Shown here piece after piece: positions 1 through 64,000 of a DNA stretch of 64,000 nucleotides. The stretch spans positions 62,001 to 126,000 of the forward strand of contig JAPOVK010000019.1 of NCBI GenBank assembly GCA_026708185.1, read 5' to 3'. This stretch comes from Gammaproteobacteria bacterium. GTDB taxonomy: Bacteria > Pseudomonadota > Gammaproteobacteria > Pseudomonadales > Azotimanducaceae. The notes below the pieces were generated by a model that worked only from the letters and a program-made list of their open reading frames with translations, made no database searches and was not told the origin of the DNA. The translations under genes were made by a program, and so were the position numbers. How positions within the stretch are numbered: position 1 is the stretch's first letter; each line of letters starts with the position of its first letter.

Positions 1-2
1 CC

Positions 3-1466
3 CTCGCCAAGGTGCGCGCCAACGGTCGCTGGACGGTATTCGACGCCCTGGACACGCACTCTGGTCCGGGTCAGAGCCTAGGGCCGCTCCTGGTCGGGCT
101 CGGCGGCCACCACCAGGCGGACTTCGTCGCCCTCGATTGGACCGACGGGGTGACGCAGACCGAACTCGAGCTTGCGGCGGGCGCACATCACGTCATCGAG
201 GAAACCCAACGCCAACTCGCAAGCTGCCCGGTGCTTTTCGCCTGGGACGGTGCCGAGTTCGCGTTCGTCTCCGACGTCCTCGGCGGTGCCGCCCTCGGTT
301 ATCTCGAGTCGGTGACCGAAGGCGGCGGACAGGGCCACTATGCCCCACCGCGACCCGTCGAGAGCTACCTGCTGGGCGCGGAGGCGCTGGTCGCGCGCGA
401 CGGCCGCTACCCGATCAAGCTTGCCGAACCGATGGAGGAGAACGTCTACCTGGACGCGGCCCGCCTGGTCGTCTATGACCTGCCGTCCGGCTGGGACATG
501 GTCCTGGACGAGCGTCTCGCCATCGGGGGTGCCCCGGCGACGGGGGAGCCCATCTACTTCCGGCACGCCCTGAACCCCGTTCGAGTGGTCGACGGGCCGG
601 GAACGGACGTCACGGCGCTCGCCACCGCCAAGGACCGCCGCGCACCGCCCCCCGGGGACCTTGACCACCGCTTCGTCGGCCTCCTAGCCGAAGACCAGCG
701 TCTGACGCTGGAGTTCGATGCGCCACTGCCCGACGACGCCGTGCTCGTGGCCGACGGCTGGATCGAGTATCCCTATTCGCAGACCGTGTTCGCCGCCTGG
801 CAGACCGGCTTGAGCTACCGCCCGCCGGACCTCGAGGCGCGCGGCGCGGACGGCGTCTGGCACATCGTGCAGGAGGCCCTCGGCTACCCCGCCGGCATGC
901 CCCGGACGATGGCGTTCCCGCTACCCGAACTGCCGGAAGGCACGGACGCCCTGCGCATCACGTCCAACATGGAGATCTACTGGGACCGCATCCGCGTCGT
1001 GGTCGCCGAGCTACCCGACGACGTTCGCGTCGTCGAACTTGTGCCCGAGATTGCCACGGTGGCCCGAACCGGCTTCGCTAAGCGCACGACGGGCCCGCAG
1101 CGGCTGCCGCACTACGACTACGCTAACCGCTCGACCTACTGGGATGCCAAAGTGCCCCGGGGCTTCTACACCGCGCTCGGGGACGCCATGCCACTGGCGA
1201 GCAACGTGGACGGCGCGCTCGCCGTCTTCGGCAGCGGCGAGGAGATCCACCTGGAGTTCCCCGCCGTCCCGCCTGTCCCCGGCGGCGGCAAGCGCTACTA
1301 CGCGGCCCGGTTCCACGGCTGGGCCAAGGACATGGATCCTTACACCGGTAACGGCCAGACCGTGGGTCCGTTGCCGACTCTCGACAACGCCACCGAACAG
1401 CAGATCGCGCGGCGCGACAAACTTCACGGGCGTCACAACGTGCGCTTCGAGGCAGGGCTCAATTGA
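3..1466 (+). CDS. ASPIC/UnbV-type (CRTAC1-like) protein, C-terminal part, cut by window start
   Basis: The frame is open to the first base, so this is the 3' part of a longer gene; the GTG at 12 is probably internal. The first roughly 55 residues read like the end of an ASPIC/UnbV domain (a GLG motif, then the LDWTDGV block, the usual W-P-D-G position). The next stretch, with the SCPVLFAWDG block followed by a long beta-rich tail, is typical of the large extracytoplasmic members of this family, whose N-terminal half carries FG-GAP propeller and often TPR repeats. Its stop overlaps the TTG start of the pentaheme cytochrome by 3-4 bases, so the two are probably translated together. The biochemical role is unknown; I infer a secreted or periplasmic partner of the cytochrome. 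Confidence 0.75.
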   Translation, partial: LAKVRANGRWTVFDALDTHSGPGQSLGPLLVGLGGHHQADFVALDWTDGVTQTELELAAGAHHVIEETQRQLASCPVLFAWDGAEFAFVSDVLGGAALGYLESVTEGGGQGHYAPPRPVESYLLGAEALVARDGRYPIKLAEPMEENVYLDAARLVVYDLPSGWDMVLDERLAIGGAPATGEPIYFRHALNPVRVVDGPGTDVTALATAKDRRAPPPGDLDHRFVGLLAEDQRLTLEFDAPLPDDAVLVADGWIEYPYSQTVFAAWQTGLSYRPPDLEARGADGVWHIVQEALGYPAGMPRTMAFPLPELPEGTDALRITSNMEIYWDRIRVVVAELPDDVRVVELVPEIATVARTGFAKRTTGPQRLPHYDYANRSTYWDAKVPRGFYTALGDAMPLASNVDGALAVFGSGEEIHLEFPAVPPVPGGGKRYYAARFHGWAKDMDPYTGNGQTVGPLPTLDNATEQQIARRDKLHGRHNVRFEAGLN

Positions 1467-4249
1467 GTGACGATCCACATCCAGGCCAGCGCCCCCGCCC
1501 GATGCCGGTGGTCGGACCCGGCATGCGCAAGCTACTGCTTGCGGTGCTCGCGCTCTTCGCGCTCTTGGTGGTGAACTCGGCGTACCTGGGCGCCGTCACG
1601 TTCCGCCAATGGCTTTCCGGCCTGAACCTGGAGGACCGCGTCTACCAGGCCATGTTCCTCGGCCACCTCGTCCTCGGCGTCGCCATCATCGCGCCGGTCC
1701 TGATCTACGGCGTCATGCACCTGCGCCGCGCCATCCACCGGCCCAACCGCCTCGCGGTGCGCCTTGGCCTGGTCCTCTTCGGCTGCGTCATCGTCCTGCT
1801 GGTGACCGGCATCGCCCTCACCCGCGGACTGCCGGCGATCGAACTGCGCGACCCGATGTTCCGTTCGATCGCCTACTGGACGCACATCGGCACCCCGGTG
1901 CTGGTCTGCTGGCTCTTCGTCCTGCATCGCCTCGCCGGACGGGCGATCCGCTGGTCGGTGGGCGCGGGCATCGGGGCCGTCGCCGTCGGCCTCGGGGCCT
2001 TGGGCTTGGCCCTGGCGGAAAGCGACCCTACCGACGCGCCCGAGACGGACTTCGCGCCGGCCCTCGCTCGCACGGCCACCGGGCGCCACATCGACCCCGA
2101 GCACTTCATGCGCGACGACGACTGCGCGACCTGCCATCCCGATGCCCATGCCGGCTGGCAATACAGTGCGCATCGGTTCGCGTCGTTCAACAACCCCGCG
2201 TACCTGTTCTCGGTCCGGAACACGCGCCAGAAGGTCCTCGCACGTGACGGCAACGTGCACGCGGCGCGGTTCTGCGCCGGCTGTCACGACCCCGTGCCCC
2301 TGTTCAGCGGGCGTTTCGACGACCCGGATTTCGACGACGTCCATGATCCGACCGCGCACGCCGGCATCGGCTGCGTGGCCTGCCACGCCATCGAAGCTTT
2401 GAACCCCGACGGCGACTACGGCAGCAGCGGTTTGAGTGTCCGCGGCAACGCCGACTACGTCATCGGCGAGCCGGAGCGCTATCCGTTCGCGCTCTCCGAC
2501 AACGCGGTGGGGCGATGGATCAACGGGTTTCTGATCAAGGCCAACCCGGCGCTGCACAAGCGCACGTTCCTGAAGCCCCTGCACCGAAGCGCCGAATTCT
2601 GTGGCACCTGCCACAAGGTGCATCTGCCCGAGGCGCTGAACGACTACCGCTGGTTGCGCGGCCAGAACCACTACGACGCGTTCCTGTTGAGCGGCGTGTC
2701 GGGTCATGGGGTGACGAGCTTCTACTATCCCCCACAGGCCGAGATCAACTGCAACCGCTGCCACATGCCCCTCGAGGTGTCCGAGGACTTCGCGGCGCGA
2801 CGCAACGACGAAAGCGGCGAACTGACCGTGCACAGCCATGCCTTCCCCGCCGCGAACACCGCGCTCGCCCACCTCCTCGGGCTGCCGGACGACGTCATCG
2901 AGGTCCACCGCGAGTTCCTCGAGGGGAGTCTGCGCGTGGACATCTTCGGGGTGCGCGAGGGTCGCGCCATCGACGGCGCGCTGACCGCCCCGCTGCGCCC
3001 CCGGCTGCCCGCGCTCGCTCCCGGCGGCGAGTACGTCTTCGACGTCGTGCTGCGCACCCTCACCCTCGGCCACCTATTCACGCAAGGCACGGCGGACTCG
3101 AACGAAGTGTGGCTCGAGGTGACCGTGACCAGCGGCGACCGCGTACTCGGCAAGAGCGGCGGGCGTCGTCCGGCGGACGGCGCTGTCGATCCCTGGTCGC
3201 ACTTCGTCAACGCCTACGTGCTCGACCGCCGCGGCAACCGCATCGACCGCCGCAACGCCGAGGACATCTTCACGCCGCTCTACAACCACCAGATTCCGCC
3301 GGGCTCGGCGAGCGTCGCCCATTACCGGCTGAAACTCCCCGACGATCTCGACGCGCCGGTCGAGATCGCGGCAAAGCTGCACTACCGCAAGTTCGACACC
3401 ATCTATACGCGCCTTTTCCAGGGCGATGCCTTCCAGGGCAACGACCTGCCGATCGTCACCATCGCCGAAGATCGCGTCGTGTTCCCGGCGTCGCCCCGCG
3501 CGGACGCCCCCGCGCCCGACATTCCGTTGTGGCAGCGCTGGAACGACTACGGCATCGGCCTCCTCGCCAAGCCCGACCGCGGCGCGCTTCGGCAGGCCGA
3601 AGCAGCCTTCGCCGAAGTCGCGGCCCTGGGGCGCGCCGACGGCGACCTCAACCTCGCCCGCGTGCTCATCCGCGAAGGCCGCCTCGACGAAGCAGCCACT
3701 GCCCTGCGACGGGCGTCCGAGGGCGGCGCGTACCCGTGGTCGGTGGCGTGGTTCGCCGCCGAGGTCGACCTGCAGAACGGCGAGTTCGACGCTGCGATCG
3801 AAGCTCTGACCGGGCTGGTCGAGACGCGTTTCACCGAGGCCCGCGCCCGCGGCTTCGACTTCTCGCGCGACTACAGGCTCCTGAACAAGCTCGGCAGCGC
3901 CCTCTTCGAGCGGGCGAAACTGGCCCGGTCCCAGGACGACGAGGCCGCTTGGCTCGAGGCCGCCGCCGAACGCCACCGACAGGCGCTCGCCCAGGATCCT
4001 GAGAACTTCACGGCCCACTATGCGTTGGCGCAGGTCCATGCCCGCCTTGGGAACGACGAACTCGCCACCCACCACCGCACGCAGCACGGCCGCTATCGCC
4101 CCGACGACAACGCGCTCGACCGGGCGAAGACGGCCGCGCGCCAGCGCGATCCGGCCGCCAACCACGCCGCAGAGGCGGTGGTGATTTACGATCTGCAGCG
4201 TCCGGGCGCATACGGCATCGCCGCGAAGCCGCCAGGCGACGCGCCTTGA
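1463..4249 (+). CDS. membrane-anchored pentaheme cytochrome c with C-terminal TPR region
   Basis: This is a 928-residue protein. About five hydrophobic helices lie in residues 20-190, with His-containing segments (GHLVLG, HRLAG) that could bind b-type heme. A periplasmic domain follows with five CXXCH motifs at about residues 221 (CATCH), 271 (CAGCH), 304 (CVACH), 380 (CGTCH) and 430 (CNRCH). Residues from about 700 to 890 are Ala/Leu-rich helical repeats of TPR type. The role is electron transfer across or at the membrane; donor and acceptor are unknown. The TTG start at 1463 overlaps the upstream stop, and the next gene starts inside this stop codon, so the three form one translational unit. 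A membrane domain, multiheme domain and TPR array in one chain is unusual. Confidence 0.85.
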   Translation: MSDDPHPGQRPRPMPVVGPGMRKLLLAVLALFALLVVNSAYLGAVTFRQWLSGLNLEDRVYQAMFLGHLVLGVAIIAPVLIYGVMHLRRAIHRPNRLAVRLGLVLFGCVIVLLVTGIALTRGLPAIELRDPMFRSIAYWTHIGTPVLVCWLFVLHRLAGRAIRWSVGAGIGAVAVGLGALGLALAESDPTDAPETDFAPALARTATGRHIDPEHFMRDDDCATCHPDAHAGWQYSAHRFASFNNPAYLFSVRNTRQKVLARDGNVHAARFCAGCHDPVPLFSGRFDDPDFDDVHDPTAHAGIGCVACHAIEALNPDGDYGSSGLSVRGNADYVIGEPERYPFALSDNAVGRWINGFLIKANPALHKRTFLKPLHRSAEFCGTCHKVHLPEALNDYRWLRGQNHYDAFLLSGVSGHGVTSFYYPPQAEINCNRCHMPLEVSEDFAARRNDESGELTVHSHAFPAANTALAHLLGLPDDVIEVHREFLEGSLRVDIFGVREGRAIDGALTAPLRPRLPALAPGGEYVFDVVLRTLTLGHLFTQGTADSNEVWLEVTVTSGDRVLGKSGGRRPADGAVDPWSHFVNAYVLDRRGNRIDRRNAEDIFTPLYNHQIPPGSASVAHYRLKLPDDLDAPVEIAAKLHYRKFDTIYTRLFQGDAFQGNDLPIVTIAEDRVVFPASPRADAPAPDIPLWQRWNDYGIGLLAKPDRGALRQAEAAFAEVAALGRADGDLNLARVLIREGRLDEAATALRRASEGGAYPWSVAWFAAEVDLQNGEFDAAIEALTGLVETRFTEARARGFDFSRDYRLLNKLGSALFERAKLARSQDDEAAWLEAAAERHRQALAQDPENFTAHYALAQVHARLGNDELATHHRTQHGRYRPDDNALDRAKTAARQRDPAANHAAEAVVIYDLQRPGAYGIAAKPPGDAP

Positions 4250-6066
4250 GCGAGACGCCCCCGGGCGAGGGGGAAGCCCGCATTCGTCGCGCGCTCCTAG
4301 GCTCCTTGGCAGTTGTCGCCGCCGCGGTCGCATTGGGCATCGTGATCGTGGTGCTCGCGAGCCGCGACGAAGACGGCCCGGACGCGCCGGACGATCTTGC
4401 GCCGGCCGGACCGATCCTGCCTGTCGCACGGCCCGTCGCGGTTCCGAGAATCGGATTCACCGACGTCGCCCAAGAGGCGGGGATCGATTTCCAGCACGTC
4501 ACCGGCGCCTACGGCGAACGGCTGCTGCCCGAGACCATGGGCGGCGGCGTCGCCTTCCTCGACCACGACAACGACGGCGACCAGGACCTGCTCCTCGTGG
4601 ACTCTGGCGTTTGGCCATGGCGAGGTGAGGCGGCCGCGCAGCGGACGTTGCGCCTTTTCCGAAACCGCGGCGACGGTTTGTTCGACGAAGTCTCTGCTGA
4701 GGCCGGTCTGGACCAGTCTCTCTACGGCATGGGCGTCGCCGTGGGCGACTACGACGCCGATGGCCACGTCGACGTCTTCGTGACCGCCGTCGGGCGCAAC
4801 CTGCTGTTGCGCAACCGCGGCGGGGGCGCCTTCGAGGACGTGACCGCGGGCACCGGCGTGGGCGGCGCCGAGGACGCCTGGAGCACGGGCGCCGCCTTCT
4901 TCGATGCGGACGGCGACGGCGACCTCGACCTCTTCGTCTGCAACTACGTGGGCTGGTCGCCCGACATCGACCGTGCCGTCGACTTCCGGTTGACCGGCAT
5001 CGGCCGTGCCTACGGCCCGCCCACCGACTTCCCCGGCACCGACTCGTACCTCTATCGCAACGACGGCGGCGTCTTCACCGACGTCTCCGCGGACGCCGGC
5101 ATCCAAGTCGCCAATCCGAGCACGGGCGCACCGGTCGGCAAGGGGCTGGCCGTGCTCCCGGTCGATCTCGACGACGACGGCCGCCTCGACCTCGTCGTCG
5201 CCAACGACACGGTGCGCAACTTCGTGTTCCACAACCAAGGCGGCGGTCGGTACCGTGAAGTCGGCATCGACACCGGCCTCGCCTTCGACAACACCGGCAG
5301 TGCCACCGGCGCCATGGGCGTCGACGCACTGCGCTACGAAGGCGGCGCGCTGCTCGGCGTCGCCATCGGCAATTTCGCCAACGAGATGTCCTCCTTCTAC
5401 GTCACGCGCCCCGGCGAGAGCGTGTTCAGCGACGACGCCATCGTCGCCGGCATCGGCGCACCAAGCCGACGCGCCTTGACCTTCGGCCTCGCCTTCGTCG
5501 ACGCGGACCTCGACGGCCGATTGGACCTCATCGCGGCCAACGGCCACGTCGAACCCGAGATCCAACGCGTCCAGGCGAGCCAGAGCTACGCCCAGCCCGC
5601 GCAGTTGTTCTGGAACTGCGGCCCCGACTGCCCCCGCCGCTTCGTCCTAGCCGACGACATCGGCGACCTCGCCACCCCACGCATCGGCCGCGGCCTCGCC
5701 TATGCCGACATCGACGGCGACGGCGACCTCGACCTCGCACTGACCCAGGCCGGCGGTCGATTCGCCCTGCTCCGCAACGACCAAAACCACGGCCACAGCT
5801 GGGCGCGCTTCACGCTGCGAGGAACCGGCGCCAATCCGAACGCCATCGGCGCCCGCATCACCGTGACCGCCGGCGGCCTCGAGCAAACCCGAACCGTCAT
5901 GCCGACGCGCAGCTATCTCAGCCAAGTCGAACTCCCGGTAACCATCGGCGTCGGCGACGCCACCGTCGTCCAGCAAGTCGACATCACCTGGCCCGACGGA
6001 GTGCGCGACAGTTGGACGGGCCTGGCTATCAACGGCAGTCACGTGCTGGAGCGAGGGGGCCCGTAA
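4246..6066 (+). CDS. FG-GAP repeat / ASPIC-UnbV (CRTAC1-like) protein
   Basis: This 606-residue protein has an N-terminal hydrophobic anchor at about residues 11-35. A beta-propeller made of FG-GAP/VCBS repeats follows, visible as Ca-binding loops such as DYDADGHVDVF, DADGDGDLDLF, DLDDDGRLDLV and DIDGDGDLDLA. The C-terminal ASPIC/UnbV domain includes IGARITV and ITWPDGV. Such proteins are extracytoplasmic; no enzymatic activity is established for bacterial members. The TTG start overlaps the cytochrome stop (TTGA). It is homologous in layout to the two proteins at 10591-13832. I infer a structural or ligand-binding role beside the cytochrome. Confidence 0.88.
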   Translation: MSETPPGEGEARIRRALLGSLAVVAAAVALGIVIVVLASRDEDGPDAPDDLAPAGPILPVARPVAVPRIGFTDVAQEAGIDFQHVTGAYGERLLPETMGGGVAFLDHDNDGDQDLLLVDSGVWPWRGEAAAQRTLRLFRNRGDGLFDEVSAEAGLDQSLYGMGVAVGDYDADGHVDVFVTAVGRNLLLRNRGGGAFEDVTAGTGVGGAEDAWSTGAAFFDADGDGDLDLFVCNYVGWSPDIDRAVDFRLTGIGRAYGPPTDFPGTDSYLYRNDGGVFTDVSADAGIQVANPSTGAPVGKGLAVLPVDLDDDGRLDLVVANDTVRNFVFHNQGGGRYREVGIDTGLAFDNTGSATGAMGVDALRYEGGALLGVAIGNFANEMSSFYVTRPGESVFSDDAIVAGIGAPSRRALTFGLAFVDADLDGRLDLIAANGHVEPEIQRVQASQSYAQPAQLFWNCGPDCPRRFVLADDIGDLATPRIGRGLAYADIDGDGDLDLALTQAGGRFALLRNDQNHGHSWARFTLRGTGANPNAIGARITVTAGGLEQTRTVMPTRSYLSQVELPVTIGVGDATVVQQVDITWPDGVRDSWTGLAINGSHVLERGGP

Positions 6067-6190
6067 ACGCCCACGCCCGAGAGCGCAGCTACGGGGCGCC
6101 GAGGAACACGCCTCGCTCGCCCTCAGCGACACCAGGCGCAATGGCAGTTGGCGATTCCACTGGCCTTCTTGGAACCAAGCCCGCACAACA

Positions 6191-6481
6191 GAACATCGCC
6201 CTTTTCAGAGTCGCTGTGGGGTTGCCCACCCTTTGCCCGACCGCGCCAGGTGCCGCGGGACCGGCGCGCCGGACAAAGCGTGGACAACCCCGACGCCGGC
6301 GTCGTCCTTTTCGGCGGACGACGTGGAAGACCCGCCCGAGGCTGGCGCCGGCGAGCCTTGTCGCGGCTATCGGGCTCTTCTTAGCCCTACAGCAGAACAT
6401 AGCCCATTTCTATTCGGGCGGATTGTAGGGGGTCGCCGCACGCGGTGGGGCGAGAGCCACACAGATCGAAAAGGGCGATGT
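6191..6481. repeat. RAYT-associated repeat cluster 1 (inverted ends, one 74-nt palindrome)
   Basis: This block fills the middle of the 586-base gap between the ASPIC gene and the serine hydrolase. It begins with AACATCGCCCTTTTC at 6191-6205 and ends with its exact inverse at 6467-6481. A degenerate copy, AACATAGCCCATTTC, sits at 6395-6409. Inside lie one long imperfect palindrome (6217-6290), a perfect 14-bp palindrome (6290-6303) and a hairpin CGTCGTCC/GGACGACG (6299-6322). The same ends and palindrome recur near 10.0-10.5 kb. No protein-coding signal is convincing here. The rest of the gap (6067-6190 and 6482-6652) shows nothing else. Confidence 0.8.
6217..6290 (+). repeat. REPIN-like 74-nt palindrome, copy 1
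   Basis: The left arm begins GGGGTTGCCCACCCTTTG and the right arm ends in its near-inverse CAAAGCGTGGACAACCCC; the inner CGCGCC...GGCGCG segment lets the whole 74 nt fold as one long imperfect hairpin. Copies 2 and 3 (10224-10297 and 10442-10515) have exactly the same length in the opposite orientation. Confidence 0.8.
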
Positions 6482-6652
6482 TCGCGAGCGTTGCGGCAGG
6501 AGTGCGCACTCAAATCGGTCTCGCGGGCCCTACGACTGCAGTTCCACGAAGCTGCGGTACGCCCCGCCTTCGCGTTGACGGGGCGCCATGGCCAGCCCGC
6601 GAATGGGATGGCGTAACATCCGGACTCGACCCGGTCGGTCGAGGGACGATCA

Positions 6653-7930
6653 ATGGCAGGAACACATCTGAACAATCTGAGCCGGCGCGACTTCGGCCGA
6701 CTTTCCATGGTGGCGCTCGGTGGCGCGCTGGCCGGCACTTCGCGGGCGGAATCCGACGAACGGTCGGAAATGCCTCGGATCGCCGGGACAGTGGCTCCCG
6801 GATTCGAGCGGGTCAGGGACGCCTTTGCGGCCAACTTCGAACACAACGGCGAGGTCGGCGCTGCCTGCAGCGTGTATCACCGCGGCGAGAAGGTGGTGGA
6901 TCTCTGGGGCGGCGTGGCCGACCAGAAGAGCGGCCGCCCATGGGTCGAGGACAGCATTGTCTTGGTGTTCTCAAGCACCAAAGGGGCGACCGCGATCTGT
7001 GCAAACCTCCTGGTCCAGCGCGGCGAGCTCGACCTCGACGCCCCGGTCGCCCAGTATTGGCCGGAGTTCGCCGCCGCGGGCAAGCAGGACATCCCGGTGC
7101 GCTTCCTGCTGTCCCACCAAGTCGGGCTCCCCGTCCTCGACAAGCCACTTGCGATCGAGGATTTCCTCGCGTGGGAGCCGCCCGTGAATGCGCTCGCGGC
7201 GCAGACCCCGGTGTGGGAGCCGGGCACCACGCACGGCTACCACGCCATGACCTACGGCTGGCTCGTCGGCGAGGTCGTCCGCAGGGTCAGCGGCAAGAGT
7301 CTCGGGACGTTCTTCGCAGACGAGGTCGCGGGCCCCTTGGGCCTCGACTTCTGGATCGGCCTACCGGCGAGCGAGGAGAGCCGGGTGAGCCCGATGATCA
7401 ACATCGACCTTGAAGATCCCGATATCGAGCCGAAGGGGGAGCGGGCGCGCGAGATGCTTGAGGCGGCCACAGACGCGGACTCCTACCTCACCCGGGAACA
7501 GACCACGACGCCACTCGATACGAGCACTCGCGAGTTCCTCGCCGCGCAACTCCCGGCAGCGAACGGCGTCACCGATGCGCGCTCGCTGGCCTGCATGTAC
7601 GCCTCGTTGATTGGCGACGGGGTCGACGGCGTGCGGCTGTTCACCGACGAGACGGTCAGACTCGCATCCGCGGTGCAGTCAGACGGCCCCGACGAGGTGG
7701 TGGGCGTTCACAGCCGTTTCGGCGCCGGCTTCTCTCTGTATTCGGAAGGCTCGCACATGATTCAGGATGGCGCGTTCGGCCATGGGGGCGCCGGCGGCTC
7801 GATCGGCTTTGCCGATCCGAAGGCCGACATCGGTTTCGGCTACGTCATGAACAAGATGCAGATGGTCAGCCACGACGATCCGCGCACGGTCAGCTTGGCC
7901 CAGGCGGTCCACGACTCGCTGGGCGCCTGA
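6653..7930 (+). CDS. serine hydrolase, beta-lactamase/EstB family
   Basis: This 425-residue protein has a Tat-like signal at its N-terminus (SRRDFGRL, then a hydrophobic stretch ending TSRA). The family is the class C beta-lactamase fold; most members are esterases or peptidases. The catalytic SxxK is Ser107-Ser-Thr-Lys110. The second motif Tyr is about residue 196 (YHAMTYG), and the KTG-equivalent is HGGAGG near the C-terminus. The ATG at 6653 is preceded by GAGGGA at a suitable distance. It stands alone between the repeat cluster and the LLM gene. I infer a periplasmic ester or amide hydrolase; substrate unknown. Confidence 0.85.
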   Translation: MAGTHLNNLSRRDFGRLSMVALGGALAGTSRAESDERSEMPRIAGTVAPGFERVRDAFAANFEHNGEVGAACSVYHRGEKVVDLWGGVADQKSGRPWVEDSIVLVFSSTKGATAICANLLVQRGELDLDAPVAQYWPEFAAAGKQDIPVRFLLSHQVGLPVLDKPLAIEDFLAWEPPVNALAAQTPVWEPGTTHGYHAMTYGWLVGEVVRRVSGKSLGTFFADEVAGPLGLDFWIGLPASEESRVSPMINIDLEDPDIEPKGERAREMLEAATDADSYLTREQTTTPLDTSTREFLAAQLPAANGVTDARSLACMYASLIGDGVDGVRLFTDETVRLASAVQSDGPDEVVGVHSRFGAGFSLYSEGSHMIQDGAFGHGGAGGSIGFADPKADIGFGYVMNKMQMVSHDDPRTVSLAQAVHDSLGA

Positions 7931-8050
7931 CAGCAGGGCGTTGTTCACTAGCATCGACGGAAAGGTCGCCGTTCTCATGGGCGCCGCCACCCGCGAGGGG
8001 AATCCGACCCGCTGCTAGACTGGCGGCAAAAGGGGACACCGGGAAAGAGC

Positions 8051-8968
8051 ATGCGTTTCGGGTTTTGGCCAAGTCCGTGGTTGCCGTACACGCAGGCAAT
8101 CGAGCTTTGTACCCATGCCGAAGCAACCGGATGGGACGGTGTCTGGGTCGCCGACCACTTCATGGCTGCGGGGCGCACGCCGATGCCCTTCCCGGAGGCG
8201 TGGACCACCTTGTCGGCGATCGCTGCACGCGTACCGCGGGTACGGGTTGGCACGATGGTGACCGGCAATACCTACCGGCACCCCGCCGTGCTCGCGAAGA
8301 TGGCGGCGACGTTGGACCACATCACGGGCGGCCGGGTGGTGCTCGGCCTGGGCGCCGGCTGGCAGGAGAACGAGCATCGCCAATACGGCATCGAATTCAG
8401 CGACGTGCCCGGCCGCCTGGCCCGGCTCGACGAAGCGTGTCAAGTCATCAAGTCCCTCTACTCCCAGCCCGTCAGCAACTTCGCTGGACGCCACTACCAG
8501 CTCACCGAAGCGACGCTCGATCCGAAGCCGGTGCAGCGGCCACTCCCGCTCTTGATCGGCGGTGGGGGCGAAAAGGTCACCCTGAAGATCACCGCGAAGT
8601 ACGCCGACGAATGGAACCACTGGGGCGATCCCGCCACGATGGCTCAGAAGGGGGCGATCCTCGACGCGCATTGCGCGGCGGTGGGGCGCGATCCGGCGGA
8701 GATTCAGCGCTCGGCGGCTATCCTGCTGTTCATCGGTCGAACCAAGGCCGAAGCGGACGCGCGTTGGGCCGCGTACTCCGGCGGCAACGAGCCACCCCCC
8801 TCGCCGGGCCGGATCATCGTCGGCTCGCCGGCGGAGTTGCGAGACACCGTCGCCGAGTTCGAGGAAGTCGGCGTCGACGAGATCATCGTGACCGATGCAA
8901 CGCTCGGCGAGCACGCGGAGAAGTTCCAGGCAATGGATCTCCTGGTGCGCGAGGTGGCTGGTCGCTAG
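8051..8968 (+). CDS. LLM-class (luciferase-like) flavin-dependent oxidoreductase
   Basis: This 305-residue protein is of the bacterial luciferase-like TIM-barrel family, usually F420- or FMN-dependent. Family blocks visible are GWDGVWVADHF near the N-terminus, VGTMVTGNTYRHPAVLAKMAATLDHITGGR, LGLGAGW and PLLIGGGGEKVTLK. The start is ATG 8051 behind a GGGAAAGAG ribosome site. It is 120 bases downstream of the hydrolase and points towards the RAYT gene. The substrate is not predictable; a second, divergent LLM gene lies at 46689-47528. Confidence 0.88.
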   Translation: MRFGFWPSPWLPYTQAIELCTHAEATGWDGVWVADHFMAAGRTPMPFPEAWTTLSAIAARVPRVRVGTMVTGNTYRHPAVLAKMAATLDHITGGRVVLGLGAGWQENEHRQYGIEFSDVPGRLARLDEACQVIKSLYSQPVSNFAGRHYQLTEATLDPKPVQRPLPLLIGGGGEKVTLKITAKYADEWNHWGDPATMAQKGAILDAHCAAVGRDPAEIQRSAAILLFIGRTKAEADARWAAYSGGNEPPPSPGRIIVGSPAELRDTVAEFEEVGVDEIIVTDATLGEHAEKFQAMDLLVREVAGR

Positions 8969-9078
8969 GACGCAGGCCCCGGCTTGGGCGCCAGTCACCG
9001 ATACCGGCGGGTGCCGCGCGGCGCTACGAGGGCGGCAGCATCACACGAACAGGTACGCGCGCAGCGTCCCGGCGGTGC

Positions 9079-9124
9079 GCGGTCTACTGTTGCCGCTCAC
9101 GCGTCGACCACCGCAACAGTCCGC
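9079..9124. repeat. hairpin at the 3' end of the RAYT gene
   Basis: GCGG-TCT-ACTGTTGC pairs with GCAACAGT-CCGC across a 19-nt loop (9094-9112), five bases beyond the RAYT stop codon. The left arm repeats the CTACTGT word found at 9935-9941 upstream of the RAYT gene. It may be a subterminal hairpin of an IS200-type element or a terminator; no T-run follows. Confidence 0.5.
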
Positions 9125-9129
9125 GAAGG

Positions 9130-9885
9130 TCAGCCCCCCGGCACCTCGGCCGGATCCACCAGCCCGATCCGCCGCCAGCCCTTCGACAGCAGCCACGTCC
9201 GCGGCGACGCCACTTCGGGCTCGCGGTTCGCGTCCGCGTACCGGCCCAGCGGCGGACCGCGGCCCTTCCAGCCGTCGAACCACAGCCCCGAACTCGCGCC
9301 GTCCAGCACCACCGGCGGAATCCGGCGGCGGCGCTGCCGGTAGTGCTTGCGCGCGTTCAGGAGAACGTACGCCAGCGCACGACGCACCTCCGTCGGCGTG
9401 CGCTTCAGCACGTGGTGGAAGCGCCCCGCCAGAACGCGCCCCTTGCGCCCGAACACCCGATTCACGCAGCGCGCGAATCGCGCCGCCAGGCTCTTCATGC
9501 CGTTCGCGAGACGCCGCGCCCCCGCCGCCTCGATCAGGAAGTGCGCGTGGTCGTCCTGCACCGAGTAGTGCGCCACCCGGAACCCGGGACGGTTCCTGCA
9601 CTGGCGCAGCGTCTCCCGGAAGGCGCGCACGAAGCGCCCCCGGCGCAGCGGCGGCACGTCGTCGAGCACGCGCAGCGTGACCAGCACCGGGCAGCGCCCG
9701 GGGATGGCGCCGCGGCTGCGGTGCGCCACCCGCGAGCGGCGCTTGCGCGGACGTCCGGCGCCGGGCCGCGCGCCGCCGCGGCCGGCGGGCCTGAACTCGA
9801 GGCTGGTCTGCCGTGGCCGCCGGCGCCGTCGGACCTGCCGCGGCTTCCGCTTTCCGGTGTTCGGGGGACGACGTTTCCCTTGCAC
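9130..9885 (-). CDS. RAYT: REP-associated Y1 (IS200-like) transposase
   Basis: This 251-residue protein has a very Arg-rich N-terminus (residues 1-55, including GARPGAGRPRK) and a Y1-transposase core. The HUH pair is His-Ala-His in QDDHAHFLIE; the catalytic Tyr is probably in RALAYVLLNARKH, the usual position on the last helix. Family members cut single-stranded DNA at REP/REPIN hairpins and are single-copy housekeeping-like genes rather than active insertion sequences. The flanking palindromes at 6217-6290, 10224-10297 and 10442-10515 fit as its substrates. The start is GTG 9885, with a possible promoter at 9922-9955. The codons for the N-terminus are extremely GC-rich. Confidence 0.85.
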   Translation of the reverse strand: MQGKRRPPNTGKRKPRQVRRRRRPRQTSLEFRPAGRGGARPGAGRPRKRRSRVAHRSRGAIPGRCPVLVTLRVLDDVPPLRRGRFVRAFRETLRQCRNRPGFRVAHYSVQDDHAHFLIEAAGARRLANGMKSLAARFARCVNRVFGRKGRVLAGRFHHVLKRTPTEVRRALAYVLLNARKHYRQRRRRIPPVVLDGASSGLWFDGWKGRGPPLGRYADANREPEVASPRTWLLSKGWRRIGLVDPAEVPGG

Positions 9886-9921
9886 GAGGCGTCACCGTGG
9901 TGGGTACTGCATTCGGGGAAC

Positions 9922-9955
9922 AGCCTACTCCCAACTACTGTATATGTCAACAGTA
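9922..9955 (-). promoter_or_regulatory. candidate RAYT promoter inside a palindrome
   Basis: On the minus strand, TACTGTTGACATATACAGTA (9955-9936) is an imperfect palindrome with arms TACTGT/ACAGTA. It contains a perfect -35 hexamer TTGACA (9950-9945). A TAGGCT at 9927-9922 gives a 17-bp spacer. The palindrome overlaps the -35, so it could be an operator. This is an AT-rich island in GC-rich DNA, about 35-70 bases before the RAYT start. Confidence 0.5.
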
Positions 9956-10003
9956 TTCTGGTGCATTGCCGGAGAAGTCGACGGAGTTCGCCCCCCGCAC
10001 CCG

Positions 10004-10018
10004 AACATCGCCCTTTTC
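10004..10018 (+). repeat. inverted end motif of repeat cluster 2
   Basis: AACATCGCCCTTTTC, identical to 6191-6205 and the inverse of the motif ending each 217-bp unit at 10309-10323 and 10527-10541. It marks the left side of repeat cluster 2. Confidence 0.7.
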
Positions 10019-10223
10019 ATGCACTCTATCCGATAACGCGCTGCGAACGGCCCGGTCGGGCTTGCTCTGCCATGGCCCCGTGCGCCGGACTTGAAACGAG
10101 CGATGTCCTGGAGGCTGTGCGTGGACAGCCCCGGCACGGCCGAACCGTACAAGACCTCGTGGCAACAGGCCCGAGGGAGCCCTCGCCAGGCCTTGCCGGC
10201 CGAACAATGACGACGCCGCCGAA

Positions 10224-10297
10224 GGGGTTGTCCACGCTTTGTCCATCGCGCCGGTCCTGCGGTACCTGGCGCGGCTCGGCAAAGGGTGGGCAACCCC
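10224..10297 (-). repeat. REPIN-like 74-nt palindrome, copy 2
   Basis: Same length as copies 1 and 3, opposite orientation to copy 1. Arms are GGGGTTGTCCACGCTTTG and CAAAGGGTGGGCAACCCC, with inner CGCGCC/GGCGCG pairing and an apex of about eight bases. Each arm contains a direct repeat TTGYCC-N4-TTTGYCC. Confidence 0.8.
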
Positions 10298-10441
10298 GCA
10301 CCGACGCGGAAAAGGGCGATGTTCTGCTGGCGTGTGCGTGGACAGCCCCTGCACGGCCGAACCGTGCAAGACCTCGTGGCAACAGGCCCGAAGGCGCGCT
10401 CTCCCGGCCTCGCCAGCTGAAACGGTGACGGCGACGCCGAA

Positions 10442-10515
10442 GGGGTTGTCCACGCTTTGTCCATCGCGCCGGTCCTGCGGTACCTGGCGCGGCTGGGCAA
10501 AGGGTGGGCAACCCC
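10442..10515 (-). repeat. REPIN-like 74-nt palindrome, copy 3
   Basis: Nearly identical to copy 2 over the whole 74 nt and part of the second 217-bp unit. It lies 76 bases before the end of the FG-GAP/ASPIC gene that converges on it, so it could also act as a transcript 3' end. Confidence 0.8.
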
Positions 10516-10590
10516 ACACCGACGCTGAAAAGGGCGATGTTCTGTATGAAGCGCGGGTTGTGTTCAACAGCTCTGTGGTGCGCGGCGTTT

Positions 10591-12234
10591 TCACCGCGCC
10601 TTGCGCAGGATGTGATAGCGGTTGACTGGCAGCGGCCCGAACTGCCGCTCAACGCCGTCGGGCCAGCGTAGCGTGACGCGGCGTGGTTCGTTGGCTGGTC
10701 CCAGCCCGAAGACCACGCGGGGGTCGTGGGCCGATGCGTAGCTGCCGTCGGTGCGTACCCGGCTCGGCCCGATCCCGGGCCGGTCGATCCAGACCCGGGC
10801 GCCGATCGGCGGGCTCGTGCCCGCATCGACGACCACACCTAGCCATGAGGCCCTCGGCGTGTCGTTGCGGTAGAGCCGCGCCCGCGAGTAATTGTTGGCG
10901 ACGACCATGTCGATGTCGCCGTCGTTGTCGAGGTCGCCGAACGCGGTGCCGCGGCTCGCGTGCTCGAGCGCGAACGCCGGACCACCGGCCGTGCGGCGGT
11001 ATCGGCTGGCGTCGTTCAGCCAAAGCTGGTTGCGCTGGCGTAGGGGCGGGCCGTCGGACGCGGCCAGCTGGCCGGGGACGAAGCGGACGGTGCCGTTGGC
11101 GGCGAAGAGGTCGAGGTCGCCGTCGTTGTCGACATCCACCCAGCCGGTGCCGAACCCCGTGAAGGCGAGGCTCCCGGCGGCTGCGCCCGCGATGTCGGTC
11201 CGATCCTCGAACGTGCCCTGGCCGTCGTTGACGTAGAGCGTATTGGTCTCACCCGTGTCGTGGGTGAGGAACAGGTCGCTGTCGCCGTCGGCGTCGAAAT
11301 CGCCCGCCGTCACGCCCATGCTGGCCTCGGCGCTCCCGGCACTGTTCACCGCCGCGCCGGCGCTTAGCCCCGCGTCCGTGAAGCGGCCCGCGCCGTCGTT
11401 GATCCACAGCAGGTTGGCGCTGCCGTCGTTGGCGACGTAGAAGTCGACCTGGCCGTCGTCGTCGAAGTCATCGGCGATCACGCCCATGCCGGCGGCGCGC
11501 GCGACGTCGATCCCGGCGGCGACGGTGACGTCCTGGAACCGGCCGCCGCCAAGATTGCGGTAGAGGCGATCGCCCACGCCGGGGAACAGTGAAGGCGGAC
11601 AGTAGCTCCGCTGGCCGGCGACATGGCAGGGCTTGGCGGTGTCGATCGCGAAATCCAGGTAGTTCGCGACATAGAGGTCGAGCAGTCCGTCGCCGTCGAC
11701 GTCCGCGAAACTCGCGCTGATGGACCAGCGCTCGCCGGCGATGCCGGAGTCGGCGGTTGCGTTGCGGAAACGGCCGTCACCGAGATTGAGCCATAGCTCG
11801 TTGGCCCCGTAGTTGGCGACGAAGACATCCATGTCGCCGTCGTTGTCGACGTCGGCGGTGGCGATGCCCATGCCGTACCGGGTGGCCGCGATGCCCGCCT
11901 TCTCGGTGACGTCCTCGAAAGCAAGCTCGCCCATGTTGCGGAACAGCCGGTCGCTCGGTAACTCGGCCGTGGCGCGCCCGACGAGCGGGCCGCCCTGGAC
12001 CAGCCAGATGTCCATGCGTCCGTCGCCGTCGTAGTCGAGGATCCCCACGCCGGCGCCGATGATCTCCAGCGTCCATAGCTCGCCTGTCATGCCGCTTGCG
12101 TGGGTGAAGTCGAGGCCCGCCTCAACGGTGGCATCCACAAAACGCCCGCCCGCGCTGCCGCCGAAACCCCATCCCAGCGCGGCGAACAGCAATGCCCGCG
12201 CGGAACCGCTCAAGGCTGTCGGCGCAGTTCCCAT
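10591..12234 (-). CDS. FG-GAP repeat / ASPIC-UnbV (CRTAC1-like) protein
   Basis: This 547-residue protein has an N-terminal signal-like stretch (residues about 10-30, ending GGSAGG). A propeller follows with FG-GAP Ca loops DYDGDGRMDIW, DVDNDGDMDVF, DVDGDGLLDLY, DFDDDGQVDFY, DFDADGDSDLF, DVDNDGDLDLF and DLDNDGDIDMV. The C-terminal ASPIC/UnbV domain contains IGARVWI and LRWPDGV. The ATG start at 12234 lies 25 bases inside the upstream ASPIC gene. It is the last gene of the minus-strand operon. The function is unknown; the family is extracytoplasmic. Confidence 0.88.
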   Translation of the reverse strand: MGTAPTALSGSARALLFAALGWGFGGSAGGRFVDATVEAGLDFTHASGMTGELWTLEIIGAGVGILDYDGDGRMDIWLVQGGPLVGRATAELPSDRLFRNMGELAFEDVTEKAGIAATRYGMGIATADVDNDGDMDVFVANYGANELWLNLGDGRFRNATADSGIAGERWSISASFADVDGDGLLDLYVANYLDFAIDTAKPCHVAGQRSYCPPSLFPGVGDRLYRNLGGGRFQDVTVAAGIDVARAAGMGVIADDFDDDGQVDFYVANDGSANLLWINDGAGRFTDAGLSAGAAVNSAGSAEASMGVTAGDFDADGDSDLFLTHDTGETNTLYVNDGQGTFEDRTDIAGAAAGSLAFTGFGTGWVDVDNDGDLDLFAANGTVRFVPGQLAASDGPPLRQRNQLWLNDASRYRRTAGGPAFALEHASRGTAFGDLDNDGDIDMVVANNYSRARLYRNDTPRASWLGVVVDAGTSPPIGARVWIDRPGIGPSRVRTDGSYASAHDPRVVFGLGPANEPRRVTLRWPDGVERQFGPLPVNRYHILRKAR

Positions 12235-13832
12235 GTCTCGCCGCCCGCGAAGTCGCCAAAGACCTGCTCGACGCCGCCCGGGAAGCGCACCGCGACGTCC
12301 GTCACCGCCGCGTGATCGCCGAGACCGAAGTGGACTCGCGGGTCGTTCGATGCGAAGTAGCTGGCCGCCGGCTGCACGTCGCGGTGTACTCGCCGCCCGC
12401 CGATGCTGACCGACACGGTCGCACCATGCGCGTCGCGCCCGGATGCGGTCAACACCCGGAAGCGCACCCAGTTGCCGCGCGCCACGCGGTTCATCAACAG
12501 GTAGGCCGGACCGTCGCGATTGACGACGAGCATGTCGAGCCCGCCATCGTCGTCGACATCCCCGACGGCGACGCCGCGGCTGGTGTGGACGAGGGGCTCC
12601 GCTACGCCGCCGCCCATGGCCTCAAGCCGGAATGCGCCGTCCCGACGACCGCGGTACAGCACGTTCGGCTCCGCGAAGGGATCCGGCACGGCGGCCGGGT
12701 CGCCGTCCACCTTGCCGTTGGCCTCGTAGAGGTCGAGGACGCCGTCGTTGTCGAAATCGGTCAAGGCGACCCCGAATCGTGTGTGCCGCCCGCTGACGGC
12801 ACCCAGACCGACGGCGGCCGTCTGATCCGAGAACCAGGCGCCCTCGTTGCGGAAGAAGGAATCCGTCTCGCCCTCGAAGTTCACGACCAGGAGATCGCTG
12901 TCGCCGTCGTCGTCTACGTCCGCCGCGGCCACGCCCATGCCCGCCTTGGCCACGCCGTGCTCGTCCACTGCCGAGCCCCAGTCCGCGGCGCGCTCGTCGA
13001 AGCGCAAGCCGCCACGGTTCATCCAGAGCTGGTTGACGTTGCGATCGTTGGCGACGAAGACGTCGATCCCGCCGTCGCGGTCGAAGTCCGCGCCAACGAT
13101 GCCAAGCCCGTTGCCGTAGGCCGCGGCCAGACCGGCTTCGACACTCACGTCCGTGAACGTGCCGTCGCCGTTGTTCCGAAACAGCTTGTCGGGTGCCGGC
13201 GCGGCGTAGGTGGTGGGCGCGCAGTACGTCGGGGCGCCGCGGTAGTAGCAGTCGCGTTCCAGGGCGGGCGACCAGTTGATGTAGTTCACCACGAAGAGGT
13301 CGAGATCCCCGTCGGCGTCCAGATCGAGGAACGCCGCCGCGCTACCCCAGCCCGGATCGGCCACGCCGGCGTCCCCGGCGACGTTGACGAACCGGCCGTC
13401 GCCATCGTTGCGCAGTAGCGCATTCGGGCCCGTGTTGGTCACGTAGAGGTCGATGTCGCCGTCGTTGTCGTAGTCTCCGGCCGCGACGCCCATGCCATAG
13501 CCGGCGTCAGCGCCGTCGCCGATGTCAAGGGCGTCCTCGAAAACGCCGTCGCCGCGGTTCAGGTACAGCCTGTTGCCCGGTGCCGATTGCTCGCCGCGCG
13601 CCGGAAGTCGGCCGCTCTGCACGAGGTAGGCGTCGAGGTCGCCGTCGCCGTCCACGTCGACCAGCGCCGCGCCTCCGCCGACAATGTCCGGCAGCATCGG
13701 TGTGCCGTCGAAGCCGGATTCATGCCGGAAATCGATGCCGCGCAGAGGCGCCTCTTCGACGAACCAGGGTCCGTCGCCGCCGCAACCGGCGAGCACCAAT
13801 GCCGCCAGGAGGGCGGTTGTACGTGCGTTCAC
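12210..13832 (-). CDS. FG-GAP / ASPIC-UnbV lipoprotein
   Basis: This 540-residue protein begins with a lipoprotein signal (LVLAGC lipobox at about residue 17). FG-GAP loops DVDGDGDLDAY, DYDNDGDIDLY, DLDADGDLDLF, DFDRDGGIDVF, DVDDDGDSDLL, DFDNDGVLDLY and DVDDDGGLDML form the propeller; an ASPIC/UnbV domain closes it (VSIGGRRVHRDV, HFGLGDH, RFPGGV). The GTG start overlaps the TPR gene stop (GTGA), so expression is coupled. It is paralogous in layout to its downstream neighbour and to 4246-6066. I infer an outer-membrane or periplasmic anchored scaffold. Confidence 0.88.
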   Translation of the reverse strand: MNARTTALLAALVLAGCGGDGPWFVEEAPLRGIDFRHESGFDGTPMLPDIVGGGAALVDVDGDGDLDAYLVQSGRLPARGEQSAPGNRLYLNRGDGVFEDALDIGDGADAGYGMGVAAGDYDNDGDIDLYVTNTGPNALLRNDGDGRFVNVAGDAGVADPGWGSAAAFLDLDADGDLDLFVVNYINWSPALERDCYYRGAPTYCAPTTYAAPAPDKLFRNNGDGTFTDVSVEAGLAAAYGNGLGIVGADFDRDGGIDVFVANDRNVNQLWMNRGGLRFDERAADWGSAVDEHGVAKAGMGVAAADVDDDGDSDLLVVNFEGETDSFFRNEGAWFSDQTAAVGLGAVSGRHTRFGVALTDFDNDGVLDLYEANGKVDGDPAAVPDPFAEPNVLYRGRRDGAFRLEAMGGGVAEPLVHTSRGVAVGDVDDDGGLDMLVVNRDGPAYLLMNRVARGNWVRFRVLTASGRDAHGATVSVSIGGRRVHRDVQPAASYFASNDPRVHFGLGDHAAVTDVAVRFPGGVEQVFGDFAGGETWELRRQP

Positions 13833-15211
13833 GACGTGTCCGTGTCCAACTCCGCCAACCGGTCGCGAGCGGCAGCCACGTCGTCGGGGTGCGTGCCTAG
13901 GTCGTCCGCCCGGTCCAATGCGGCGCGGGCCTGCGCGTAATGTCCCTCCTCGGCGAGGGCCCGCCCCAGGAACACGTGCCCCCTAGTGAACGCCGGATCG
14001 AGTTCCACAGCGCGTTGCAGGAGTTCGATGGCGATCGACCAGCGCCCCCGCGAGCCCGCGATCATCGCCGCGTGGTGGAAGGCCGAAGTCGCCTCGCCCA
14101 ACGGCACCATGGCTTCAAGGCTCTCCCGCGCCGCGGCCAACTGGCCTTCGTGCATCAGCAGCATGGCCCGGCGCTCGTATGCGATCGCGAGCCCGGGATC
14201 GAGTTCGGCGGCCCGGGCAAAGTGCTCGACCGCCAACGTCGGCTGGCCAGTTTCCTCGAAAAGGCTCGCGATGTTGAAATGGAACAGGGCGTAGTCTGGG
14301 TGGGTCGCCAAGCCGTCCCGGAGTACGTCGATCGCCTGTCGGGGCCGGCCCGTGCGCTGGTAGGCGATGCTCAGGTTGTTGAGCAAGGTCCGGTCGTCCG
14401 GGCGCGACTCGCGCAGCGACTCCAGCATCGAGGCGGCCCGATGGGCATCGCCGCGTTGCAAGATGGTCTCGGCGAGGCCGAGCCGGCCGTGGAAACCGCG
14501 CACATGGTCTTCCGTGGCCTCGCGGCGCACGTCCCGCCATTGCAGGGGCAGTGCATCCTTGCCGCGTGCGGTCGCGGCGGCCGCATCGCTCGTGCGACCG
14601 GCGGCGCGGTAGGCAAGGCCAAGCAGGCGATGGAGCTGGGGATGGTCGTAACGGGCGAGCAAGGGCTCGAGCGTGGCGATCGCCTCGTCCGCGCGTTGCT
14701 GCCGGACGAGCACGCGGGCGAGCCCGGCCGTGGCCGCAACCTCGGCGTCCCCGCGCGCCGCCAGTTCGAGCGCCCTTTCAAACGCGGCCGCGGCGTCGAC
14801 GAGGCGGTCCAGGTCCAGGAGCCAGGTCCCCCGTTGCAGCCAGGCCGGCGCATGGGCTGCGTCGATAACGATCGCCGCGTCCATCGCTCGCACCGCCTCG
14901 TTCAAGTCACCGCCTGACGCCACTGCGAACGCGCGCAGGTACGGCCAGAGAAACTCCTGCCCTTCGAGAGCCTGCGCCTGCGCGTAGGTGGCGGCCGCGG
15001 CTTCGGTGAATCCGTGGGCGTCGTAGGCCAAGCCGAGGCGCCCGCGCATAGGGCCGGAATCCGGGAACTCGAGCACCGAGGCGTAGAGTTCCTCGAGGTA
15101 ATCGGCAAGCTCGGCCTCGTCGCTGTCGAAACCAACCGCGACCGGGGAGCCGACCTCCTCGGCACAGCCGAAGAGCACAAGCACAAACAACATGACAGCG
15201 AGCGCGCGCAA
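13829..15211 (-). CDS. TPR lipoprotein
   Basis: This 460-residue protein begins with a lipoprotein signal ending LVLFGC at about residue 16. It is followed by many tetratricopeptide-type helical pairs, such as LGLAYDAHGFTEAAAATYAQAQAL and LSIAYQRTGRPRQAIDVL. The start chosen is TTG 15211, which gives the signal a basic residue; ATG 15193 is possible but leaves a bare hydrophobic start. It is the first gene of the operon, coupled by GTGA to the first ASPIC lipoprotein. It probably acts as a periplasmic protein-protein interaction platform for the two propeller proteins. Confidence 0.85.
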   Translation of the reverse strand: MRALAVMLFVLVLFGCAEEVGSPVAVGFDSDEAELADYLEELYASVLEFPDSGPMRGRLGLAYDAHGFTEAAAATYAQAQALEGQEFLWPYLRAFAVASGGDLNEAVRAMDAAIVIDAAHAPAWLQRGTWLLDLDRLVDAAAAFERALELAARGDAEVAATAGLARVLVRQQRADEAIATLEPLLARYDHPQLHRLLGLAYRAAGRTSDAAAATARGKDALPLQWRDVRREATEDHVRGFHGRLGLAETILQRGDAHRAASMLESLRESRPDDRTLLNNLSIAYQRTGRPRQAIDVLRDGLATHPDYALFHFNIASLFEETGQPTLAVEHFARAAELDPGLAIAYERRAMLLMHEGQLAAARESLEAMVPLGEATSAFHHAAMIAGSRGRWSIAIELLQRAVELDPAFTRGHVFLGRALAEEGHYAQARAALDRADDLGTHPDDVAAARDRLAELDTDTS

Positions 15212-15299
15212 GACGACCTACATGCCAGTCGCAAAGAGGCTGGCATCGTATCGCGAACTGAAGCACGACCGTCCGTAACCCGGCGTCCAGAAAGGGTAC

Positions 15300-15328
15300 T
15301 TGGCGCGCAACCGCTACGCTGTTACTTT
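15300..15328 (+). promoter_or_regulatory. candidate sigma-70 promoter for the exporter operon
   Basis: TTGGCG (15300-15305), 17-bp spacer, TACTTT (15323-15328), in the 213-base divergent gap between the TPR lipoprotein operon and the first exporter gene. It is placed about 110 bases before ATG 15440. Consensus match is moderate only. Confidence 0.35.
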
Positions 15329-15439
15329 CCGTGCACGGGAGGTTCCGCTGCTGGCGGCGGGCCATCAGCGCGACGGTAGGGGGTTGGGTTTGAAAACGAC
15401 GGTAGTCCGCCACCGCCTCTCTGCGTGCATCGCCGGCCA

Positions 15440-17893
15440 ATGACCGACCACGCGGACGACGCCGCGAACCGTGCTCGCGCCCGGGCCCTCCCCATGTTCA
15501 ACGAAGGCGTGATCCCGCCGGAGCGGGACCGCGCGCTCGCATCCGACGACAGCGGTTTCCTCGACGTGATGCGCCTGCTGTTGCGCTCGTGGCCGTACAT
15601 CCGGCCGCAGTTGCTCGGGCACTGGTGGTATCCGGGGCCAGACGGCGGCGTTCGGCCCGAGGTCGCCGACTTGGTCAGCGGCGAGGGCTACCAGTTCGGG
15701 TACGCCCCGTTCCTTGTCGGGGCGGTTGCCCTGCTCGGCCCGCTGTCCGGTTGGATCCCGGCCACCATGGACTGGCCGATGGCGCTCTTGTACGTACCCG
15801 CCATTGCCATGGTGCTCTCGATGTGCCTCATGTCGCTCACCGGCGGGCGTTTGCAGATGATCGGCACCGTCGGCGTGCTGCTCTCCGGCATTGGCATCAA
15901 CGTCGCCGGCGGCTTCTTCATCGAGGGTATGGCATCCACCCTTTTCGGCGTCATGGTCACCGTCGCCAGCATCATCGGCTGGACGCTGCAGTTCCGGTTG
16001 ACAGGCGGACAGATCGAGTTCCGCGCCCGCGTCGGCACCCACCTGGTGTATTTCTACGCAATCAACTTTCTGCAGCGAGGGATCAACCTGGTCGTCGGCT
16101 TGATTACCGCGGACCTGCTCAACCAGAGCCTGCTACAGGCCGAGCCCCTGGCGCCCGGTCTGGCACAGTTGCTCGGCGTCCCGGAACTTGCCGCTGGGAA
16201 CATCGACGAATTGACGGACGACCAGCGACGCGAGTTGATCTGGTCGTACGTGTTTGTGGTCCTAGCCTCGTTCGGGCTGCAATTTCCCCTGCGGGTGTTC
16301 AACCCCTACTACAACATGTGGATCATGCAGCGTATCAACCAGGATCTGCGGATCGCCCTCATCTCCCGTTGGCATCAGTTGTCGCTGAGCTACCACAGCG
16401 AGCACCGCACGGGCGACTCCATCTTCCGCATCTATCAGGATAGCGCCATGGTGACCGCGGTCGTCGGGCACATGATCGGCATGACCCTGGCCATGATGAG
16501 TTACTACACCTGCGTCGTGCTCGTCACCATCCTCAATCCGTGGCTCGGCCTCGCCGCGGGCGTGCTGGTCGCACCAGCACTGCTGTGGGCAGGCTGGGCG
16601 ATGCCCCGCATGCGAGTACGTGCGCTGGTCTACCGGGAGGCCACATCCGACGTCACGTCAACCATCCAGGAGAGTTTCTCGTCGATCAAGCTCATCAAGG
16701 CCTTCGGGACGGCCGGACGCGCCCAACAAAGGCTGGAGGCTGACTCAGTGGTCGCCTTCAACGCCGCCTTCCGTGTCAAGAACCTGATCGCCATCGTCAC
16801 CATTGTCATGTACACCGTCGCAGCGGTCTTCATGGCGGGGGGCACGTCCTTCATGGCGTGGTGGGCCTACCAAGGCGAACCCGCCTGGTTCGTCGAACTC
16901 CTGGCTCTCGTCGGCTTGAGCTTCGTGGTCTGGAACCTGGCGAGCTTCTCGTGGACACGCGATCAGTTCCATGAGTCGAGCGGTGACATCCGCAAGCTCC
17001 TGCGCGACTGGATGACGGCGCAGGACCTCGGCATGGGGCTTCGCCGTGTCTTCGACATTCTGGACATCGAGCCGGACGTCATGGACCGTCCGGACGCTAA
17101 AGACTTCGGCGGGCTGAGCCGCGAGATCCGGTTCGAGAAGGTGAGTTTCGCGTACGAGGCCAGCCGACCCGTGCTCAGCGACGTGAGCTTCGCGGCCGAG
17201 CCCGGTTCGATCACCGCCATCATTGGGCCGACGGGCTCCGGCAAGAGCACGCTTATGGCGCTGTTGCTGCGGCTCTTCGACCCGGACACCGGCCGCGTCA
17301 CCATCGACGGAGACGACCTGCGCGACTACCGCATTGCCAGCCTGCGTGCGGCCATCGCCATCGCCCTCCAGGAGAACGTGCTGTTCGCCATGTCCGTCCG
17401 CGACAACATCCGCTACGTGGCACCGGCGGCCTCGGAGGATCAGGTTCGCACCGCCATTCGCGTTGCCGCCATGGACGACTACGTCGACGGTTTGCCGAAC
17501 GGCATCGACACCGTTCTCTCGGACCGCGGAGGCAAGCTCTCCACGGGCCAGCGCCAGCGCCTGTCCATCGCCCGAGCCGTCGTTCGCGACACGCCCATAC
17601 TCGTGCTCGACGAACCCACGGCCGCGCTCGACGCCGCCACCGAGCATCGCGTGATGCAAAACCTCGCGGGTTGGGCGGGCGGTGCCGATGGCCGGGACGG
17701 CCGGGCGATCTTCCTGATCACCCACCGAATCTCGACGATCCGGCGGGCGGACAACATCCTCTATCTCGACGGCGGGCGCATCGTCGAAAGCGGGAGCCAC
17801 GATGCGCTCATGAGCCTGGAAGGTGGCCGCTACCGTGGCTTCGTTGAAGCCGAGTCCACGCTAACCGATACCAGCAGGAGCCTGACGGCATGA
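15440..17893 (+). CDS. ABC exporter half-transporter with extra N-terminal membrane module (pair 1, subunit A)
   Basis: This is a TMD-NBD exporter of 817 residues, against about 580-600 for the family. After an elbow-like helix (RSWPYIRPQ, about residue 51) there are about four extra hydrophobic helices (residues about 83-183) before the usual six-helix domain. The NBD has Walker A GPTGSGKS (about 596-603), signature LSTGQ, Walker B ending LDEP with catalytic Glu at about 725, and an H-loop His in ITHRIS. ATG 15440 was chosen over GTG 15425 because MTDHADDAANRAR aligns with the start of the paralogue at 19977. The partner gene begins 19 bases downstream. Cargo is unknown. Confidence 0.9.
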   Translation: MTDHADDAANRARARALPMFNEGVIPPERDRALASDDSGFLDVMRLLLRSWPYIRPQLLGHWWYPGPDGGVRPEVADLVSGEGYQFGYAPFLVGAVALLGPLSGWIPATMDWPMALLYVPAIAMVLSMCLMSLTGGRLQMIGTVGVLLSGIGINVAGGFFIEGMASTLFGVMVTVASIIGWTLQFRLTGGQIEFRARVGTHLVYFYAINFLQRGINLVVGLITADLLNQSLLQAEPLAPGLAQLLGVPELAAGNIDELTDDQRRELIWSYVFVVLASFGLQFPLRVFNPYYNMWIMQRINQDLRIALISRWHQLSLSYHSEHRTGDSIFRIYQDSAMVTAVVGHMIGMTLAMMSYYTCVVLVTILNPWLGLAAGVLVAPALLWAGWAMPRMRVRALVYREATSDVTSTIQESFSSIKLIKAFGTAGRAQQRLEADSVVAFNAAFRVKNLIAIVTIVMYTVAAVFMAGGTSFMAWWAYQGEPAWFVELLALVGLSFVVWNLASFSWTRDQFHESSGDIRKLLRDWMTAQDLGMGLRRVFDILDIEPDVMDRPDAKDFGGLSREIRFEKVSFAYEASRPVLSDVSFAAEPGSITAIIGPTGSGKSTLMALLLRLFDPDTGRVTIDGDDLRDYRIASLRAAIAIALQENVLFAMSVRDNIRYVAPAASEDQVRTAIRVAAMDDYVDGLPNGIDTVLSDRGGKLSTGQRQRLSIARAVVRDTPILVLDEPTAALDAATEHRVMQNLAGWAGGADGRDGRAIFLITHRISTIRRADNILYLDGGRIVESGSHDALMSLEGGRYRGFVEAESTLTDTSRSLTA

Positions 17894-17912
17894 TCCTCCA
17901 AGGGCCTTAGGC

Positions 17913-19946
17913 GTGGCGGAATCCGCGATCAATACACGACGAGGTCGGCGACGCCAGGCGTTGCGCGACCTCGATGCGCGCGCCAGCGGCCTCGACACGA
18001 GCACACGGATCAGTAACGCCGAGGCGTTCGCTATCATCCTGCGCGCCGCCGGCTACATCCGCTTCTTCTTCTGGCGCTACCTCATCAAGTTCGCCATGAA
18101 ACTCGGTGCCTACGCGATCGCCCTAGGACTGTTGCCGTGGCCCGCGAAGATGCTGACCGATCACGTCATCCTCGGCAGGCCCATCGAGGACGCGCAGGGC
18201 TACCCGCCCTATTGGGAACCCGTGATCGACCTGGTGCAAGGCTGGTCGCCGTTCGAGATCCTGGTTTTCCTGGCCATCTTGGGCGTATCCCTGGTCGTGC
18301 TGATCGGGCGGTACATCACGGGCTACGACGACGGTGTTGAAGCAGGGCTCGCCGAAGGCCACGACTACGCCACTCGCGTGGAGAACCAGATCCACGGTGG
18401 CGGCGCGGTGTTCGGGGGCATTTGGGGTTACGTCGAATTCAAGGTGAACTCTCGTCTCACGCAGGCCCTGAACCACATGTTGCGGGCCCAGCTTTTCAGC
18501 CGCATCGGCGCGTTGTCGATGACGCAGCTCGAAGAGCAGCGCATCGGCGACTCGATATACCGCGTTATGTACGACGCACCGCAGGTCCAAGAAATCTTCT
18601 ACGAGACCACGCACACGCCGATCATGTCGACGTTGCTCTACATCCAGGCCGGCATCACCTTGCTCGCCACCTATCCGACCATGCCCCAGGTCTTCTGGCT
18701 GTCGATGAGCCTGTTTTTCGGCGTGGTGATCGGCACAAGCCTGTTCTCCTCCATGGTCCGGCGCCGCGGCCAAGCGGCCCGCGCTGCGGGCTCGCTCACC
18801 ACCGGGACCATCGAGGAGGGCATGGACAACGTGCTCGCAGTGCAGGGCCTCGGCGCCAACGCCACGGAACGGGACCGCTTCGATGGCGACAGCAAGGAGT
18901 CGTTCCGCCGCTTCCGGGGTGTGGCCCTGATGTGGATGCTGATTCCCAGGGTTTGGGAGTTCATCACGGAAGTGCTGCAAATGGTGTTCCTCGTCTACCT
19001 GATCAACCTCATCATCGACGGCGTAATGACACCGGGCGATTTCGCCGCGATGTTCGTCTTCTGGGGCTACCTGATCGGGCCGGCCCGTTCCCTCGGCATC
19101 CTCTGGATCCGCTTCCAAGACAACGTCGCGGGCATGCGCCGCGTGTTCGCGATGATGGACCTTCCGGCCGAGGGCGACCTCGGTCGAACTCGCCTGCCGC
19201 CTGTGCGCGAGGGTGTCTCGATGCGCGGTGCCGGCCTCGTCTACCCGGACGGCCGGCGAGCCGTGACCGACGTCGACCTCGATGCCCGCGTTGGCGAGAT
19301 CGTCGCCTTCTGCGGTCCGACCGGCGCCGGCAAGACCAGCCTCGCCTACCTGATTCCCCGCTACCACGCCGCCACGGAAGGCGTCATCAGGATCGACGGG
19401 CATCCCGTCAACGACCTGACCCTCGAGAGTCTCCGCGAGCAGGTGACCTACGTTTTCCAGGAGACGCAATTGTTCTCCGACTCGATCCTCGACAACATCC
19501 GCTACGGCAAGCCGGGGGCGAGCATGGCGCAGGTTGAGGAGGTCGCAAGGACCGCGGGCATCCACGACTTCATCGCCTCGCTCCCGGACGGCTACGACAC
19601 CAAGCTCGGCGGCGCTGCGGCGAGCAAGCTGTCCGTCGGGCAGAAGCAGCGCATCTCCATCGCCCGCGGCCTCCTGCGCGATTCGCGCATCCTGATCCTG
19701 GACGAACCGACCTCCGCCCTCGACCCGGAGACGGAGCAGTACCTCGTCCAATCCCTGCACGAGGCGGCCAAGGACCGTCTGGTCATCATCATCGCCCACC
19801 GGCTCTCCACCATCGCCCACGCCGACAGAATCGTCTTCCTCGAGGACGGCCGGGTCATGGAACAGGGCAGCCACGACGAACTCATGACGAACCCGGACGG
19901 CCACTACCGCCGTTTCGTGGAACTGCAGACCACCGCCGCCGCCTGA
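17913..19946 (+). CDS. ABC exporter half-transporter (pair 1, subunit B)
   Basis: This 677-residue TMD-NBD protein has Walker A GPTGAGKT, a Q-loop in FQETQLF, signature LSVGQ, Walker B LILDEPTSALD with the catalytic Glu present, and H-loop AHRLS. The TMD carries an insertion of about 35 residues within the second helix region (from DDGVEAGLAEGHDY to GIWGYVEF) that is conserved in the paralogue at 22445. It starts with GTG 19 bases after its partner. Both subunits of this pair keep a catalytic Glu, so both ATP sites may hydrolyse, unlike many heterodimeric exporters. Substrate unknown. Confidence 0.88.
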   Translation: MAESAINTRRGRRRQALRDLDARASGLDTSTRISNAEAFAIILRAAGYIRFFFWRYLIKFAMKLGAYAIALGLLPWPAKMLTDHVILGRPIEDAQGYPPYWEPVIDLVQGWSPFEILVFLAILGVSLVVLIGRYITGYDDGVEAGLAEGHDYATRVENQIHGGGAVFGGIWGYVEFKVNSRLTQALNHMLRAQLFSRIGALSMTQLEEQRIGDSIYRVMYDAPQVQEIFYETTHTPIMSTLLYIQAGITLLATYPTMPQVFWLSMSLFFGVVIGTSLFSSMVRRRGQAARAAGSLTTGTIEEGMDNVLAVQGLGANATERDRFDGDSKESFRRFRGVALMWMLIPRVWEFITEVLQMVFLVYLINLIIDGVMTPGDFAAMFVFWGYLIGPARSLGILWIRFQDNVAGMRRVFAMMDLPAEGDLGRTRLPPVREGVSMRGAGLVYPDGRRAVTDVDLDARVGEIVAFCGPTGAGKTSLAYLIPRYHAATEGVIRIDGHPVNDLTLESLREQVTYVFQETQLFSDSILDNIRYGKPGASMAQVEEVARTAGIHDFIASLPDGYDTKLGGAAASKLSVGQKQRISIARGLLRDSRILILDEPTSALDPETEQYLVQSLHEAAKDRLVIIIAHRLSTIAHADRIVFLEDGRVMEQGSHDELMTNPDGHYRRFVELQTTAAA

Positions 19947-19976
19947 GGCGTCGGCGGTCGGGCCTTCATTCGCCGC

Positions 19977-22430
19977 ATGCCGGACTTCGACACCGACCTC
20001 GCCGCCAACCGCGCCCGGATCCGCGCCGTGCCGATGTTCTGGGACGGACCGATCCCGCCAGAGCGGGACCGCCGGGTCGAGGACGACGACAAGAGCTTCA
20101 GCGAAGTCCTGCTGCTCTTCCTGCGATCATGGCCGTACATCCGCCCGCAGTTCCTCGGCCGCTGGCTGATCCCGGGCGAAGGCATCGCGCCGCAGGTCGC
20201 GGAGACGGTCAGCGGCGGCGGCTACCAGTTCACCTATGCGCCGTTCCTGGTCGCGGCCATGGCGATTGCCGGCCCGTTGCTCGGCGCCGTGCCAGCGACC
20301 ATGGCGTGGCCCATGAGCCTCCTCTACCCGCCCGTCGCCGCACTGGTGCTTTCGATGTTCGCCCTCGCGTTCACCACCGGTCGCCGGCAGATGGTCGCCA
20401 CCGTCGCCCTCGTGCTGTCCGGGCTCGGCACCAACATCTCCGCAACCTTCTTCATCGACGGCTACGCCGACAGCTTCTACGCGGCCGGCGTCACGATCGC
20501 CGCCATCGTCGGCTGGATGTGCCAATTCCGTATCGACCGAGGGCGAATCCGTGTGCGCATCCGGGTCGGCACGCACTTGGTCTACTTCTACGCGATCAAT
20601 TTCACCCAGCGCTTCATCGCGCTGACGCTCGGCGTAATCCTCGCCGACCTCCTGAACCAGAACATCCTTCAGAACGAGCCGATCGCGCCGGGACTCGCCG
20701 ATCTCTTCGGCATCCCCGAGTGGGCGCAGGGGGCGATCGCCGAGCTTTCCGACGACCAACGTCGCGAACTCGTCTGGCTCTACGTGAAGCTCGCCCTCGG
20801 CGCCCACCTCGCGCAACTGCCGCTCAGGATCATCAATCCCTACTACCACATGTGGATCATGCAGCGGATCAACCAAGACCTTCGCCTGGCGCTGCTGGAA
20901 CGCTGGCACCAACTGTCGCTGAGCTACCACAGCGACCACCGCACGGGCGACTCCATCTTCCGCATCTACCAGGACAGCGCCCAGGTCACGGCGGTGATCG
21001 GCCGGCTGATCACGCTGACGCTGGCGACGATGAGCTACTTCTCGTGCGTGACGCTGGTGACGTTGCTGAACCCCTGGCTCGGGCTGGTCACCGCCCTCTT
21101 GATTCCGCCAGCGCTCTTCTGGGCGCGCTGGTCGATGCCCAGGATGCGCACCCGCTCGCTGGTCTATCGCGCTGCCGCATCGGATGTGACATCGCGAATC
21201 CAGGAGGCGTTCGGCGCGATCCGGCTGATCAAGGCGTTCGGGACGGCCGACCGGGCGCAACGCGACTTCGAAGAAGACTCGGTGATCGCCTTCAACGCGT
21301 CGTACCGCATGCGCATGCTGACGGCGATCATCACCATCATCATGTTCACCGTCGGCGCCTCGTTCATGATCGGCGGCGAGTTCCTGATGGCGATGTGGGC
21401 GTTCCGGGGCGACTCGGCGTTCGCGCTCGAGTTGATCGGCCTCGTCGGCGTCAGCTTCGTCGCCTGGAACCTCGCGAGCTTCAACTGGACCAAGGCGCAG
21501 TACGCGGAGGCGACCACCGACATCCGCGGCATCCTGCGCAACTGGTTGACGGCGCAGGACATGGCCATGGGCCTGCGCCGCGTCTTCGACATTCTCGACA
21601 TCGAGCCTGACGTCCAAGACAAGGCGGACGCCGTGCCGATGACCGCCTTCGACGACGAGATCCGCTACCACGATGTGCGCTTCGCCTACGAGCCTGGCCG
21701 GCCGGTCCTCGACGGGGTCAGCTTCGCAGCCAGGCCCGGCACGATCACCGCGATCATCGGCCCCACCGGCTCCGGCAAGAGCACGCTGATGACGCTCCTG
21801 CTCCGGCTCTACGACCCGGACGGCGGCGCGATCACCGTCGACGGCAGGGATCTGCGCGACTACCAGGTCGACACGGTCCGCCACAACATCGCCATCGCCC
21901 TGCAGGAGAACGTGCTATTCGCGATGTCCGTGCGCGACAACATCCGCTACGCCATGGCGAGCGGCGCCGACGCGGACGACGCGCAGATTCTCGAGGCCAT
22001 CCGGATCGCCGGCATGGACGACTACGTCGATGGACTACCCGACGGTCTCGACACCGTGCTGTCGGACCGCGGCGGCAAGCTCTCCACCGGGCAGCGGCAA
22101 CGGCTCTCCATCGCCCGCGCGGTGGTTCGCGACACGCCGATCCTGGTGCTCGACGAACCCACGGCGGCGCTGGATGCGGCCACGGAGCACCGGGTGATGA
22201 CCAATCTCGCCGAATGGGCCGGGACGCGTGGTGACGGCGCGGGCGGACGCGCCATCTTCCTGATCACGCACCGGATCTCGACCATTCAGCGCGCCGACAA
22301 CATCCTCTATCTCGACGGCGGCCGGATCGTCGAGAGCGGCAGCCACGAGACCCTGATGCGCCTTGCCGACGGCCGCTACCGCGCCTTCGTCGAGGCGGAG
22401 TCCAATCTCACCGCCGCCGGTGCGGCTTAA
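19977..22430 (+). CDS. ABC exporter half-transporter with extra N-terminal membrane module (pair 2, subunit A)
   Basis: This 817-residue paralogue of 15440-17893 has the same architecture: N-terminal ANRARIRAVPMF block, elbow RSWPYIRPQ, about four additional membrane helices, the canonical exporter TMD, then the NBD. Walker A is GPTGSGKS, signature LSTGQ, Walker B LVLDEPTAALD with Glu, H-loop ITHRIS. Conservation runs over the full length, including the inserted module, which argues that the module is functional. It begins 30 bases after pair 1 and is followed after 14 bases by its partner. Confidence 0.9.
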   Translation: MPDFDTDLAANRARIRAVPMFWDGPIPPERDRRVEDDDKSFSEVLLLFLRSWPYIRPQFLGRWLIPGEGIAPQVAETVSGGGYQFTYAPFLVAAMAIAGPLLGAVPATMAWPMSLLYPPVAALVLSMFALAFTTGRRQMVATVALVLSGLGTNISATFFIDGYADSFYAAGVTIAAIVGWMCQFRIDRGRIRVRIRVGTHLVYFYAINFTQRFIALTLGVILADLLNQNILQNEPIAPGLADLFGIPEWAQGAIAELSDDQRRELVWLYVKLALGAHLAQLPLRIINPYYHMWIMQRINQDLRLALLERWHQLSLSYHSDHRTGDSIFRIYQDSAQVTAVIGRLITLTLATMSYFSCVTLVTLLNPWLGLVTALLIPPALFWARWSMPRMRTRSLVYRAAASDVTSRIQEAFGAIRLIKAFGTADRAQRDFEEDSVIAFNASYRMRMLTAIITIIMFTVGASFMIGGEFLMAMWAFRGDSAFALELIGLVGVSFVAWNLASFNWTKAQYAEATTDIRGILRNWLTAQDMAMGLRRVFDILDIEPDVQDKADAVPMTAFDDEIRYHDVRFAYEPGRPVLDGVSFAARPGTITAIIGPTGSGKSTLMTLLLRLYDPDGGAITVDGRDLRDYQVDTVRHNIAIALQENVLFAMSVRDNIRYAMASGADADDAQILEAIRIAGMDDYVDGLPDGLDTVLSDRGGKLSTGQRQRLSIARAVVRDTPILVLDEPTAALDAATEHRVMTNLAEWAGTRGDGAGGRAIFLITHRISTIQRADNILYLDGGRIVESGSHETLMRLADGRYRAFVEAESNLTAAGAA

Positions 22431-22444
22431 GCGCCGAGGACGCA

Positions 22445-24484
22445 ATGGCCGAGTCGACCCTGCCACCGCCTGCCAAGACCTCGCTGCGCGACCGCGAGCG
22501 CGAACTCGACGCCCGCGCGAGCGCGCTCGATGCACACACGGACATCGGCCTCGCCGAGACGCTCGCCGTCATCCGCCGCGTGCTGGTCACGTTCTGGCCG
22601 CTGGCACCGGTGCGCCTGGCGGTCAAGGCGCTACTGCAGATGGGGGCGCTTGGCTCCGTCGCGCTGCTCCTGCCGTGGCAGGCGAAGGCGGTGATCGACC
22701 ACGTGGTCCTCGCCAAGCCGATCGTCACAACCGGCTACCCGCCCTATCTGCACCCCCTGTTGCTGGCCCTCGAAGGCATGCACCCGCTCGAGATCCTCGT
22801 GTGGCTGAGCGCGATCGCCGTCGGCATGATCCTGATCCTCGGCTACTACGCATCGGGCGGCGCCCGGGACGACGGCGTCGAGGCCGGCATGGAGCAAGGC
22901 CACGACATCGCCACAGCCACCGAGAACGACATGAACCAGGGCTTCAGCCACAACGGCGGCCTCTGGGGCTTCATCGAGTTCACCTTGCAGTTGCGGCTCT
23001 CCCAGGCGGTCAACCACGTGCTGCGCTCGCAACTCTTCAGCCGCCTAGCGGCGCTCTCGATGACGCGCCTCGAAGACCAGCGCATCGGCGACTCGGTGTA
23101 CCGGGTCATGTACGACACCCCGGCCGTCACCACGATCTTCTACGAGGTCGTGCTCACCCCGACGGGCTCGCTCACCATCTATTTTGGTGCCCTCTTCGGC
23201 CTGATCGGCGCCTATCCGCACGTGCCGGAGATTATTTGGATCTCCGCGTCGATCTTCCCGATCTGGCTCGCCATCAGTGCCTGCTTCTCGCGCATCACGC
23301 GACGACGGGGCCAGGCGGCCCGGGCGGCCGGATCCATCACCACGAGCACGGTCGAGGAAGGGATGGACAACATCCTCGCCGTGCAGAGCCTCGGCGGCAA
23401 CAAGAAGGAGAAGAATCGCTTCGGCGGCGACTCCACCGAGTCGTTCAAGCGCCATCGCGGCTATCGCCTGGTCGGCATCATCGTCGGCCAGTTCGGCGAC
23501 TTCACGAACGCGCTGCTGCAGACGGCCGTTTTCGTCGTCATCAGCTACAACGTCATCGACGGGGCGCTCACACCAGGCGACTACGGGGCCGCCTTCGTGT
23601 TCTGGGGCATGATGCGCGGGCCCGCCTTCTCGCTCGGGGGCTTGTGGATCCGTCTACAGGGCAACGTCGCGGGCATGCGTCGGGTCTTCGCATTGATGGA
23701 CATGCCGCCCGAGGACGACCCGGGGCGCGCCCGGTTGCCGCCGATCCGCGAAGGCATGGTCATGCGCGGTGCGGGCCTCGTCTACCCCGACGGTCGCCGC
23801 GCCCTCGACGACGTGACGGTGTCCGCGAACGTCGGCGAGATCGTGGCGTTCGTGGGCCCGACGGGTGCCGGCAAGACCAGCCTCGCCTACCTGATTCCGC
23901 GCTTCCACGCGGCCACCGAGGGGGAGGTACGGATCGACGGCACGAACGTCAACGACGTGACCCTTGAGAGCCTGCGCAGCCAGGTCACGTACGTCTTCCA
24001 GGAGACGCAGCTTCTACGCATATCGATCGCCGACAACATCCGCTACGGCCGGACGGACGCGAGCCTGGCCGACGTCGAGCGGGTGGCCCGGATCGCCGGC
24101 GTCCACGACTTCATCGCCTCGCTCCCGGACGGCTACCACACGAAACTCGGTGGTGCCGCGGCCAGCAAGCTCTCGGTCGGGCAGAAGCAGCGGATCTCGA
24201 TCGCGCGGGGGCTGTTGCGCGACGCCAAGATCCTGATCCTCGACGAGCCGACCTCGGCGCTCGACCCCGAAACCGAGGAATACCTCGTTCAGTCCCTGCA
24301 CGAGGCGGCCAAGGACCGGCTGGTGATCATCATCGCCCACCGGCTGTCCACCATCGCGCACGCGGACAGGATCGTGTTTCTCGAAGACGGCCGGGTGATA
24401 GAGCAAGGCAGTCACCGCGAGTTGATGGCCCGCGAGCAGGGCCGGTACCGGGAGTTCGTCGCTTTGCAGACAACGGCCGCCTAG
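22445..24484 (+). CDS. ABC exporter half-transporter (pair 2, subunit B)
   Basis: This 679-residue paralogue of 17913-19946 has Walker A GPTGAGKT, Q-loop FQETQLL, signature LSVGQ, Walker B LILDEPTSALD and H-loop AHRLS. It carries the same membrane-domain insertion (DDGVEAGMEQGHD to GLWGFIEF). The order A-B-A-B and the pairwise similarity show that a two-gene unit was duplicated in tandem. A perfect 17-bp palindrome lies 33 bases after its stop, before pair 3. Cargo is unknown. Confidence 0.88.
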   Translation: MAESTLPPPAKTSLRDRERELDARASALDAHTDIGLAETLAVIRRVLVTFWPLAPVRLAVKALLQMGALGSVALLLPWQAKAVIDHVVLAKPIVTTGYPPYLHPLLLALEGMHPLEILVWLSAIAVGMILILGYYASGGARDDGVEAGMEQGHDIATATENDMNQGFSHNGGLWGFIEFTLQLRLSQAVNHVLRSQLFSRLAALSMTRLEDQRIGDSVYRVMYDTPAVTTIFYEVVLTPTGSLTIYFGALFGLIGAYPHVPEIIWISASIFPIWLAISACFSRITRRRGQAARAAGSITTSTVEEGMDNILAVQSLGGNKKEKNRFGGDSTESFKRHRGYRLVGIIVGQFGDFTNALLQTAVFVVISYNVIDGALTPGDYGAAFVFWGMMRGPAFSLGGLWIRLQGNVAGMRRVFALMDMPPEDDPGRARLPPIREGMVMRGAGLVYPDGRRALDDVTVSANVGEIVAFVGPTGAGKTSLAYLIPRFHAATEGEVRIDGTNVNDVTLESLRSQVTYVFQETQLLRISIADNIRYGRTDASLADVERVARIAGVHDFIASLPDGYHTKLGGAAASKLSVGQKQRISIARGLLRDAKILILDEPTSALDPETEEYLVQSLHEAAKDRLVIIIAHRLSTIAHADRIVFLEDGRVIEQGSHRELMAREQGRYREFVALQTTAA

Positions 24485-24516
24485 GCGCGGTGCGCGGGTC
24501 TAACGGCCCGTGCCAA

Positions 24517-24533
24517 TGCCCCAAATTGGGGCA
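24517..24533. promoter_or_regulatory. perfect 17-bp palindrome between exporter pairs 2 and 3
   Basis: TGCCCCAAATTGGGGCA, arms of eight bases around a central A, in the 208-base gap after pair 2. No T-run follows, so an operator is at least as likely as a terminator. A TATGAT at 24583-24588 downstream could be a -10 element for pair 3, though no clear -35 precedes it. The remainder of the gap holds nothing else I recognise. Confidence 0.45.
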
Positions 24534-24692
24534 CATTCTGTTACGAACTGAAACAAAATCCCCCGTGGACGGCGAATCGGTGTATGATTCGCGACTGTCT
24601 CGACGACCCTTTCCCACCTTGCCTCGGAAGCCCTGTCATCACCGCTCAGCACATTGGTCGATCAATGCTAGCCGCCTGACTGCGAGGCCCAA

Positions 24693-26582
24693 ATGAGGGG
24701 AGGAATGCACTACGGCCGGTCGACCATGGGGGCGGCCTCCCGCGAACGATCCTCGTTCAAGCATCTGGGCCACCTGCGCCGCCTGTTTCCGTACATCCAG
24801 CGCTACGCGTGGGTCCTCGGGCTCGCCATTCTCGGGCTTTTGCTGACCCGACTGGCCTACAACCTGGTGCCGCAGTTGATGCGGATCGCCATCGACAGCC
24901 TGGAAAACCCGGAGATTCTCGCCAACTACAAGCTCCCCGCGCTCGGCATCCTGGGCATCGTGCTGGTGCAGGCGGGAATCCACATCTTCTCCCGGCGGGC
25001 GCTCCGGCGGATTTCCATCGCGGTGACCTACGACCTGCGCAAGCGTCTGTTCAACCACATCCAGTACCAGGGCCCCAGTTTCTTCAACCGGTTCGACACG
25101 GGCGACCTGATGTCGCGCGCGGTCAACGACGTACGCATGGTGCGTATGGCGGTCTCCTTCGGCTGGGTGCAGATCGCCACCGTGGTGTTCTCGATCGCCA
25201 CCAGCCTCTACTTCATGCTGATCATGTCGCCCAAGCTCACGGCCTGGGTGCTGATCCCCCTGCCGTTCGTGGCGTTGACCGGCTTCCTCATGGCACGCGG
25301 CATGTTCCCCTACTACCGCGAGCGCCAGGAGGCGATGGCCTCGGTGACCTCGTTCACCCAGGAGAACCTCAACGGCATCCGCACCATCCAGGCGATGGCC
25401 CAGGAAGACCACGAGATCGGCCGCTTCAAGCGGGCGAGCACGGTCTACGCCCAGAAGTACTACCGGGCGACCCGCTACCAGTGCTTCATGGACGTCGCCA
25501 TGAGCACCATGACCACGGTGTCGCCGTTGATCATCATGGCCTATGGCGGCGCGCTGGTGCTGGCCGGTGAACTGAGCCTCGGCACCTGGGTGGCGTTCTC
25601 GAGCTACCTGATGATGTTGACCTTCTCGGTCACCTCCATCGGCTGGTCGCTGTCGATGTTCGTCGCCGCGGCGGCCGGTACGGAGCGCATCTTCGAGATC
25701 CTGGACGCGAAGCCCGAGGTCGTCGACGACCCGCACTTCCAGCCGCCCGCTACGATTTCCGGACAACTGGAGTTCAAAGGCTTCACCTACCGTCATCCCG
25801 GGGCACCGCGCCCGACGATCCGCGGCATCGACATCCACGCCGACGCCGGCGAGACAATCGCCCTGCTCGGCCGCGTCGGATCAGGCAAGTCGACGATCCT
25901 GAAGGCCGCCGTCCGCCTGCTCAATACGCCGCCCGGCACGGTGTTCCTCGACGGCCACGACATCTGCGACTTCCCGATTCGGCAGTTGCGCCGCTTGGTG
26001 ACCATCGTGCCGCAGGATCCGTTCCTGTTCTCGGCGACGTTGCGCGAGAACCTGACCTACGACGAGCCGACGCGCGAGGACGAGGCGATCTGGGATGCCG
26101 TGGAAGCCGCAGGCCTCGGGCGCACGGTGCGCGAGGATCTCGGCGACGCCCTGGACACCATCGTCGGCGAGCGCGGCATCACGCTCTCGGGCGGTCAGAA
26201 GCAACGCGCGACGCTGGCCCGCGGGTTGATCCGCGACGCCAAGGTTCTGCTGCTCGACGACTGCTTCTCCAGCGTCGACACGGAGACCGAGGAGCAGATC
26301 CTCTCCGGTCTGCAACGCCTGCGCGGCGACAAGACCACGATCCTCATCTCCCACCGGGTCTCGACGGCGCGCCACGCGAATCGCATCTACGTGATCGACA
26401 ACGGCCGCGTACTCGAGACCGGCACGCACCAGGAACTGCTCGCCAAGGACGGCTACTACGCCGAGCTCGAGGCGGTGCAGAGCAACCAGGAACTCGACCG
26501 TTCGCGCAAGAGCGCGCTCCTGCACGATCTCGAAGTCGACGACGAGCCGCCGCTCGCGGTCGCGGTACCGGGGGACGCATGA
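24693..26582 (+). CDS. ABC exporter half-transporter, degenerate-site subunit (pair 3, BmrC/YheI-like)
   Basis: This 629-residue exporter of ordinary size begins directly with the six-helix TMD. Walker A is GRVGSGKS, signature the consensus LSGGQ, and Walker B is LLLDDCFSS with Asp523 in place of the catalytic Glu. That substitution marks the non-hydrolysing site of heterodimeric exporters such as BmrCD and TM287/288. The start at ATG 24693 has GAGG six bases upstream; the strong GGGGAGG lies inside the gene. Its stop overlaps the next start (ATGA), so it is co-translated with its partner. It is probably a multidrug or lipid exporter by family. Confidence 0.9.
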   Translation: MRGGMHYGRSTMGAASRERSSFKHLGHLRRLFPYIQRYAWVLGLAILGLLLTRLAYNLVPQLMRIAIDSLENPEILANYKLPALGILGIVLVQAGIHIFSRRALRRISIAVTYDLRKRLFNHIQYQGPSFFNRFDTGDLMSRAVNDVRMVRMAVSFGWVQIATVVFSIATSLYFMLIMSPKLTAWVLIPLPFVALTGFLMARGMFPYYRERQEAMASVTSFTQENLNGIRTIQAMAQEDHEIGRFKRASTVYAQKYYRATRYQCFMDVAMSTMTTVSPLIIMAYGGALVLAGELSLGTWVAFSSYLMMLTFSVTSIGWSLSMFVAAAAGTERIFEILDAKPEVVDDPHFQPPATISGQLEFKGFTYRHPGAPRPTIRGIDIHADAGETIALLGRVGSGKSTILKAAVRLLNTPPGTVFLDGHDICDFPIRQLRRLVTIVPQDPFLFSATLRENLTYDEPTREDEAIWDAVEAAGLGRTVREDLGDALDTIVGERGITLSGGQKQRATLARGLIRDAKVLLLDDCFSSVDTETEEQILSGLQRLRGDKTTILISHRVSTARHANRIYVIDNGRVLETGTHQELLAKDGYYAELEAVQSNQELDRSRKSALLHDLEVDDEPPLAVAVPGDA

Positions 26583-28573
26583 ACGGCGCCGCCAGCACGA
26601 CCACGCCGGAGCGCAACTACGCCGCCTTCGACCAGGAGTTGACGCACCAGGCCCTGAACGTTCGGCTGTTCCTGCGACTCCTGAAGTGGACCAAGCCGTA
26701 TCGCATCACGCTGATCGCGAGCGCCGTACTCATCATCATCGGCTCCGGCCTGGCTTCGCTGACGCCGGTTCTGCAGAACCGCATCATCATCGACGAAATC
26801 CTCGCGCCGAACGCGGCCGCGAGCGAGATGCCGCACTACCACCTGCTGACGGTGCTCAACTGGCTGACAGAGACATTGCCCCTAGGGCCGTTGACCGCCG
26901 CGGTTCTGATGTACGTCGCGATGTTCATGTTGCAGACGTTCCTGCAGCTCGCTCAACAGTTGCTTTTGACCAGCGGCGCGCTGAAGACGCTGCGCGACTT
27001 GCGCATCGACCTGTTCGCCACGCTGGAGAGCAAGCCCGCGTCCTTCTACGACCACGTCGCGGTCGGCCGCGTCATGACGCGCGTCACCAACGACGTGGAG
27101 AACCTGTTCGAACTGCTCGTCGGATTCGTGGGCCGGGCAGGCGTCGTCTTCCCGTTCTTCATCTCGCTCGCGATCATGCTCGACATGAGCGTCCACCTGA
27201 CCAGCGTGGGTCTCGCGATCATTCCCTTCGCTGCGCTTGCCACCTACTACTTCCGCAAGGTCATGCGCCAGATCTTCCGGCGCATCCGCGACTCCGTCTC
27301 GTCGCTCAACCAATACATGCAGGAAGACCTGATCGGCATCGAGGTGGTGCAGATCTCCGGTCGCGAGCCGATGAATTCCGAGCAGTACGGCGAACTGAAC
27401 CGCGCCAACCGCCGCCACGAGTACCACGCCATCAACTACGAGGTGGTGTTCGAGACCTTCAACATGAGCCTCGCCAGCGTGGCCACGGTGTGCATCCTGT
27501 GGTTCGGCGGCGGCCAAGTGGTCCAGGAGCAGATCAGTCTCGGCGTGCTCATCATGTTCACCCACTACATCAACATGATGATCCACCCCGTCGAATCCGT
27601 CGGCCGGTTTTTCAACACCCTGTTCCGGTCCATGGCGTCTGGCGAGCGCATCTTCCAGGCCCTCGACTGGGACGAGCGGCTGCACGAGCCCGAGAACCCC
27701 GTCGCGCTGCCGGAGCGGCTCGACGGCGAGGTCGAGTTCCGCAACACGGTTTTCGCCTACCCCGGCGGCGAGCCCGTCCTGCACGGCATCTCGTTCAAGA
27801 TCGCCCCCGGCGAGAAGCTGGCGATCGTCGGCCCCACCGGGTCGGGCAAGAGCACGATCATCCGTCTGCTGGCGCGCTTCTACGACTTCGACGACGGCAT
27901 GATCTTCTTAGACGGGACGGACGTGAACCAGATCGCGAGCAGCGACCTGCGCAAGCGCGTGGGCGTCGTGCTGCAGGACTTCCACATCTTCTCGGGCACC
28001 GTGCTCGACAACATCTCGCTCAACAGCCCCGAAATCACCCGCGAACGCGCCATGTGGGCCGCGCGGGTGGTCAACGCCGACCCGTTCATCCAGGAACTCA
28101 CCGACGGCTACGACACCGAACTCGCCGAGCGCGGCCACAACCTCTCGCAGGGCCAGCAGCAGTTGCTGGCGTTCGCGCGCGTGCTCGCCTCGGACCCCGA
28201 GATCCTCGTCCTCGACGAGGCGACCTCGAGCATCGACACCGGCACCGAACTCGTCATCCAGGACGCCCTGCACAAGCTCACCGAAGGGCGCACGTCGATC
28301 ATCATCGCGCACCGGCTGCAGACCATCCAGGAATGCGACCGCGTTCTCGTCCTGCACCACGGCGTCGTCAAGGAACTCGGTACCCACGAGGAACTGATCG
28401 CGCACCGCGGCATCTACTACACCCTCCACGAGTTGCAGTTCCAGGACAGCAAGGTCGCCGCGGAGCTCACCGGCGAGAAGAAGGAGACCAAGCCGCGGCT
28501 CCGCTGGGTGGACCGAAGCGGCGACGTTGACGAGGAACCACCGTTCTCTGAAGGCGGGATGAGCGCCGGCTGA
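26579..28573 (+). CDS. ABC exporter half-transporter, catalytic subunit (pair 3, BmrD/YheH-like)
   Basis: This 664-residue TMD-NBD protein has Walker A GPTGSGKS, Q-loop LQDFHIF, an unusual signature LSQGQ, Walker B LVLDEATSS with catalytic Glu, and H-loop AHRLQ. It supplies the catalytic Glu while its partner supplies the LSGGQ, the usual division in this family. The start ATG 26579 overlaps the upstream stop. The C-terminal tail of about 40 residues is charged. It forms the last exporter gene of the 13-kb block. Confidence 0.9.
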   Translation: MNGAASTTTPERNYAAFDQELTHQALNVRLFLRLLKWTKPYRITLIASAVLIIIGSGLASLTPVLQNRIIIDEILAPNAAASEMPHYHLLTVLNWLTETLPLGPLTAAVLMYVAMFMLQTFLQLAQQLLLTSGALKTLRDLRIDLFATLESKPASFYDHVAVGRVMTRVTNDVENLFELLVGFVGRAGVVFPFFISLAIMLDMSVHLTSVGLAIIPFAALATYYFRKVMRQIFRRIRDSVSSLNQYMQEDLIGIEVVQISGREPMNSEQYGELNRANRRHEYHAINYEVVFETFNMSLASVATVCILWFGGGQVVQEQISLGVLIMFTHYINMMIHPVESVGRFFNTLFRSMASGERIFQALDWDERLHEPENPVALPERLDGEVEFRNTVFAYPGGEPVLHGISFKIAPGEKLAIVGPTGSGKSTIIRLLARFYDFDDGMIFLDGTDVNQIASSDLRKRVGVVLQDFHIFSGTVLDNISLNSPEITRERAMWAARVVNADPFIQELTDGYDTELAERGHNLSQGQQQLLAFARVLASDPEILVLDEATSSIDTGTELVIQDALHKLTEGRTSIIIAHRLQTIQECDRVLVLHHGVVKELGTHEELIAHRGIYYTLHELQFQDSKVAAELTGEKKETKPRLRWVDRSGDVDEEPPFSEGGMSAG

Positions 28574-28647
28574 CCCCGCAGCAGCGGCCCTGACGAGCGC
28601 GAGATCCTGCGCATGGTAGTCTCCGCGTCAGACAGTGGAGGGTCGCC

Positions 28648-30327
28648 ATGCGTCTTCACGCGTTGGCCACTGCACCCGCTTCACGGCACGCCACACGGGC
28701 TAGCACGAGCGGCGCGACGAGAGCCACGGCGCTCGCCGTTTCCGCGTTGCTCGCCGTCGGCGTGGTCCTCGTCGCTTGGTACGTGACGGCACCACCTCGG
28801 TGGGAGCAAGCCCCACGCGCCTCCGACCCACCGCCCCAAGCGCGGCCCGCGGTAACGTCTCCGGAACCGTCGCCGCACAGGGCGCGTCCGGACTTCATAG
28901 AGACCGCCGCGATCATGCCTGACTCCGCCCGCAACAAGGCGCTCTACGACCTGCTCGACGGTGCCGATCGCCTGCGTGTCGAAAGTCTGCTCGGCCAAGT
29001 TCGTGATCTGCCGGCGTCGCCGCATCGCACCGACGTGGTCCGCGTCCTCTACATCCACTTCGCGTCGATCGACCCCACGGCGGCTGCGGACCATGTGCTC
29101 GCCGTACGCTACCAGCCGTCGTGGCTGGCCGCCGTCTTTCGTGTCTGGGCGCACTCGGACTTGGACGCCGCAGTCCGCCACGCGCAGTCCCTGGACACTT
29201 CACCCAAGGGCGTGGTGGCACGGGCGCTCCTGGAGATGGACCTGGCGCCGTGGCAGCAGGAGATGATCGCCGAGAACCTCGATGCCGGGATGCTGCTTGC
29301 CGCGTTGCACGCCCGCGAGGAACTCGCGTCGACAACACCGCAACAAGCCTGGACGAACGCCTTGTCGCTGCCTGCCGGAGGGCAGCAGGACCGACGGCTC
29401 GGCATGGCGGCGTTAGCCTGGGCGAAAGAGGATCCTGCCGCAGCGTTGCGTGCCATTGGTGAGTACACCGGCAACGCCGGTCGCTGGATGGCTGGGCGCG
29501 TACTGGCCGATTGGGCCAAGTCGGATCGCCCCGCCGCCTTGCGCTGGCTGTCGGAACAGGAGGTCAGCGACCGCGCGAAGACGCAGGCGTGGATGCTCGC
29601 CGCAGCGATCGCGGAAACCGACATCAACGCGGCGCTCGACGCCATCGACCGGATGCCGGCGTGGGCGCAGCCGGACGCAAAGACCGCGATCCTGGAACCT
29701 TGGCTCCGCGCCGACCTGCCGGCGGTTCTCGAGTGGTTCGCGTCGCAACCCCTCGCGGACCAACAGAGTTTCCGCCACACAGTCGCCCGCGCATTTGCCC
29801 GTCGCGACCCGGAACAGGCTTTGCATTGGGCGCTGACCACGGACCGCAAAGTGCGCGAAGGGATTGTCGACGCGGTGTTCCAGTGGATTGACGACAAGAC
29901 AACCGCCGAGGGGCTTTTCCGGCGCATCGACGACCCTCAACTCAGGGCCGGATTGGTTTGGAAGCTTCACTTCGACTACGCGCCGGATGACCCGGGGGCC
30001 GCGCTGCGCTGGGCCGATAGTTTCGATCCGGCCACGCGCGACCGGCTGAGAGGCTTGACCTACCAAACCTGGGCTGAACGGGACCCCGACGGCGCGATGC
30101 GCGAAGTGCTCCGGCTCAAGGATTCCGCGCTTCGCGACGACGCGGCAAGTCACGTGATCGCAGGACTTCTGGACGCATTCCACATCCAGGCTGCCGAGCG
30201 GTTGTTCGCGACGCTCGAGACTGCGGATGCGCGGCGCACTGCCGCGTTCGACCTCTACAGGTACTACACGGACACCGACCCCGATCCGGCAAAAGCCGCA
30301 ACCTACATGGCGGTCATCAACTCCTAG
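28648..30327 (+). CDS. membrane-anchored helical-repeat protein, function unknown
   Basis: This 559-residue protein has a basic N-terminus, one membrane helix at about residues 28-46, and a Pro-rich linker (about 47-85). A purely helical repeat domain follows in which W-x-x-x-D-P/D-x-x-A-A units recur (for example WAKEDPAAALRA, WAKSDRPAALRWL, WALTTDRKV, WAERDPDGAMREVL). The repeats resemble HEAT/TPR-like solenoids without matching a named family that I can assign. ATG 28648 follows a good GGAGGG ribosome site. It lies 74 bases after the exporter block and could be co-transcribed. I infer a periplasmic interaction protein. Confidence 0.7.
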   Translation: MRLHALATAPASRHATRASTSGATRATALAVSALLAVGVVLVAWYVTAPPRWEQAPRASDPPPQARPAVTSPEPSPHRARPDFIETAAIMPDSARNKALYDLLDGADRLRVESLLGQVRDLPASPHRTDVVRVLYIHFASIDPTAAADHVLAVRYQPSWLAAVFRVWAHSDLDAAVRHAQSLDTSPKGVVARALLEMDLAPWQQEMIAENLDAGMLLAALHAREELASTTPQQAWTNALSLPAGGQQDRRLGMAALAWAKEDPAAALRAIGEYTGNAGRWMAGRVLADWAKSDRPAALRWLSEQEVSDRAKTQAWMLAAAIAETDINAALDAIDRMPAWAQPDAKTAILEPWLRADLPAVLEWFASQPLADQQSFRHTVARAFARRDPEQALHWALTTDRKVREGIVDAVFQWIDDKTTAEGLFRRIDDPQLRAGLVWKLHFDYAPDDPGAALRWADSFDPATRDRLRGLTYQTWAERDPDGAMREVLRLKDSALRDDAASHVIAGLLDAFHIQAAERLFATLETADARRTAAFDLYRYYTDTDPDPAKAATYMAVINS

Positions 30328-30395
30328 AGTGCGAGTCGGCTCGCCGGTGCGCGATCGCCCACGACGGATTCGCTATCGCCTACGGGACGCCGCGC

Positions 30396-31529
30396 TCAGA
30401 TCACCCCGTGGGGCTCCAACCCAAGAAAGAACTGCCCCGCGGTCTCGTAGTGCGCTTCCCGGCCTTGCACCTGTTGCGTGATGACGTGGATGTCCTGGAA
30501 GCGGCGCTGGATCGCGCGGTCGTGGAAGATCGACGTCGAGCCGCTCAAGTTGTAGGCGATGTCCACGACCTCGGCCGACTGGCGGATGGCATGGGTGCCC
30601 GCCATCCGCAAGGCGATGCGATGCGCCATCGTGATCTCGCCCGTGGCCTTGACGGCGCGCCAGACGGATCCAGCCGAGTCGAAGAGCATCGCCTTGGCGG
30701 CGCGCCACTTGGCTTCCGCCATGCCGACCTGGCGCTGGATCACTGGGTCTTCGCAGAGCGGTCGGCTGCCGAAACGGGGCCGCTTGTCGCTGCACAACTC
30801 GATGGTGGTGTCGAGGGCGGCTCGCGAGACGCCCAAGGCGACACAACCGAAGCCGCAGGCGAAGAGAAGGCCTTGGGGAATCACGTAGATCGGGCCGGGC
30901 TCGCGCGAGGGCACGTCCATGCGCATGGTGTGCGCGGCCGGGACGAACAGGTCGTCGACGCGGAAGCTGAAGCTCCCGGTGCCGCGCAGGCCGCTGACCT
31001 GCCAGACATCGATGAACTCGACATCCGCCCGTGGTAGCAGGTGAAGGCGCGGGGGCTTGCCGCGCCCGCCCGAGACCGCCGCCAGCCAGTTGGCGTGGCG
31101 ACAGCCGCTCGAGAACATCCAGCGTCCGGTGAGCCGGAAGCCGCCGTCGACCTCGTCGACCTCGACGGCGCCTTGCGGCGGGCCGTTACCGACCACCGTC
31201 TCAGGATTGCCCCACACCTCCGCAGCCAACGCGGCCGGGGCACGGCAACTAGTTGTCGCCCACACCGCACCCTGGTTGAAGCACCAGCCGACACTGCCGT
31301 CGGCATAGGCGATCGTGCGCACGACGTCGAGGTAGTCCAGCCAGTCCATCTCCTCGCCGCCTACGGAGCGCGGAACCAGGAGCCGGAACATACCGTTGCG
31401 CTTCATCTCGTCGGCAAGCACCACGGGAAGCTCACGGTTCGCGTCGATGTCGTCGGCGGCCGCGGTGATGCGCGGCGCGAGGGCCTGGGCGCGCGCCAGG
31501 GGCGACAGATCACCGTTGTCGGTATCCAT
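30396..31529 (-). CDS. acyl-CoA dehydrogenase-fold flavoprotein (HsaA-like monooxygenase type)
   Basis: This 377-residue protein has the acyl-CoA dehydrogenase fold. The N-terminal helical domain contains FRLLVPRSVGGEEMDW and ADGSVGWCFNQGA, the middle beta-domain has GGFRLTGRWMFSSGC, and the C-terminal helices have GSTSIFHDRAIQRRFQDIHVITQQ. The GxWxFxSG block is typical of group D flavin monooxygenases such as HsaA rather than true acyl-CoA dehydrogenases. I infer an FMNH2/FADH2-dependent hydroxylase whose reductase is not next door. It is transcribed divergently from the polyprenyl synthase with only 30 bases between starts. Confidence 0.82.
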   Translation of the reverse strand: MDTDNGDLSPLARAQALAPRITAAADDIDANRELPVVLADEMKRNGMFRLLVPRSVGGEEMDWLDYLDVVRTIAYADGSVGWCFNQGAVWATTSCRAPAALAAEVWGNPETVVGNGPPQGAVEVDEVDGGFRLTGRWMFSSGCRHANWLAAVSGGRGKPPRLHLLPRADVEFIDVWQVSGLRGTGSFSFRVDDLFVPAAHTMRMDVPSREPGPIYVIPQGLLFACGFGCVALGVSRAALDTTIELCSDKRPRFGSRPLCEDPVIQRQVGMAEAKWRAAKAMLFDSAGSVWRAVKATGEITMAHRIALRMAGTHAIRQSAEVVDIAYNLSGSTSIFHDRAIQRRFQDIHVITQQVQGREAHYETAGQFFLGLEPHGVI

Positions 31530-31559
31530 CCGCAGGAGTTTACTGCATGATGTTCGGTC

Positions 31560-32414
31560 GTGAACGACGCCGAACGAGTCGACGCGGTTCTCGACGGTGT
31601 GCTTCCGCGAGTCCCGCTAATCGAACCACTGCCCGCTGCGATGCGCTACGCCGTCCTCGGCGGCGGTAAGCGGATTCGACCGCGGCTCGTGTACGCCGCC
31701 GGGCGTTTGGCGGGTGCATCCCTGGAATCCCTCGACGCAGCAGCGGCCGCTGTCGAACTCATCCATGCCTATTCGCTGATTCACGACGACCTGCCGGCCA
31801 TGGACGACGACGATTTGCGCCGCGGTCGCCCGACCGTGCACCGCCAGTTCGACGAGGCGACCGCGATCCTGGCCGGCGATGCCCTGCAAGCGCTGGCCTT
31901 CGAAGTCGTCGCCGACGCCGAGGTCGATACCACCACCGTGCAGGCCTGGGTGAAACTGCTCGCCGAGGCCGCCGGACACGGCGGGATGGTGGGCGGCCAG
32001 GTGCTCGACCTCGCCGGCGAGAACCGCGCTCTCGATCAAGGCGAACTCGAAGCGCTGCATCGACGCAAGACCGGCGCGCTGATCCACGCGGCGGTCATGA
32101 TGGGCGGTGTCGCCGGACACCTCGCACCCGACGAGTTGGCGAGGTTAGGCCGGTTCGGTGCGGAAATCGGGCTCGCGTTCCAGATCCAGGACGACTTCTT
32201 GGACGCGACCACGGCCACGGAAGTGCTCGGCAAGCCGCAGGGGTCGGATGCCCGCCAAGGCAAGTCGACCTACGTGAGCCTGCTGGGCATCGAGCGAGCG
32301 CGTGCGCACGCGGTGGCGACATACCTTGCCGCATGCGGGCACCTGTCGGCGTTCGACGACCGCGCCGAGGGTCTGCTGGCAATCGCCCGGCACATCGTGG
32401 AAAGGAAGAAGTGA
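31560..32414 (+). CDS. ispA: short-chain polyprenyl diphosphate synthase (farnesyl/geranyl type)
   Basis: This 284-residue trans-prenyltransferase condenses isopentenyl diphosphate with allylic diphosphates. The first Asp-rich motif is DDLPAMDDDDLRRGRPT and the second is FQIQDDFLD; GGKRIRP near the N-terminus binds diphosphate. The two extra residues in the first motif are typical of bacterial IspA. The start is GTG 31560. The usual xseB and dxs neighbours are absent; instead an ankyrin protein starts within its stop codon (GTGA). Product chain length cannot be fixed from sequence. Confidence 0.88.
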   Translation: MNDAERVDAVLDGVLPRVPLIEPLPAAMRYAVLGGGKRIRPRLVYAAGRLAGASLESLDAAAAAVELIHAYSLIHDDLPAMDDDDLRRGRPTVHRQFDEATAILAGDALQALAFEVVADAEVDTTTVQAWVKLLAEAAGHGGMVGGQVLDLAGENRALDQGELEALHRRKTGALIHAAVMMGGVAGHLAPDELARLGRFGAEIGLAFQIQDDFLDATTATEVLGKPQGSDARQGKSTYVSLLGIERARAHAVATYLAACGHLSAFDDRAEGLLAIARHIVERKK

Positions 32415-34024
32415 CCATCGAACTGATCAAACCCATCGAACTGACCGCCCAGGACAAGGACTGGACGGACACGTGGCGCAGCGACGACGTCTGGGCCGTC
32501 CTCAACGCCGCACGCGACGGCGATGCGGCGACATTGCGCGCCCTGCTTACCCGAGATCCGACACTCGTCCGAGCCGAATACTGGTACACCCCGCCCCTGC
32601 ACTTCGCCGTGCGGGAAGGCCATCTCGAGGCGGTGAAGCTCATCGTAGAGGCCGGTGGCGATCTCACGCACCGGTCGCTCCACGGCGGCGAAACGCTCCT
32701 GCAGATCGCCGAGGACCGGGACCGGGACGATGTCGCGCAGTACCTGCGCGGCGAACTCGAGCGGCACGCCGGGTCGGACGGTACGCGCCACGCCATTCAC
32801 GAGGCCGTCGCGAACGATGACCTCTCCGGCGCGCAAGAACTGCTGCGCGCGGATCCGAGCCTGAGCGACCGCGGCGACGCCCTAGGGAGGCGACCACTTC
32901 ACCTCGCCGTCGACACCGGCAGCCAGGCGATGGTCGACCTCCTGCTGCGCCACGGCGCGGACGTCGACGGCGCGGGGTTCAGCGCCGAGGAACGGCTCGG
33001 CGGCGACGGTTTTCGACCGATCACCCTAGCCCTCTGGCATACGCCCTACTGGCGGCAACGCAACGACTACGCCATGGTCCGGCACCTGCTCGCGCGCGGC
33101 GCCCGCTACACCATCACGGTTGCCGCGGCCCTTGGCGATGCGGAACGCCTCCGCGAAGTCCTTGCCCAGGACAAGGCGCTTGCCAACGACCTCGAGTCGT
33201 GCGGTAAGCGGCCGCTCTCTGCGGCAGCCGAACGGGGCCACGGCGAGATCGTCGACGTGCTGCTCGATGCCGGTGCCGATCCCACGCTGCCGGAAGGCCC
33301 GATGTGCCCCCATGGGAACGCGTTGTGGAGCGCCGCTCGCTTCGGGCATGCCGCCATCGCCGAACGCCTGCTCGCCGCGGGCGCGGATCCCAATGGCTAC
33401 ATGGAGTCCTCTGGTACGCCGACCGGATCCGCCAAGGACGCCGACATGCGCGCCCTGCTCTACCGCTACGGTGGCCGCGTCGGCATCGACCAGCACGTCC
33501 ACGAAGGCGGGATCGATGCGGTCGCGGCGCTGCTGGACGCCAAACCCGAACTGTTCGACGAGATCCGCACCACCGAGGCCTTTACGCTGGCGGTGTCCGC
33601 CGGGCACGAGGCGATCGTTCGCTTGCTGTTGGCGCGCGGCCTGCGCGTGCCCCCGGTCGTGACCTATTGCCAGAGCTACCTGTGGCGTTCGGCCGACCTG
33701 GCACGCCTGCTCCTCGCACACGGCATGGACGCAAGCCTGCCGAATTGGCAACGGGTGACGCCGCTACACAATCTCGCTGCGAACGGCGACATCGACAAGG
33801 CAAAGCTCTTCCTGGAGTTCGGCGCCGATGCCAACGCGGTGGACGAGGAGTACCGGACCAGCCCGCTCGGCTGGGCCGCGCGCACGGGCCAAGCTGATTT
33901 CGTCCGCTTCGCGCTGGGGCACGGGTTCGAGCCTTCGCTGCCGTCCGCCCCGGACTGGGCCCAGCCGGTCTCATGGGCGCGACGGCGTGGCCACGCGGCC
34001 ATCGTGGGCATGTTGGCGCCGTAG
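32411..34024 (+). CDS. ankyrin-repeat protein
   Basis: This protein of about 537 residues is made of ankyrin repeats throughout: PPLHFAVREGHLEAVKLIVEAG, RPLHLAVDTGSQAMVDLLLRHGAD, RPLSAAAERGHGEIVDVLLDAGAD and TPLHNLAANGDIDKAKLFLEFGAD are clear. The start GTG 32411 overlaps the ispA stop; a longer frame from 32333 would run inside ispA and is unlikely. No signal peptide or catalytic domain is visible, so it is presumably cytoplasmic and binds other proteins. Coupling to ispA is unusual and its partner is unknown. Confidence 0.85.
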   Translation: MTIELIKPIELTAQDKDWTDTWRSDDVWAVLNAARDGDAATLRALLTRDPTLVRAEYWYTPPLHFAVREGHLEAVKLIVEAGGDLTHRSLHGGETLLQIAEDRDRDDVAQYLRGELERHAGSDGTRHAIHEAVANDDLSGAQELLRADPSLSDRGDALGRRPLHLAVDTGSQAMVDLLLRHGADVDGAGFSAEERLGGDGFRPITLALWHTPYWRQRNDYAMVRHLLARGARYTITVAAALGDAERLREVLAQDKALANDLESCGKRPLSAAAERGHGEIVDVLLDAGADPTLPEGPMCPHGNALWSAARFGHAAIAERLLAAGADPNGYMESSGTPTGSAKDADMRALLYRYGGRVGIDQHVHEGGIDAVAALLDAKPELFDEIRTTEAFTLAVSAGHEAIVRLLLARGLRVPPVVTYCQSYLWRSADLARLLLAHGMDASLPNWQRVTPLHNLAANGDIDKAKLFLEFGADANAVDEEYRTSPLGWAARTGQADFVRFALGHGFEPSLPSAPDWAQPVSWARRRGHAAIVGMLAP

Positions 34025-34033
34025 GCGCGGCGA

Positions 34034-34876
34034 CTATCCCCGCGCAAACGAACGCGTCGTCGGCAGAAGCATCGGCGTCGACGACTGGTAGTCCGCGTAG
34101 CCCGGGTACTTCTCGGCCGACACCGACTCGGTGAGCCGGATCGAGCCGACGAACACCGCCACCAAGAGGATGATGCCCAGCCCGCTCCAGTGCACCCACT
34201 GCCCCGTCGCCGCGACCGCGAACAGGTAGAAGACGGCCCACTGGCCGAGTTCAGCCGCGTAGTTCGGGTGGCGCGTGTAGCGGAAAAGTCCCGTGGTCAT
34301 GAACGGCTGTGTGACGTCCTCGGCGTTCTCCCGGCGGCGCTTCTTGTCCTGCTGAAACGTCCACATCTGTTGGTCGGCGACGGTCTCGACGGCGAGCAGC
34401 GCGAGGAACAGCACGGCGGCAACGTAGTCCAAGGCGTTGAGGGCTGCGTCCGCATGCAGCCAAGCGGCGTGAATCGGCGCCGTGAACAGCCAGATGATCA
34501 ACATCTGTCCTGGCACGCCGAAGGTGGCGATCACGGCCACGAACGCCGCGGGCGAGAGCCGCTCGCGCATCACGCCCCAGCGATAGTCCTCACCGCCGGG
34601 CCGATACCCGCCCTTGCGCGCGAAGTTGAACGTCAGACGGGCGCCCCACAGGCAGACCAAGAGGGTCATCAGGTTGACGCGCGTCGACGAGAAGGCCAGC
34701 GCGCTCGCTACAACCAGGCAATAGATGGGCGGAGTTAAGGACCAGAGCCGATCGACCCATGAGCACTCCCGCGTCGCGAGCGTGATCAAGAGCACGGCGA
34801 TCGACAGGACGATGCACAGGTCGAGCGCCGTCCCGAACGGCGTCCCGGTCATCGGGTGGGGGATGAAGTTGATCAT
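34034..34876 (-). CDS. DUF1295 membrane protein, steroid 5-alpha-reductase-like
   Basis: This protein of 280 residues has about six to seven membrane helices. The C-terminal block TTGLFRYTRHPNYAAELGQW is the signature of the DUF1295/ICMT-like reductase-methyltransferase superfamily, with an NADPH- or SAM-binding role. ATG 34876 was chosen because it clears the dioxygenase gene just upstream by five bases; the longer frame would overlap it extensively. It forms an operon with the phytanoyl-CoA dioxygenase-like gene. I infer a lipid or steroid-modifying membrane enzyme. Confidence 0.82.
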   Translation of the reverse strand: MINFIPHPMTGTPFGTALDLCIVLSIAVLLITLATRECSWVDRLWSLTPPIYCLVVASALAFSSTRVNLMTLLVCLWGARLTFNFARKGGYRPGGEDYRWGVMRERLSPAAFVAVIATFGVPGQMLIIWLFTAPIHAAWLHADAALNALDYVAAVLFLALLAVETVADQQMWTFQQDKKRRRENAEDVTQPFMTTGLFRYTRHPNYAAELGQWAVFYLFAVAATGQWVHWSGLGIILLVAVFVGSIRLTESVSAEKYPGYADYQSSTPMLLPTTRSFARG

Positions 34877-34881
34877 GCTGC

Positions 34882-35949
34882 CTATCCTTGGGAACCGGCC
34901 GAGACAAAGTCCCATTCCGACCAGTGGTCGCACATCTTGTCCACCGAAGTCCGATAGGGGTCGTAGTCGTCGGGATAGTCGAGAAAGTCCAGGTTCAGCG
35001 CCCGGTCCGGATGGTCCGACACCCCCCAACCCACCACCGGGTCGCCCTCGTGGGGATTCTCCGGGCGAAACCGACGGATCCGGAAGAACACGTTCATGCG
35101 GGGGTCGTCGCTAATGTTCGGCGTCGCCGTGTGCGGCAGGGCGTGCAGGGCGATCACCGCGTCGCCCTCCTCCATCAGCACCGGCGTCAGTTCCGGCCAC
35201 GGCCAAAGCTCGTGCTCGAAGCGCGTCTCGGGGTAGCTCGCCACCATCGCCGGCGGCATGATGCCCGCGAAGGCAGCGTCCTCGCCCATCGCCTGCAGCC
35301 GCGGCCAATCCGGACCGCCGCCGCCGATCGGGCCTCCCTTGTCGCGCTGCCTGCGGAAGAACGCCTCCACGGCCTCGTGGGCGCCGCGCCGCACCGAGAA
35401 CTGCCCCTTGCCCGGCCGCCGCTGGTCGTTCAGGCAGACGGCGACGAGGGCCGTGTAGCTGCCGATTGCGACGGTTCGCTCCCGGTCCTGCCATAGCGGC
35501 GCACCGCCGGCTGGACCGCGCCACTTGGGGTCGCCGTCATGGCCCCAGGTCTCGAGCGTCTCGCCACGGGCCCGAAGCTCGCTGCGGGTGAGCGGACAGA
35601 GTCCCGCCCAGCCGCCGTCGACGTGCGCCCCGGGCGCGGCCTTGGACGTCACCTTGCGGCGGCCAACGGCATCGGTTTCGTTGGGCATGGTGACGGCCAC
35701 CTGGGCGTTTACCGGCGCGGTGTGCGGCCCCATGGTGGCAAGCATCAGCTCGCGCAGCACGGAGTCGTTGTAGAGGCCGTTGATCGCGGGGGTGTCGCCG
35801 TAGACGATCCGGCTGGGATCGTCGTTGATCAATGCCTTGGCGCGGGCAGTCAGATCGCGTGACACCGCGCGTCGGAGAACCACGAAACCGTCGTCCTTGA
35901 GCGTGCGCTGCTCTTCAGCGGTTAGGTGGGTCGAGTGCGGTTCTGACAT
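34882..35949 (-). CDS. phytanoyl-CoA dioxygenase (PhyH) family protein
   Basis: This protein of 355 residues starts at ATG 35949 (MSEPHSTHLTAEEQRTLKDDGFVVL, the usual N-terminal F-V-V-L block). The Fe(II) ligands are likely the HVDGGW His/Asp and a His in LHALPHTATPN, with Arg in the following DDPRMNVFFR for 2-oxoglutarate. Reaction type is 2-oxoglutarate-dependent hydroxylation; the substrate is unknown. The upstream 58 codons in the open frame are probably not translated. The DUF1295 gene follows five bases downstream. It is divergent from the small antitoxin-like gene at 36054. Confidence 0.85.
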   Translation of the reverse strand: MSEPHSTHLTAEEQRTLKDDGFVVLRRAVSRDLTARAKALINDDPSRIVYGDTPAINGLYNDSVLRELMLATMGPHTAPVNAQVAVTMPNETDAVGRRKVTSKAAPGAHVDGGWAGLCPLTRSELRARGETLETWGHDGDPKWRGPAGGAPLWQDRERTVAIGSYTALVAVCLNDQRRPGKGQFSVRRGAHEAVEAFFRRQRDKGGPIGGGGPDWPRLQAMGEDAAFAGIMPPAMVASYPETRFEHELWPWPELTPVLMEEGDAVIALHALPHTATPNISDDPRMNVFFRIRRFRPENPHEGDPVVGWGVSDHPDRALNLDFLDYPDDYDPYRTSVDKMCDHWSEWDFVSAGSQG

Positions 35950-36053
35950 GTTCGGGCGTGCTTTGCGTTGACGGCGTCGAGTAGCATACCAATCCGTACT
36001 TGGCCCGCGGCCTTCGCTAGATGATGCGCCGCAACGGATCTGGCTGGTAAGCC

Positions 36054-36383
36054 ATGCAGGTCGACAAGCTAATACAAGATCAGGTCTTCTCGCCGGCGCT
36101 GATCGCCACCGAACTACGCACAACTCGGCGGGAACTCGCCGGCACGCTCGGCCTCGCCAAGGACGCGTTCACACACAGGTCCCAAGTGCGGCTACGTCAG
36201 CTTGTCGAGATCCTCAGCCGCGTCGAGCCTAGGGTGCATTCGCCGATCGCGGCATACACGTGGTATCGCAGTGCACGGCTTCCCCGCTTCGCGGGCGCCA
36301 CGCCGGCCCTGCTGGTGCGGGACGGCAAGAGCGAGCATGTGCACGCCTACCTGGACCGCGTTGCATTGGGAGGGTATGCCTGA
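36054..36383 (+). CDS. orphan MbcA/ParS/Xre-type antitoxin-like protein
   Basis: This 109-residue protein resembles type II antitoxins of the MbcA/ParS/Xre group. An N-terminal helix-turn-helix (about residues 18-60: LIATELRTTRRELAGTLGLA, then a basic helix) is followed by the toxin-binding domain with WYRSARLPRFAGATPALLV. Usual partners are RES-domain NAD-degrading toxins, normally the next gene; here the next gene is a penicillin acylase 123 bases away and no RES toxin is visible. It may be a solitary regulator or a relic. The start ATG lies 104 bases from the divergent dioxygenase. Confidence 0.65.
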   Translation: MQVDKLIQDQVFSPALIATELRTTRRELAGTLGLAKDAFTHRSQVRLRQLVEILSRVEPRVHSPIAAYTWYRSARLPRFAGATPALLVRDGKSEHVHAYLDRVALGGYA

Positions 36384-36506
36384 CAGACCAATCCATGCGC
36401 CACCCCCGCAACTTGCGCAGCACATAGACAATCGACGGGTTCGGACCGCACCGGGCAACCCCAGTTCGGCGTGGTACGGTTTCCACGTGCCACCTCGGGA
36501 CTCGAA

Positions 36507-38894
36507 ATGCGACTGACCCAAACCGATCTCGCCGCCGCCCTCCCGGACGTCGAGTCCACCATCCGTATCGGTGAACTGGACGGACCCGTCGACATCGTCC
36601 GCGACGGCTGGGGCGTGCCGCATATCCGCGCGACCACCGAGCACGACGCGTTCTTCGCGCAAGGTTTCGCCACCGCCCAGGATCGGTTGTGGCACATGGA
36701 CTACGACCGCCACCGGGCCCTCGGTCGATGGTCGGAGTTCGTCGGCAAGTCTGGGCTCGGCGAGGATCGGGTCATGCGCACGTTCGGGGTCGAACGGGCC
36801 GCGAAGGCGGATCTCGCGGTGTCGAGTCCGGCTGCACAGGCGATGCTCGAAGCCTACGCCGCCGGCGTCAACGCCTTCATGGCGACCACCGGGTCGTTGC
36901 CTGTGGAGTATCGACTCGTCGCTGCCGAGCCGGAGCCGTGGACGGCCTGGCACTGCCTCGCCGTCTACAAGGTCCGCAACATGCTGATGGGCACGTTCGA
37001 GATGAAGCTGTGGCGGGCACGCCTGGCCTTGAGCTTGGGTCCCGAAGGCACGGCACCGCTGTTTCGCGCCTACCCGCACGATGGCCTGGTGTCGATGCCG
37101 CCGGGCGAGACCTTCGGCAAGCTCGACTTGGACTGCCGCGACGCGCTCGCCAATGCGGTCGCCGAGCTCGAATGGCTAGGGGCGGAAGGACCTCAAGGCG
37201 CGGAACCGCCCGCCGAGCCCGACGGCGGCAGCAACGCCTGGGTGGTCGGCGGGGCGCGTACCGCCTCGGGGTTGCCCTTGGTCGCCGGCGACTCCCACCG
37301 GGGACTCGATACGCCCAACGTCTACTACCAGGTCCACATCAACTGCCCGGGCTTCCGCTGCTCCGGCTACGCCCTTCCCGGCGTGCCGGGGATGCCGCAC
37401 TTCAGCCACAACGACGCGGTGGCCTGGGGCATGACGCACGGCTTCGGGGACTACCAGGACCTCTACATCGAACGGTTCCGCGAGGCGAGCAATCGCTTGG
37501 AGTACGCCTACCGGGGCGACTGGCTAGCCGCCGAGGTATCGACCGAGACGCTGACCGTGCGCGACGGCACCGCCGAGGCGCTCACCGTGGTTCGCACGCG
37601 GCACGGTCCGATCGTTGCCGGCGACCCGCGGTCCGGGTACGGGCTCGCGTTCTGCCACACCGGCACCAAAAGTGGCACCGCGTGGCCCAATACCCTCTAC
37701 GAACTCCTCGTGGCGTCGTCCGCCGATGAGGCCGAGGACGCGCTGCGGGAGTGGACGGAACCGGTCAACAACTTCGTCTACGCGGACGTCCACGGCGCGT
37801 TCGGCTACCGCTACCGAGGACGCATCCCGGTGCGCACCGACGCCAACGCCTGGGCCCCCGTGCCGGGCTGGACGGGCGCGCACGAGTGGCAGCGCCAGAT
37901 CCCGTTCGACGAGATGCCGCATGCCCGCAACCCCGAGGCGGGCTTCGTCGTGACCTGCAACAACGCGCCGACCACGGCGGACTATCCGCACTACATCAAC
38001 ACATTCTTCGCTCCCGACTGGCGCGCCCGCCGGATCACCACGCGACTCGCCGCGATCCCGACCGGCACCGCCACCCCCGAGAACATGGCCACCATCCACG
38101 CAGATCGCGAGTCGATCCCGGCGCGCATCCTGATCGAGGCGCTGCGGTCAATCGAACCCGACGCGCCCCGTGCCCGCAAGTTGCGCGACATCCTCGTCGC
38201 TTGGGACGGTCGTATGGACCGCTCGTCGGCAGCAGCGGCGGTCTACGCCGCGGTACGGACCTACCTGTTTGCCGACATCGTCAAGGCGGCGCTTGGCCCC
38301 ATGGCCCAGGACGCTCTCGTGCCGGCGGGGCAGATCGGCCGTGGCGCTGGCGGGCACGCCGGGGCCTTGTACACGAACGCCATAAGAGCCTTGGCAGCCG
38401 ACGACGATTCTGGCTTGGCCGAGGGCGAGACGTGGCCGGCCCTAATCGAGTCCGTGTTGAGCCAGGCTGGCGCCGAACTCGAGTCGCGACTCGGCACCGA
38501 CCCATCGCAGTGGCACTGGGGCACCATCCACCGGACCCGGCCACGCCACCCGCTGTCGCGCGCATTCCCGGAATCCGCCGGGTTGCTCGATCCGCCCCGG
38601 GTCGCCACCCACGGCGACGGCGACACGCCGCTGGCCGGCGCCTATTCCATGGTCGACCGGTTCAGCGCCACCGTGATGTCGGTCAACCGCTACATCCACG
38701 ACCCGTCCGATTGGCGGAACTCCCGCTGGATCGTGCCGCTTGGCGCATCGGGGCACCCGGGCAGCCCACACTATGCTGACCAGGCAACGCTTTGGGCGGA
38801 CGTGGAGACGATTCGGCAGCTCTGGGACTGGGACGACATCGTGGCCGCGGCCGAGACGCGCCAGACGCTCGAACCTTCGCGCCCCAGAGCCTAG
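36507..38894 (+). CDS. penicillin acylase family (Ntn-hydrolase) protein
   Basis: This 795-residue precursor, cut autocatalytically in this family into alpha and beta chains, hydrolyses amide bonds of beta-lactams, acyl-homoserine lactones or similar. The nucleophile is Ser242 in GGSNAWVV, preceded by a spacer rich in Pro/Glu/Gly. Other family blocks are VDIVRDGWGVPHIRA and ATAQDRLWHMDYDRHRALGRWSE in the alpha chain, and PGVPGMPHFSHNDAVAWGMT in the beta chain. ATG 36507 was preferred to GTG 36471. No signal peptide is visible, which is unusual since most members are periplasmic. Substrate unknown. Confidence 0.88.
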   Translation: MRLTQTDLAAALPDVESTIRIGELDGPVDIVRDGWGVPHIRATTEHDAFFAQGFATAQDRLWHMDYDRHRALGRWSEFVGKSGLGEDRVMRTFGVERAAKADLAVSSPAAQAMLEAYAAGVNAFMATTGSLPVEYRLVAAEPEPWTAWHCLAVYKVRNMLMGTFEMKLWRARLALSLGPEGTAPLFRAYPHDGLVSMPPGETFGKLDLDCRDALANAVAELEWLGAEGPQGAEPPAEPDGGSNAWVVGGARTASGLPLVAGDSHRGLDTPNVYYQVHINCPGFRCSGYALPGVPGMPHFSHNDAVAWGMTHGFGDYQDLYIERFREASNRLEYAYRGDWLAAEVSTETLTVRDGTAEALTVVRTRHGPIVAGDPRSGYGLAFCHTGTKSGTAWPNTLYELLVASSADEAEDALREWTEPVNNFVYADVHGAFGYRYRGRIPVRTDANAWAPVPGWTGAHEWQRQIPFDEMPHARNPEAGFVVTCNNAPTTADYPHYINTFFAPDWRARRITTRLAAIPTGTATPENMATIHADRESIPARILIEALRSIEPDAPRARKLRDILVAWDGRMDRSSAAAAVYAAVRTYLFADIVKAALGPMAQDALVPAGQIGRGAGGHAGALYTNAIRALAADDDSGLAEGETWPALIESVLSQAGAELESRLGTDPSQWHWGTIHRTRPRHPLSRAFPESAGLLDPPRVATHGDGDTPLAGAYSMVDRFSATVMSVNRYIHDPSDWRNSRWIVPLGASGHPGSPHYADQATLWADVETIRQLWDWDDIVAAAETRQTLEPSRPRA

Positions 38895-39048
38895 CCGGCC
38901 CGCCTCATTTAGCGAGGCGCCTGCGCACTGGACGGACCGTGCCGGGCCCGAGCGTCAGTGGCGACCGAGTCTCGCCACCTAGGCGTGAAGTGGGCATCGC
39001 CCGAACCAGGCCACTCATCGCCCCGCCCCATCTGTTAGCCTCGACGCC

Positions 39049-40221
39049 ATGAAGAAAGACATCACCCGCTTCGTCGACGACCACGCGGATACGCTGCTCC
39101 GCGTATCCCACGAGATTCACGCGCACCCGGAACTGGCGTTCGAGGAGGTGCGGGCCAGCGCGCTACTCGCCGACACCGCCGCGGGCTTCGGCGTCCCAGT
39201 CGAGCGCGGCGCCTACGGGCTCGACACCGCGTTCGAGGGCCGTATTGGAAGCGGCGGCGGACCGAACGTGGCCGTGCTCGCCGAGTACGACGCGCTCCCG
39301 GGTATCGGCCACGCCTGCGGCCACAACATCATCGCCACGGCGGCCCTCGGGGCGGCGCTCGCCCTCAACAGCGTCAAGGGCAGATTCGACGGGACCGTGA
39401 CCTTCCTCGGCACCCCCGCGGAGGAGAAGGGCGGCGGCAAGGAGGTGATGGCGCGCGCCGGGGCTTTCGAGGGCGTCGACGCCGCGCTGATGGTGCACCC
39501 CGCTGGCGTGAACCTCGCGACCATGCCGTGCATCTGCGTAGCCGAGGTGGAGGTCATCTACCACGGCAAGTCCGCGCACGCGTCCGCCATGCCACACCGC
39601 GGCATCAACGCGCTCGACGGCCTGCTGCTCGCATACCAGGCCATCTCGAACCTCCGGCAGCACATCCGCGACACCGAGCGCATCCACGGCATCGTGACCG
39701 ACGGCGGGCAAGCGCCCAACATCGTTCCCGAACGCGCGGCCGGCGACTTCTACGTGCGGGCGAAGGACGAGGAAGCCCTGGCGCAGCTCAAGCCCCGCGT
39801 GCAGGCCTGCTTCGAGGCGGGCGCGCGCGGGTCGGGGTGCGACGTCGAGGTCCTGTGGGCGGACGTCGACTACCTGGACCTCAACACGAACGAACCCCTC
39901 GCCAAGCGTTTCCAGCGACACGCGGAGGGGCTCGGCCGCACGTTCGAGCCCCTCGACCGCCAGCGGTTCGGCAGCGGCAGCACGGACATGGGCAACGTCA
40001 GCCACCGCGTGCCGTCCATCCATCCCATCCTGGCGGCGGCGCCGCCGCACGTCGTGATCCACAACCCCGAGTTCGCGAAGTGGGCGGCCTCGGATCTCGG
40101 TGACCGGGCGGCGCTGGACGGCGCGAAGGCGCTGGCGCTGACGGCAGCGGACTACCTGGCGGAGCGTACGCTGCGGGCAGACGCCGCCCGTGCGTTCGAA
40201 GTCTCGAAGCAGCTTGCCTGA
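39049..40221 (+). CDS. M20 family amidohydrolase (peptidase M20D type)
   Basis: This 390-residue protein is of the M20 di-metal amidohydrolase/carboxypeptidase fold. Metal-binding motifs include LAEYDALPGIGHACGHN, PAEEKGGGKEVM and, in the lid region, YHGKSAHASAMPHRG; the last His ligand is likely in HPILAAAPPHVVIHN. Members cleave N-acyl amino acids, aminobenzoyl-glutamate or similar amides. It lies 154 bases after the penicillin acylase on the same strand, so the two could act on related acyl amides, but that is inference. A hairpin (40234-40253) follows its stop. Confidence 0.87.
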   Translation: MKKDITRFVDDHADTLLRVSHEIHAHPELAFEEVRASALLADTAAGFGVPVERGAYGLDTAFEGRIGSGGGPNVAVLAEYDALPGIGHACGHNIIATAALGAALALNSVKGRFDGTVTFLGTPAEEKGGGKEVMARAGAFEGVDAALMVHPAGVNLATMPCICVAEVEVIYHGKSAHASAMPHRGINALDGLLLAYQAISNLRQHIRDTERIHGIVTDGGQAPNIVPERAAGDFYVRAKDEEALAQLKPRVQACFEAGARGSGCDVEVLWADVDYLDLNTNEPLAKRFQRHAEGLGRTFEPLDRQRFGSGSTDMGNVSHRVPSIHPILAAAPPHVVIHNPEFAKWAASDLGDRAALDGAKALALTAADYLAERTLRADAARAFEVSKQLA

Positions 40222-40233
40222 TCCAGACGCCCG

Positions 40234-40253
40234 GCCGGACATGCTCGTCCGGC
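40234..40253 (+). terminator. hairpin after the amidohydrolase gene
   Basis: GCCGGAC-ATGCTC-GTCCGGC, a 7-bp stem with 6-nt loop 12 bases after the stop codon. No T-run follows, so termination is only probable. Confidence 0.35.
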
Positions 40254-40299
40254 GCCCGGAGAAACGTGAACGGGCATGGCATACCGCATCGAGCACGCG

Positions 40300-40326
40300 G
40301 ACTCCGGCCCAAGGCCACGCCGACCT
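40300..40326 (+). repeat. fragment of a dispersed GC-rich repeat
   Basis: 27 bases beginning GACTCCGGCCCAAGGCC are identical to 53865-53891 and related to the inverted copy at 45108-45178. The fragment ends exactly against the stop codon of the acetolactate synthase-like gene. Confidence 0.55.
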
Positions 40327-41979
40327 TCACAACGTGGCCGTGATCTCACCGAGCTTCTGCGTCAGCAACCGATTCTCCCGGTAGTCGATGGGGATCACGA
40401 CCAGGCTCGGACCGTCGGCCTCGAAGGACGCCTCGAGCACGCCGCGCAGATCCTCGCTCCGTGTACACGTATAGCCGTTCCACCCGAACGCCTCGGCCAG
40501 TTTCGGCCAATCCGGGTTGTCGAACGAAAGGTCCGTGTGCCGACCGAAGGTGTTCTCCTGCTTCCAAGCGATGAGCCCGTACTCGCGGTCCTCCCACACC
40601 AACGCCGTCAACTGGCTGCCCAAGCGCTTCGCGGTCTCCATCTCCTGCACGTTCATCAGGAAGCCGGCGTCTCCACACACCGCCAGGATCCGACGCTCCG
40701 GATGCACCAGGTTGGCCGCGATGGCGCCCGGCAAGGCGAAGCCCATGGAACAGAAGCCGTTGGGGATCAGGCAGGTGTTGGGCGTGTGACAGTGGTAGTG
40801 CCGCGCGATCCACATCTTGTGGGCACCCACGTCCGATAGCAGGATGTCCTTAGGTTCCAGCACCGCCCGCGCATCGGCGAGCGCCTTCTGCGGCCGGATG
40901 AGACCTTCCGTGGCATCGCCGTCATGCTCGCCTATGTCCGTGATCATCTCTGCGCGCAGGGCGCGCTGTCGCCCGAGGTCGAACGCCAAGCCGCCGACCC
41001 GGTCGACGCGCTCATTGAGCATCCACAGAAGGTGCGCCAAGTCGCCGACAAGCTCGACCTCCGGGTGGTAGTGGGCATCCACTTCCGCTGGCAGGAAGTC
41101 GGCGTGGACGATGCGCTTGTCCGCATTCGGGTTCCACAGTCGCGGGTGGTACTCCACCATGTCGAAGCCGAGCGAGATGACGAGGTCGGCCTCGTCGATG
41201 GCGAGGTTCACGCGGTCCCGGGCACCGAGGCCGGCGGTGAACAGGCAGTAGTCCGCGTCGAGGTCCACGCAACCCTTCGCCATGAACGTGCTGACCACGC
41301 CGATACCGGTCCGCTCGCAGAACAGCTTCAGTTGACGGCTTGCCCGGCGGCGGATGCAGCCGTTGCCAGCAAGGATGACGGGGCGCTGGGCGCCGCGCAG
41401 GAGTTCGAAGGCCTGATCGACGATCTTGTCGTCCGGCACCGGACGGCGCAGGCGGCGCGGCGTCAGGGGTTCGACGTCGGTTTCGTGCGCGGCGATGTCC
41501 TCCGGAAGCTCGATGTGCACGGCGCCGGGCTTCTCGGTCGTGGCGATGCCGACGGACTTGCGCACGATCTCCGGGATCGCCTCGGCCGTGCGCACCGTCT
41601 CCGCCCACTTGGTCACAGGCTCGAACATGGCCACGACGTCCATCACCTGGTGCGACTCCTTGTGCAGGCGATGGGTGGTGCCCTGCCCGGTCAACACCAG
41701 GAGCGGCGCGCGGTCCATGTTCGCGTCCGCGACGCCGGTGATCAGGTTGGTCGCGCCCGGCCCCAGCGTGCCGAGGCAAGCTGCAGGCATGCCGGTGAGA
41801 CGCCCGTAGACCTCGGCCATGAACGCCGCGCCCTGCTCGTGCCGGGTCAGCACGAAGCGGATCCGCTCGGACGCTTCGAGGGACATCATGAAGTCGGCGT
41901 TCTCCTCGCCGGGCACGCCGAAGATGTACTCGATGCCTTCCGCTTCGAGGCACTTGACGAACAGATCGGACGCTTTCAT
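40327..41979 (-). CDS. acetolactate synthase large subunit-like TPP enzyme
   Basis: This 550-residue protein is of the thiamine-diphosphate enzyme family with all three domains. The cofactor-activating Glu is in RHEQGAAFMAEVYGRLTG near residue 48. TPP/Mg binding is GDAGFLMNVQEMETA near residue 440, where the typical GDG is GDA. The middle domain is the PVILAGNGC block. ATG 41979 (MKASDLFVKCLEAEGIEYIFGVPGEEN) was chosen because it matches the family start; the longer frame adds 81 unlikely residues. No ilvN regulatory subunit adjoins, so it resembles catabolic or orphan acetolactate synthases or related carboligases. Confidence 0.87.
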   Translation of the reverse strand: MKASDLFVKCLEAEGIEYIFGVPGEENADFMMSLEASERIRFVLTRHEQGAAFMAEVYGRLTGMPAACLGTLGPGATNLITGVADANMDRAPLLVLTGQGTTHRLHKESHQVMDVVAMFEPVTKWAETVRTAEAIPEIVRKSVGIATTEKPGAVHIELPEDIAAHETDVEPLTPRRLRRPVPDDKIVDQAFELLRGAQRPVILAGNGCIRRRASRQLKLFCERTGIGVVSTFMAKGCVDLDADYCLFTAGLGARDRVNLAIDEADLVISLGFDMVEYHPRLWNPNADKRIVHADFLPAEVDAHYHPEVELVGDLAHLLWMLNERVDRVGGLAFDLGRQRALRAEMITDIGEHDGDATEGLIRPQKALADARAVLEPKDILLSDVGAHKMWIARHYHCHTPNTCLIPNGFCSMGFALPGAIAANLVHPERRILAVCGDAGFLMNVQEMETAKRLGSQLTALVWEDREYGLIAWKQENTFGRHTDLSFDNPDWPKLAEAFGWNGYTCTRSEDLRGVLEASFEADGPSLVVIPIDYRENRLLTQKLGEITATL

Positions 41980-42085
41980 GGGAATCCCCGTCAGCCGTTC
42001 ACAGCCCATTGGACGACGAGCGTACGCCATTGTTCCGGCCGGCAAGGCTTGTCTGAACCCCGCGGCGTCCCGTAGGTTGGCGTCG

Positions 42086-43003
42086 ATGCGCCTGTTCGAT
42101 ACGCACATCGTCGTCGACTGGTCGGCGCGCTCGAAGCCGAGCCCGGCCAAGCCGACGCGCGACGCCATCTGGTGGGCGCTCGCGCGGGACGGCGTAGTCG
42201 CGCGGCCCGCGTACGTGCGCACCCGTCACGCGGCGATCAACCGTCTGGCCAGACTGATCGCAGCCGAGCGCGCCGCCAGGCGGCGCGTGCTGGTGGGGTT
42301 CGATTTCCCGTTCGGGTACCCGGCGGGCGTAGCCCTGCACCTGACGGGACGCGGCTCGGCATTCGCGCTGTGGGACTGGCTTACCAAGCGCATCGTCGAC
42401 GACGAACGCAATGCCAACAACCGCTATGCGGTGGCCGCGGAGATCAACCGCTGCTACCCCGGTGTCGGCCCCTGCTGGGGTCGGCCGGCCACGTGGCCGT
42501 ACCCCGACGTGCCGGCACGCGCCCACGCGCGTACCCATCGCGCGGCTCAGCCGGCGGAGCGCCGTATCGCCGATGTACACGCCAAGGGAGCCAAGACCGT
42601 CTGGCAACTAGCCTATACCGGCTCGGTGGGTTCCCAGGTTTTACTCGGCCTGCCGGCGCTTGAGCGTCTGCGGACGGCTCGTTCAATAGCCGGCAGCGTC
42701 GCCGTGTGGCCGTTCGACGGCGGCTTGGCTGTGCCGGACAAGCCGGTCGTGTTCGCCGAACTCTATCCGTCCCTGCTGAGGACCGCCGTGGCTCGCTACG
42801 CCAAACCCTCCGAGATCCATGACCGCGCGCAGGTTCGGCTAAACGCCCGGGCGTTCGCGTCACTCGATGCCGCGGGTGGCCTCGCCTCCCTGTTCCACGG
42901 CTCTCCCGCGCTGACCGCCCGGGAACGTCGGCTCATCGAGACCGAGGAGGCCTGGGTGCTAGGCGTCGGCCACGAGGCCGTCCTGCACGAAGCCGCCGGC
43001 TGA
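42086..43003 (+). CDS. conserved protein of unknown function, RNase H-like appearance (DUF429-like)
   Basis: This 305-residue protein starts at ATG 42086 (MRLFDTHIVVDWSARSKPSP). Conserved-looking blocks are VVDWSAR at the N-terminus, VLVGFDFPFGYP, KTVWQLAYTGSVGSQVLLGLPAL and VFAELYPSLL. Acidic residues at strand ends (DWS, DFPF, AELYPS) are what an RNase H-like fold would present, hence the DUF429 comparison. From memory, similar proteins carry inconsistent automatic names (molybdopterin or cobalamin synthesis), none of which I trust. It is divergent from the acetolactate synthase-like gene and ends flush against the dehydrogenase stop. Confidence 0.55.
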   Translation: MRLFDTHIVVDWSARSKPSPAKPTRDAIWWALARDGVVARPAYVRTRHAAINRLARLIAAERAARRRVLVGFDFPFGYPAGVALHLTGRGSAFALWDWLTKRIVDDERNANNRYAVAAEINRCYPGVGPCWGRPATWPYPDVPARAHARTHRAAQPAERRIADVHAKGAKTVWQLAYTGSVGSQVLLGLPALERLRTARSIAGSVAVWPFDGGLAVPDKPVVFAELYPSLLRTAVARYAKPSEIHDRAQVRLNARAFASLDAAGGLASLFHGSPALTARERRLIETEEAWVLGVGHEAVLHEAAG

Positions 43004-44491
43004 TCAGATGCCGCCCATGCAGAGGTACTTCACCTCCATGAACTCGTCGAGCCCGTAGTGCGACCCTTCGCGGCCGATGCCGGACTCCTTCATGCCCCCG
43101 AACGGCGCGACCTCGGTGGAGATGATGCCGACGTTGACGCCGACGATGCCGTATTCCAAGGCTTCCCCCACGCGCCAGATGCGACCGATGTCGCGGGCGT
43201 AGAAGTAGGCGGCGAGGCCGAATTCCGTCGCATTCGCCATGCGGATCGCGTCGTCGTCAGTGTCGAAGCGGAAAAGCGGCGCGAGCGGCCCGAACGTCTC
43301 TTCGCGCGCGACCTTCATGGCTGGCGTGACCTCGGTGAGGACCGTCGGCTCGAAGAACGTGCCGCCCAGGCGGTGCCGGTTGCCCCCGGCGACCACCGTC
43401 GCACCGCCGCCGACGGCATCGCGGATGTGGTCCTCCACCTTCTCCACCGCGGCCATGTCGATCAACGGACCCTGCTCGGCATCGCCAGAGAAACCAGGTC
43501 CAACGCGCAGTGCGTTGCTGGCCGCGGCGAGCTTCTCGGCAAACTCGTTGTAGACGCCGGCCTGGACGAGGAAGCGGTTCGCGCACACGCAGGTCTGGCC
43601 GGTGTTGCGGTACTTCGACGCGATGGCGCCTTCCACGGCCGCGTCGACGTCGGCGTCGTCGAAGACGATGAACGGCGCGTTGCCGCCGAGTTCCATGGAC
43701 ACCTTCTTGACCGTGCCCGCGCATTGTTCGAGCAGCAGCTTGCCGACCTCCGTGGACCCCGTGAAGGAGAGCTTGCGGACGACCGGATTGCCGGTGAGCT
43801 CGGCGCCGGTCTCGCGCGACGGACCGGTGATGACGTTGAAGACGCCCGGCGGAATCCCGGCGCGCGTGGCGAGTTCACCGAGGGCGAGCGCCGAGAACGG
43901 CGTGGCCGATGCCGGCCGGGCGACGACGGTGCAGCCCGCGGCCAGCGCCGGTCCCGCCTTGCGCGTGATCATGGCGTTCGGGAAGTTCCAGGGCGTGATG
44001 CAGGCGACGACGCCGACGGGCTCCTTGGTCACGACGATCCGACGATCGGCCAATGGCGCCGGGATGACGTCGCCGTAGGCGCGCTTGCCCTCCTCGGCGA
44101 ACCATTCGATGAAGGACGCGCCGTAGAGGATCTCGCCGCGCGACTCGGCAAGCGGCTTGCCCTGCTCCGCGGTCATGATGATCGCGAGATCCTCCTGGTG
44201 CTCGAGCATCTCCTCGTACCAGCGACGGAGCAGGCCAGCGCGTTCCTTCGCGGTGAGCGCGCGCCAAGCCGGGTAGGCCGCGTTGGCGGCCTCGATGGCG
44301 CGCCGCGTCTCGGCGCGGCCGAAGGCCGGTACCGTGCCGATGGCCTGGCCCGTCGCCGGGTCGGTGACGTCGAAGGCGACGCCGGTGTCGGCGTCGATCC
44401 ATTCACCGTCGACGTAGCACTGTTCCCGGAACAGCGCGGCGTCGTTCAAATGGATACCGGTGACGATCTCGGCGGTGGCGGTCGCGGGCAT
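43004..44491 (-). CDS. gabD: NAD(P)-dependent succinate-semialdehyde dehydrogenase-type aldehyde dehydrogenase
   Basis: This 495-residue aldehyde dehydrogenase closely follows the GabD subfamily. Landmarks are FITPWNFP-type [12 protein letters not shown], the catalytic Glu in [16 protein letters not shown], the catalytic Cys in [11 protein letters not shown], and [13 protein letters not shown]. The reaction would be succinate semialdehyde to succinate (GABA degradation), though other short aldehydes are possible. ATG 44491 was preferred over the upstream frame. The position after NTGQTC is CVCANR, the double-Cys that in E. coli-type enzymes is redox sensitive. No transaminase neighbour is visible. 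Confidence 0.85.
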
Positions 44492-44558
44492 GACGATCCT
44501 CGTCTTGTGGAGTTTCGCGGCCGATTCTAAACGCGACCCGCGTGGCGGCACGGCGACG

Positions 44559-44578
44559 GCGCGGCTCTCGCGCCGCGC
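44559..44578 (-). terminator. hairpin between cupin and dehydrogenase genes
   Basis: GCGCGGC-TCTCGC-GCCGCGC, a 7-bp stem in the 108-base gap after the cupin stop. Without a T-run it is a weak terminator candidate. Confidence 0.3.
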
Positions 44579-44599
44579 TACGTCGCAAAGGCCGGGTTT

Positions 44600-45049
44600 T
44601 CAGGCCTTGGCGAGCTTGCGCTGCAGCCTGCGAACGGTCTTGCCGACCTCGGCCAGCTCGGCCTTCAGCGCTTCGACGTCCATCTCGTCGCTCGGCGCGG
44701 TCCCGAAGTGCTCCTCGCGCGTCTTCAGCACCACCGCGTCGCGATCGACGTTGGCGTTGAAGATGGCGACCGCCTCGAAGTCTTCGGTGCCGACATTACA
44801 CATGGCGTGGAACTGGCCGGCCGGGACGACCGCCACGGAACCGGCACACAGATCGTAGGTGTTGTCCTCGATCTGGATGCGGCCCTCGCCCTTCTGCACG
44901 ATGACCACCTCTTCGACAACGGTATGGCTGTGTCCTGGATCCTCTTGTCCGGGAGCCAAGCAGATGGGTGCCACACCGAGTTCCTTCAGCGTCGCCGAAC
45001 GTACGGCGCGCGCGGCGGCGAAGTCGGACGGATTCAGTACCGTGCCCAT
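44600..45049 (-). CDS. cupin-domain protein
   Basis: This 149-residue small cupin has its first metal-binding motif as PGHSHTVVEEVVIVQKGEG and its second as AVVPAGQFHAMCNVG. The C-terminal 35 residues form a charged, coiled helix (EALKAELAEVGKTVRRLQRKLAKA) that may oligomerise. It is probably a metal-dependent enzyme or sugar/metabolite sensor. It lies upstream of the aldehyde dehydrogenase on the same strand with 108 bases between, so co-transcription is possible. Confidence 0.82.
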   Translation of the reverse strand: MGTVLNPSDFAAARAVRSATLKELGVAPICLAPGQEDPGHSHTVVEEVVIVQKGEGRIQIEDNTYDLCAGSVAVVPAGQFHAMCNVGTEDFEAVAIFNANVDRDAVVLKTREEHFGTAPSDEMDVEALKAELAEVGKTVRRLQRKLAKA

Positions 45050-45107
45050 GGGAATCCCCTTACGCGTAGATTGCGGGCAACCTTAGCATGAGCCTTTCAT
45101 GAAAGAT

Positions 45108-45178
45108 GCGCCAAGGGAACGAAGTGACCGCCGGTGCAGCTTTCGTTAAAGGACGGCGGGGCCTTGGGCCGGAGGCGG
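45108..45178 (-). repeat. dispersed ~72-bp GC-rich repeat, inverted copy
   Basis: Read on the minus strand, this copy runs from CTCCGGCCCAAGGCC to CGTTCCCTTGGCGC and matches 53863-53934 with a few substitutions and small gaps. It sits in the 278-base gap between the cupin and the DUF1330 gene; the rest of the gap is GC-rich DNA with no other recognisable feature. Confidence 0.55.
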
Positions 45179-45327
45179 GGCCGCGCACAGCGCAGCGAAG
45201 CGCGGGTCAGGCCCTGGGGCGCTCAGCCAGCTTGGCGGCTTGTCTCAAGCCGGTCTCGCCGCTACGCTCCCGGCTCGTCCCGTAGGCGGTCCTGCCTCGG
45301 GTGCCAATCGAAGGAAGGAAGACAGCC

Positions 45328-45723
45328 ATGGGTGAACCCGATCGCGAACAAGGCGAGCCGATCGCCTTGAACCAGATGGGGCCGACGCCGGAGCAGTTGC
45401 AGAAGTTCCTGGCGCTGCCCGACCAACCGGTGGTGATGGTCAACCTGCTCAAATTCAAGGACGGCCCGGGCGCGCAGGACTACGCCAAGTACGGCCAAGC
45501 GATGCAGAAGATCCTCGCGGACATCGGCGCGGAGGTCATCTTCGCGGGCCATTGCCAGACCACGCTCATCGGCGGAGCGGAGTGGGACATGGTGGCCCTG
45601 GTGCGCTACCCGAATGCGCAGGCGCTGGTCGACATGGCGCAATCGGACGTCTACCAGGCGGCGCACGTGCATCGCGCCGAGGGCTTGGCCGGGCAAGTGA
45701 ACCTGGCGGTATTCGAACAATGA
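45328..45723 (+). CDS. DUF1330 domain protein
   Basis: This 131-residue protein is of the DUF1330 dimeric ferredoxin-like alpha/beta-barrel type: VVMVNLLKFKDGPGAQDYAKYGQAMQKIL, then AEWDMVALVRYPNAQALVDMAQSDVYQAAHVHRAEGL. ATG 45328 has an excellent GGAAGGAAG ribosome site, which decides it over GTG 45301. Its function is not established; related folds include monooxygenases and isomerases. Its stop overlaps the start of the alpha/beta hydrolase (ATGA), so the two are coupled. Confidence 0.82.
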   Translation: MGEPDREQGEPIALNQMGPTPEQLQKFLALPDQPVVMVNLLKFKDGPGAQDYAKYGQAMQKILADIGAEVIFAGHCQTTLIGGAEWDMVALVRYPNAQALVDMAQSDVYQAAHVHRAEGLAGQVNLAVFEQ

Positions 45724-46652
45724 AGCGCCAAGCGCGATTCGCCCGATGCCTCGCAGTTCCGCTCTTCGCGCTTGCGCTTGCGAGCTGTGCCAACCGGACC
45801 GGAGGACCCACGATGACCGTCGAAGAGACCCAGATGAGCGCTGGCGACTACACCTACGATGTTCGGCGTGCGGGAGACGGCGACGAACTCGTCATCCTCC
45901 TGCACGGCTTCCCGGAGACGTCGCACATGTGGCTGCCACTCCTCGAACACCTGGCGGCCAACGGCTACACCGCGTTGGCACCCGACCTCCGTGGCTACAG
46001 CCCGGGTGCTCGTCCCGCCGAAGCGGAGCATTACAGCCATGCGGCGATGGCCGTCGACATCCTCGCCATGGCGGATGGCCTCGGGAAGGACCGTTTCCAC
46101 CTGGTGGGCCACGACCACGGTGCCGGACTGGGTTGGTACATCGCTGGTCGCCACGCCGACCGGGTGACGAGCTGGACGGCGCTTTCCGTACCGCACGTCG
46201 ACGCCTTCCTGCGGGCCATCGCAACCAACGCGGAACAGCAGCAGCGCAGCGGCTATATGCAGTTCTTCCGGCAGGTCGGTACCGCGGAGGCGGCGCTCGC
46301 CGCCGACGACTTCGCGGCCATGCGCAACATCTGGACGGCGTCGCCGCCCGACCAGGTCGAGGAGTACCTACGCGTGCTCCGCCAGCCGGGGGCGCTCACC
46401 GGGGCGCTCAACTGGTATCGGGGCGGGTTCGACGAAGAAAGGCAGCCGGTTGGCCAAGTGTCCGTCCCGACCCTCTTGATCTGGGGAAACCAGGACCAGG
46501 CGATCGGCCGACCCGGGGTGACCGCCACGCCACCCCTCATGGACGGGCCCTACCGGTTGGTAGAACTCGACGCCGGGCATTGGCTCATCCAGGAAGCCGA
46601 GGCCGACGTCTTGCGCGAGACGCTGGCGCACATCGAGGAATTCGGGGGCTGA
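45720..46652 (+). CDS. alpha/beta hydrolase lipoprotein, epoxide hydrolase-like
   Basis: This 310-residue protein begins with a lipoprotein signal (lipobox LALASC at about residue 23). The hydrolase core has oxyanion block HGFPETSHMW, nucleophile elbow GHDHGAG with Asp as nucleophile (as in epoxide hydrolases and haloalkane dehalogenases rather than Ser), acid Asp in LLIWGNQDQAIG and His in DAGHWLIQE. An Asp nucleophile suggests epoxide or carbon-halogen hydrolysis. It is translationally coupled to the DUF1330 gene. A short hairpin (46672-46686) follows. Confidence 0.83.
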   Translation: MKRQARFARCLAVPLFALALASCANRTGGPTMTVEETQMSAGDYTYDVRRAGDGDELVILLHGFPETSHMWLPLLEHLAANGYTALAPDLRGYSPGARPAEAEHYSHAAMAVDILAMADGLGKDRFHLVGHDHGAGLGWYIAGRHADRVTSWTALSVPHVDAFLRAIATNAEQQQRSGYMQFFRQVGTAEAALAADDFAAMRNIWTASPPDQVEEYLRVLRQPGALTGALNWYRGGFDEERQPVGQVSVPTLLIWGNQDQAIGRPGVTATPPLMDGPYRLVELDAGHWLIQEAEADVLRETLAHIEEFGG

Positions 46653-46671
46653 GCAACCACTCCTACCCGCC

Positions 46672-46686
46672 GCGCCCGAGGGGCGC
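46672..46686. terminator. short hairpin between convergent genes
   Basis: GCGCCC-GAG-GGGCGC in the 36-base gap between the hydrolase and the LLM gene that converge here; usable from both strands, no T-run. Confidence 0.35.
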
Positions 46687-46688
46687 AC

Positions 46689-47528
46689 CTATACGGGCAA
46701 GTCCTCGAACGCCTCGCGCGCCTTCGCCAAATGGGTATCCGCGTCGAGTCCGCCGCCGAGCGTCCTCAAGCACAAGTGGGTCAGTCCCTTGTCGCGCCAG
46801 CCGACGCAGCGGTCCTTCCACTCCGCCTCACGCGCACCGACAACGGCAACGCCCGCCTCGATCCCAATCGCCGCCGGATCACGGCCCGCAGCCCGGGCGG
46901 CGGCGTCGATGTCGGCCTTCAGCCCATCGAACTCCTCCGGCGAGCACAGCGCGAACCAGCCGTCCGCCTGAGCCCCGATGCGCCGCCGGATACGCGCAAC
47001 CGGCAAGCCGGCGCCACCGATCCAGATCGGGATCGGGCGCTCCGGCAAGGGATCGATGCCCGCACCGTGGACCGAGTCCCAGCGGCCGTCGAAATCCACG
47101 TCCGGCTCCGTCCAAAGCCGACGGAGCAACGTGATCTGCTCCTCGCAACGCGCCCCACGCGTATGGAAATCCTCACCTAGGGCCTCGTACTCCGCCGCGC
47201 TGCCGCCGACGCCGACGCCAAGCCGAACGCGGCCACCGGACATGCGGTCGAGCGTCGCCAACTGCTTCGCCAGGAGCGCTGTCTGCCGCGCCGGCGTGAC
47301 GATCACCGACGGCACCAGTTCGATGTTCTCGGTGACGGCCGCGATGTAGGCCAGCACCATGAGCGGTTCGTGCAGGTGGCCGCTCTTCGGCCGCACGACC
47401 TGGTCGGGTACGCGCAGGTGGGTGTAGCCCAGCTCATCGGTCAATTGCGCAAACGCGCGGATGGCGCCGAGGTCGTCCTTCAGTTCGCGGACGGGCAGCG
47501 AGATGCCGACTTTCAAGTTGAACTCCAA
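46689..47528 (-). CDS. LLM-class F420-dependent oxidoreductase-like protein
   Basis: This 279-residue luciferase-like TIM-barrel protein has blocks AQLTDELGYTHLRVPDQV, VTPARQTALLAKQLATLDRMSGGRVRLGVGVGG and PIWIGGAGLPVARIRRRIG. These are typical of the LLM class of F420- or FMN-dependent enzymes. It differs from the other LLM gene in this window, so it is not a recent copy. It sits 21 bases downstream of the YdjM-type membrane protein on the same strand. Substrate unknown. Confidence 0.85.
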   Translation of the reverse strand: MEFNLKVGISLPVRELKDDLGAIRAFAQLTDELGYTHLRVPDQVVRPKSGHLHEPLMVLAYIAAVTENIELVPSVIVTPARQTALLAKQLATLDRMSGGRVRLGVGVGGSAAEYEALGEDFHTRGARCEEQITLLRRLWTEPDVDFDGRWDSVHGAGIDPLPERPIPIWIGGAGLPVARIRRRIGAQADGWFALCSPEEFDGLKADIDAAARAAGRDPAAIGIEAGVAVVGAREAEWKDRCVGWRDKGLTHLCLRTLGGGLDADTHLAKAREAFEDLPV

Positions 47529-47549
47529 GTCTCGATGGAAGCGGCAATC

Positions 47550-48557
47550 CTAACCGGGGCAAGTCGCGCCCGTCAGCAGCCCCACAAGGGCATCACGCTG
47601 GGCGATGCCCATGTTGCGGTCGGTGACGAAACGCACATGCCGGTTCGCGGTGGCTTCGGGATCGAGGTCGATGCCCCACAACGGGTCGATCTCGTTCGGC
47701 ACCAGGGAATAGCGCATGTCGATGACGCGGTTGGGGACCGCCGGGTCGAGTGCGACATAGCCGTCCGAGAACCAGCGGAACCGTTTCACGTCGCGCGCCT
47801 GCTGGGTGTCCGGATCGAGCCACGGCAAATCGCGAGAGAGATCGAGCCGCGCGACGCTGGCGCCCGGGCAGATCGACACGGCGACTGCGGTTCTGACGCC
47901 GTCGACGTAGAAGCGCCCGTCGTATTCGTAGACCACCTTCCAGACGAGCAGGTTGGCGAAGGATGCCTTCGCCGTCAGCCGCTGCGGTTCATGTCCGCGC
48001 GACGCCGCGAGGCGCTCGCCGGCAGCCTCCGCCCTTTGGTTCTGGACCACCCCGAGCCCGAGATAGGCGAGCGCCCAGATCAGCCCAGCTACCGCGTACG
48101 CACGCCGCCGGCGAACGGCGGCGACGATGACGAGCACGAGCAGTGGCACCGTGAACGACGGGTCGACCACCGCGACGTTGTTCCAGGCCACCCGGTAGTC
48201 CGTGAACGGCCAGAACAGTTGCGTACCGTACGAGGTGCAGGCATCCAGAAAGCCGTGCGTGGCGTAGCCGAGGAGGCAGGCCAGGTAGGACTCCCGCAGG
48301 TCGAGCGTCCGGCGCACCGTCCAGTGCAGCAATAGCGTAGCGATGGCCGCGCCGACGGGGATGAACACCAGGGCGTGCGTGAACTGGCGGTGGTACTCCA
48401 GGAACAGCAGCGGGTCGGTCGGCGAATTGATGAAGACGTCCAGGTCCGGCGCCATGCCCGCCAAGCAGCCGAGAAAGGCGGCCGCGCGCATCTTCGCCGG
48501 CGTGAACGCCGCCTGCGGCACGACTGCGCCGATCGTCCCTTGGCTGATGGGATCCAT
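47550..48557 (-). CDS. YdjM-type membrane metal-dependent hydrolase family protein
   Basis: This 335-residue membrane protein has an N-terminal MDPISQGTIGAVVPQAAF block and PDLDVF and EYHRQFTHALVF motifs, with Asp and His residues in membrane-proximal positions that define the YdjM/DUF457 family. About four helices follow (LHWTVRR..., LLGYATHGFLDACT, PLLVLVIVAAV, AGLIWALAYLGLG). The C-terminal third is soluble. The family is named a metal-dependent hydrolase from sequence only. It starts 74 bases from the divergent dioxygenase at 48632 and is in an operon with the LLM gene. Confidence 0.82.
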   Translation of the reverse strand: MDPISQGTIGAVVPQAAFTPAKMRAAAFLGCLAGMAPDLDVFINSPTDPLLFLEYHRQFTHALVFIPVGAAIATLLLHWTVRRTLDLRESYLACLLGYATHGFLDACTSYGTQLFWPFTDYRVAWNNVAVVDPSFTVPLLVLVIVAAVRRRRAYAVAGLIWALAYLGLGVVQNQRAEAAGERLAASRGHEPQRLTAKASFANLLVWKVVYEYDGRFYVDGVRTAVAVSICPGASVARLDLSRDLPWLDPDTQQARDVKRFRWFSDGYVALDPAVPNRVIDMRYSLVPNEIDPLWGIDLDPEATANRHVRFVTDRNMGIAQRDALVGLLTGATCPG

Positions 48558-48631
48558 GGATTGGGCTCAGGTCTTTGCCGGGGCGGCGCCGCAGTATGCC
48601 AAACTTGGCGCATCCCACCGCGGAACACGCC

Positions 48632-49522
48632 ATGGCCGTGACCATCAGCGAGGAGGTCAAGCAACTCGGCCTCGAGACGCACGTCCTGGAACTGGAGGTC
48701 GACGGCCTCACCGTCGTGCCGCCCTCGGTCCACGGTGTCGCCATGGACGTCTTCGACGAGATGGTCGAACTGCTCTTGGCCAGGTCCGAGCAGATGATCG
48801 GCTGCCGCTTCACGCTCGACCGCGGGCCGCACGGCAACCTCGAGTTCTCGCCCAATGCAGCAGGGCTCTCGGCGGTCGACAAGGACAACCGCAAGCCGGG
48901 CCAGTTCCTGATCCAGCAGCTTGCCCGCCATCACCGGCTGTTCCGCGACCTCGCGGTCAACCCGGCGGCCGTAGCGCTCATGCGGCACATGATCGGCGAC
49001 GACGCGACGCGCTTCTCCAGCCACAACTCGTTCGTCAAGTGGCAGGACGATTTCGGCTACGGACCGACGCTGGGCCTGCACTGCGACCAGACGCAGATGC
49101 CGCGCCCGTGGGGACGCGCCGCACTCACCGCCAACACCAACTGGTGCCTGACCGATTACACGAGGGAAGGCGGCTCGTTCGCCTACGTGCCCGGGTCACA
49201 CCGCTTAGGCCACCGGCCCGAACAACCGCGCGCGGCGAGCCGGGCCGTGCCGGTCGAGTGCGCCAAGGGATCCGTGATCGTTTTCCACGGCGCCACCTGG
49301 CACGGCGCGTTCCCTCGCCTGATACCCGGCATGCGGCTGTCGATCGCCAACTACTACCGCCACCACATGGTGATGTCGCAGGAGGACATCCGCGGCACGT
49401 TTCCGCGGGAGCTCGCCGACGACTGCGACGATCCCGCGCTCTTCAAGCAACTGGCGGGGTTCAACGACCGGTTCCCGTATGCCGAGCAAAGCCAAGCCGT
49501 GCCGGTACTGGCCGACGCCTGA
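48632..49522 (+). CDS. phytanoyl-CoA dioxygenase (PhyH) family protein
   Basis: This protein of 296 residues is 2-oxoglutarate/Fe(II)-dependent by fold. The HxD motif is LHCDQTQ, the distal His is in FHGATWHGAFPR and the Arg in GMRLSIANYY. It is distinct from the one at 34882-35949. The start is uncertain: ATG 48632 (MAVTISEEVKQL) is chosen, but ATG 48596 is in frame; neither has a strong ribosome site. The next gene begins two bases after its stop, so the two are coupled. Substrate unknown. Confidence 0.82.
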   Translation: MAVTISEEVKQLGLETHVLELEVDGLTVVPPSVHGVAMDVFDEMVELLLARSEQMIGCRFTLDRGPHGNLEFSPNAAGLSAVDKDNRKPGQFLIQQLARHHRLFRDLAVNPAAVALMRHMIGDDATRFSSHNSFVKWQDDFGYGPTLGLHCDQTQMPRPWGRAALTANTNWCLTDYTREGGSFAYVPGSHRLGHRPEQPRAASRAVPVECAKGSVIVFHGATWHGAFPRLIPGMRLSIANYYRHHMVMSQEDIRGTFPRELADDCDDPALFKQLAGFNDRFPYAEQSQAVPVLADA

Positions 49523-49524
49523 CC

Positions 49525-50688
49525 GTGGGCTGGTCCGTCAACCGCCCCACCGGGCTGACCCACCATCAACCTAACCTTTCGACCAAGGGCTACACGCTGT
49601 TGACGCCGGGCGGCGGCGACGTCACCTGCCTCATCGACATCGACGGCCGCGTCGTACATCAGTGGAAGTTTGACCACATCAAGCCCGGCTACGGCCGGTT
49701 ACTGCGCAACGGCAACCTGTTGATGACCGGGTCCGACAAGGGCCTTGAGCCGACCCGCAACCACGACGACATCAAGAAGCCGCCCCCGCCGTTCGAGGAG
49801 CGCGTGCGCTTGCTCGGCGGCTACCACACCACGCTGTGCGAAATGGATTGGCATGGCGAGGTTGTCTGGGAGTACGTCAATCCGTATCAGCACCACGACT
49901 TCTTCCGCTTCGACAACGGCAATACGCTGGTGCCGATCTGGGTGGAGCTACCCGATGAGATGCGCAAGCGTGTGCGCGGCGGCCTGAAGCGACCGCGCGA
50001 GAAGCTGCCGCCGCTGATTGGCGACGAACTGCTCGAGATCGACCACGCCGGCGAGGAAGTGCGCCGCATCGATGTCTGGCAACTGCTCGATCCGGTCAAG
50101 GACCCCATCTTCCCGTCAATCCGGCGCTGGGAGTGGACGCACGTCAACGGCATCGATGTGAACGCCGCCGGGCAGGTCGTGTTCTCCGCGCGCCATGTCA
50201 ACCGGATCGGCATCATCGATGCTGACGGGGCACTCGCGTGGAAGTTCGATCAGACAGAGCACCAGCACCAGCCGACCTGGGTGTCCGCAGGACCCAACGA
50301 CGACAGCGAGAACATCCTCGTCTTCGACAACGGCCACGCGGCCTCGCGCGTGGTGGAGATCGACCCGCGTAAGGACGAGATCGTGTGGACGTTCCGCGGC
50401 AAGCCCGCGTACCAGTTCTTTAGCGGCCACATCTCGGGGGCCGTGCAGTTGCCGACGCGCAACGTCCTCGTCTGCGAAGGCACGAGCGGCCGTTTGTTCG
50501 AGGTGAACCGTGCCGGCGAGGTCGTCTGGGAGTGGATCAACCCTTTCCTGAACACGGATGGGCGCGGCGAACCGACGGTGAGCATCTACCGCGCGCACCG
50601 CTACGCGCCGGACTATCCGGGCTTAAGCGGGCGCACGCTCGACGCGGAGGCGTTCGGCAACCTGAACCGGCTCCACGGGCTGATGTAA
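49525..50688 (+). CDS. arylsulfotransferase (ASST)-like beta-propeller protein
   Basis: This 387-residue protein belongs to the arylsulfotransferase-like family: repeated W-containing blades such as LIDIDGRVVHQWKFD, LCEMDWHGEVVWEYVNP, ARHVNRIGIIDADGALAWKFD and LFEVNRAGEVVWEWINP form a propeller, with HNG-like segments (WEWTHVNGIDVNAAG) lining the centre. No signal peptide is visible. GTG 49525 is chosen because it lies two bases after the dioxygenase stop; frames extending upstream run through that gene. The reaction may be sulfuryl transfer, but many members lack proven activity. Confidence 0.8.
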   Translation: MGWSVNRPTGLTHHQPNLSTKGYTLLTPGGGDVTCLIDIDGRVVHQWKFDHIKPGYGRLLRNGNLLMTGSDKGLEPTRNHDDIKKPPPPFEERVRLLGGYHTTLCEMDWHGEVVWEYVNPYQHHDFFRFDNGNTLVPIWVELPDEMRKRVRGGLKRPREKLPPLIGDELLEIDHAGEEVRRIDVWQLLDPVKDPIFPSIRRWEWTHVNGIDVNAAGQVVFSARHVNRIGIIDADGALAWKFDQTEHQHQPTWVSAGPNDDSENILVFDNGHAASRVVEIDPRKDEIVWTFRGKPAYQFFSGHISGAVQLPTRNVLVCEGTSGRLFEVNRAGEVVWEWINPFLNTDGRGEPTVSIYRAHRYAPDYPGLSGRTLDAEAFGNLNRLHGLM

Positions 50689-50701
50689 GGCCCCGCCGAC
50701 C

Positions 50702-52429
50702 TTAGGAAGCATAGCTCGGGTACAAGGACGTCAGCGACAGGTTGACGTTGTAGTACGGATCCCGCGGACACTGCGCCGCCACGAGTTCCCGCAGTCGGTT
50801 CACGTCCGCTTCCGGATCTTCGCGCTTGCGCGACTGCGATTCGTGGTGGATGAGGCGGACGTCGGGCAAGTAGACGTTGACGAAGCCCCGAACCATGGCG
50901 CGGATGCACAACTCGACATCGCCGCCGCTGATGCGATAGGCCTCGTCGAAACCGCCGATCGCCTCGATCCGGTCCCGTGCGACGGCAAGACAGGCGCCGG
51001 TCACGGCTGCCACATTGCGCGGCACGGTCGGGGAGACGAAGAGATGGCCGTCGGATTCCGGGTCCACGCCGCAATAGACGTGGGCGGCGAGGCCACTGAA
51101 ACCGGTCACCACGCCGGCATGCTGAATCCGGCCGTTCGGGTAGAGCAGCAGCGCGCCGACGACGCCGACGTCCGCCCGGCAGGCCACATCGGCCATCCGG
51201 GCGAGCCAGTGCTCGTGGGTCGGCTCGGTGTCGTTGTTGAGAAACACGTAGACATCGCCCTTGGCGTGGGCCATGCCGAGGTTATTCAGCCAACTCCAGT
51301 TGAACGTGCCTGGCGCGGCGACGACGCGGAAGTCGCTTAGTCGCGTCTCGGCATCGGCCAGCCATTGTCGGGTTTCCGGTTGCGTGGAACCGTTGTCCAA
51401 CACGATCACCTCGAAAGAGCCGGGCGCGTTCGTCGCGTAGAGACCTTCCACGCACGGTGCAAGCAGATCGATCCGATCCCGCGTCGGGATGATGACCGAC
51501 ACGAACCGCGACCGCTGGCCGTAGTGGCAGACCCAGCCGTCGGCTTGCGTTGCGACCGACGCCTCTGACCCGTAACGGTTGTGCAGGTACGCCCCGAGGT
51601 AGCTCGGCGCGGCATCCCGCCACACCGGCAGGTAGCGGTGAGCGACGAAGGCATCCACGTGGCGCACCTCGTCCGCTTGCTCGACCAGCATCAGGGCGAG
51701 GCTGTGGAAGTCACTGATCGGGCGGTCCTGCACCGCTCCCGCTAGGCCACTCGTTACGGCCAAGCACGACGACAGGTAGTCCGCATGCAGCAGGAGATCC
51801 GGCGAGAAGCCCGGCTTGAAGAACGGTTGTCCGCGCCGCCCATCGCCGTCGACCACGTCTTCGTCCCCGTAGAAGACGAGCTTCTCGTTGTCCTCGGAGG
51901 TGAACGGCATTGCCCCGGGGACGCAACCGGGCGCGAGGAAGGCGACGTACCGGAATGCGCTCGACGACTCATCGAGATGCGCGCGCATGACGGCGACCAT
52001 CGTATCTGGTGATCCATCCTTGGCAGCAACGACCTGGATACCCGCGTCGGAAACCGACTGCTTGCCGGGTTCCGAATCGACCAGCACGATCACGTCGGCG
52101 AGCGCATGCTTTTGCGCTGCGACAAGGCCGAGGAAGACCGGTAGACCCTCCGGGTCGACCCCGACCGCGGATGCGAGCACCAGGACACGCCCGTCGGGCA
52201 ATTCGGCGGGCGCTTGCTTGCGCAGCCAGCGGCGGTAGCGGTTGGGGTTGCCGCGCTGTGCGAAGTTCGCCGCGGTGGTCATCCACGGGATGAGGGCGCG
52301 CCACTCGCCGGCGAGCAGCTTCTTGACCTTGTAGGTCGCGAACGGCCGCACGCCGCCGGCAAAGCGGACCAGGTTGGCGACGTTGGTCGCCAACAGCGCG
52401 AGGCGTCGCGCGCGGCTACGGATCCTCAT
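50702..52429 (-). CDS. GT2 family glycosyltransferase
   Basis: This 575-residue protein has an N-terminal region of about 260 residues with its own helical/beta features, then a GT-A catalytic domain: VSVIIPTRDRIDLLAPCVEGLY, ending FVFLNNDTEPTHEHWL with the DxD-like NND, and the acceptor-side GGFDEAYRISGGDVELCIRAMVRGF. It is of the rhamnosyltransferase-like type that builds O-antigen or exopolysaccharide. Its ATG overlaps the stop of the GT4 gene (ATGA). The sugar donor is not predictable. Confidence 0.87.
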   Translation of the reverse strand: MRIRSRARRLALLATNVANLVRFAGGVRPFATYKVKKLLAGEWRALIPWMTTAANFAQRGNPNRYRRWLRKQAPAELPDGRVLVLASAVGVDPEGLPVFLGLVAAQKHALADVIVLVDSEPGKQSVSDAGIQVVAAKDGSPDTMVAVMRAHLDESSSAFRYVAFLAPGCVPGAMPFTSEDNEKLVFYGDEDVVDGDGRRGQPFFKPGFSPDLLLHADYLSSCLAVTSGLAGAVQDRPISDFHSLALMLVEQADEVRHVDAFVAHRYLPVWRDAAPSYLGAYLHNRYGSEASVATQADGWVCHYGQRSRFVSVIIPTRDRIDLLAPCVEGLYATNAPGSFEVIVLDNGSTQPETRQWLADAETRLSDFRVVAAPGTFNWSWLNNLGMAHAKGDVYVFLNNDTEPTHEHWLARMADVACRADVGVVGALLLYPNGRIQHAGVVTGFSGLAAHVYCGVDPESDGHLFVSPTVPRNVAAVTGACLAVARDRIEAIGGFDEAYRISGGDVELCIRAMVRGFVNVYLPDVRLIHHESQSRKREDPEADVNRLRELVAAQCPRDPYYNVNLSLTSLYPSYAS

Positions 52430-53553
52430 GCGGCCGACAGACCAACCAGATCCGCGTAGATCCCCGCGTAGCGATCACCCATCAAGCCGCCGTTGAAGAG
52501 GCGCTCGAATCGTCGCCGGGCGCACAACCCCATACGGTCCGCCATGGCCGGGTGGTCGTGCAACTGGTCCATGGCTTGGCGCAGCGCCTTGGCCGATGCC
52601 GGGGTGACCACGAGGCCGGTCTCGCCGTCGACGTTGACGTGGCTGGTTCCCGACCCGACTTCCGTGGAAATCAACGGCTTGGCGTGCATCGCCCCCTCGA
52701 GCAAGGTGACGCCGAAGGCCTCCGAGCGCATGTAGGACGGGAACACCACGCCGCGGCTGAGCGCCAGCAGCGCGACCTTGGTCTGGTCGCTGACGTGACC
52801 CGCAAAGACGACGTTCGTGAGCTTGAGATCCTCGGCTTGGCGCTTCAACTCTGCCTCCGTGGGCCCCGAGCCGACGATGACCACCCGGTAGGGTGCGCCC
52901 GCGATGGCATCGAGCAGGATATGCAGGCACTTGTAGTAGCGCAGGACGCCCACGAACAGGAAGAATCCCTCGCCGAACTCGGCCCGCGCGGCATCGATCT
53001 CGCATTCGGCCGCCACCGGATACGAGGCCGGGTCCAAGCCGATCGGGACGATGTCCACCCGGTCCTCGAACCGTGGCAGGACGTTCGACGTCGCGAAATA
53101 GTTGGGGGACGTGCACACGATCCGGTCTATCGCATTCAGGAACCGGGTCATCAACGGGGCGTAGAGCCGCGCCAGGAAGCGTTGGCGGACGATGTCCGAG
53201 TGGTAGGTCAACACGGTCGGCACTTTCACGCCCGCGGCGAAGTGCAGCACGTCCGCGAACGGCCAAGGGAAGTGGTAGTGCACCACGTCCGCCCATTTCA
53301 GGAGGCGCCGGAACATGGACAGCATCTGAAGCGAGATGCTGCACGACGCCACCTCCGCATGCAGCTTCGATCGGTAGACCACGGCCTCGGTACGCCGCAC
53401 GACCCGGGGCTCCACCGACGGGCTGACGCAGAGGACGCGGCTTTCCACGTCGTGACGCCGCGTATTCAGGCAGATCTGGCGGATCACCTCCTCCAGGCCG
53501 CCCTGGGTCTGGGGGAAGTAGGTCCGGTAGACATGTAGAACGCGTATAGACAT
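52426..53553 (-). CDS. GT4 family glycosyltransferase
   Basis: This 375-residue GT-B glycosyltransferase has the N-terminal domain VLHVYRTYFPQTQGGLEEVIRQI and a C-terminal nucleotide-sugar domain FLFVGVLRYYKCLHILLDAI, then VIVGSGPTEAEL and the EX7E-type motif SEAFGVTLLEGAMHAKPLI. ATG 53553 is chosen; the longer frame adds 110 improbable residues. It is the first gene of a two-gene operon with the GT2 gene, presumably acting on the same surface polysaccharide. Confidence 0.87.
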   Translation of the reverse strand: MSIRVLHVYRTYFPQTQGGLEEVIRQICLNTRRHDVESRVLCVSPSVEPRVVRRTEAVVYRSKLHAEVASCSISLQMLSMFRRLLKWADVVHYHFPWPFADVLHFAAGVKVPTVLTYHSDIVRQRFLARLYAPLMTRFLNAIDRIVCTSPNYFATSNVLPRFEDRVDIVPIGLDPASYPVAAECEIDAARAEFGEGFFLFVGVLRYYKCLHILLDAIAGAPYRVVIVGSGPTEAELKRQAEDLKLTNVVFAGHVSDQTKVALLALSRGVVFPSYMRSEAFGVTLLEGAMHAKPLISTEVGSGTSHVNVDGETGLVVTPASAKALRQAMDQLHDHPAMADRMGLCARRRFERLFNGGLMGDRYAGIYADLVGLSAA

Positions 53554-53862
53554 CGGCGTTGCCGACCGTGTTAAGAGCCTAGACAGTTCTTGAGCGCATT
53601 GGTGCCCGGCAAGCCTACACCATGATCGCGGGAGTCGTGGCACGCTCCCGTCGCAGTGGGTTGGCAGACCGGTGCGCGTGCCTCCGGCCCGCATAGACTG
53701 TCCCGTCACCATGATGCGGGCGAGGACGCCCGCGCACGTCCTTGCGCTACCGACGACTTGCCGTATGGCCGCCGTGACAGCGCCCCAAAGCCGTGTCCGG
53801 TACCTCGCAACGCGAACGCAGTTCGCGCGCGCTCGCCACCGGCCCGCGCCGCTCGCGGCGCG

Positions 53863-53934
53863 CCGACTCCGGCCCAAGGCCACGCCGACCTGCCACGCAA
53901 CAACCGCCGCCGGTCGCTACGTTCCCTTTGGCGT
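53863..53934 (+). repeat. dispersed ~72-bp GC-rich repeat
   Basis: Begins CCGACTCCGGCCCAAGGCC and ends CGTTCCCTTTGGCGT. It matches the inverted copy at 45108-45178 over most of its length, and its first part is identical to 40300-40326. All copies are intergenic. Confidence 0.55.
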
Positions 53935-53942
53935 TTGCTCCG

Positions 53943-53971
53943 TGACAGGTGTAACGCCAAGTGCTGACAGG
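53943..53971 (+). promoter_or_regulatory. direct repeat TGACAGG spaced 22 bp, possible response-regulator site
   Basis: TGACAGG at 53943-53949 recurs at 53965-53971, about two helical turns apart, 65-95 bases before the ABC ATPase start. The operon encodes its own NarL/DesR-type regulator, so autoregulation at this site is plausible but inferred. Confidence 0.35.
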
Positions 53972-54036
53972 CGTCCGTGGCGTACCCGAATACCGGCGAC
54001 GATCATGGCTGGCACATGCACCATAGCTTGCAGGCC

Positions 54037-54975
54037 ATGGCCGACCCGACCACCGCAGCATCTCTCGTCAACGTCACCAAGCGCTACCGCGCTATCACGG
54101 CGCTGGACGATGTCAGTCTCGACATCCGCGCCGGCGAAGCGGTCGCTGTGCTCGGCCCGAATGGCGCCGGCAAGACCACGGCTGTCGGGTTGCTTCTCGG
54201 CACGCTGCGACCGGACGCCGGACACGTGCGCGTCCTCGGCGGCGATCCAACCCGGCGGCGATGCCGCCAGCGCATCGGCGCCATGCTGCAGATCTCCGGC
54301 GTGCCCACCACGCTTCGCGTGCGCGAACACGTGGACCTGTTCCGCAGCTACTACCCCGCGCCGCTCGATCACGAGACCATCATCGCCGCAGCGGGCCTAG
54401 GCGGCCTCGAACACCGCCTCTACGGCAAGCTGAGCGGCGGCGAGAAACAGCGACTGCACCTGGCCCTCGCACTGTGCGGCAAACCCGACATCCTGTTCCT
54501 AGACGAACCGACGACGGGCCTCGACGTGGAGTCCAGGCGGGCGCTGTGGGAAGAGATCCGCGCCGTCATCGACGCGGGGCGCACGGTGGTCCTGACCACG
54601 CACAACATCGAGGAGGCCGATGCGCTCGCCGATCGCATCGTGCTCCTCGACCGCGGCAAGATCATCGCCAGCGGCACGCCGGCCGAGATCAAACGCGCTA
54701 CCGCCGGAAGCCGGATCAGCGCCGTGACCACCGTCGAGACCTGCGCCATCGGGAAACTGCCGGGCGTGACCAAGGTTCACCGGGATGCCCGGCGAACCGA
54801 GATCCTCGCCAGCAGTCCGGAGCCCGTCGTGCGTGCGCTTCTCGGCATGGACCACGACCTCAAGGATCTCGAAGTGACACGCACCACGCTCGAAGAGGCG
54901 TTTCTGACCCTTGTCCGGCCGACGACTGGCGCGGCCCGCTCTGATGGACCCGCCTACGAGGACTCCCGAACATGA
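54037..54975 (+). CDS. ABC transporter ATP-binding protein (ABC-2 type exporter)
   Basis: This protein of 312 residues has Walker A GPNGAGKTT, Q-loop MLQISG, signature LSGGE, Walker B ILFLDEPTTGLD and H-loop TTHNIEEAD. It is the drug/NatA-type ATPase that pairs with ABC-2 permeases, here the gene at 55517. ATG 54037 is chosen, with ATG 54016 and GTG 53977 as alternatives; no ribosome site decides between them. Its stop overlaps the start of the thioredoxin-fold gene (ATGA). It probably drives efflux of a compound sensed by the downstream kinase. Confidence 0.87.
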   Translation: MADPTTAASLVNVTKRYRAITALDDVSLDIRAGEAVAVLGPNGAGKTTAVGLLLGTLRPDAGHVRVLGGDPTRRRCRQRIGAMLQISGVPTTLRVREHVDLFRSYYPAPLDHETIIAAAGLGGLEHRLYGKLSGGEKQRLHLALALCGKPDILFLDEPTTGLDVESRRALWEEIRAVIDAGRTVVLTTHNIEEADALADRIVLLDRGKIIASGTPAEIKRATAGSRISAVTTVETCAIGKLPGVTKVHRDARRTEILASSPEPVVRALLGMDHDLKDLEVTRTTLEEAFLTLVRPTTGAARSDGPAYEDSRT

Positions 54976-55520
54976 GCATTCGCCTTGCCGTTTGCGGGGC
55001 GGCCGTCCTCGCTACGTTGGCCACCCTTGCAGAGAACCCAGCGTCAGCCGACGCGCCGTTAGCCGCACAGCCGTTGACGACGCTCGATGGCAAGAGCGGG
55101 ACCATCGCCCTGGATCCGGCCCGAGGCGGCCTCCTCGTGCTCGGCTTCAGCCGCCAGTCGAACCCGCAAGCCCGCGAGTGGTCCCGGCAACTTCGCGCCC
55201 GGTCCGGCGAGACGGAGCATCGGGGCGTGCCGCTCTACAACGTCATCGGCCTCGTCGGCGCGCCGCGCTTCGTCCGCGGCATGGTCCGCCGCGGTATCAG
55301 AAGCGGCGTTCCCGAAGCAGACCGAGGCACGTTCTTCATCGTCGAAGAGGACGATGCGTTCTGGCGCACCTTAGCGGCGGTCGAGGACGACAAGCCGGCC
55401 TATGTCCTCCGCGTCAACCCCGAGGGGGTGGTGTGCGCACGCCACGTCGGCCCCGCGACCGAGCAGGCCGTTGCACGAATCCTGGCAGCACGCTGCGACG
55501 CAGCCGGGGGCGCCCCGTGA
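54972..55520 (+). CDS. periplasmic thioredoxin-fold protein lacking CXXC
   Basis: This 182-residue protein has a cleavable signal peptide (hydrophobic to about residue 20, then PASADAPLA). The rest follows a thioredoxin-like pattern with LLVLGFSRQSNPQAREW where a CXXC would stand, and PAYVLRVNPEGVVCARHVG as the last strands; this resembles the Atp10/peroxiredoxin-like group rather than a reductase. Only two cysteines remain after the signal. It is coupled on both sides (ATGA and GTGA) between the ABC ATPase and permease, so it probably belongs to the transporter. Function unknown. Confidence 0.7.
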   Translation: MSIRLAVCGAAVLATLATLAENPASADAPLAAQPLTTLDGKSGTIALDPARGGLLVLGFSRQSNPQAREWSRQLRARSGETEHRGVPLYNVIGLVGAPRFVRGMVRRGIRSGVPEADRGTFFIVEEDDAFWRTLAAVEDDKPAYVLRVNPEGVVCARHVGPATEQAVARILAARCDAAGGAP

Positions 55521-56272
55521 ACGCCGCCGCGGCAATCGTCCGGACGTACTGGCTGGAGTCCAAGCTCGAATTCCTGAAGAACCTGCGCCTGCCGGTGTTC
55601 TCCCTGTCGACCCTGCTATTCCCCGTGATGTTCTACCTGATGTTCGGTCTCGCCTTCGGCGGTGGCCCAATCGGCTCGGTGCCCCGGCCGCTCTATTTCG
55701 CCGTCGCCTACAGCGCGTTCGGCGTCGTCGGCGCATGCCTCTTCGGATTCGGCGCCAACGTTGCCACCGAACGGGGTCAGGGCTGGATGCTCTTGCGGCG
55801 CGCCTTTCCGGCACCGCCGTTCGCGTACTTCGTCGCCAAGATGTTCATGGCCACGGCGTTCAGTCTCGCCATCATCGTCATCCTCCTCGTCTTGGCCGTT
55901 TTGGCCGGCGGGGCGAGCCTGGGATTCGCCGACTTGGCCCGGGTCGTCCCCCTGTTGCTGGCCGGGACGCTGCCGTTCAGTGCGATGGGGTTGGCGCTCG
56001 GCTACCTGTGCGGACCGAACTCGGCGCCGGCGGTGATCAACCTGGTCTACCTGCCCATGGCCTTCGCGGGCGGCATGTGGATCCCCCTCGAGTTCCTGCC
56101 TTCGACTATACAGGCCATCGCGCCGTACCTGCCCACCTACCACTATGCGCAACTCGCCCTCGGTGGAGTCGGCGCCGGCGATGGCGACGTCGCCGGTCAC
56201 CTGGTGGTGCTCGGACTGGTCACCGTCGCATGCCTCGCCTGCGCGTCTGTGTTCTACTACCGCAAGCCATGA
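55517..56272 (+). CDS. ABC-2 type permease
   Basis: This 251-residue membrane protein has six predicted helices: LPVFSLSTLLFPVMFYLMFGLAFGG, YFAVAYSAFGVVGACLFGFG, FSLAIIVILLVLAVLAGG, VVPLLLAGTLPFSAMGLALGYL, VINLVYLPMAFAGGMWIPL and LVVLGLVTVACLACASVFYY. The order and the short C-terminus fit ABC-2 permeases that partner NatA-type ATPases. GTG 55517 overlaps the upstream stop (GTGA); the longer frame starting further left is out of keeping with the domain. Cargo unknown. Confidence 0.87.
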   Translation: MNAAAAIVRTYWLESKLEFLKNLRLPVFSLSTLLFPVMFYLMFGLAFGGGPIGSVPRPLYFAVAYSAFGVVGACLFGFGANVATERGQGWMLLRRAFPAPPFAYFVAKMFMATAFSLAIIVILLVLAVLAGGASLGFADLARVVPLLLAGTLPFSAMGLALGYLCGPNSAPAVINLVYLPMAFAGGMWIPLEFLPSTIQAIAPYLPTYHYAQLALGGVGAGDGDVAGHLVVLGLVTVACLACASVFYYRKP

Positions 56273-57435
56273 ACGCGCTCGCGAATCGGCTCAAGGCCTA
56301 CGGCTGGGGGCCGTGGGTCTACCTTGGGTTCCTCGTCTTCCCGATCGCCTCGCCGTTCCTCAATCCAGCCTCGACGCTTATGCATTGGCTCGTCACCGCC
56401 GCATGCATCGCCTGCTTCCTCCCGCTGCACTTCTGGAGCTTCGACAAGGTCGGCCAGCCACGTTTGCTCGCGGCGACCGGGATGACCGCCATCGGCGCGG
56501 TCGGGTTGGTCTTCGGCTTCAACTCCGGTTGCTCCGCGTTCCTGATCTACGCGGCAGCGAACATCGGCAACTTCGGCAGGCCACGCCTCGCCAGCCTCGG
56601 GATCGGCGTCCTGATGGTGGTGGTGTTGGGCTTTTTCCTAGTCTCGCACGTGCCGCTGTTCCCGGAACGCGTGTGGGCGTTCGCACCGGCGTTCGTCTTC
56701 ATCCCCATCATCGGAGCCATCACGGTGTTCGAAGTGGAACGGGCGATGAGCAACGCGAGGCTCAGCCTCGCCCAGGGGGAAGTCGAGCGGCTGGCGGTGA
56801 TCGCCGAGCGGGAACGCATCGGTCGCGACCTGCACGACCTGCTTGGCCACACCCTGTCCATGATCACGCTGAAGAGCCAACTGGCCAGGAAGCTGACGAC
56901 TTCCGACCCACAAGCCGCCGCGCGCGAGATGCAGGAGGTCGAGACCATTTCCCGCGACAGCCTGAAGCAGGTGCGCCAGGCCGTCGGTGGCTACCGAACC
57001 AAGGGCCTCAACGCCGAGGTCGCCGACGCGGAACGCGCGCTCAAGTGGGCCGGGATCGCCTGCGAGGTCGAGATCGACACCATCGCCCTCCCGCCACGCC
57101 ACGAGACCGCCCTCGCGCTCGCGCTCCGCGAAGGCGTCACCAACATCGTCCGCCATTCCGGCGCGACCCGTGTCAGCGGTCGACTCGCCAAGCACGCCGG
57201 CGAGGTGACGCTCAACCTGTCCGACAATGGGCGCGGCGGCGGCGCGGAAGGCTACGGTTTGGCGGGCATCCGAGAACGCATCGAACATCTCGGCGGCAGC
57301 TTCCACCGCAGAAACCGCGACGGCACGACGCTGACCGTTCGCCTGCCCATGGACGAGGACCCAGCGCCGTCAGACTCCCGTCCGCAGGCGGTTGCACGCC
57401 CCGCGACGAACGCCGCCCCTGCCACCGTGCCATGA
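56269..57435 (+). CDS. DesK-like sensor histidine kinase
   Basis: This 388-residue protein has about five membrane helices in residues 15-150 (YLGFLVFPIASPFL, LVTAACIACFLPLHF, MTAIGAVGLVFGF and others), then a HisKA_3 domain with phospho-acceptor His189 in ERERIGRDLHDLLGHTLSMI. A HATPase_c domain follows (N box EGVTNIVRHS, G box DNGRGGGAEGYGLAGI). DesK-type kinases sense membrane state or membrane-active compounds. It is coupled to the permease start and to the regulator (ATGA on both sides). I infer that it controls the efflux genes upstream. Confidence 0.9.
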   Translation: MNALANRLKAYGWGPWVYLGFLVFPIASPFLNPASTLMHWLVTAACIACFLPLHFWSFDKVGQPRLLAATGMTAIGAVGLVFGFNSGCSAFLIYAAANIGNFGRPRLASLGIGVLMVVVLGFFLVSHVPLFPERVWAFAPAFVFIPIIGAITVFEVERAMSNARLSLAQGEVERLAVIAERERIGRDLHDLLGHTLSMITLKSQLARKLTTSDPQAAAREMQEVETISRDSLKQVRQAVGGYRTKGLNAEVADAERALKWAGIACEVEIDTIALPPRHETALALALREGVTNIVRHSGATRVSGRLAKHAGEVTLNLSDNGRGGGAEGYGLAGIRERIEHLGGSFHRRNRDGTTLTVRLPMDEDPAPSDSRPQAVARPATNAAPATVP

Positions 57436-58034
57436 TCCGCGTCGTCATCGCCGAAGACCAGAAGCTGGTCCTCGGTGCGGTCGCGGCCCTGCTAACCCTG
57501 GAAGGGGACTTCGAGGTCGTAGGCCAGGCCACCGACGGACGCGCCGCACTGGAGATTGTCCGCGGCCACGCGCCCGACATTCTGGTCACCGACATCGAAA
57601 TGCCCACCATGACAGGGATCGAACTCGCCGCCCGAGTGGCGCGCCTGAACGTTGCCACGCGCGTCGTCATCGTCACCACCTTCGCCCGCCCCGGCTACCT
57701 CCGACGCGCCCTGGAAGCCGGTGCCGCCGGTTACCTGCTCAAGGACGCGCCCGCCGCCCAGCTCGCGGAAGGCCTGCGTCGCGTCCACCGCGGCGGCCGC
57801 GCCATCGATCCGGAGCTGGCCGTCGACGCCTGGGGCGAGAACGACCCATTGACCGACCGCGAGCGCCAGGTGCTCCGGCTCGCTGGCGAGGGGCGCAGCA
57901 GCGCCGAGATCGGTGCGGTGCTCGCACTATCGGACGGGACCGTTCGCAACTACCTGTCCGAAGCCATCGGCAAGCTCGGCGTCGGCAATCGCATCGAGGC
58001 GGCACGGCTCGCGCGGGAGAAAGGCTGGCTCTGA
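57432..58034 (+). CDS. DesR/NarL-type response regulator
   Basis: This 200-residue protein has a receiver domain (MIRVVIAEDQKLVLGA; phospho-acceptor Asp54 in VTDIEMPTMTG; Lys in YLLKDAP) and a LuxR-type DNA-binding domain (PLTDRERQVLRLAGEGRSSAEIGAVLALSDGTVRNYLSEAIGKLGV). It is the cognate partner of the preceding kinase, whose stop it overlaps. It probably activates its own operon; direct repeats at 53943-53971 are a candidate site. Two hairpins follow its stop. Confidence 0.92.
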   Translation: MIRVVIAEDQKLVLGAVAALLTLEGDFEVVGQATDGRAALEIVRGHAPDILVTDIEMPTMTGIELAARVARLNVATRVVIVTTFARPGYLRRALEAGAAGYLLKDAPAAQLAEGLRRVHRGGRAIDPELAVDAWGENDPLTDRERQVLRLAGEGRSSAEIGAVLALSDGTVRNYLSEAIGKLGVGNRIEAARLAREKGWL

Positions 58035-58041
58035 GAGGTGC

Positions 58042-58102
58042 GCGGACGTCCACGTCCGCATTCCGGCCTCGTGCAAGCTCCATTGCGGGCCGGGAGGCCC
58101 GC
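58042..58102. terminator. paired hairpins between convergent operons
   Basis: GCGGACG-TCCA-CGTCCGC (58042-58059) and GCGGGCC-GGGA-GGCCCGC (58085-58102), the second with a GNRA-type loop. They lie between the response regulator and the permease that converge here. Both have perfect 7-bp stems; no T-runs, so they may be bidirectional terminators or transcript-end stabilisers. Confidence 0.5.
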
Positions 58103-58120
58103 GTACCTCAGCAGCCTAGG

Positions 58121-60466
58121 TCAACGCGCACCTAAGAGGCTGTACGTCGACCCTACCTTCGCCATTCTCGACGCAAGCCAGAGCACGACGAGAACCACTA
58201 TCGCAGCCAACACCGGGATCACGACGAACACGAGCCACAGTTCAACGAAGGACATGAACCCCGGAGCCGCAAGCTTCCCGAGGAGGGCGACGGCGGCGAT
58301 CAGTGCCACTACTAGAAGCAACTCCAGGCTCGGCCGCGTGCAGAAACGCCATGTGATGTCCCTTGGCGTCGCACCCAGCGCTAGCCGAACGCCTATGGCA
58401 TGCGAAGAACCGGCCATCTCCTTCGCCAAGGAAAACGCGACGCCGGCGACGGCCAGCGTCAATGCAAGCACGGCAGCCAAGGCCAGCACCACTTCCGCAC
58501 TTCTCTGCGCTAGGACCAGCTCGCCGAATATCTCCGCCACCGTGCCAATGCGATACGCGTCCTCGATGTCCGGGTGTTGCTGCAACTGATTGACTACCTC
58601 GGCGCCTCCTCCGACGTCCCGCACGACGAACAACCCGTCGCCCGGGTCTTCAACCACCTGGTAGAACACGCGCCTCGGGGTCTCGTACGCCGGGTCATAG
58701 GCGATGTCCTCGACTACGCCGACTACCGTCGTGACCTGCGGTTCACCCACCCGGCCAGCAGTGGTATCAGGGATATAGGCGAGTGCCATGCCGAGAGCGT
58801 CGTCGACACTGCCGGCCAAGAGCTCCGCTGTTGTTTTCGCCAAGACGACCTCGGAGTTGGCAACGCCATCGAAGACCCGACCGGCGAGGACTTCGACGCC
58901 GAGCACGTCGAAGTACTCCGGCGCGACGCCGTTGCGGTAGAACACGGTGCTCTCCAACCCGCGACGACCGGGGAGCAAGGCCCGGTTTCCCGGCCCGATG
59001 GTTTCCGCGAGTAACGGCAACATCTCGGCCTGCGCGAACGCGACCACCTCGGGGTTCGCGGCCATGAGGTCAACGGCCACCGACAGGTCCCCGTAGTAGA
59101 TCACGCCCATCATCAGGGCATCGGGGTTGGCAATCCCCGTCAAGACACGCGTGTGTTTCGCTTGGCGCACGGCCAACGACGACACGATCAGCAGGCTCGC
59201 TGCAGCCACGAAGAGCAGTGAAACCCGCGCGAGCCGCAGGGCACGCCCGGACTGAAGGCTCGCCTCGCTGATCGCGCGGCCGGTAAGCGAGGTCACACGG
59301 CTCACGTAAGCCCCGGACAGCAGAAGCGCAAGCAGCAACAGCAGCGCGCTTGCCCCGAAACCCCAAGCAAGGGATCCCCTTGAGAACTCGCCGATGTGAA
59401 GCGAGAACGGCTCGACCGAAACCAGCACGTCCGCAATGTAGATACCGGCGAGAACGGCCGCTGCGCCGACAACCAGCGTCCACCCCGCGTGTGCGCCGAC
59501 CATGGCTTGGAACACGTCCGCTGGCGTCGCCCCGACGGCGAGCCTGACCGCCTGTTCTTCCCGCCTCGAATGGTGCTCGGCCAGCAGCCGATCCACCATG
59601 GACAGAAACACCTGCAGCAGCAGCAAAACGACGACAAGCGCGAGCCAGGCCAATCGCTCCCGAACATCGCGCCTCGCATCGGGGCGTGTCTCGACGCCGT
59701 CAACAAGCTCCAAGCGGTCGTGCTGCATGTCCGTGTTGGCGAACGCATAGGATTCGAAGAGAGAGCGCAATGCGGGCGACTGCGTGGAGTCCTGGATGAC
59801 GCCGAACAGCACAACCGGAAGTGTGAACGTGGTCACCGTACCCGATTGCGACCCGACGGGAGCCCGGCTCCCCAGTATCCAGGCATCCGCCTCCTGGAAG
59901 AACAACCCCCGGAAACCAGGTGCGGCCACCCCGACGATCGGAAGAGGACCGAAAAGCTCCGTATCCAGAAATCGCCCCACAACGTCGGCGTCAGACCCGT
60001 AGAGGCGCTGCCACAGCGAACCGCTGATGACCGCCACCGTGGGGCCATCGACTGCCGCCACCTGCCCGAGTGCCGCATCCACCCCGAGGATTTCGAGGTA
60101 GTTGGCCGAGACGTACCGGGACCAGACCTCCTCCGACGTCCCGTCGCTCCTGCGGACCGTCGCCGTGCTCCGATGGGGTCCGGCGTAGGCCCACCCCACC
60201 TCCGGTGCCAACGCGACGATGTCATCCACGCGGTCCAGCCGCACGGGGCTCGACCGGCCGGAGTCCGCCTCGCGACGCAGCAGCGTCACGTAGTCCTGGT
60301 CCACCACGCCGGCAGGCAGGCGGAAGTAGCTTTCGAAGCCGATGGCGAAGACGACCGCGACGAATCCGAACGAGACACCGATCAGAGAAAAGAAAGGCGC
60401 GAGTCTCGCTCTGCGTTGCCATGAACGCCACGACCTGTCGGAGCCGAGGGCGGCGCGGTCGAACAA
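58121..60466 (-). CDS. FtsX-type ABC transporter permease (ADOP/MacB-like)
   Basis: This 781-residue protein has two repeated halves, each with periplasmic MacB-like domain and FtsX helices. The N-terminal helix PFFSLIGVSFGFVAVVFAIG is followed by a periplasmic region of about 220 residues. Helices around 290-430 carry EEQAVRLAVGATPADVF and those at the C-terminus carry HAIGVRLALGATPRDI, the conserved cytoplasmic signature of FtsX permeases. The start is TTG 60466, four bases after the Sel1 stop. No ATPase gene is next to it in this window. It probably handles lipid, peptide or antibiotic efflux. Confidence 0.87.
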   Translation of the reverse strand: MFDRAALGSDRSWRSWQRRARLAPFFSLIGVSFGFVAVVFAIGFESYFRLPAGVVDQDYVTLLRREADSGRSSPVRLDRVDDIVALAPEVGWAYAGPHRSTATVRRSDGTSEEVWSRYVSANYLEILGVDAALGQVAAVDGPTVAVISGSLWQRLYGSDADVVGRFLDTELFGPLPIVGVAAPGFRGLFFQEADAWILGSRAPVGSQSGTVTTFTLPVVLFGVIQDSTQSPALRSLFESYAFANTDMQHDRLELVDGVETRPDARRDVRERLAWLALVVVLLLLQVFLSMVDRLLAEHHSRREEQAVRLAVGATPADVFQAMVGAHAGWTLVVGAAAVLAGIYIADVLVSVEPFSLHIGEFSRGSLAWGFGASALLLLLALLLSGAYVSRVTSLTGRAISEASLQSGRALRLARVSLLFVAAASLLIVSSLAVRQAKHTRVLTGIANPDALMMGVIYYGDLSVAVDLMAANPEVVAFAQAEMLPLLAETIGPGNRALLPGRRGLESTVFYRNGVAPEYFDVLGVEVLAGRVFDGVANSEVVLAKTTAELLAGSVDDALGMALAYIPDTTAGRVGEPQVTTVVGVVEDIAYDPAYETPRRVFYQVVEDPGDGLFVVRDVGGGAEVVNQLQQHPDIEDAYRIGTVAEIFGELVLAQRSAEVVLALAAVLALTLAVAGVAFSLAKEMAGSSHAIGVRLALGATPRDITWRFCTRPSLELLLVVALIAAVALLGKLAAPGFMSFVELWLVFVVIPVLAAIVVLVVLWLASRMAKVGSTYSLLGAR

Positions 60467-60470
60467 GCCG

Positions 60471-61241
60471 CTACTCCGGGTCGAGGTATTCGATCACTGG
60501 TTCGTCGGGCAAGTCCTCGCCGACCGTCCACTGCTGCAGCAGTTGCCCGGCCTCGGCGATCTGCTTCTTCGACATCTTGCGCGTGAGCAAGCCGCGCATC
60601 CCCCCGGCTGGACGGCCCACTGGTTGGCTTGCGACGCCTGCGACCGCGAGCTTCATCCCGTCGGGCATCCTCCCGAACTTCACGTAGTCCAAGTACGCAA
60701 GCGCCTTCACGGAGTCGCGACGAACACCGCGGCCACCCGCTGCGTAGATGTAGTGCATCCCGAGGCGGGCGACTGCACTCCCCTGCTGCGAGGCCAGACC
60801 GTACCACTCCAACGCCCGCGGATAGTCCGGCGGGGTCGACATGCGGTAGAGCTGACCGAGCTCTTCCTGGGCCCAGATGTGGCCGGCCTCCGCAGCCGGG
60901 AGGCACCATGCCTTGGCCTTCGCGCGATCCCGTTCGACGCCCCGGCCCCGGGCATAGGCCTCGCAGAGCCGCCACTGCGCCTCGGCATGGCCCTGCTCGG
61001 CGGCCCGGCGGTACCAGACCACAGCCTCGCCATAGTCCCTGTCGACACCCTGGCCCGTCTGGTACGCGAGGCCGAGGGCGGTCTGCGCATGCGCATCGCC
61101 CTGTTCCGCGTCGCCTCTGTACCGTTCCGCCGCGCCTTCGGCGGGCTCGTGGCCGGTGGAATCGTCTAGGCGCTGCTCGGCGAACGCCAAGCCGGCGACG
61201 AGCGCAAGACCGACTTTCGCAAGCACGACGGCGTAGCCCAC
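60471..61241 (-). CDS. Sel1-like repeat protein, copy 2
   Basis: This 256-residue protein has a signal-like N-terminus (VVLAKVGLALVAGLAFAEQ) and four Sel1 repeats: AHAQTALGLAYQTGQGVDRDYGEAVVWYRRAAEQG, then AEAQWRLCEAYARGRGVERDR and two more. A conserved C-terminal block, LTRKMSKKQIAEAGQLLQQWTVGE, follows. It starts with GTG. It is exactly as long as the paralogue at 61406-62176 and similar throughout, so it arose by tandem duplication. Probably a periplasmic adaptor for the neighbouring transporter; partner unknown. Confidence 0.83.
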   Translation of the reverse strand: MGYAVVLAKVGLALVAGLAFAEQRLDDSTGHEPAEGAAERYRGDAEQGDAHAQTALGLAYQTGQGVDRDYGEAVVWYRRAAEQGHAEAQWRLCEAYARGRGVERDRAKAKAWCLPAAEAGHIWAQEELGQLYRMSTPPDYPRALEWYGLASQQGSAVARLGMHYIYAAGGRGVRRDSVKALAYLDYVKFGRMPDGMKLAVAGVASQPVGRPAGGMRGLLTRKMSKKQIAEAGQLLQQWTVGEDLPDEPVIEYLDPE

Positions 61242-61265
61242 AACCCGTCTCCGTTCGGAGTGATC

Positions 61266-61402
61266 TCAGCAGTGCAAGTGTACGACATGCCCCACGGAAA
61301 ACCGGCTGGGTCTGGCGACACCCGGTCCCGCGAAGAAGGCAATCGCGATGACCGCGAGCACCACCCAGGCGACCTGTCGGAGCCGGGCCCACGGTCCAAC
61401 AA
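61266..61402 (-). pseudogene. gene remnant between the two Sel1 paralogues
   Basis: This spacer looks like a mixed remnant. From 61402 it reads LLDRGPGSDRS in one frame, like the start of the permease at 60466 (LFDRAALGSDRS). In another frame, QVAWVVLAVIAIAFF matches QVVWVVLAIVAIAAF of the HlyD-type gene at 62271-63521. The DNA around 61340-61390 matches 63436-63490 at roughly four bases in five. It is likely the leftover of a duplication joining permease and fusion-protein ends, with a frame break. Confidence 0.45.
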
Positions 61403-61405
61403 GCG

Positions 61406-62176
61406 TCACTCCGGGTAGAGATACTCGATCACCGGTTCGTCGGGCACCACCTCGCCGACTGTCCACTGCTGCAGCAGTTGCTCGGCCTCGGCGATCTGCT
61501 TCTTCGACATCTTGCGCGTGAGCATGTCGCGCGTGAACCCGCTGGCCGGCCCACTGGGTGGCTTGCCGACGCTTGTTTCCACGATCCTCCTGCCGTCGGG
61601 CGTCCTCCCGAATTTCACGTAGTCCAAGTACGCCAGCGCCTTCACGGGATCGCGCCGGGTTCCGCGGCCGCCGTCCTTATAGATGTCGTAGATTCCAAGG
61701 CGCGCGATTGCACTCCCCTGGTCGGAGGCCAGACCGTACCACTCCAACGCCCGCGGATAATCCCGCGGGGTCGACCGGTGGTAGAGCCGACCAAGCTGTT
61801 CCTGGGCCCAGATGTGGCCGGCCTCCGCAGCCGGGAGGCACCAGGCTTTGGCTTTCTCGCGATCCCTTTCGACGCCCCAGCCCCCGGCATAGGCCTCGCA
61901 GAGTCGCCATTGCGCCTCCGCATGGCCCTGCTCGGCGGCCCGGCGGTACCAGACCACGGCCTCGCCATAGTCCCTGTCGACACCCTCACCTGTCTGGTAG
62001 GCGAGGCCGAGGGCGTTCTGCGCATGGGCGTCGCCCTGTTCCGCGTCGCTTCGGTAACGTTCCGCGGCGGCTTCTTCGCGCTCGTGGCCGGTGACGTCGT
62101 CTCGGGCCTGCTCGGCGAACGCCAAGCCGGCGACGAGAACAAGGCTGACTTGGGCAACCGCGGCGACGTGAATCAC
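61406..62176 (-). CDS. Sel1-like repeat protein, copy 1
   Basis: This 256-residue protein starts with GTG 62176, mirroring the paralogue. A signal-like stretch (AAVAQVSLVLVAGLAFAEQ) is followed by four Sel1 repeats, including YQTGEGVDRDYGEAVVWYRRAAEQG and AQEQLGRLYHRSTPRDYPRALEWYG, and the LTRKMSKKQIAEAEQLLQQWTVGE tail. A longer open frame to 62587 overlaps the HlyD-type gene and is not real. It lies 94 bases after the fusion-protein gene on the same strand. Differences from copy 2 are spread evenly, so the duplication is not very recent. Confidence 0.83.
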   Translation of the reverse strand: MIHVAAVAQVSLVLVAGLAFAEQARDDVTGHEREEAAAERYRSDAEQGDAHAQNALGLAYQTGEGVDRDYGEAVVWYRRAAEQGHAEAQWRLCEAYAGGWGVERDREKAKAWCLPAAEAGHIWAQEQLGRLYHRSTPRDYPRALEWYGLASDQGSAIARLGIYDIYKDGGRGTRRDPVKALAYLDYVKFGRTPDGRRIVETSVGKPPSGPASGFTRDMLTRKMSKKQIAEAEQLLQQWTVGEVVPDEPVIEYLYPE

Positions 62177-62270
62177 AACCTGACTCCGTTCCCGAGTGAC
62201 CCAGGCGGGCGAGTGTACGACACACCCAGCGAAAACGTCCCATCGCGCGTCGACGCACCTGCAGCGGTAC

Positions 62271-63521
62271 TCATCGAATGGCGATCCGCGCCTCCTGGTC
62301 GAAACCGGTGGTCGAGCCGACGATGATCTCGTCGCCTTCCGCCAGCCCGTCGACGACCTCGACGTGCCGCAGCGTTCCCATGCCGAAGCGCACGGCCGTT
62401 CTCGCGGCGCTCGCGCCGTCGTCGGCGAGCCGATACACCTCGGCGGTCGTGTCGTCGCGGATGCGCAACGGGCGACGGACGTACAACGCATCCTCGAGCT
62501 CCGCGACCGTGACAGTGGCGCGGATCGACAACTCCGGGCGCGCGCCGTCCGGGAGTTCGTCGTCGAGCTCCACGTCGATGGCGACACTGTTCTGCGTGAC
62601 GGCCGGATCCACCCGCTTGACCGTGCCGCTGAGCACCGCGCCGAGCACCGTCACGACGGCAGGCTGTCCGGGCGAGACACGACTGGCGTAGGATTCTGGG
62701 ACGCGGATCCGCCCGCGCAGCGCCTCGGTGCCGACGACCCGCGCGATCTGCGTGCCCGCAGTGATCCGCTGGCCCGGCTCGACGAGCACCTCGCGGAGCG
62801 TGCCGGAGATGTCGGTCGTGATCAGCAGGCTCTGCGCGACTCGTTCGGCTTCCTCGAGGGCGGACACCTGCGCAGCGACACGCGCTTCGCTTGCCGCCTG
62901 TTCCGCCTCGAGCACGCCCTTGAGTTCGTCGAACCGCCGCTCTTCGAAGCCAAGCTCCTTGCGCGCACGCTCGGCACGGATCTGAGTGCTCTTGTAGTCG
63001 ATCTCCGAGACGGCCTCCCGCTCGCGCAACTCGATGTGCGCCTCGAGTTGCAGTTCAAGCTCCTCCAACTGCGCTTGCCGGGCGAGGATCTGCGCCTCGC
63101 CGGCGAGGCGCCGGTCGGCGAACTCCGCCAACCGGCGGCGGTGGTCCGCCTTCGTCTCCGCGAGTGCAAGGCGCGCCGCGACTGCGCCCTGGGAGACCTG
63201 CGGATTGATGAGCCGCGCAATGGCGTCGCCGGCCCGGACGCTCTCGCCAGCTCGAACCCGTATCCCCTCGACCGCGCCACCGACCTCCGAGGCGATCCAT
63301 CGCTCGGCCACCGGTTCCAGTTCTCCCACGCCCTGCACTTCGATGGCCAGCCTGCCTCGCGTCACCGTCGCCGTTGCCAAGTCCTCGGCTGGAACTCCCG
63401 CGCCAGGCCGGAGCCACACCCGGTCCACTGCCACGAAGGCCGCAATCGCGACGATCGCGAGCACCACCCAGACCACCTGCCGAACCCAGCGTCGCGGGTC
63501 GCCTTCGCGGGGGCGATCCAT
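62271..63521 (-). CDS. HlyD-type membrane-fusion (periplasmic adaptor) protein
   Basis: This 416-residue protein starts at ATG 63521 (MDRPREGDPRRW). One membrane helix (VRQVVWVVLAIVAIAAFVAV) is followed by lipoyl halves (GRLAIEVQGVGELEP and SGTLREVLVEPGQRITAGTQI), a long coiled coil at about residues 120-220 (ALAETKADHRRRLAEFADRRL, LEELELQLEAHIELREREAV), and beta-barrel and membrane-proximal domains. It would bridge the FtsX permease and an outer-membrane channel. The permease gene truncated at the window end lies 44 bases upstream in the same operon. Confidence 0.88.
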   Translation of the reverse strand: MDRPREGDPRRWVRQVVWVVLAIVAIAAFVAVDRVWLRPGAGVPAEDLATATVTRGRLAIEVQGVGELEPVAERWIASEVGGAVEGIRVRAGESVRAGDAIARLINPQVSQGAVAARLALAETKADHRRRLAEFADRRLAGEAQILARQAQLEELELQLEAHIELREREAVSEIDYKSTQIRAERARKELGFEERRFDELKGVLEAEQAASEARVAAQVSALEEAERVAQSLLITTDISGTLREVLVEPGQRITAGTQIARVVGTEALRGRIRVPESYASRVSPGQPAVVTVLGAVLSGTVKRVDPAVTQNSVAIDVELDDELPDGARPELSIRATVTVAELEDALYVRRPLRIRDDTTAEVYRLADDGASAARTAVRFGMGTLRHVEVVDGLAEGDEIIVGSTTGFDQEARIAIR

Positions 63522-63565
63522 CGAATAGCCGCCCCCCGGTGGCGACACGCGACGTCCTTCCGCGC

Positions 63566-64000
63566 TCACGCGGAGCGACCCCGTGCGGCGGTCGCGTTGA
63601 CCAGGGCGATGACCGTGTGACGGCGCGCCAACTGCCCCATCAGCACATGGATCATCACGCCGCATACGGCGACGAGACCAGCAAGTGCCGGCACGAGCAA
63701 CCACAACTGGACGGTCTCCGCGAACGCCGGCATGAACGTCTTGGCGGCGAGACCCGCTAGGCAGACTAAAACCCCGGCGAGTACCAAGTCCCGAACGCTG
63801 GCGCCGAAATAGACTCGCCCCAGCTCGCCCGGCAATGCGCCCAAGGCAAAGCGTATGCCGATCGGCGTGCGCGCTTCCGCGATCGTCCGCGCCAAGGAGT
63901 TTCCGACACCCGAAAGCGCGAGTGCGAGCGCGAAGGCCCCGGCGACCGACAAGACGATCTCGACGCTGCGCTTCGCCAGGAACTGTTTCCGGAACGCCTG
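63566..64000 (-). CDS. FtsX-type ABC permease, C-terminal part, cut by window end
   Basis: The frame is open to base 64000, so the 5' part lies outside. About 145 residues are visible, with three helices and the FtsX signature TPIGIRFALGALPGELGRVYFG. It aligns with the C-terminus of the permease at 58121-60466 (SHAIGVRLALGATPRDITWRF, then FMSFVELWLVF), so the locus has two such permeases. It is the first gene here of the fusion-protein operon. The ATPase is presumably further upstream. Confidence 0.82.
   Translation of the reverse strand, partial: QAFRKQFLAKRSVEIVLSVAGAFALALALSGVGNSLARTIAEARTPIGIRFALGALPGELGRVYFGASVRDLVLAGVLVCLAGLAAKTFMPAFAETVQLWLLVPALAGLVAVCGVMIHVLMGQLARRHTVIALVNATAARGRSA

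Follow-up and report, generated by a model that had tools for sequence, protein, structure and literature searches.

A probable IS-like RAYT lineage with predicted SOS control and REP/REPIN-type satellite repeats

A transposase gene of RAYT type in the window, the whole 64-kb stretch of DNA analyzed here, probably represents an IS-like, SOS-controlled RAYT lineage with REP/REPIN-type satellites (an IS-like REPtron). The gene is multi-copy and lies in a shared unit, its occurrence correlates with that of a 16-nt repeat (T16), an accompanying 74-nt palindrome (P74) covaries as a hairpin, and a LexA/SOS-type box is conserved upstream. LexA binding at this box and SOS induction are predicted from sequence, so that DNA damage may be what triggers the spread of these small repeats. 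Most described RAYTs are low-copy and seemingly domesticated, and partly for this reason the timing and manner of REP spread are still a question. A multi-copy RAYT lineage with a recognizable predicted damage switch could provide a system for inducing and measuring REP spread. If true, Y1/REP-type enzymes would join the ISCR transposases, for which LexA control has recently been demonstrated.

Table 1 Features around the RAYT-type transposase gene, in window coordinates
Feature	Position	Strand	Basis or remark
T16, exact	6191..6206	+	11 nt from P74 copy 1
P74 hairpin copy 1	6218..6291	-	Strand is the better-folding one; fold and pattern scan
T16, 2 mismatches	6395..6410	+	Inverted pair with 6468-6483, span 89 nt
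T16, exact	6468..6483	-	Pattern scan
Y1/HUH transposase gene (RAYT-type), 251 aa	9130..9885	-	ORF, family profiles, motifs
Candidate -10 TAGGCT	9922..9927	-	17 nt downstream of -35; inferred from consensus
LexA/SOS-type box TACTGT-N8-ACAGTA	9936..9955	.	Both half-sites perfect; pattern scan; predicted
Candidate -35 TTGACA	9945..9950	-	Inside box; inferred from consensus
T16, exact	10003..10018	+	Gene's promoter side; inverted pair with 10093-10108, span 106 nt
T16, degraded, 3 mismatches	10093..10108	-	Pattern scan
Tandem duplication, ~217-nt P74+T16 unit	10116..10544	+	Repeat families D1 and D2; holds P74 copies 2 and 3
P74 hairpin copy 2	10224..10297	+	Fold and pattern scan
T16, exact	10309..10324	-	11 nt from P74 copy 2
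P74 hairpin copy 3	10442..10515	+	Fold and pattern scan
T16, exact	10527..10542	-	11 nt from P74 copy 3

An ORF scan confirmed the Y1 transposase gene of RAYT type proposed in the initial annotation. The encoded protein carries the motifs QDDHAHFLIE and YVLLNARKHY and matches NCBIfam REP_Tyr_transpos (NF047646) with E 1.1e-10 and 41.5 bits, below the curated cut-off of 80; the Pfam Y1_Tnp score of 22.9 bits is marginally below its cut-off of 23 bits. Across the RAYT alignment (n=12 sequences), (D/N)HAH and Y173 were invariant, giving an HUH motif plus a single catalytic tyrosine. The tyrosine motif was YVLLNA or YVLLNV in 12/12, departing from the Y---NP signature, and the Y---Q motif of IS200/IS605 TnpA was absent from the same 12 sequences. 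The alanine between both histidines of the HUH motif departs from the class signatures in the accessible part of PMC6006769. A low-confidence structure model (mean pLDDT 44.8, <50 near the catalytic tyrosine) indicates a Y1 core fold; Foldseek with this model retrieved 4er8 (rmsd 3.3), the structure of a RAYT on a REP hairpin, as well as ISDra2/IS608 transposases. No relative was detected in phage and plasmid collections at E 1e-5 or by a PDB sequence search at E 1.

The gene lies between the repeat clusters as initially annotated, but its multi-copy nature had been missed. In the genome that contains the window (G000, a MAG, 97% complete with 3.7% contamination), the 3' part of the gene was found at 10 places, 7 of them ≤3 nt from a contig end. 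RAYT match rows, fragments included, numbered 20 in G007, 14 in G008 and 24 in G010. Four copies from one named assembly (L114, L116, L117 and L122) share a unit of 1.19-1.27 kb whose left end is T16-like and whose right end is near the stop codon; L114 is 82-92% identical to the other three, and BLAST of the four revealed no common flank outside the unit. The genes flanking another copy, C13, are 2014 nt apart in G000, 133 nt in G013 and 66 nt in G012; this interval also contains ~0.5 kb of other sequence, and the insertion is apparently common to G007. The left unit end is ragged, with weak similarity beyond the outermost T16 in some copies. At the right end in G000, homology extends beyond the stop codon by 0-61 nt, except that one copy ends 6 nt short of the gene end; in C13 and C57 homology continues through the downstream P74. 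RAYT copies are diverged from each other and therefore do not demonstrate recent movement. Since these are MAG assemblies with many copies at contig ends, the pattern might stem from chance or misassembly, through GC-rich palindromes and contig ends that were duplicated, but copies with both flanks in several assemblies, the stem covariation and the shuffle controls make this extremely improbable.

T16 (GAACATCGCCCTTTTC) corresponds to the shared ends initially noted beside the palindromes, which are real, although 16 nt rather than 15 nt long. A pattern scan of the window placed seven copies around the transposase gene, 5 of them exact; shuffled sequences gave 0.41 matches expected and 3 at most (100 shuffles). 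An eighth, isolated match with 3 mismatches lies at 61091. The window and the fetched G000 loci together contain nine T16 pairs in inverted orientation, with spans of 89-144 nt (103-113 nt in seven) and interiors that have diverged; they show the dispersed, long-hairpin arrangement of two inverted repeats that characterizes REPINs. Across 16 genomes of the genus, T16 counts correlated with RAYT (Spearman 0.92): the 10 genomes with RAYT matches, four of which (G001, G004, G006, G011) hold RAYT fragments only, had 18-66 copies, compared with 6-13 in the other 6.

The inverted pairs also fit the alternative that T16 forms the terminal inverted repeats of a TIRYT- or DDE-type element, the modules then being ordinary MITEs mobilized as double-stranded DNA. 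The accessible part of PMC3733652 describes TIRYTs with repeated TIR families, and the TIRYT/TIRtron system resembles ours in its RAYT-like gene and in non-REP repeats occurring across the genome as a family, arranged as dimers and clusters. T16 also occurs 3' of the gene in C57 (437 nt), C55 (517 nt) and L145 (464 nt). However, T16 is not regularly found on both sides of the gene: it lies ≤500 nt 3' in 0/8 two-flank copies from five named assemblies (L114-L118, L122, L124, L125; ≤1 mismatch) and at 1/10 G000 places (C57). The T16 sequence also contains no GGGGWSAS, a motif of the TIR in most TIRYTs according to the same part of that source, and we regard this alternative as unlikely. A 2-mismatch T16 match 3' of the gene in the window falls within the neighbouring gene.

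A window repeat scan found three P74 copies flanking the transposase gene together with T16. The 74-nt palindromes of the initial annotation were real, including the inversion of copy 1 relative to copies 2 and 3, and only copy 1 needed a shift by one nucleotide. Single-strand DNA folds of all three on both strands gave z of -4.3 to -7.9 vs dinucleotide shuffles (copy 1 folded as 6217-6290), and one strand folded better by 3.8-8.8 kcal/mol in 4/4 tested. The predicted paired substitutions were present in the stem, with both sides altered in 10/21 outer-stem pairs. Among P74 alignment cells, 94.9% were paired vs 83.5% in shuffles, and the covariation score was 0.324 vs 0.140 shuffled (reached by 0/500 shuffles; no more than 0.143 when the partners were slid). 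P74 is thus a genuine hairpin. A genome search located it at 15 places in the fetched parts of G000, with T16 11-12 nt away at 11/15, which bears out the multi-copy status of the repeats and excludes that only three copies exist genome-wide. The TTGYCC-N4-TTTGYCC arm repeats are visible in the window, but their layout is lost in relatives, where the CCAC and CCA cores alone stay constant. By eye, the foot of P74 showed no conserved GT[AG]G. A mismatch at position 13 occurred in 26/26 aligned copies from RAYT-bearing assemblies; as a universal feature it was dropped, being present in just 10/16 fetched G012/G013 copies.

The expectation that the palindrome is restricted to RAYT-bearing relatives failed, and the idea of a P74 private to this RAYT was abandoned, when a model search found 30 and 5 P74 matches in G012 and G013, respectively, neither of which has a match to this RAYT. 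Sixteen places among the matches listed were checked (14 in G012, 2 in G013): T16 adjoined P74 at 0/16, and all 16 were within sequence common to other repeated elements, partly IS-like. Among the listed G012 places, 12/14 share ≥225 nt with one of two repeated ~1.6-1.7 kb elements, to the first of which both listed G013 places belong, and 2/14 share a 252-nt end, one of them adjoining IS21 istAB genes. Because P74 in G012 and G013 occurs without this RAYT, without adjoining T16 and inside other repeated elements, specificity for the RAYT lies in T16, and P74 belongs to a hairpin family of broader occurrence. The description of the repeats as cognate elements of the RAYT accordingly suits T16, whose counts track RAYT, and P74 just partly.

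These places give substance to the alternative that P74 is an independent hairpin module 3' of unrelated transposase genes (e.g., a transcription insulator or mRNA 3' structure), present in RAYT units by descent or capture, with T16 as the only RAYT target. At L064 4541, L072, L113 and L144, too, P74 is found 3' of a RAYT gene with no T16 adjoining it. The close T16 spacing at the G000 places argues against it, as do, by eye, a variable orientation relative to transcription and the lack of a trailing U-run; we consider this alternative a serious contender, somewhat short of an even chance.

The promoter carries a predicted LexA box of gammaproteobacterial type, which is missing from the first reading of this DNA. 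The recA and lexA promoters of G000 support the consensus used: in recA the box has 1 mismatch and lies 31 nt upstream of the start codon, and lexA has CTG-N10-CAG 28 nt before its ATG. The box (≤2 mismatches) was found upstream of 19/20 RAYT copies examined vs 1/1000 random windows. Genome-wide, a reversed control was commoner than the box at this threshold (42 vs 23 matches per strand), and therefore only matches with 0-1 mismatch are informative at that scale; a scan of G000 for the perfect box gave 5 places, 4 of them at RAYT copies. TTGACA or TTTACA lies inside the box in 16/18 upstream regions listed, and the putative -10 is TA-type at 17 nt in 14 of these 18, the remaining 4 having TAGGCT 15-18 nt away. 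With the box lying over the putative -35, repression by LexA and release upon DNA damage would be expected. Conservation would be seen for any palindromic operator, and the box could instead serve another repressor or the transposase itself. Nevertheless, its half-sites and spacing match those of the recA box (1 mismatch), the lexA promoter is similar, the box covers the putative -35, and the half-sites persist while N8 differs between relatives, leaving this alternative improbable. The literature, as partly surveyed, yielded no paper on SOS/LexA control of a RAYT; in the accessible part of PMC7606416, rayT is merely named in a table.

In the IS-like RAYT reading that we favor, a ~1.2 kb unit consisting of the Y1/HUH gene and an upstream T16/P74 array would have spread to many sites, and gene-less T16-P74 modules and inverted T16-T16 modules would be its non-autonomous REP/REPIN-like satellites. 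Like the enzymes of IS200/IS605 and TnpA-REP, which work on hairpins accompanied by guide sequences, the transposase here would recognize the better-folding strand, P74 then GAAAAGGGCGATGTTC, as single-stranded DNA, and would cut and rejoin beside T16, which may determine the cut. LexA would repress the gene via the box, and DNA damage would both expose single-stranded DNA and derepress the transposase gene. More tentatively, and with the odds slightly against it, the lineage kept IS-like mobility and took host SOS control, REP repeats spread in bursts, and the P74 family also sits on IS-like elements of unrelated kinds; these might exploit the RAYT or depend on a common host factor.

Comparison with known systems places this lineage near the RAYT/TnpA-REP REPtron, with which it shares a Y1/HUH enzyme, the E. 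coli RAYT on its REP hairpin being among the nearest solved folds of the low-confidence model, and inverted-pair and clustered hairpin repeats near the gene and genome-wide. It differs in being multi-copy, in Y---N(A/V) vs Y---NP, in having a 16-nt T16 beside a 74-nt hairpin without a conserved GT[AG]G foot, and in its predicted LexA-type box; upstream of E. coli rayT there is no such box, the best match having 5 mismatches. According to the accessible part of PMC6006769, the GT[AG]G foot is also missing in classes 2.6 and 3, and the class 2 group TnpAY1 subclass 2.3 is likewise multi-copy (mean 3.9 per genome), but has NHYH, YVDLNP, a median length of 325 aa and no REP-like structures, unlike the RAYT here in each respect. 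IS200/IS605 (TnpA class 1.1) is similar in its high copy number with truncated copies, its hairpins and, judging from the model, its catalytic fold, whereas the RAYT here lacks Y---Q, is a larger protein and has a long one-sided array. ISCR/IS91 transposases also have a LexA site in the HUH gene promoter, with SOS control established by experiment (PMC13393415, accessible part), whereas control is predicted here; they belong to another HUH family, and REP-type satellites go unmentioned in that part.

Other readings of the region were considered. An attC/integron interpretation was set aside on the basis of motifs. A possible composite transposon at 6191-10542 would have beta-lactamase-family (PF00144) and luciferase-like (PF00296) genes as cargo; the contigs of the sister genome G007 break off within P74 on either side. 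At C10, T16 copies 1.9 kb apart were considered as bounding an autonomous element, and the ORF between them is presumably IS110-like.

Sequence, ORF, repeat and pattern scans confirmed the placement of the three 74-nt palindromes (P74), their 16-nt neighbours (T16) and the Y1-transposase gene (RAYT) described in the initial annotation, the first palindrome being off by one base. The window carries eight T16 sites (≤3 mismatches) versus 0.41 expected, seven of them in two clusters, and in single-strand folding the three palindromes beat all 200 shuffles on both strands. In the source genome G000 (5.13 Mb, 65 contigs; the window is 62001-126000 of contig C23), T16 occurred 48 times (≤2 mismatches) and a reversed control pattern twice. 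A query of P74 plus flank gave 16 matches in G000, and a covariance model applied to the window and 18 fetched G000 regions placed P74 at 15 distinct sites (28 matches, both strands counted), so the genome-wide search that had been proposed yielded more than three copies. T16 lay 11 or 12 nt from P74, on the same side, at 11 of these 15 sites. Three of the other four were located 3' of RAYT, either the gene or what remains of it (loci L064, L070 and L072); at the fourth, in L062, T16 was 67 nt away.

Coordinates of the repeats, genes and boxes discussed (L, fetched locus; C, G000 contig)
Feature	Location	Position
T16/P74 cluster	window	6191-6483
RAYT gene	window	9130-9885 (-)
LexA/SOS-type box, TACTGT-N8-ACAGTA	window	9936-9955
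T16/P74 cluster	window	10003-10542
Gene, presumably ASPIC/UnbV-like	window	10591-12234
P74 3' of RAYT gene or remnant	L064	4541
Element with presumed transposase ORF	L062 (C10)	5460-6800
T16-bearing stretch breaking a gene-like sequence	L071 (C56)	738-771
Short degenerate repeat	L072	480-560
110-aa ORF	L107 (C31:116655)	3156-3513
555-aa ORF	L109 (C47:64421)	2922-4612

Around these repeats, the T16/P74 array of L062 contains an element whose ORF we take to be an IS110-like transposase. In L071, sequence akin to the 3' end of the presumed ASPIC/UnbV-like gene is broken by a T16-bearing stretch. By eye, a short degenerate repeat centred on TGGCAACTGAAGACTGCACACT recurs 3' of several G000 RAYT copies, L070 and L072 among them.

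P74 is a hairpin whose stem is maintained by paired substitutions, a kind of support that the initial annotation had named. We aligned 26 copies, related to each other, from six assemblies, with outer arms of 22 nt forming 21 pairs. Paired cells made up 94.9% of the total, and ten of the 21 pairs had changed on both sides. The covariation score was 0.324; shuffles gave 0.140, and sliding the partners gave no more than 0.143. Further pair types showed no excess in these copies (17 versus 17.2 in shuffles). Because 23 of the 26 copies were picked by a pattern needing CCAC-type cores and partial palindromy, the paired fraction is biased upwards, while double changes are not. Position 13 was a G-G mismatch in all 26 copies. 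At two more positions one strand mostly has G-T and its complement C-A, so that folding favoured the strand reading P74 then GAAAAGGGCGATGTTC by 3.8-8.8 kcal/mol in each of four tests, an inequality that recalls the hairpins of single-strand transposons.

We searched 58 genomes and found RAYT matches in 21: ten of the 16 genus genomes, four of which (G001, G004, G006 and G011) held fragments only, and 11 others with weak matches (E 6e-7 or worse, 20-35% identity). Among the genus genomes, G005, G009 and G012-G015 gave no RAYT match. The initial annotation had regarded the palindromes as cognate elements of the transposase. T16 follows the enzyme, with 18-66 sites (≤1 mismatch) in the ten positive genus genomes versus 6-13 in the six negative ones and a Spearman correlation of 0.92 with RAYT match rows, fragments included, across all 16. 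P74 departs from that claim. Scoring the best 150 candidates per genome, where both strands of a palindrome can count, the P74 model gave at least 6-79 matches across all ten positive genomes and none in G005, G009, G014 and G015, but also at least 30 in G012 and at least five in G013, the two genomes being among those with no RAYT match. Among the matches listed for these two genomes, we fetched 14 places in G012 and two in G013. T16 adjoined P74 at none of the 16, the only T16-like sites (two mismatches, two loci) lying 0.6-1 kb off; position 13 was mismatched in ten and paired in six. At twelve of the 14 G012 places, a stretch of 225 nt or more was shared with either of two repeated elements (about 1.6-1.7 kb each), the first with an HTH ORF and present at both G013 places, the other with a sub-threshold integrase-core match. 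The remaining two shared a 252-nt end, one adjoining IS21 istAB genes. P74 is therefore a hairpin family common to several repeated elements. In G012 loci L203 and L206, a repeated element is bounded by TGTCA...TGACA and has end repeats of the GGGGACATTTCTGCTTTGC type; its ORFs are followed by a P74 hairpin and, judged by eye, the element is flanked by direct repeats.

The motifs (D/N)HAH and YVLLN(A/V)RKH are kept in twelve relatives. The latter fits neither the Y---NP of class 2 enzymes nor the Y---Q of IS200, as given in the available text of PMC6006769. Subclass 2.3 there comprises multi-copy class 2 enzymes, like the present RAYT in copy number but with other motifs and, as far as that text goes, without REP-like structures. 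The AlphaFold model was poor overall (pLDDT 44.8), with block means of 57-77 in the core (residues 61-150). On the strength of this core, Foldseek matched the model to ISDra2, to IS608 and to the E. coli RAYT-REP structure (4er8, rmsd 3.3), which points weakly to a Y1-type fold. Named relatives (42 loci) are Gammaproteobacteria or Pseudomonadales MAGs, some presumably of sponge origin from their isolate names.

The RAYT 3' part occurs at ten G000 places, seven of them contig ends. In assembly JAJDTI, four copies share an alignable stretch of 1.19-1.27 kb that starts at a T16-like left end and stops near the stop codon, in the order T16, P74, at least one T16, inverted T16, box, gene. BLAST found no common flank outside this unit, despite weak similarity left of the left T16 in several copies. 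In most G000 copies homology stops 0-61 nt beyond the stop codon; one ends 6 nt before the gene end, and in contigs C13 and C57 homology continues through a downstream P74. At the C13 site, neighbouring genes are 2014 nt apart in G000 versus 133 nt in G013 and 66 nt in G012. Since this interval holds some 0.5 kb in addition to the RAYT unit, and the insertion seems to be present in G007 too, presence and absence are demonstrated, a clean junction not.

Five G000 places carry a perfect box; four of these precede RAYT copies and the fifth a 110-aa ORF. With two mismatches allowed, the reversed control was commoner than the box in G000. A box with at most two mismatches preceded RAYT in 19 of 20 regions, and 1 in 1000 random windows did as well. 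These copies are related and not 19 independent events; their N8 and flanks nonetheless differ. The exception, L118, looks 5'-truncated. The box lay 44-54 nt from the start in 17 of 18 cases and at 70 nt in L084 (some starts set by hand). TTGACA or TTTACA fell within it in 16 of 18 regions. Of these 18, 14 had a putative -10 of TA type with a spacing of 17 nt, and the remaining four had TAGGCT, spaced by 15-18 nt. In G000, recA has a one-mismatch box 31 nt before its start codon, and lexA has CTGTATATAATTGCAG 28 nt upstream of its ATG. E. coli rayT has no LexA-type box (best, five mismatches); on this strict scale dinB and dinJ, which we take to be SOS genes, have three and four. An HUH transposase under SOS control has been demonstrated for ISCR elements, according to the available text of PMC13393415; for RAYT such control is predicted.

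The analysis shows the hairpin, the T16-RAYT correlation, the box and, weakly, the fold. We infer which strand is used, where it is cut, that LexA binds and that damage induces the gene: RAYT would most likely use single-stranded P74-T16 and cut next to T16, and DNA damage would release its gene from LexA repression. Judged from sequence, a multi-copy RAYT-like system with an unusual repeat and a probable SOS response is the reading we favour with fair confidence, slightly lowered by the non-universal position-13 mismatch and the varying unit ends.

The 110-aa ORF in L107 matched no Pfam or NCBIfam family and is a candidate unknown SOS gene. In L109, a one-mismatch LexA-type box lies just ahead of a 555-aa ORF whose IscB/HNH-type matches are weak. 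In five loci of the JAPOYV genome, probably G007 (L144, L145, L146, L147 and L148), RAYT and one foreign sequence meet at a single point near codon 175, where the catalytic Y motif is encoded. The foreign sequence codes in L148 for a tyrosine recombinase (Arm-DNA-bind_3, Phage_integrase), for which the RAYT gene may be an attachment site.
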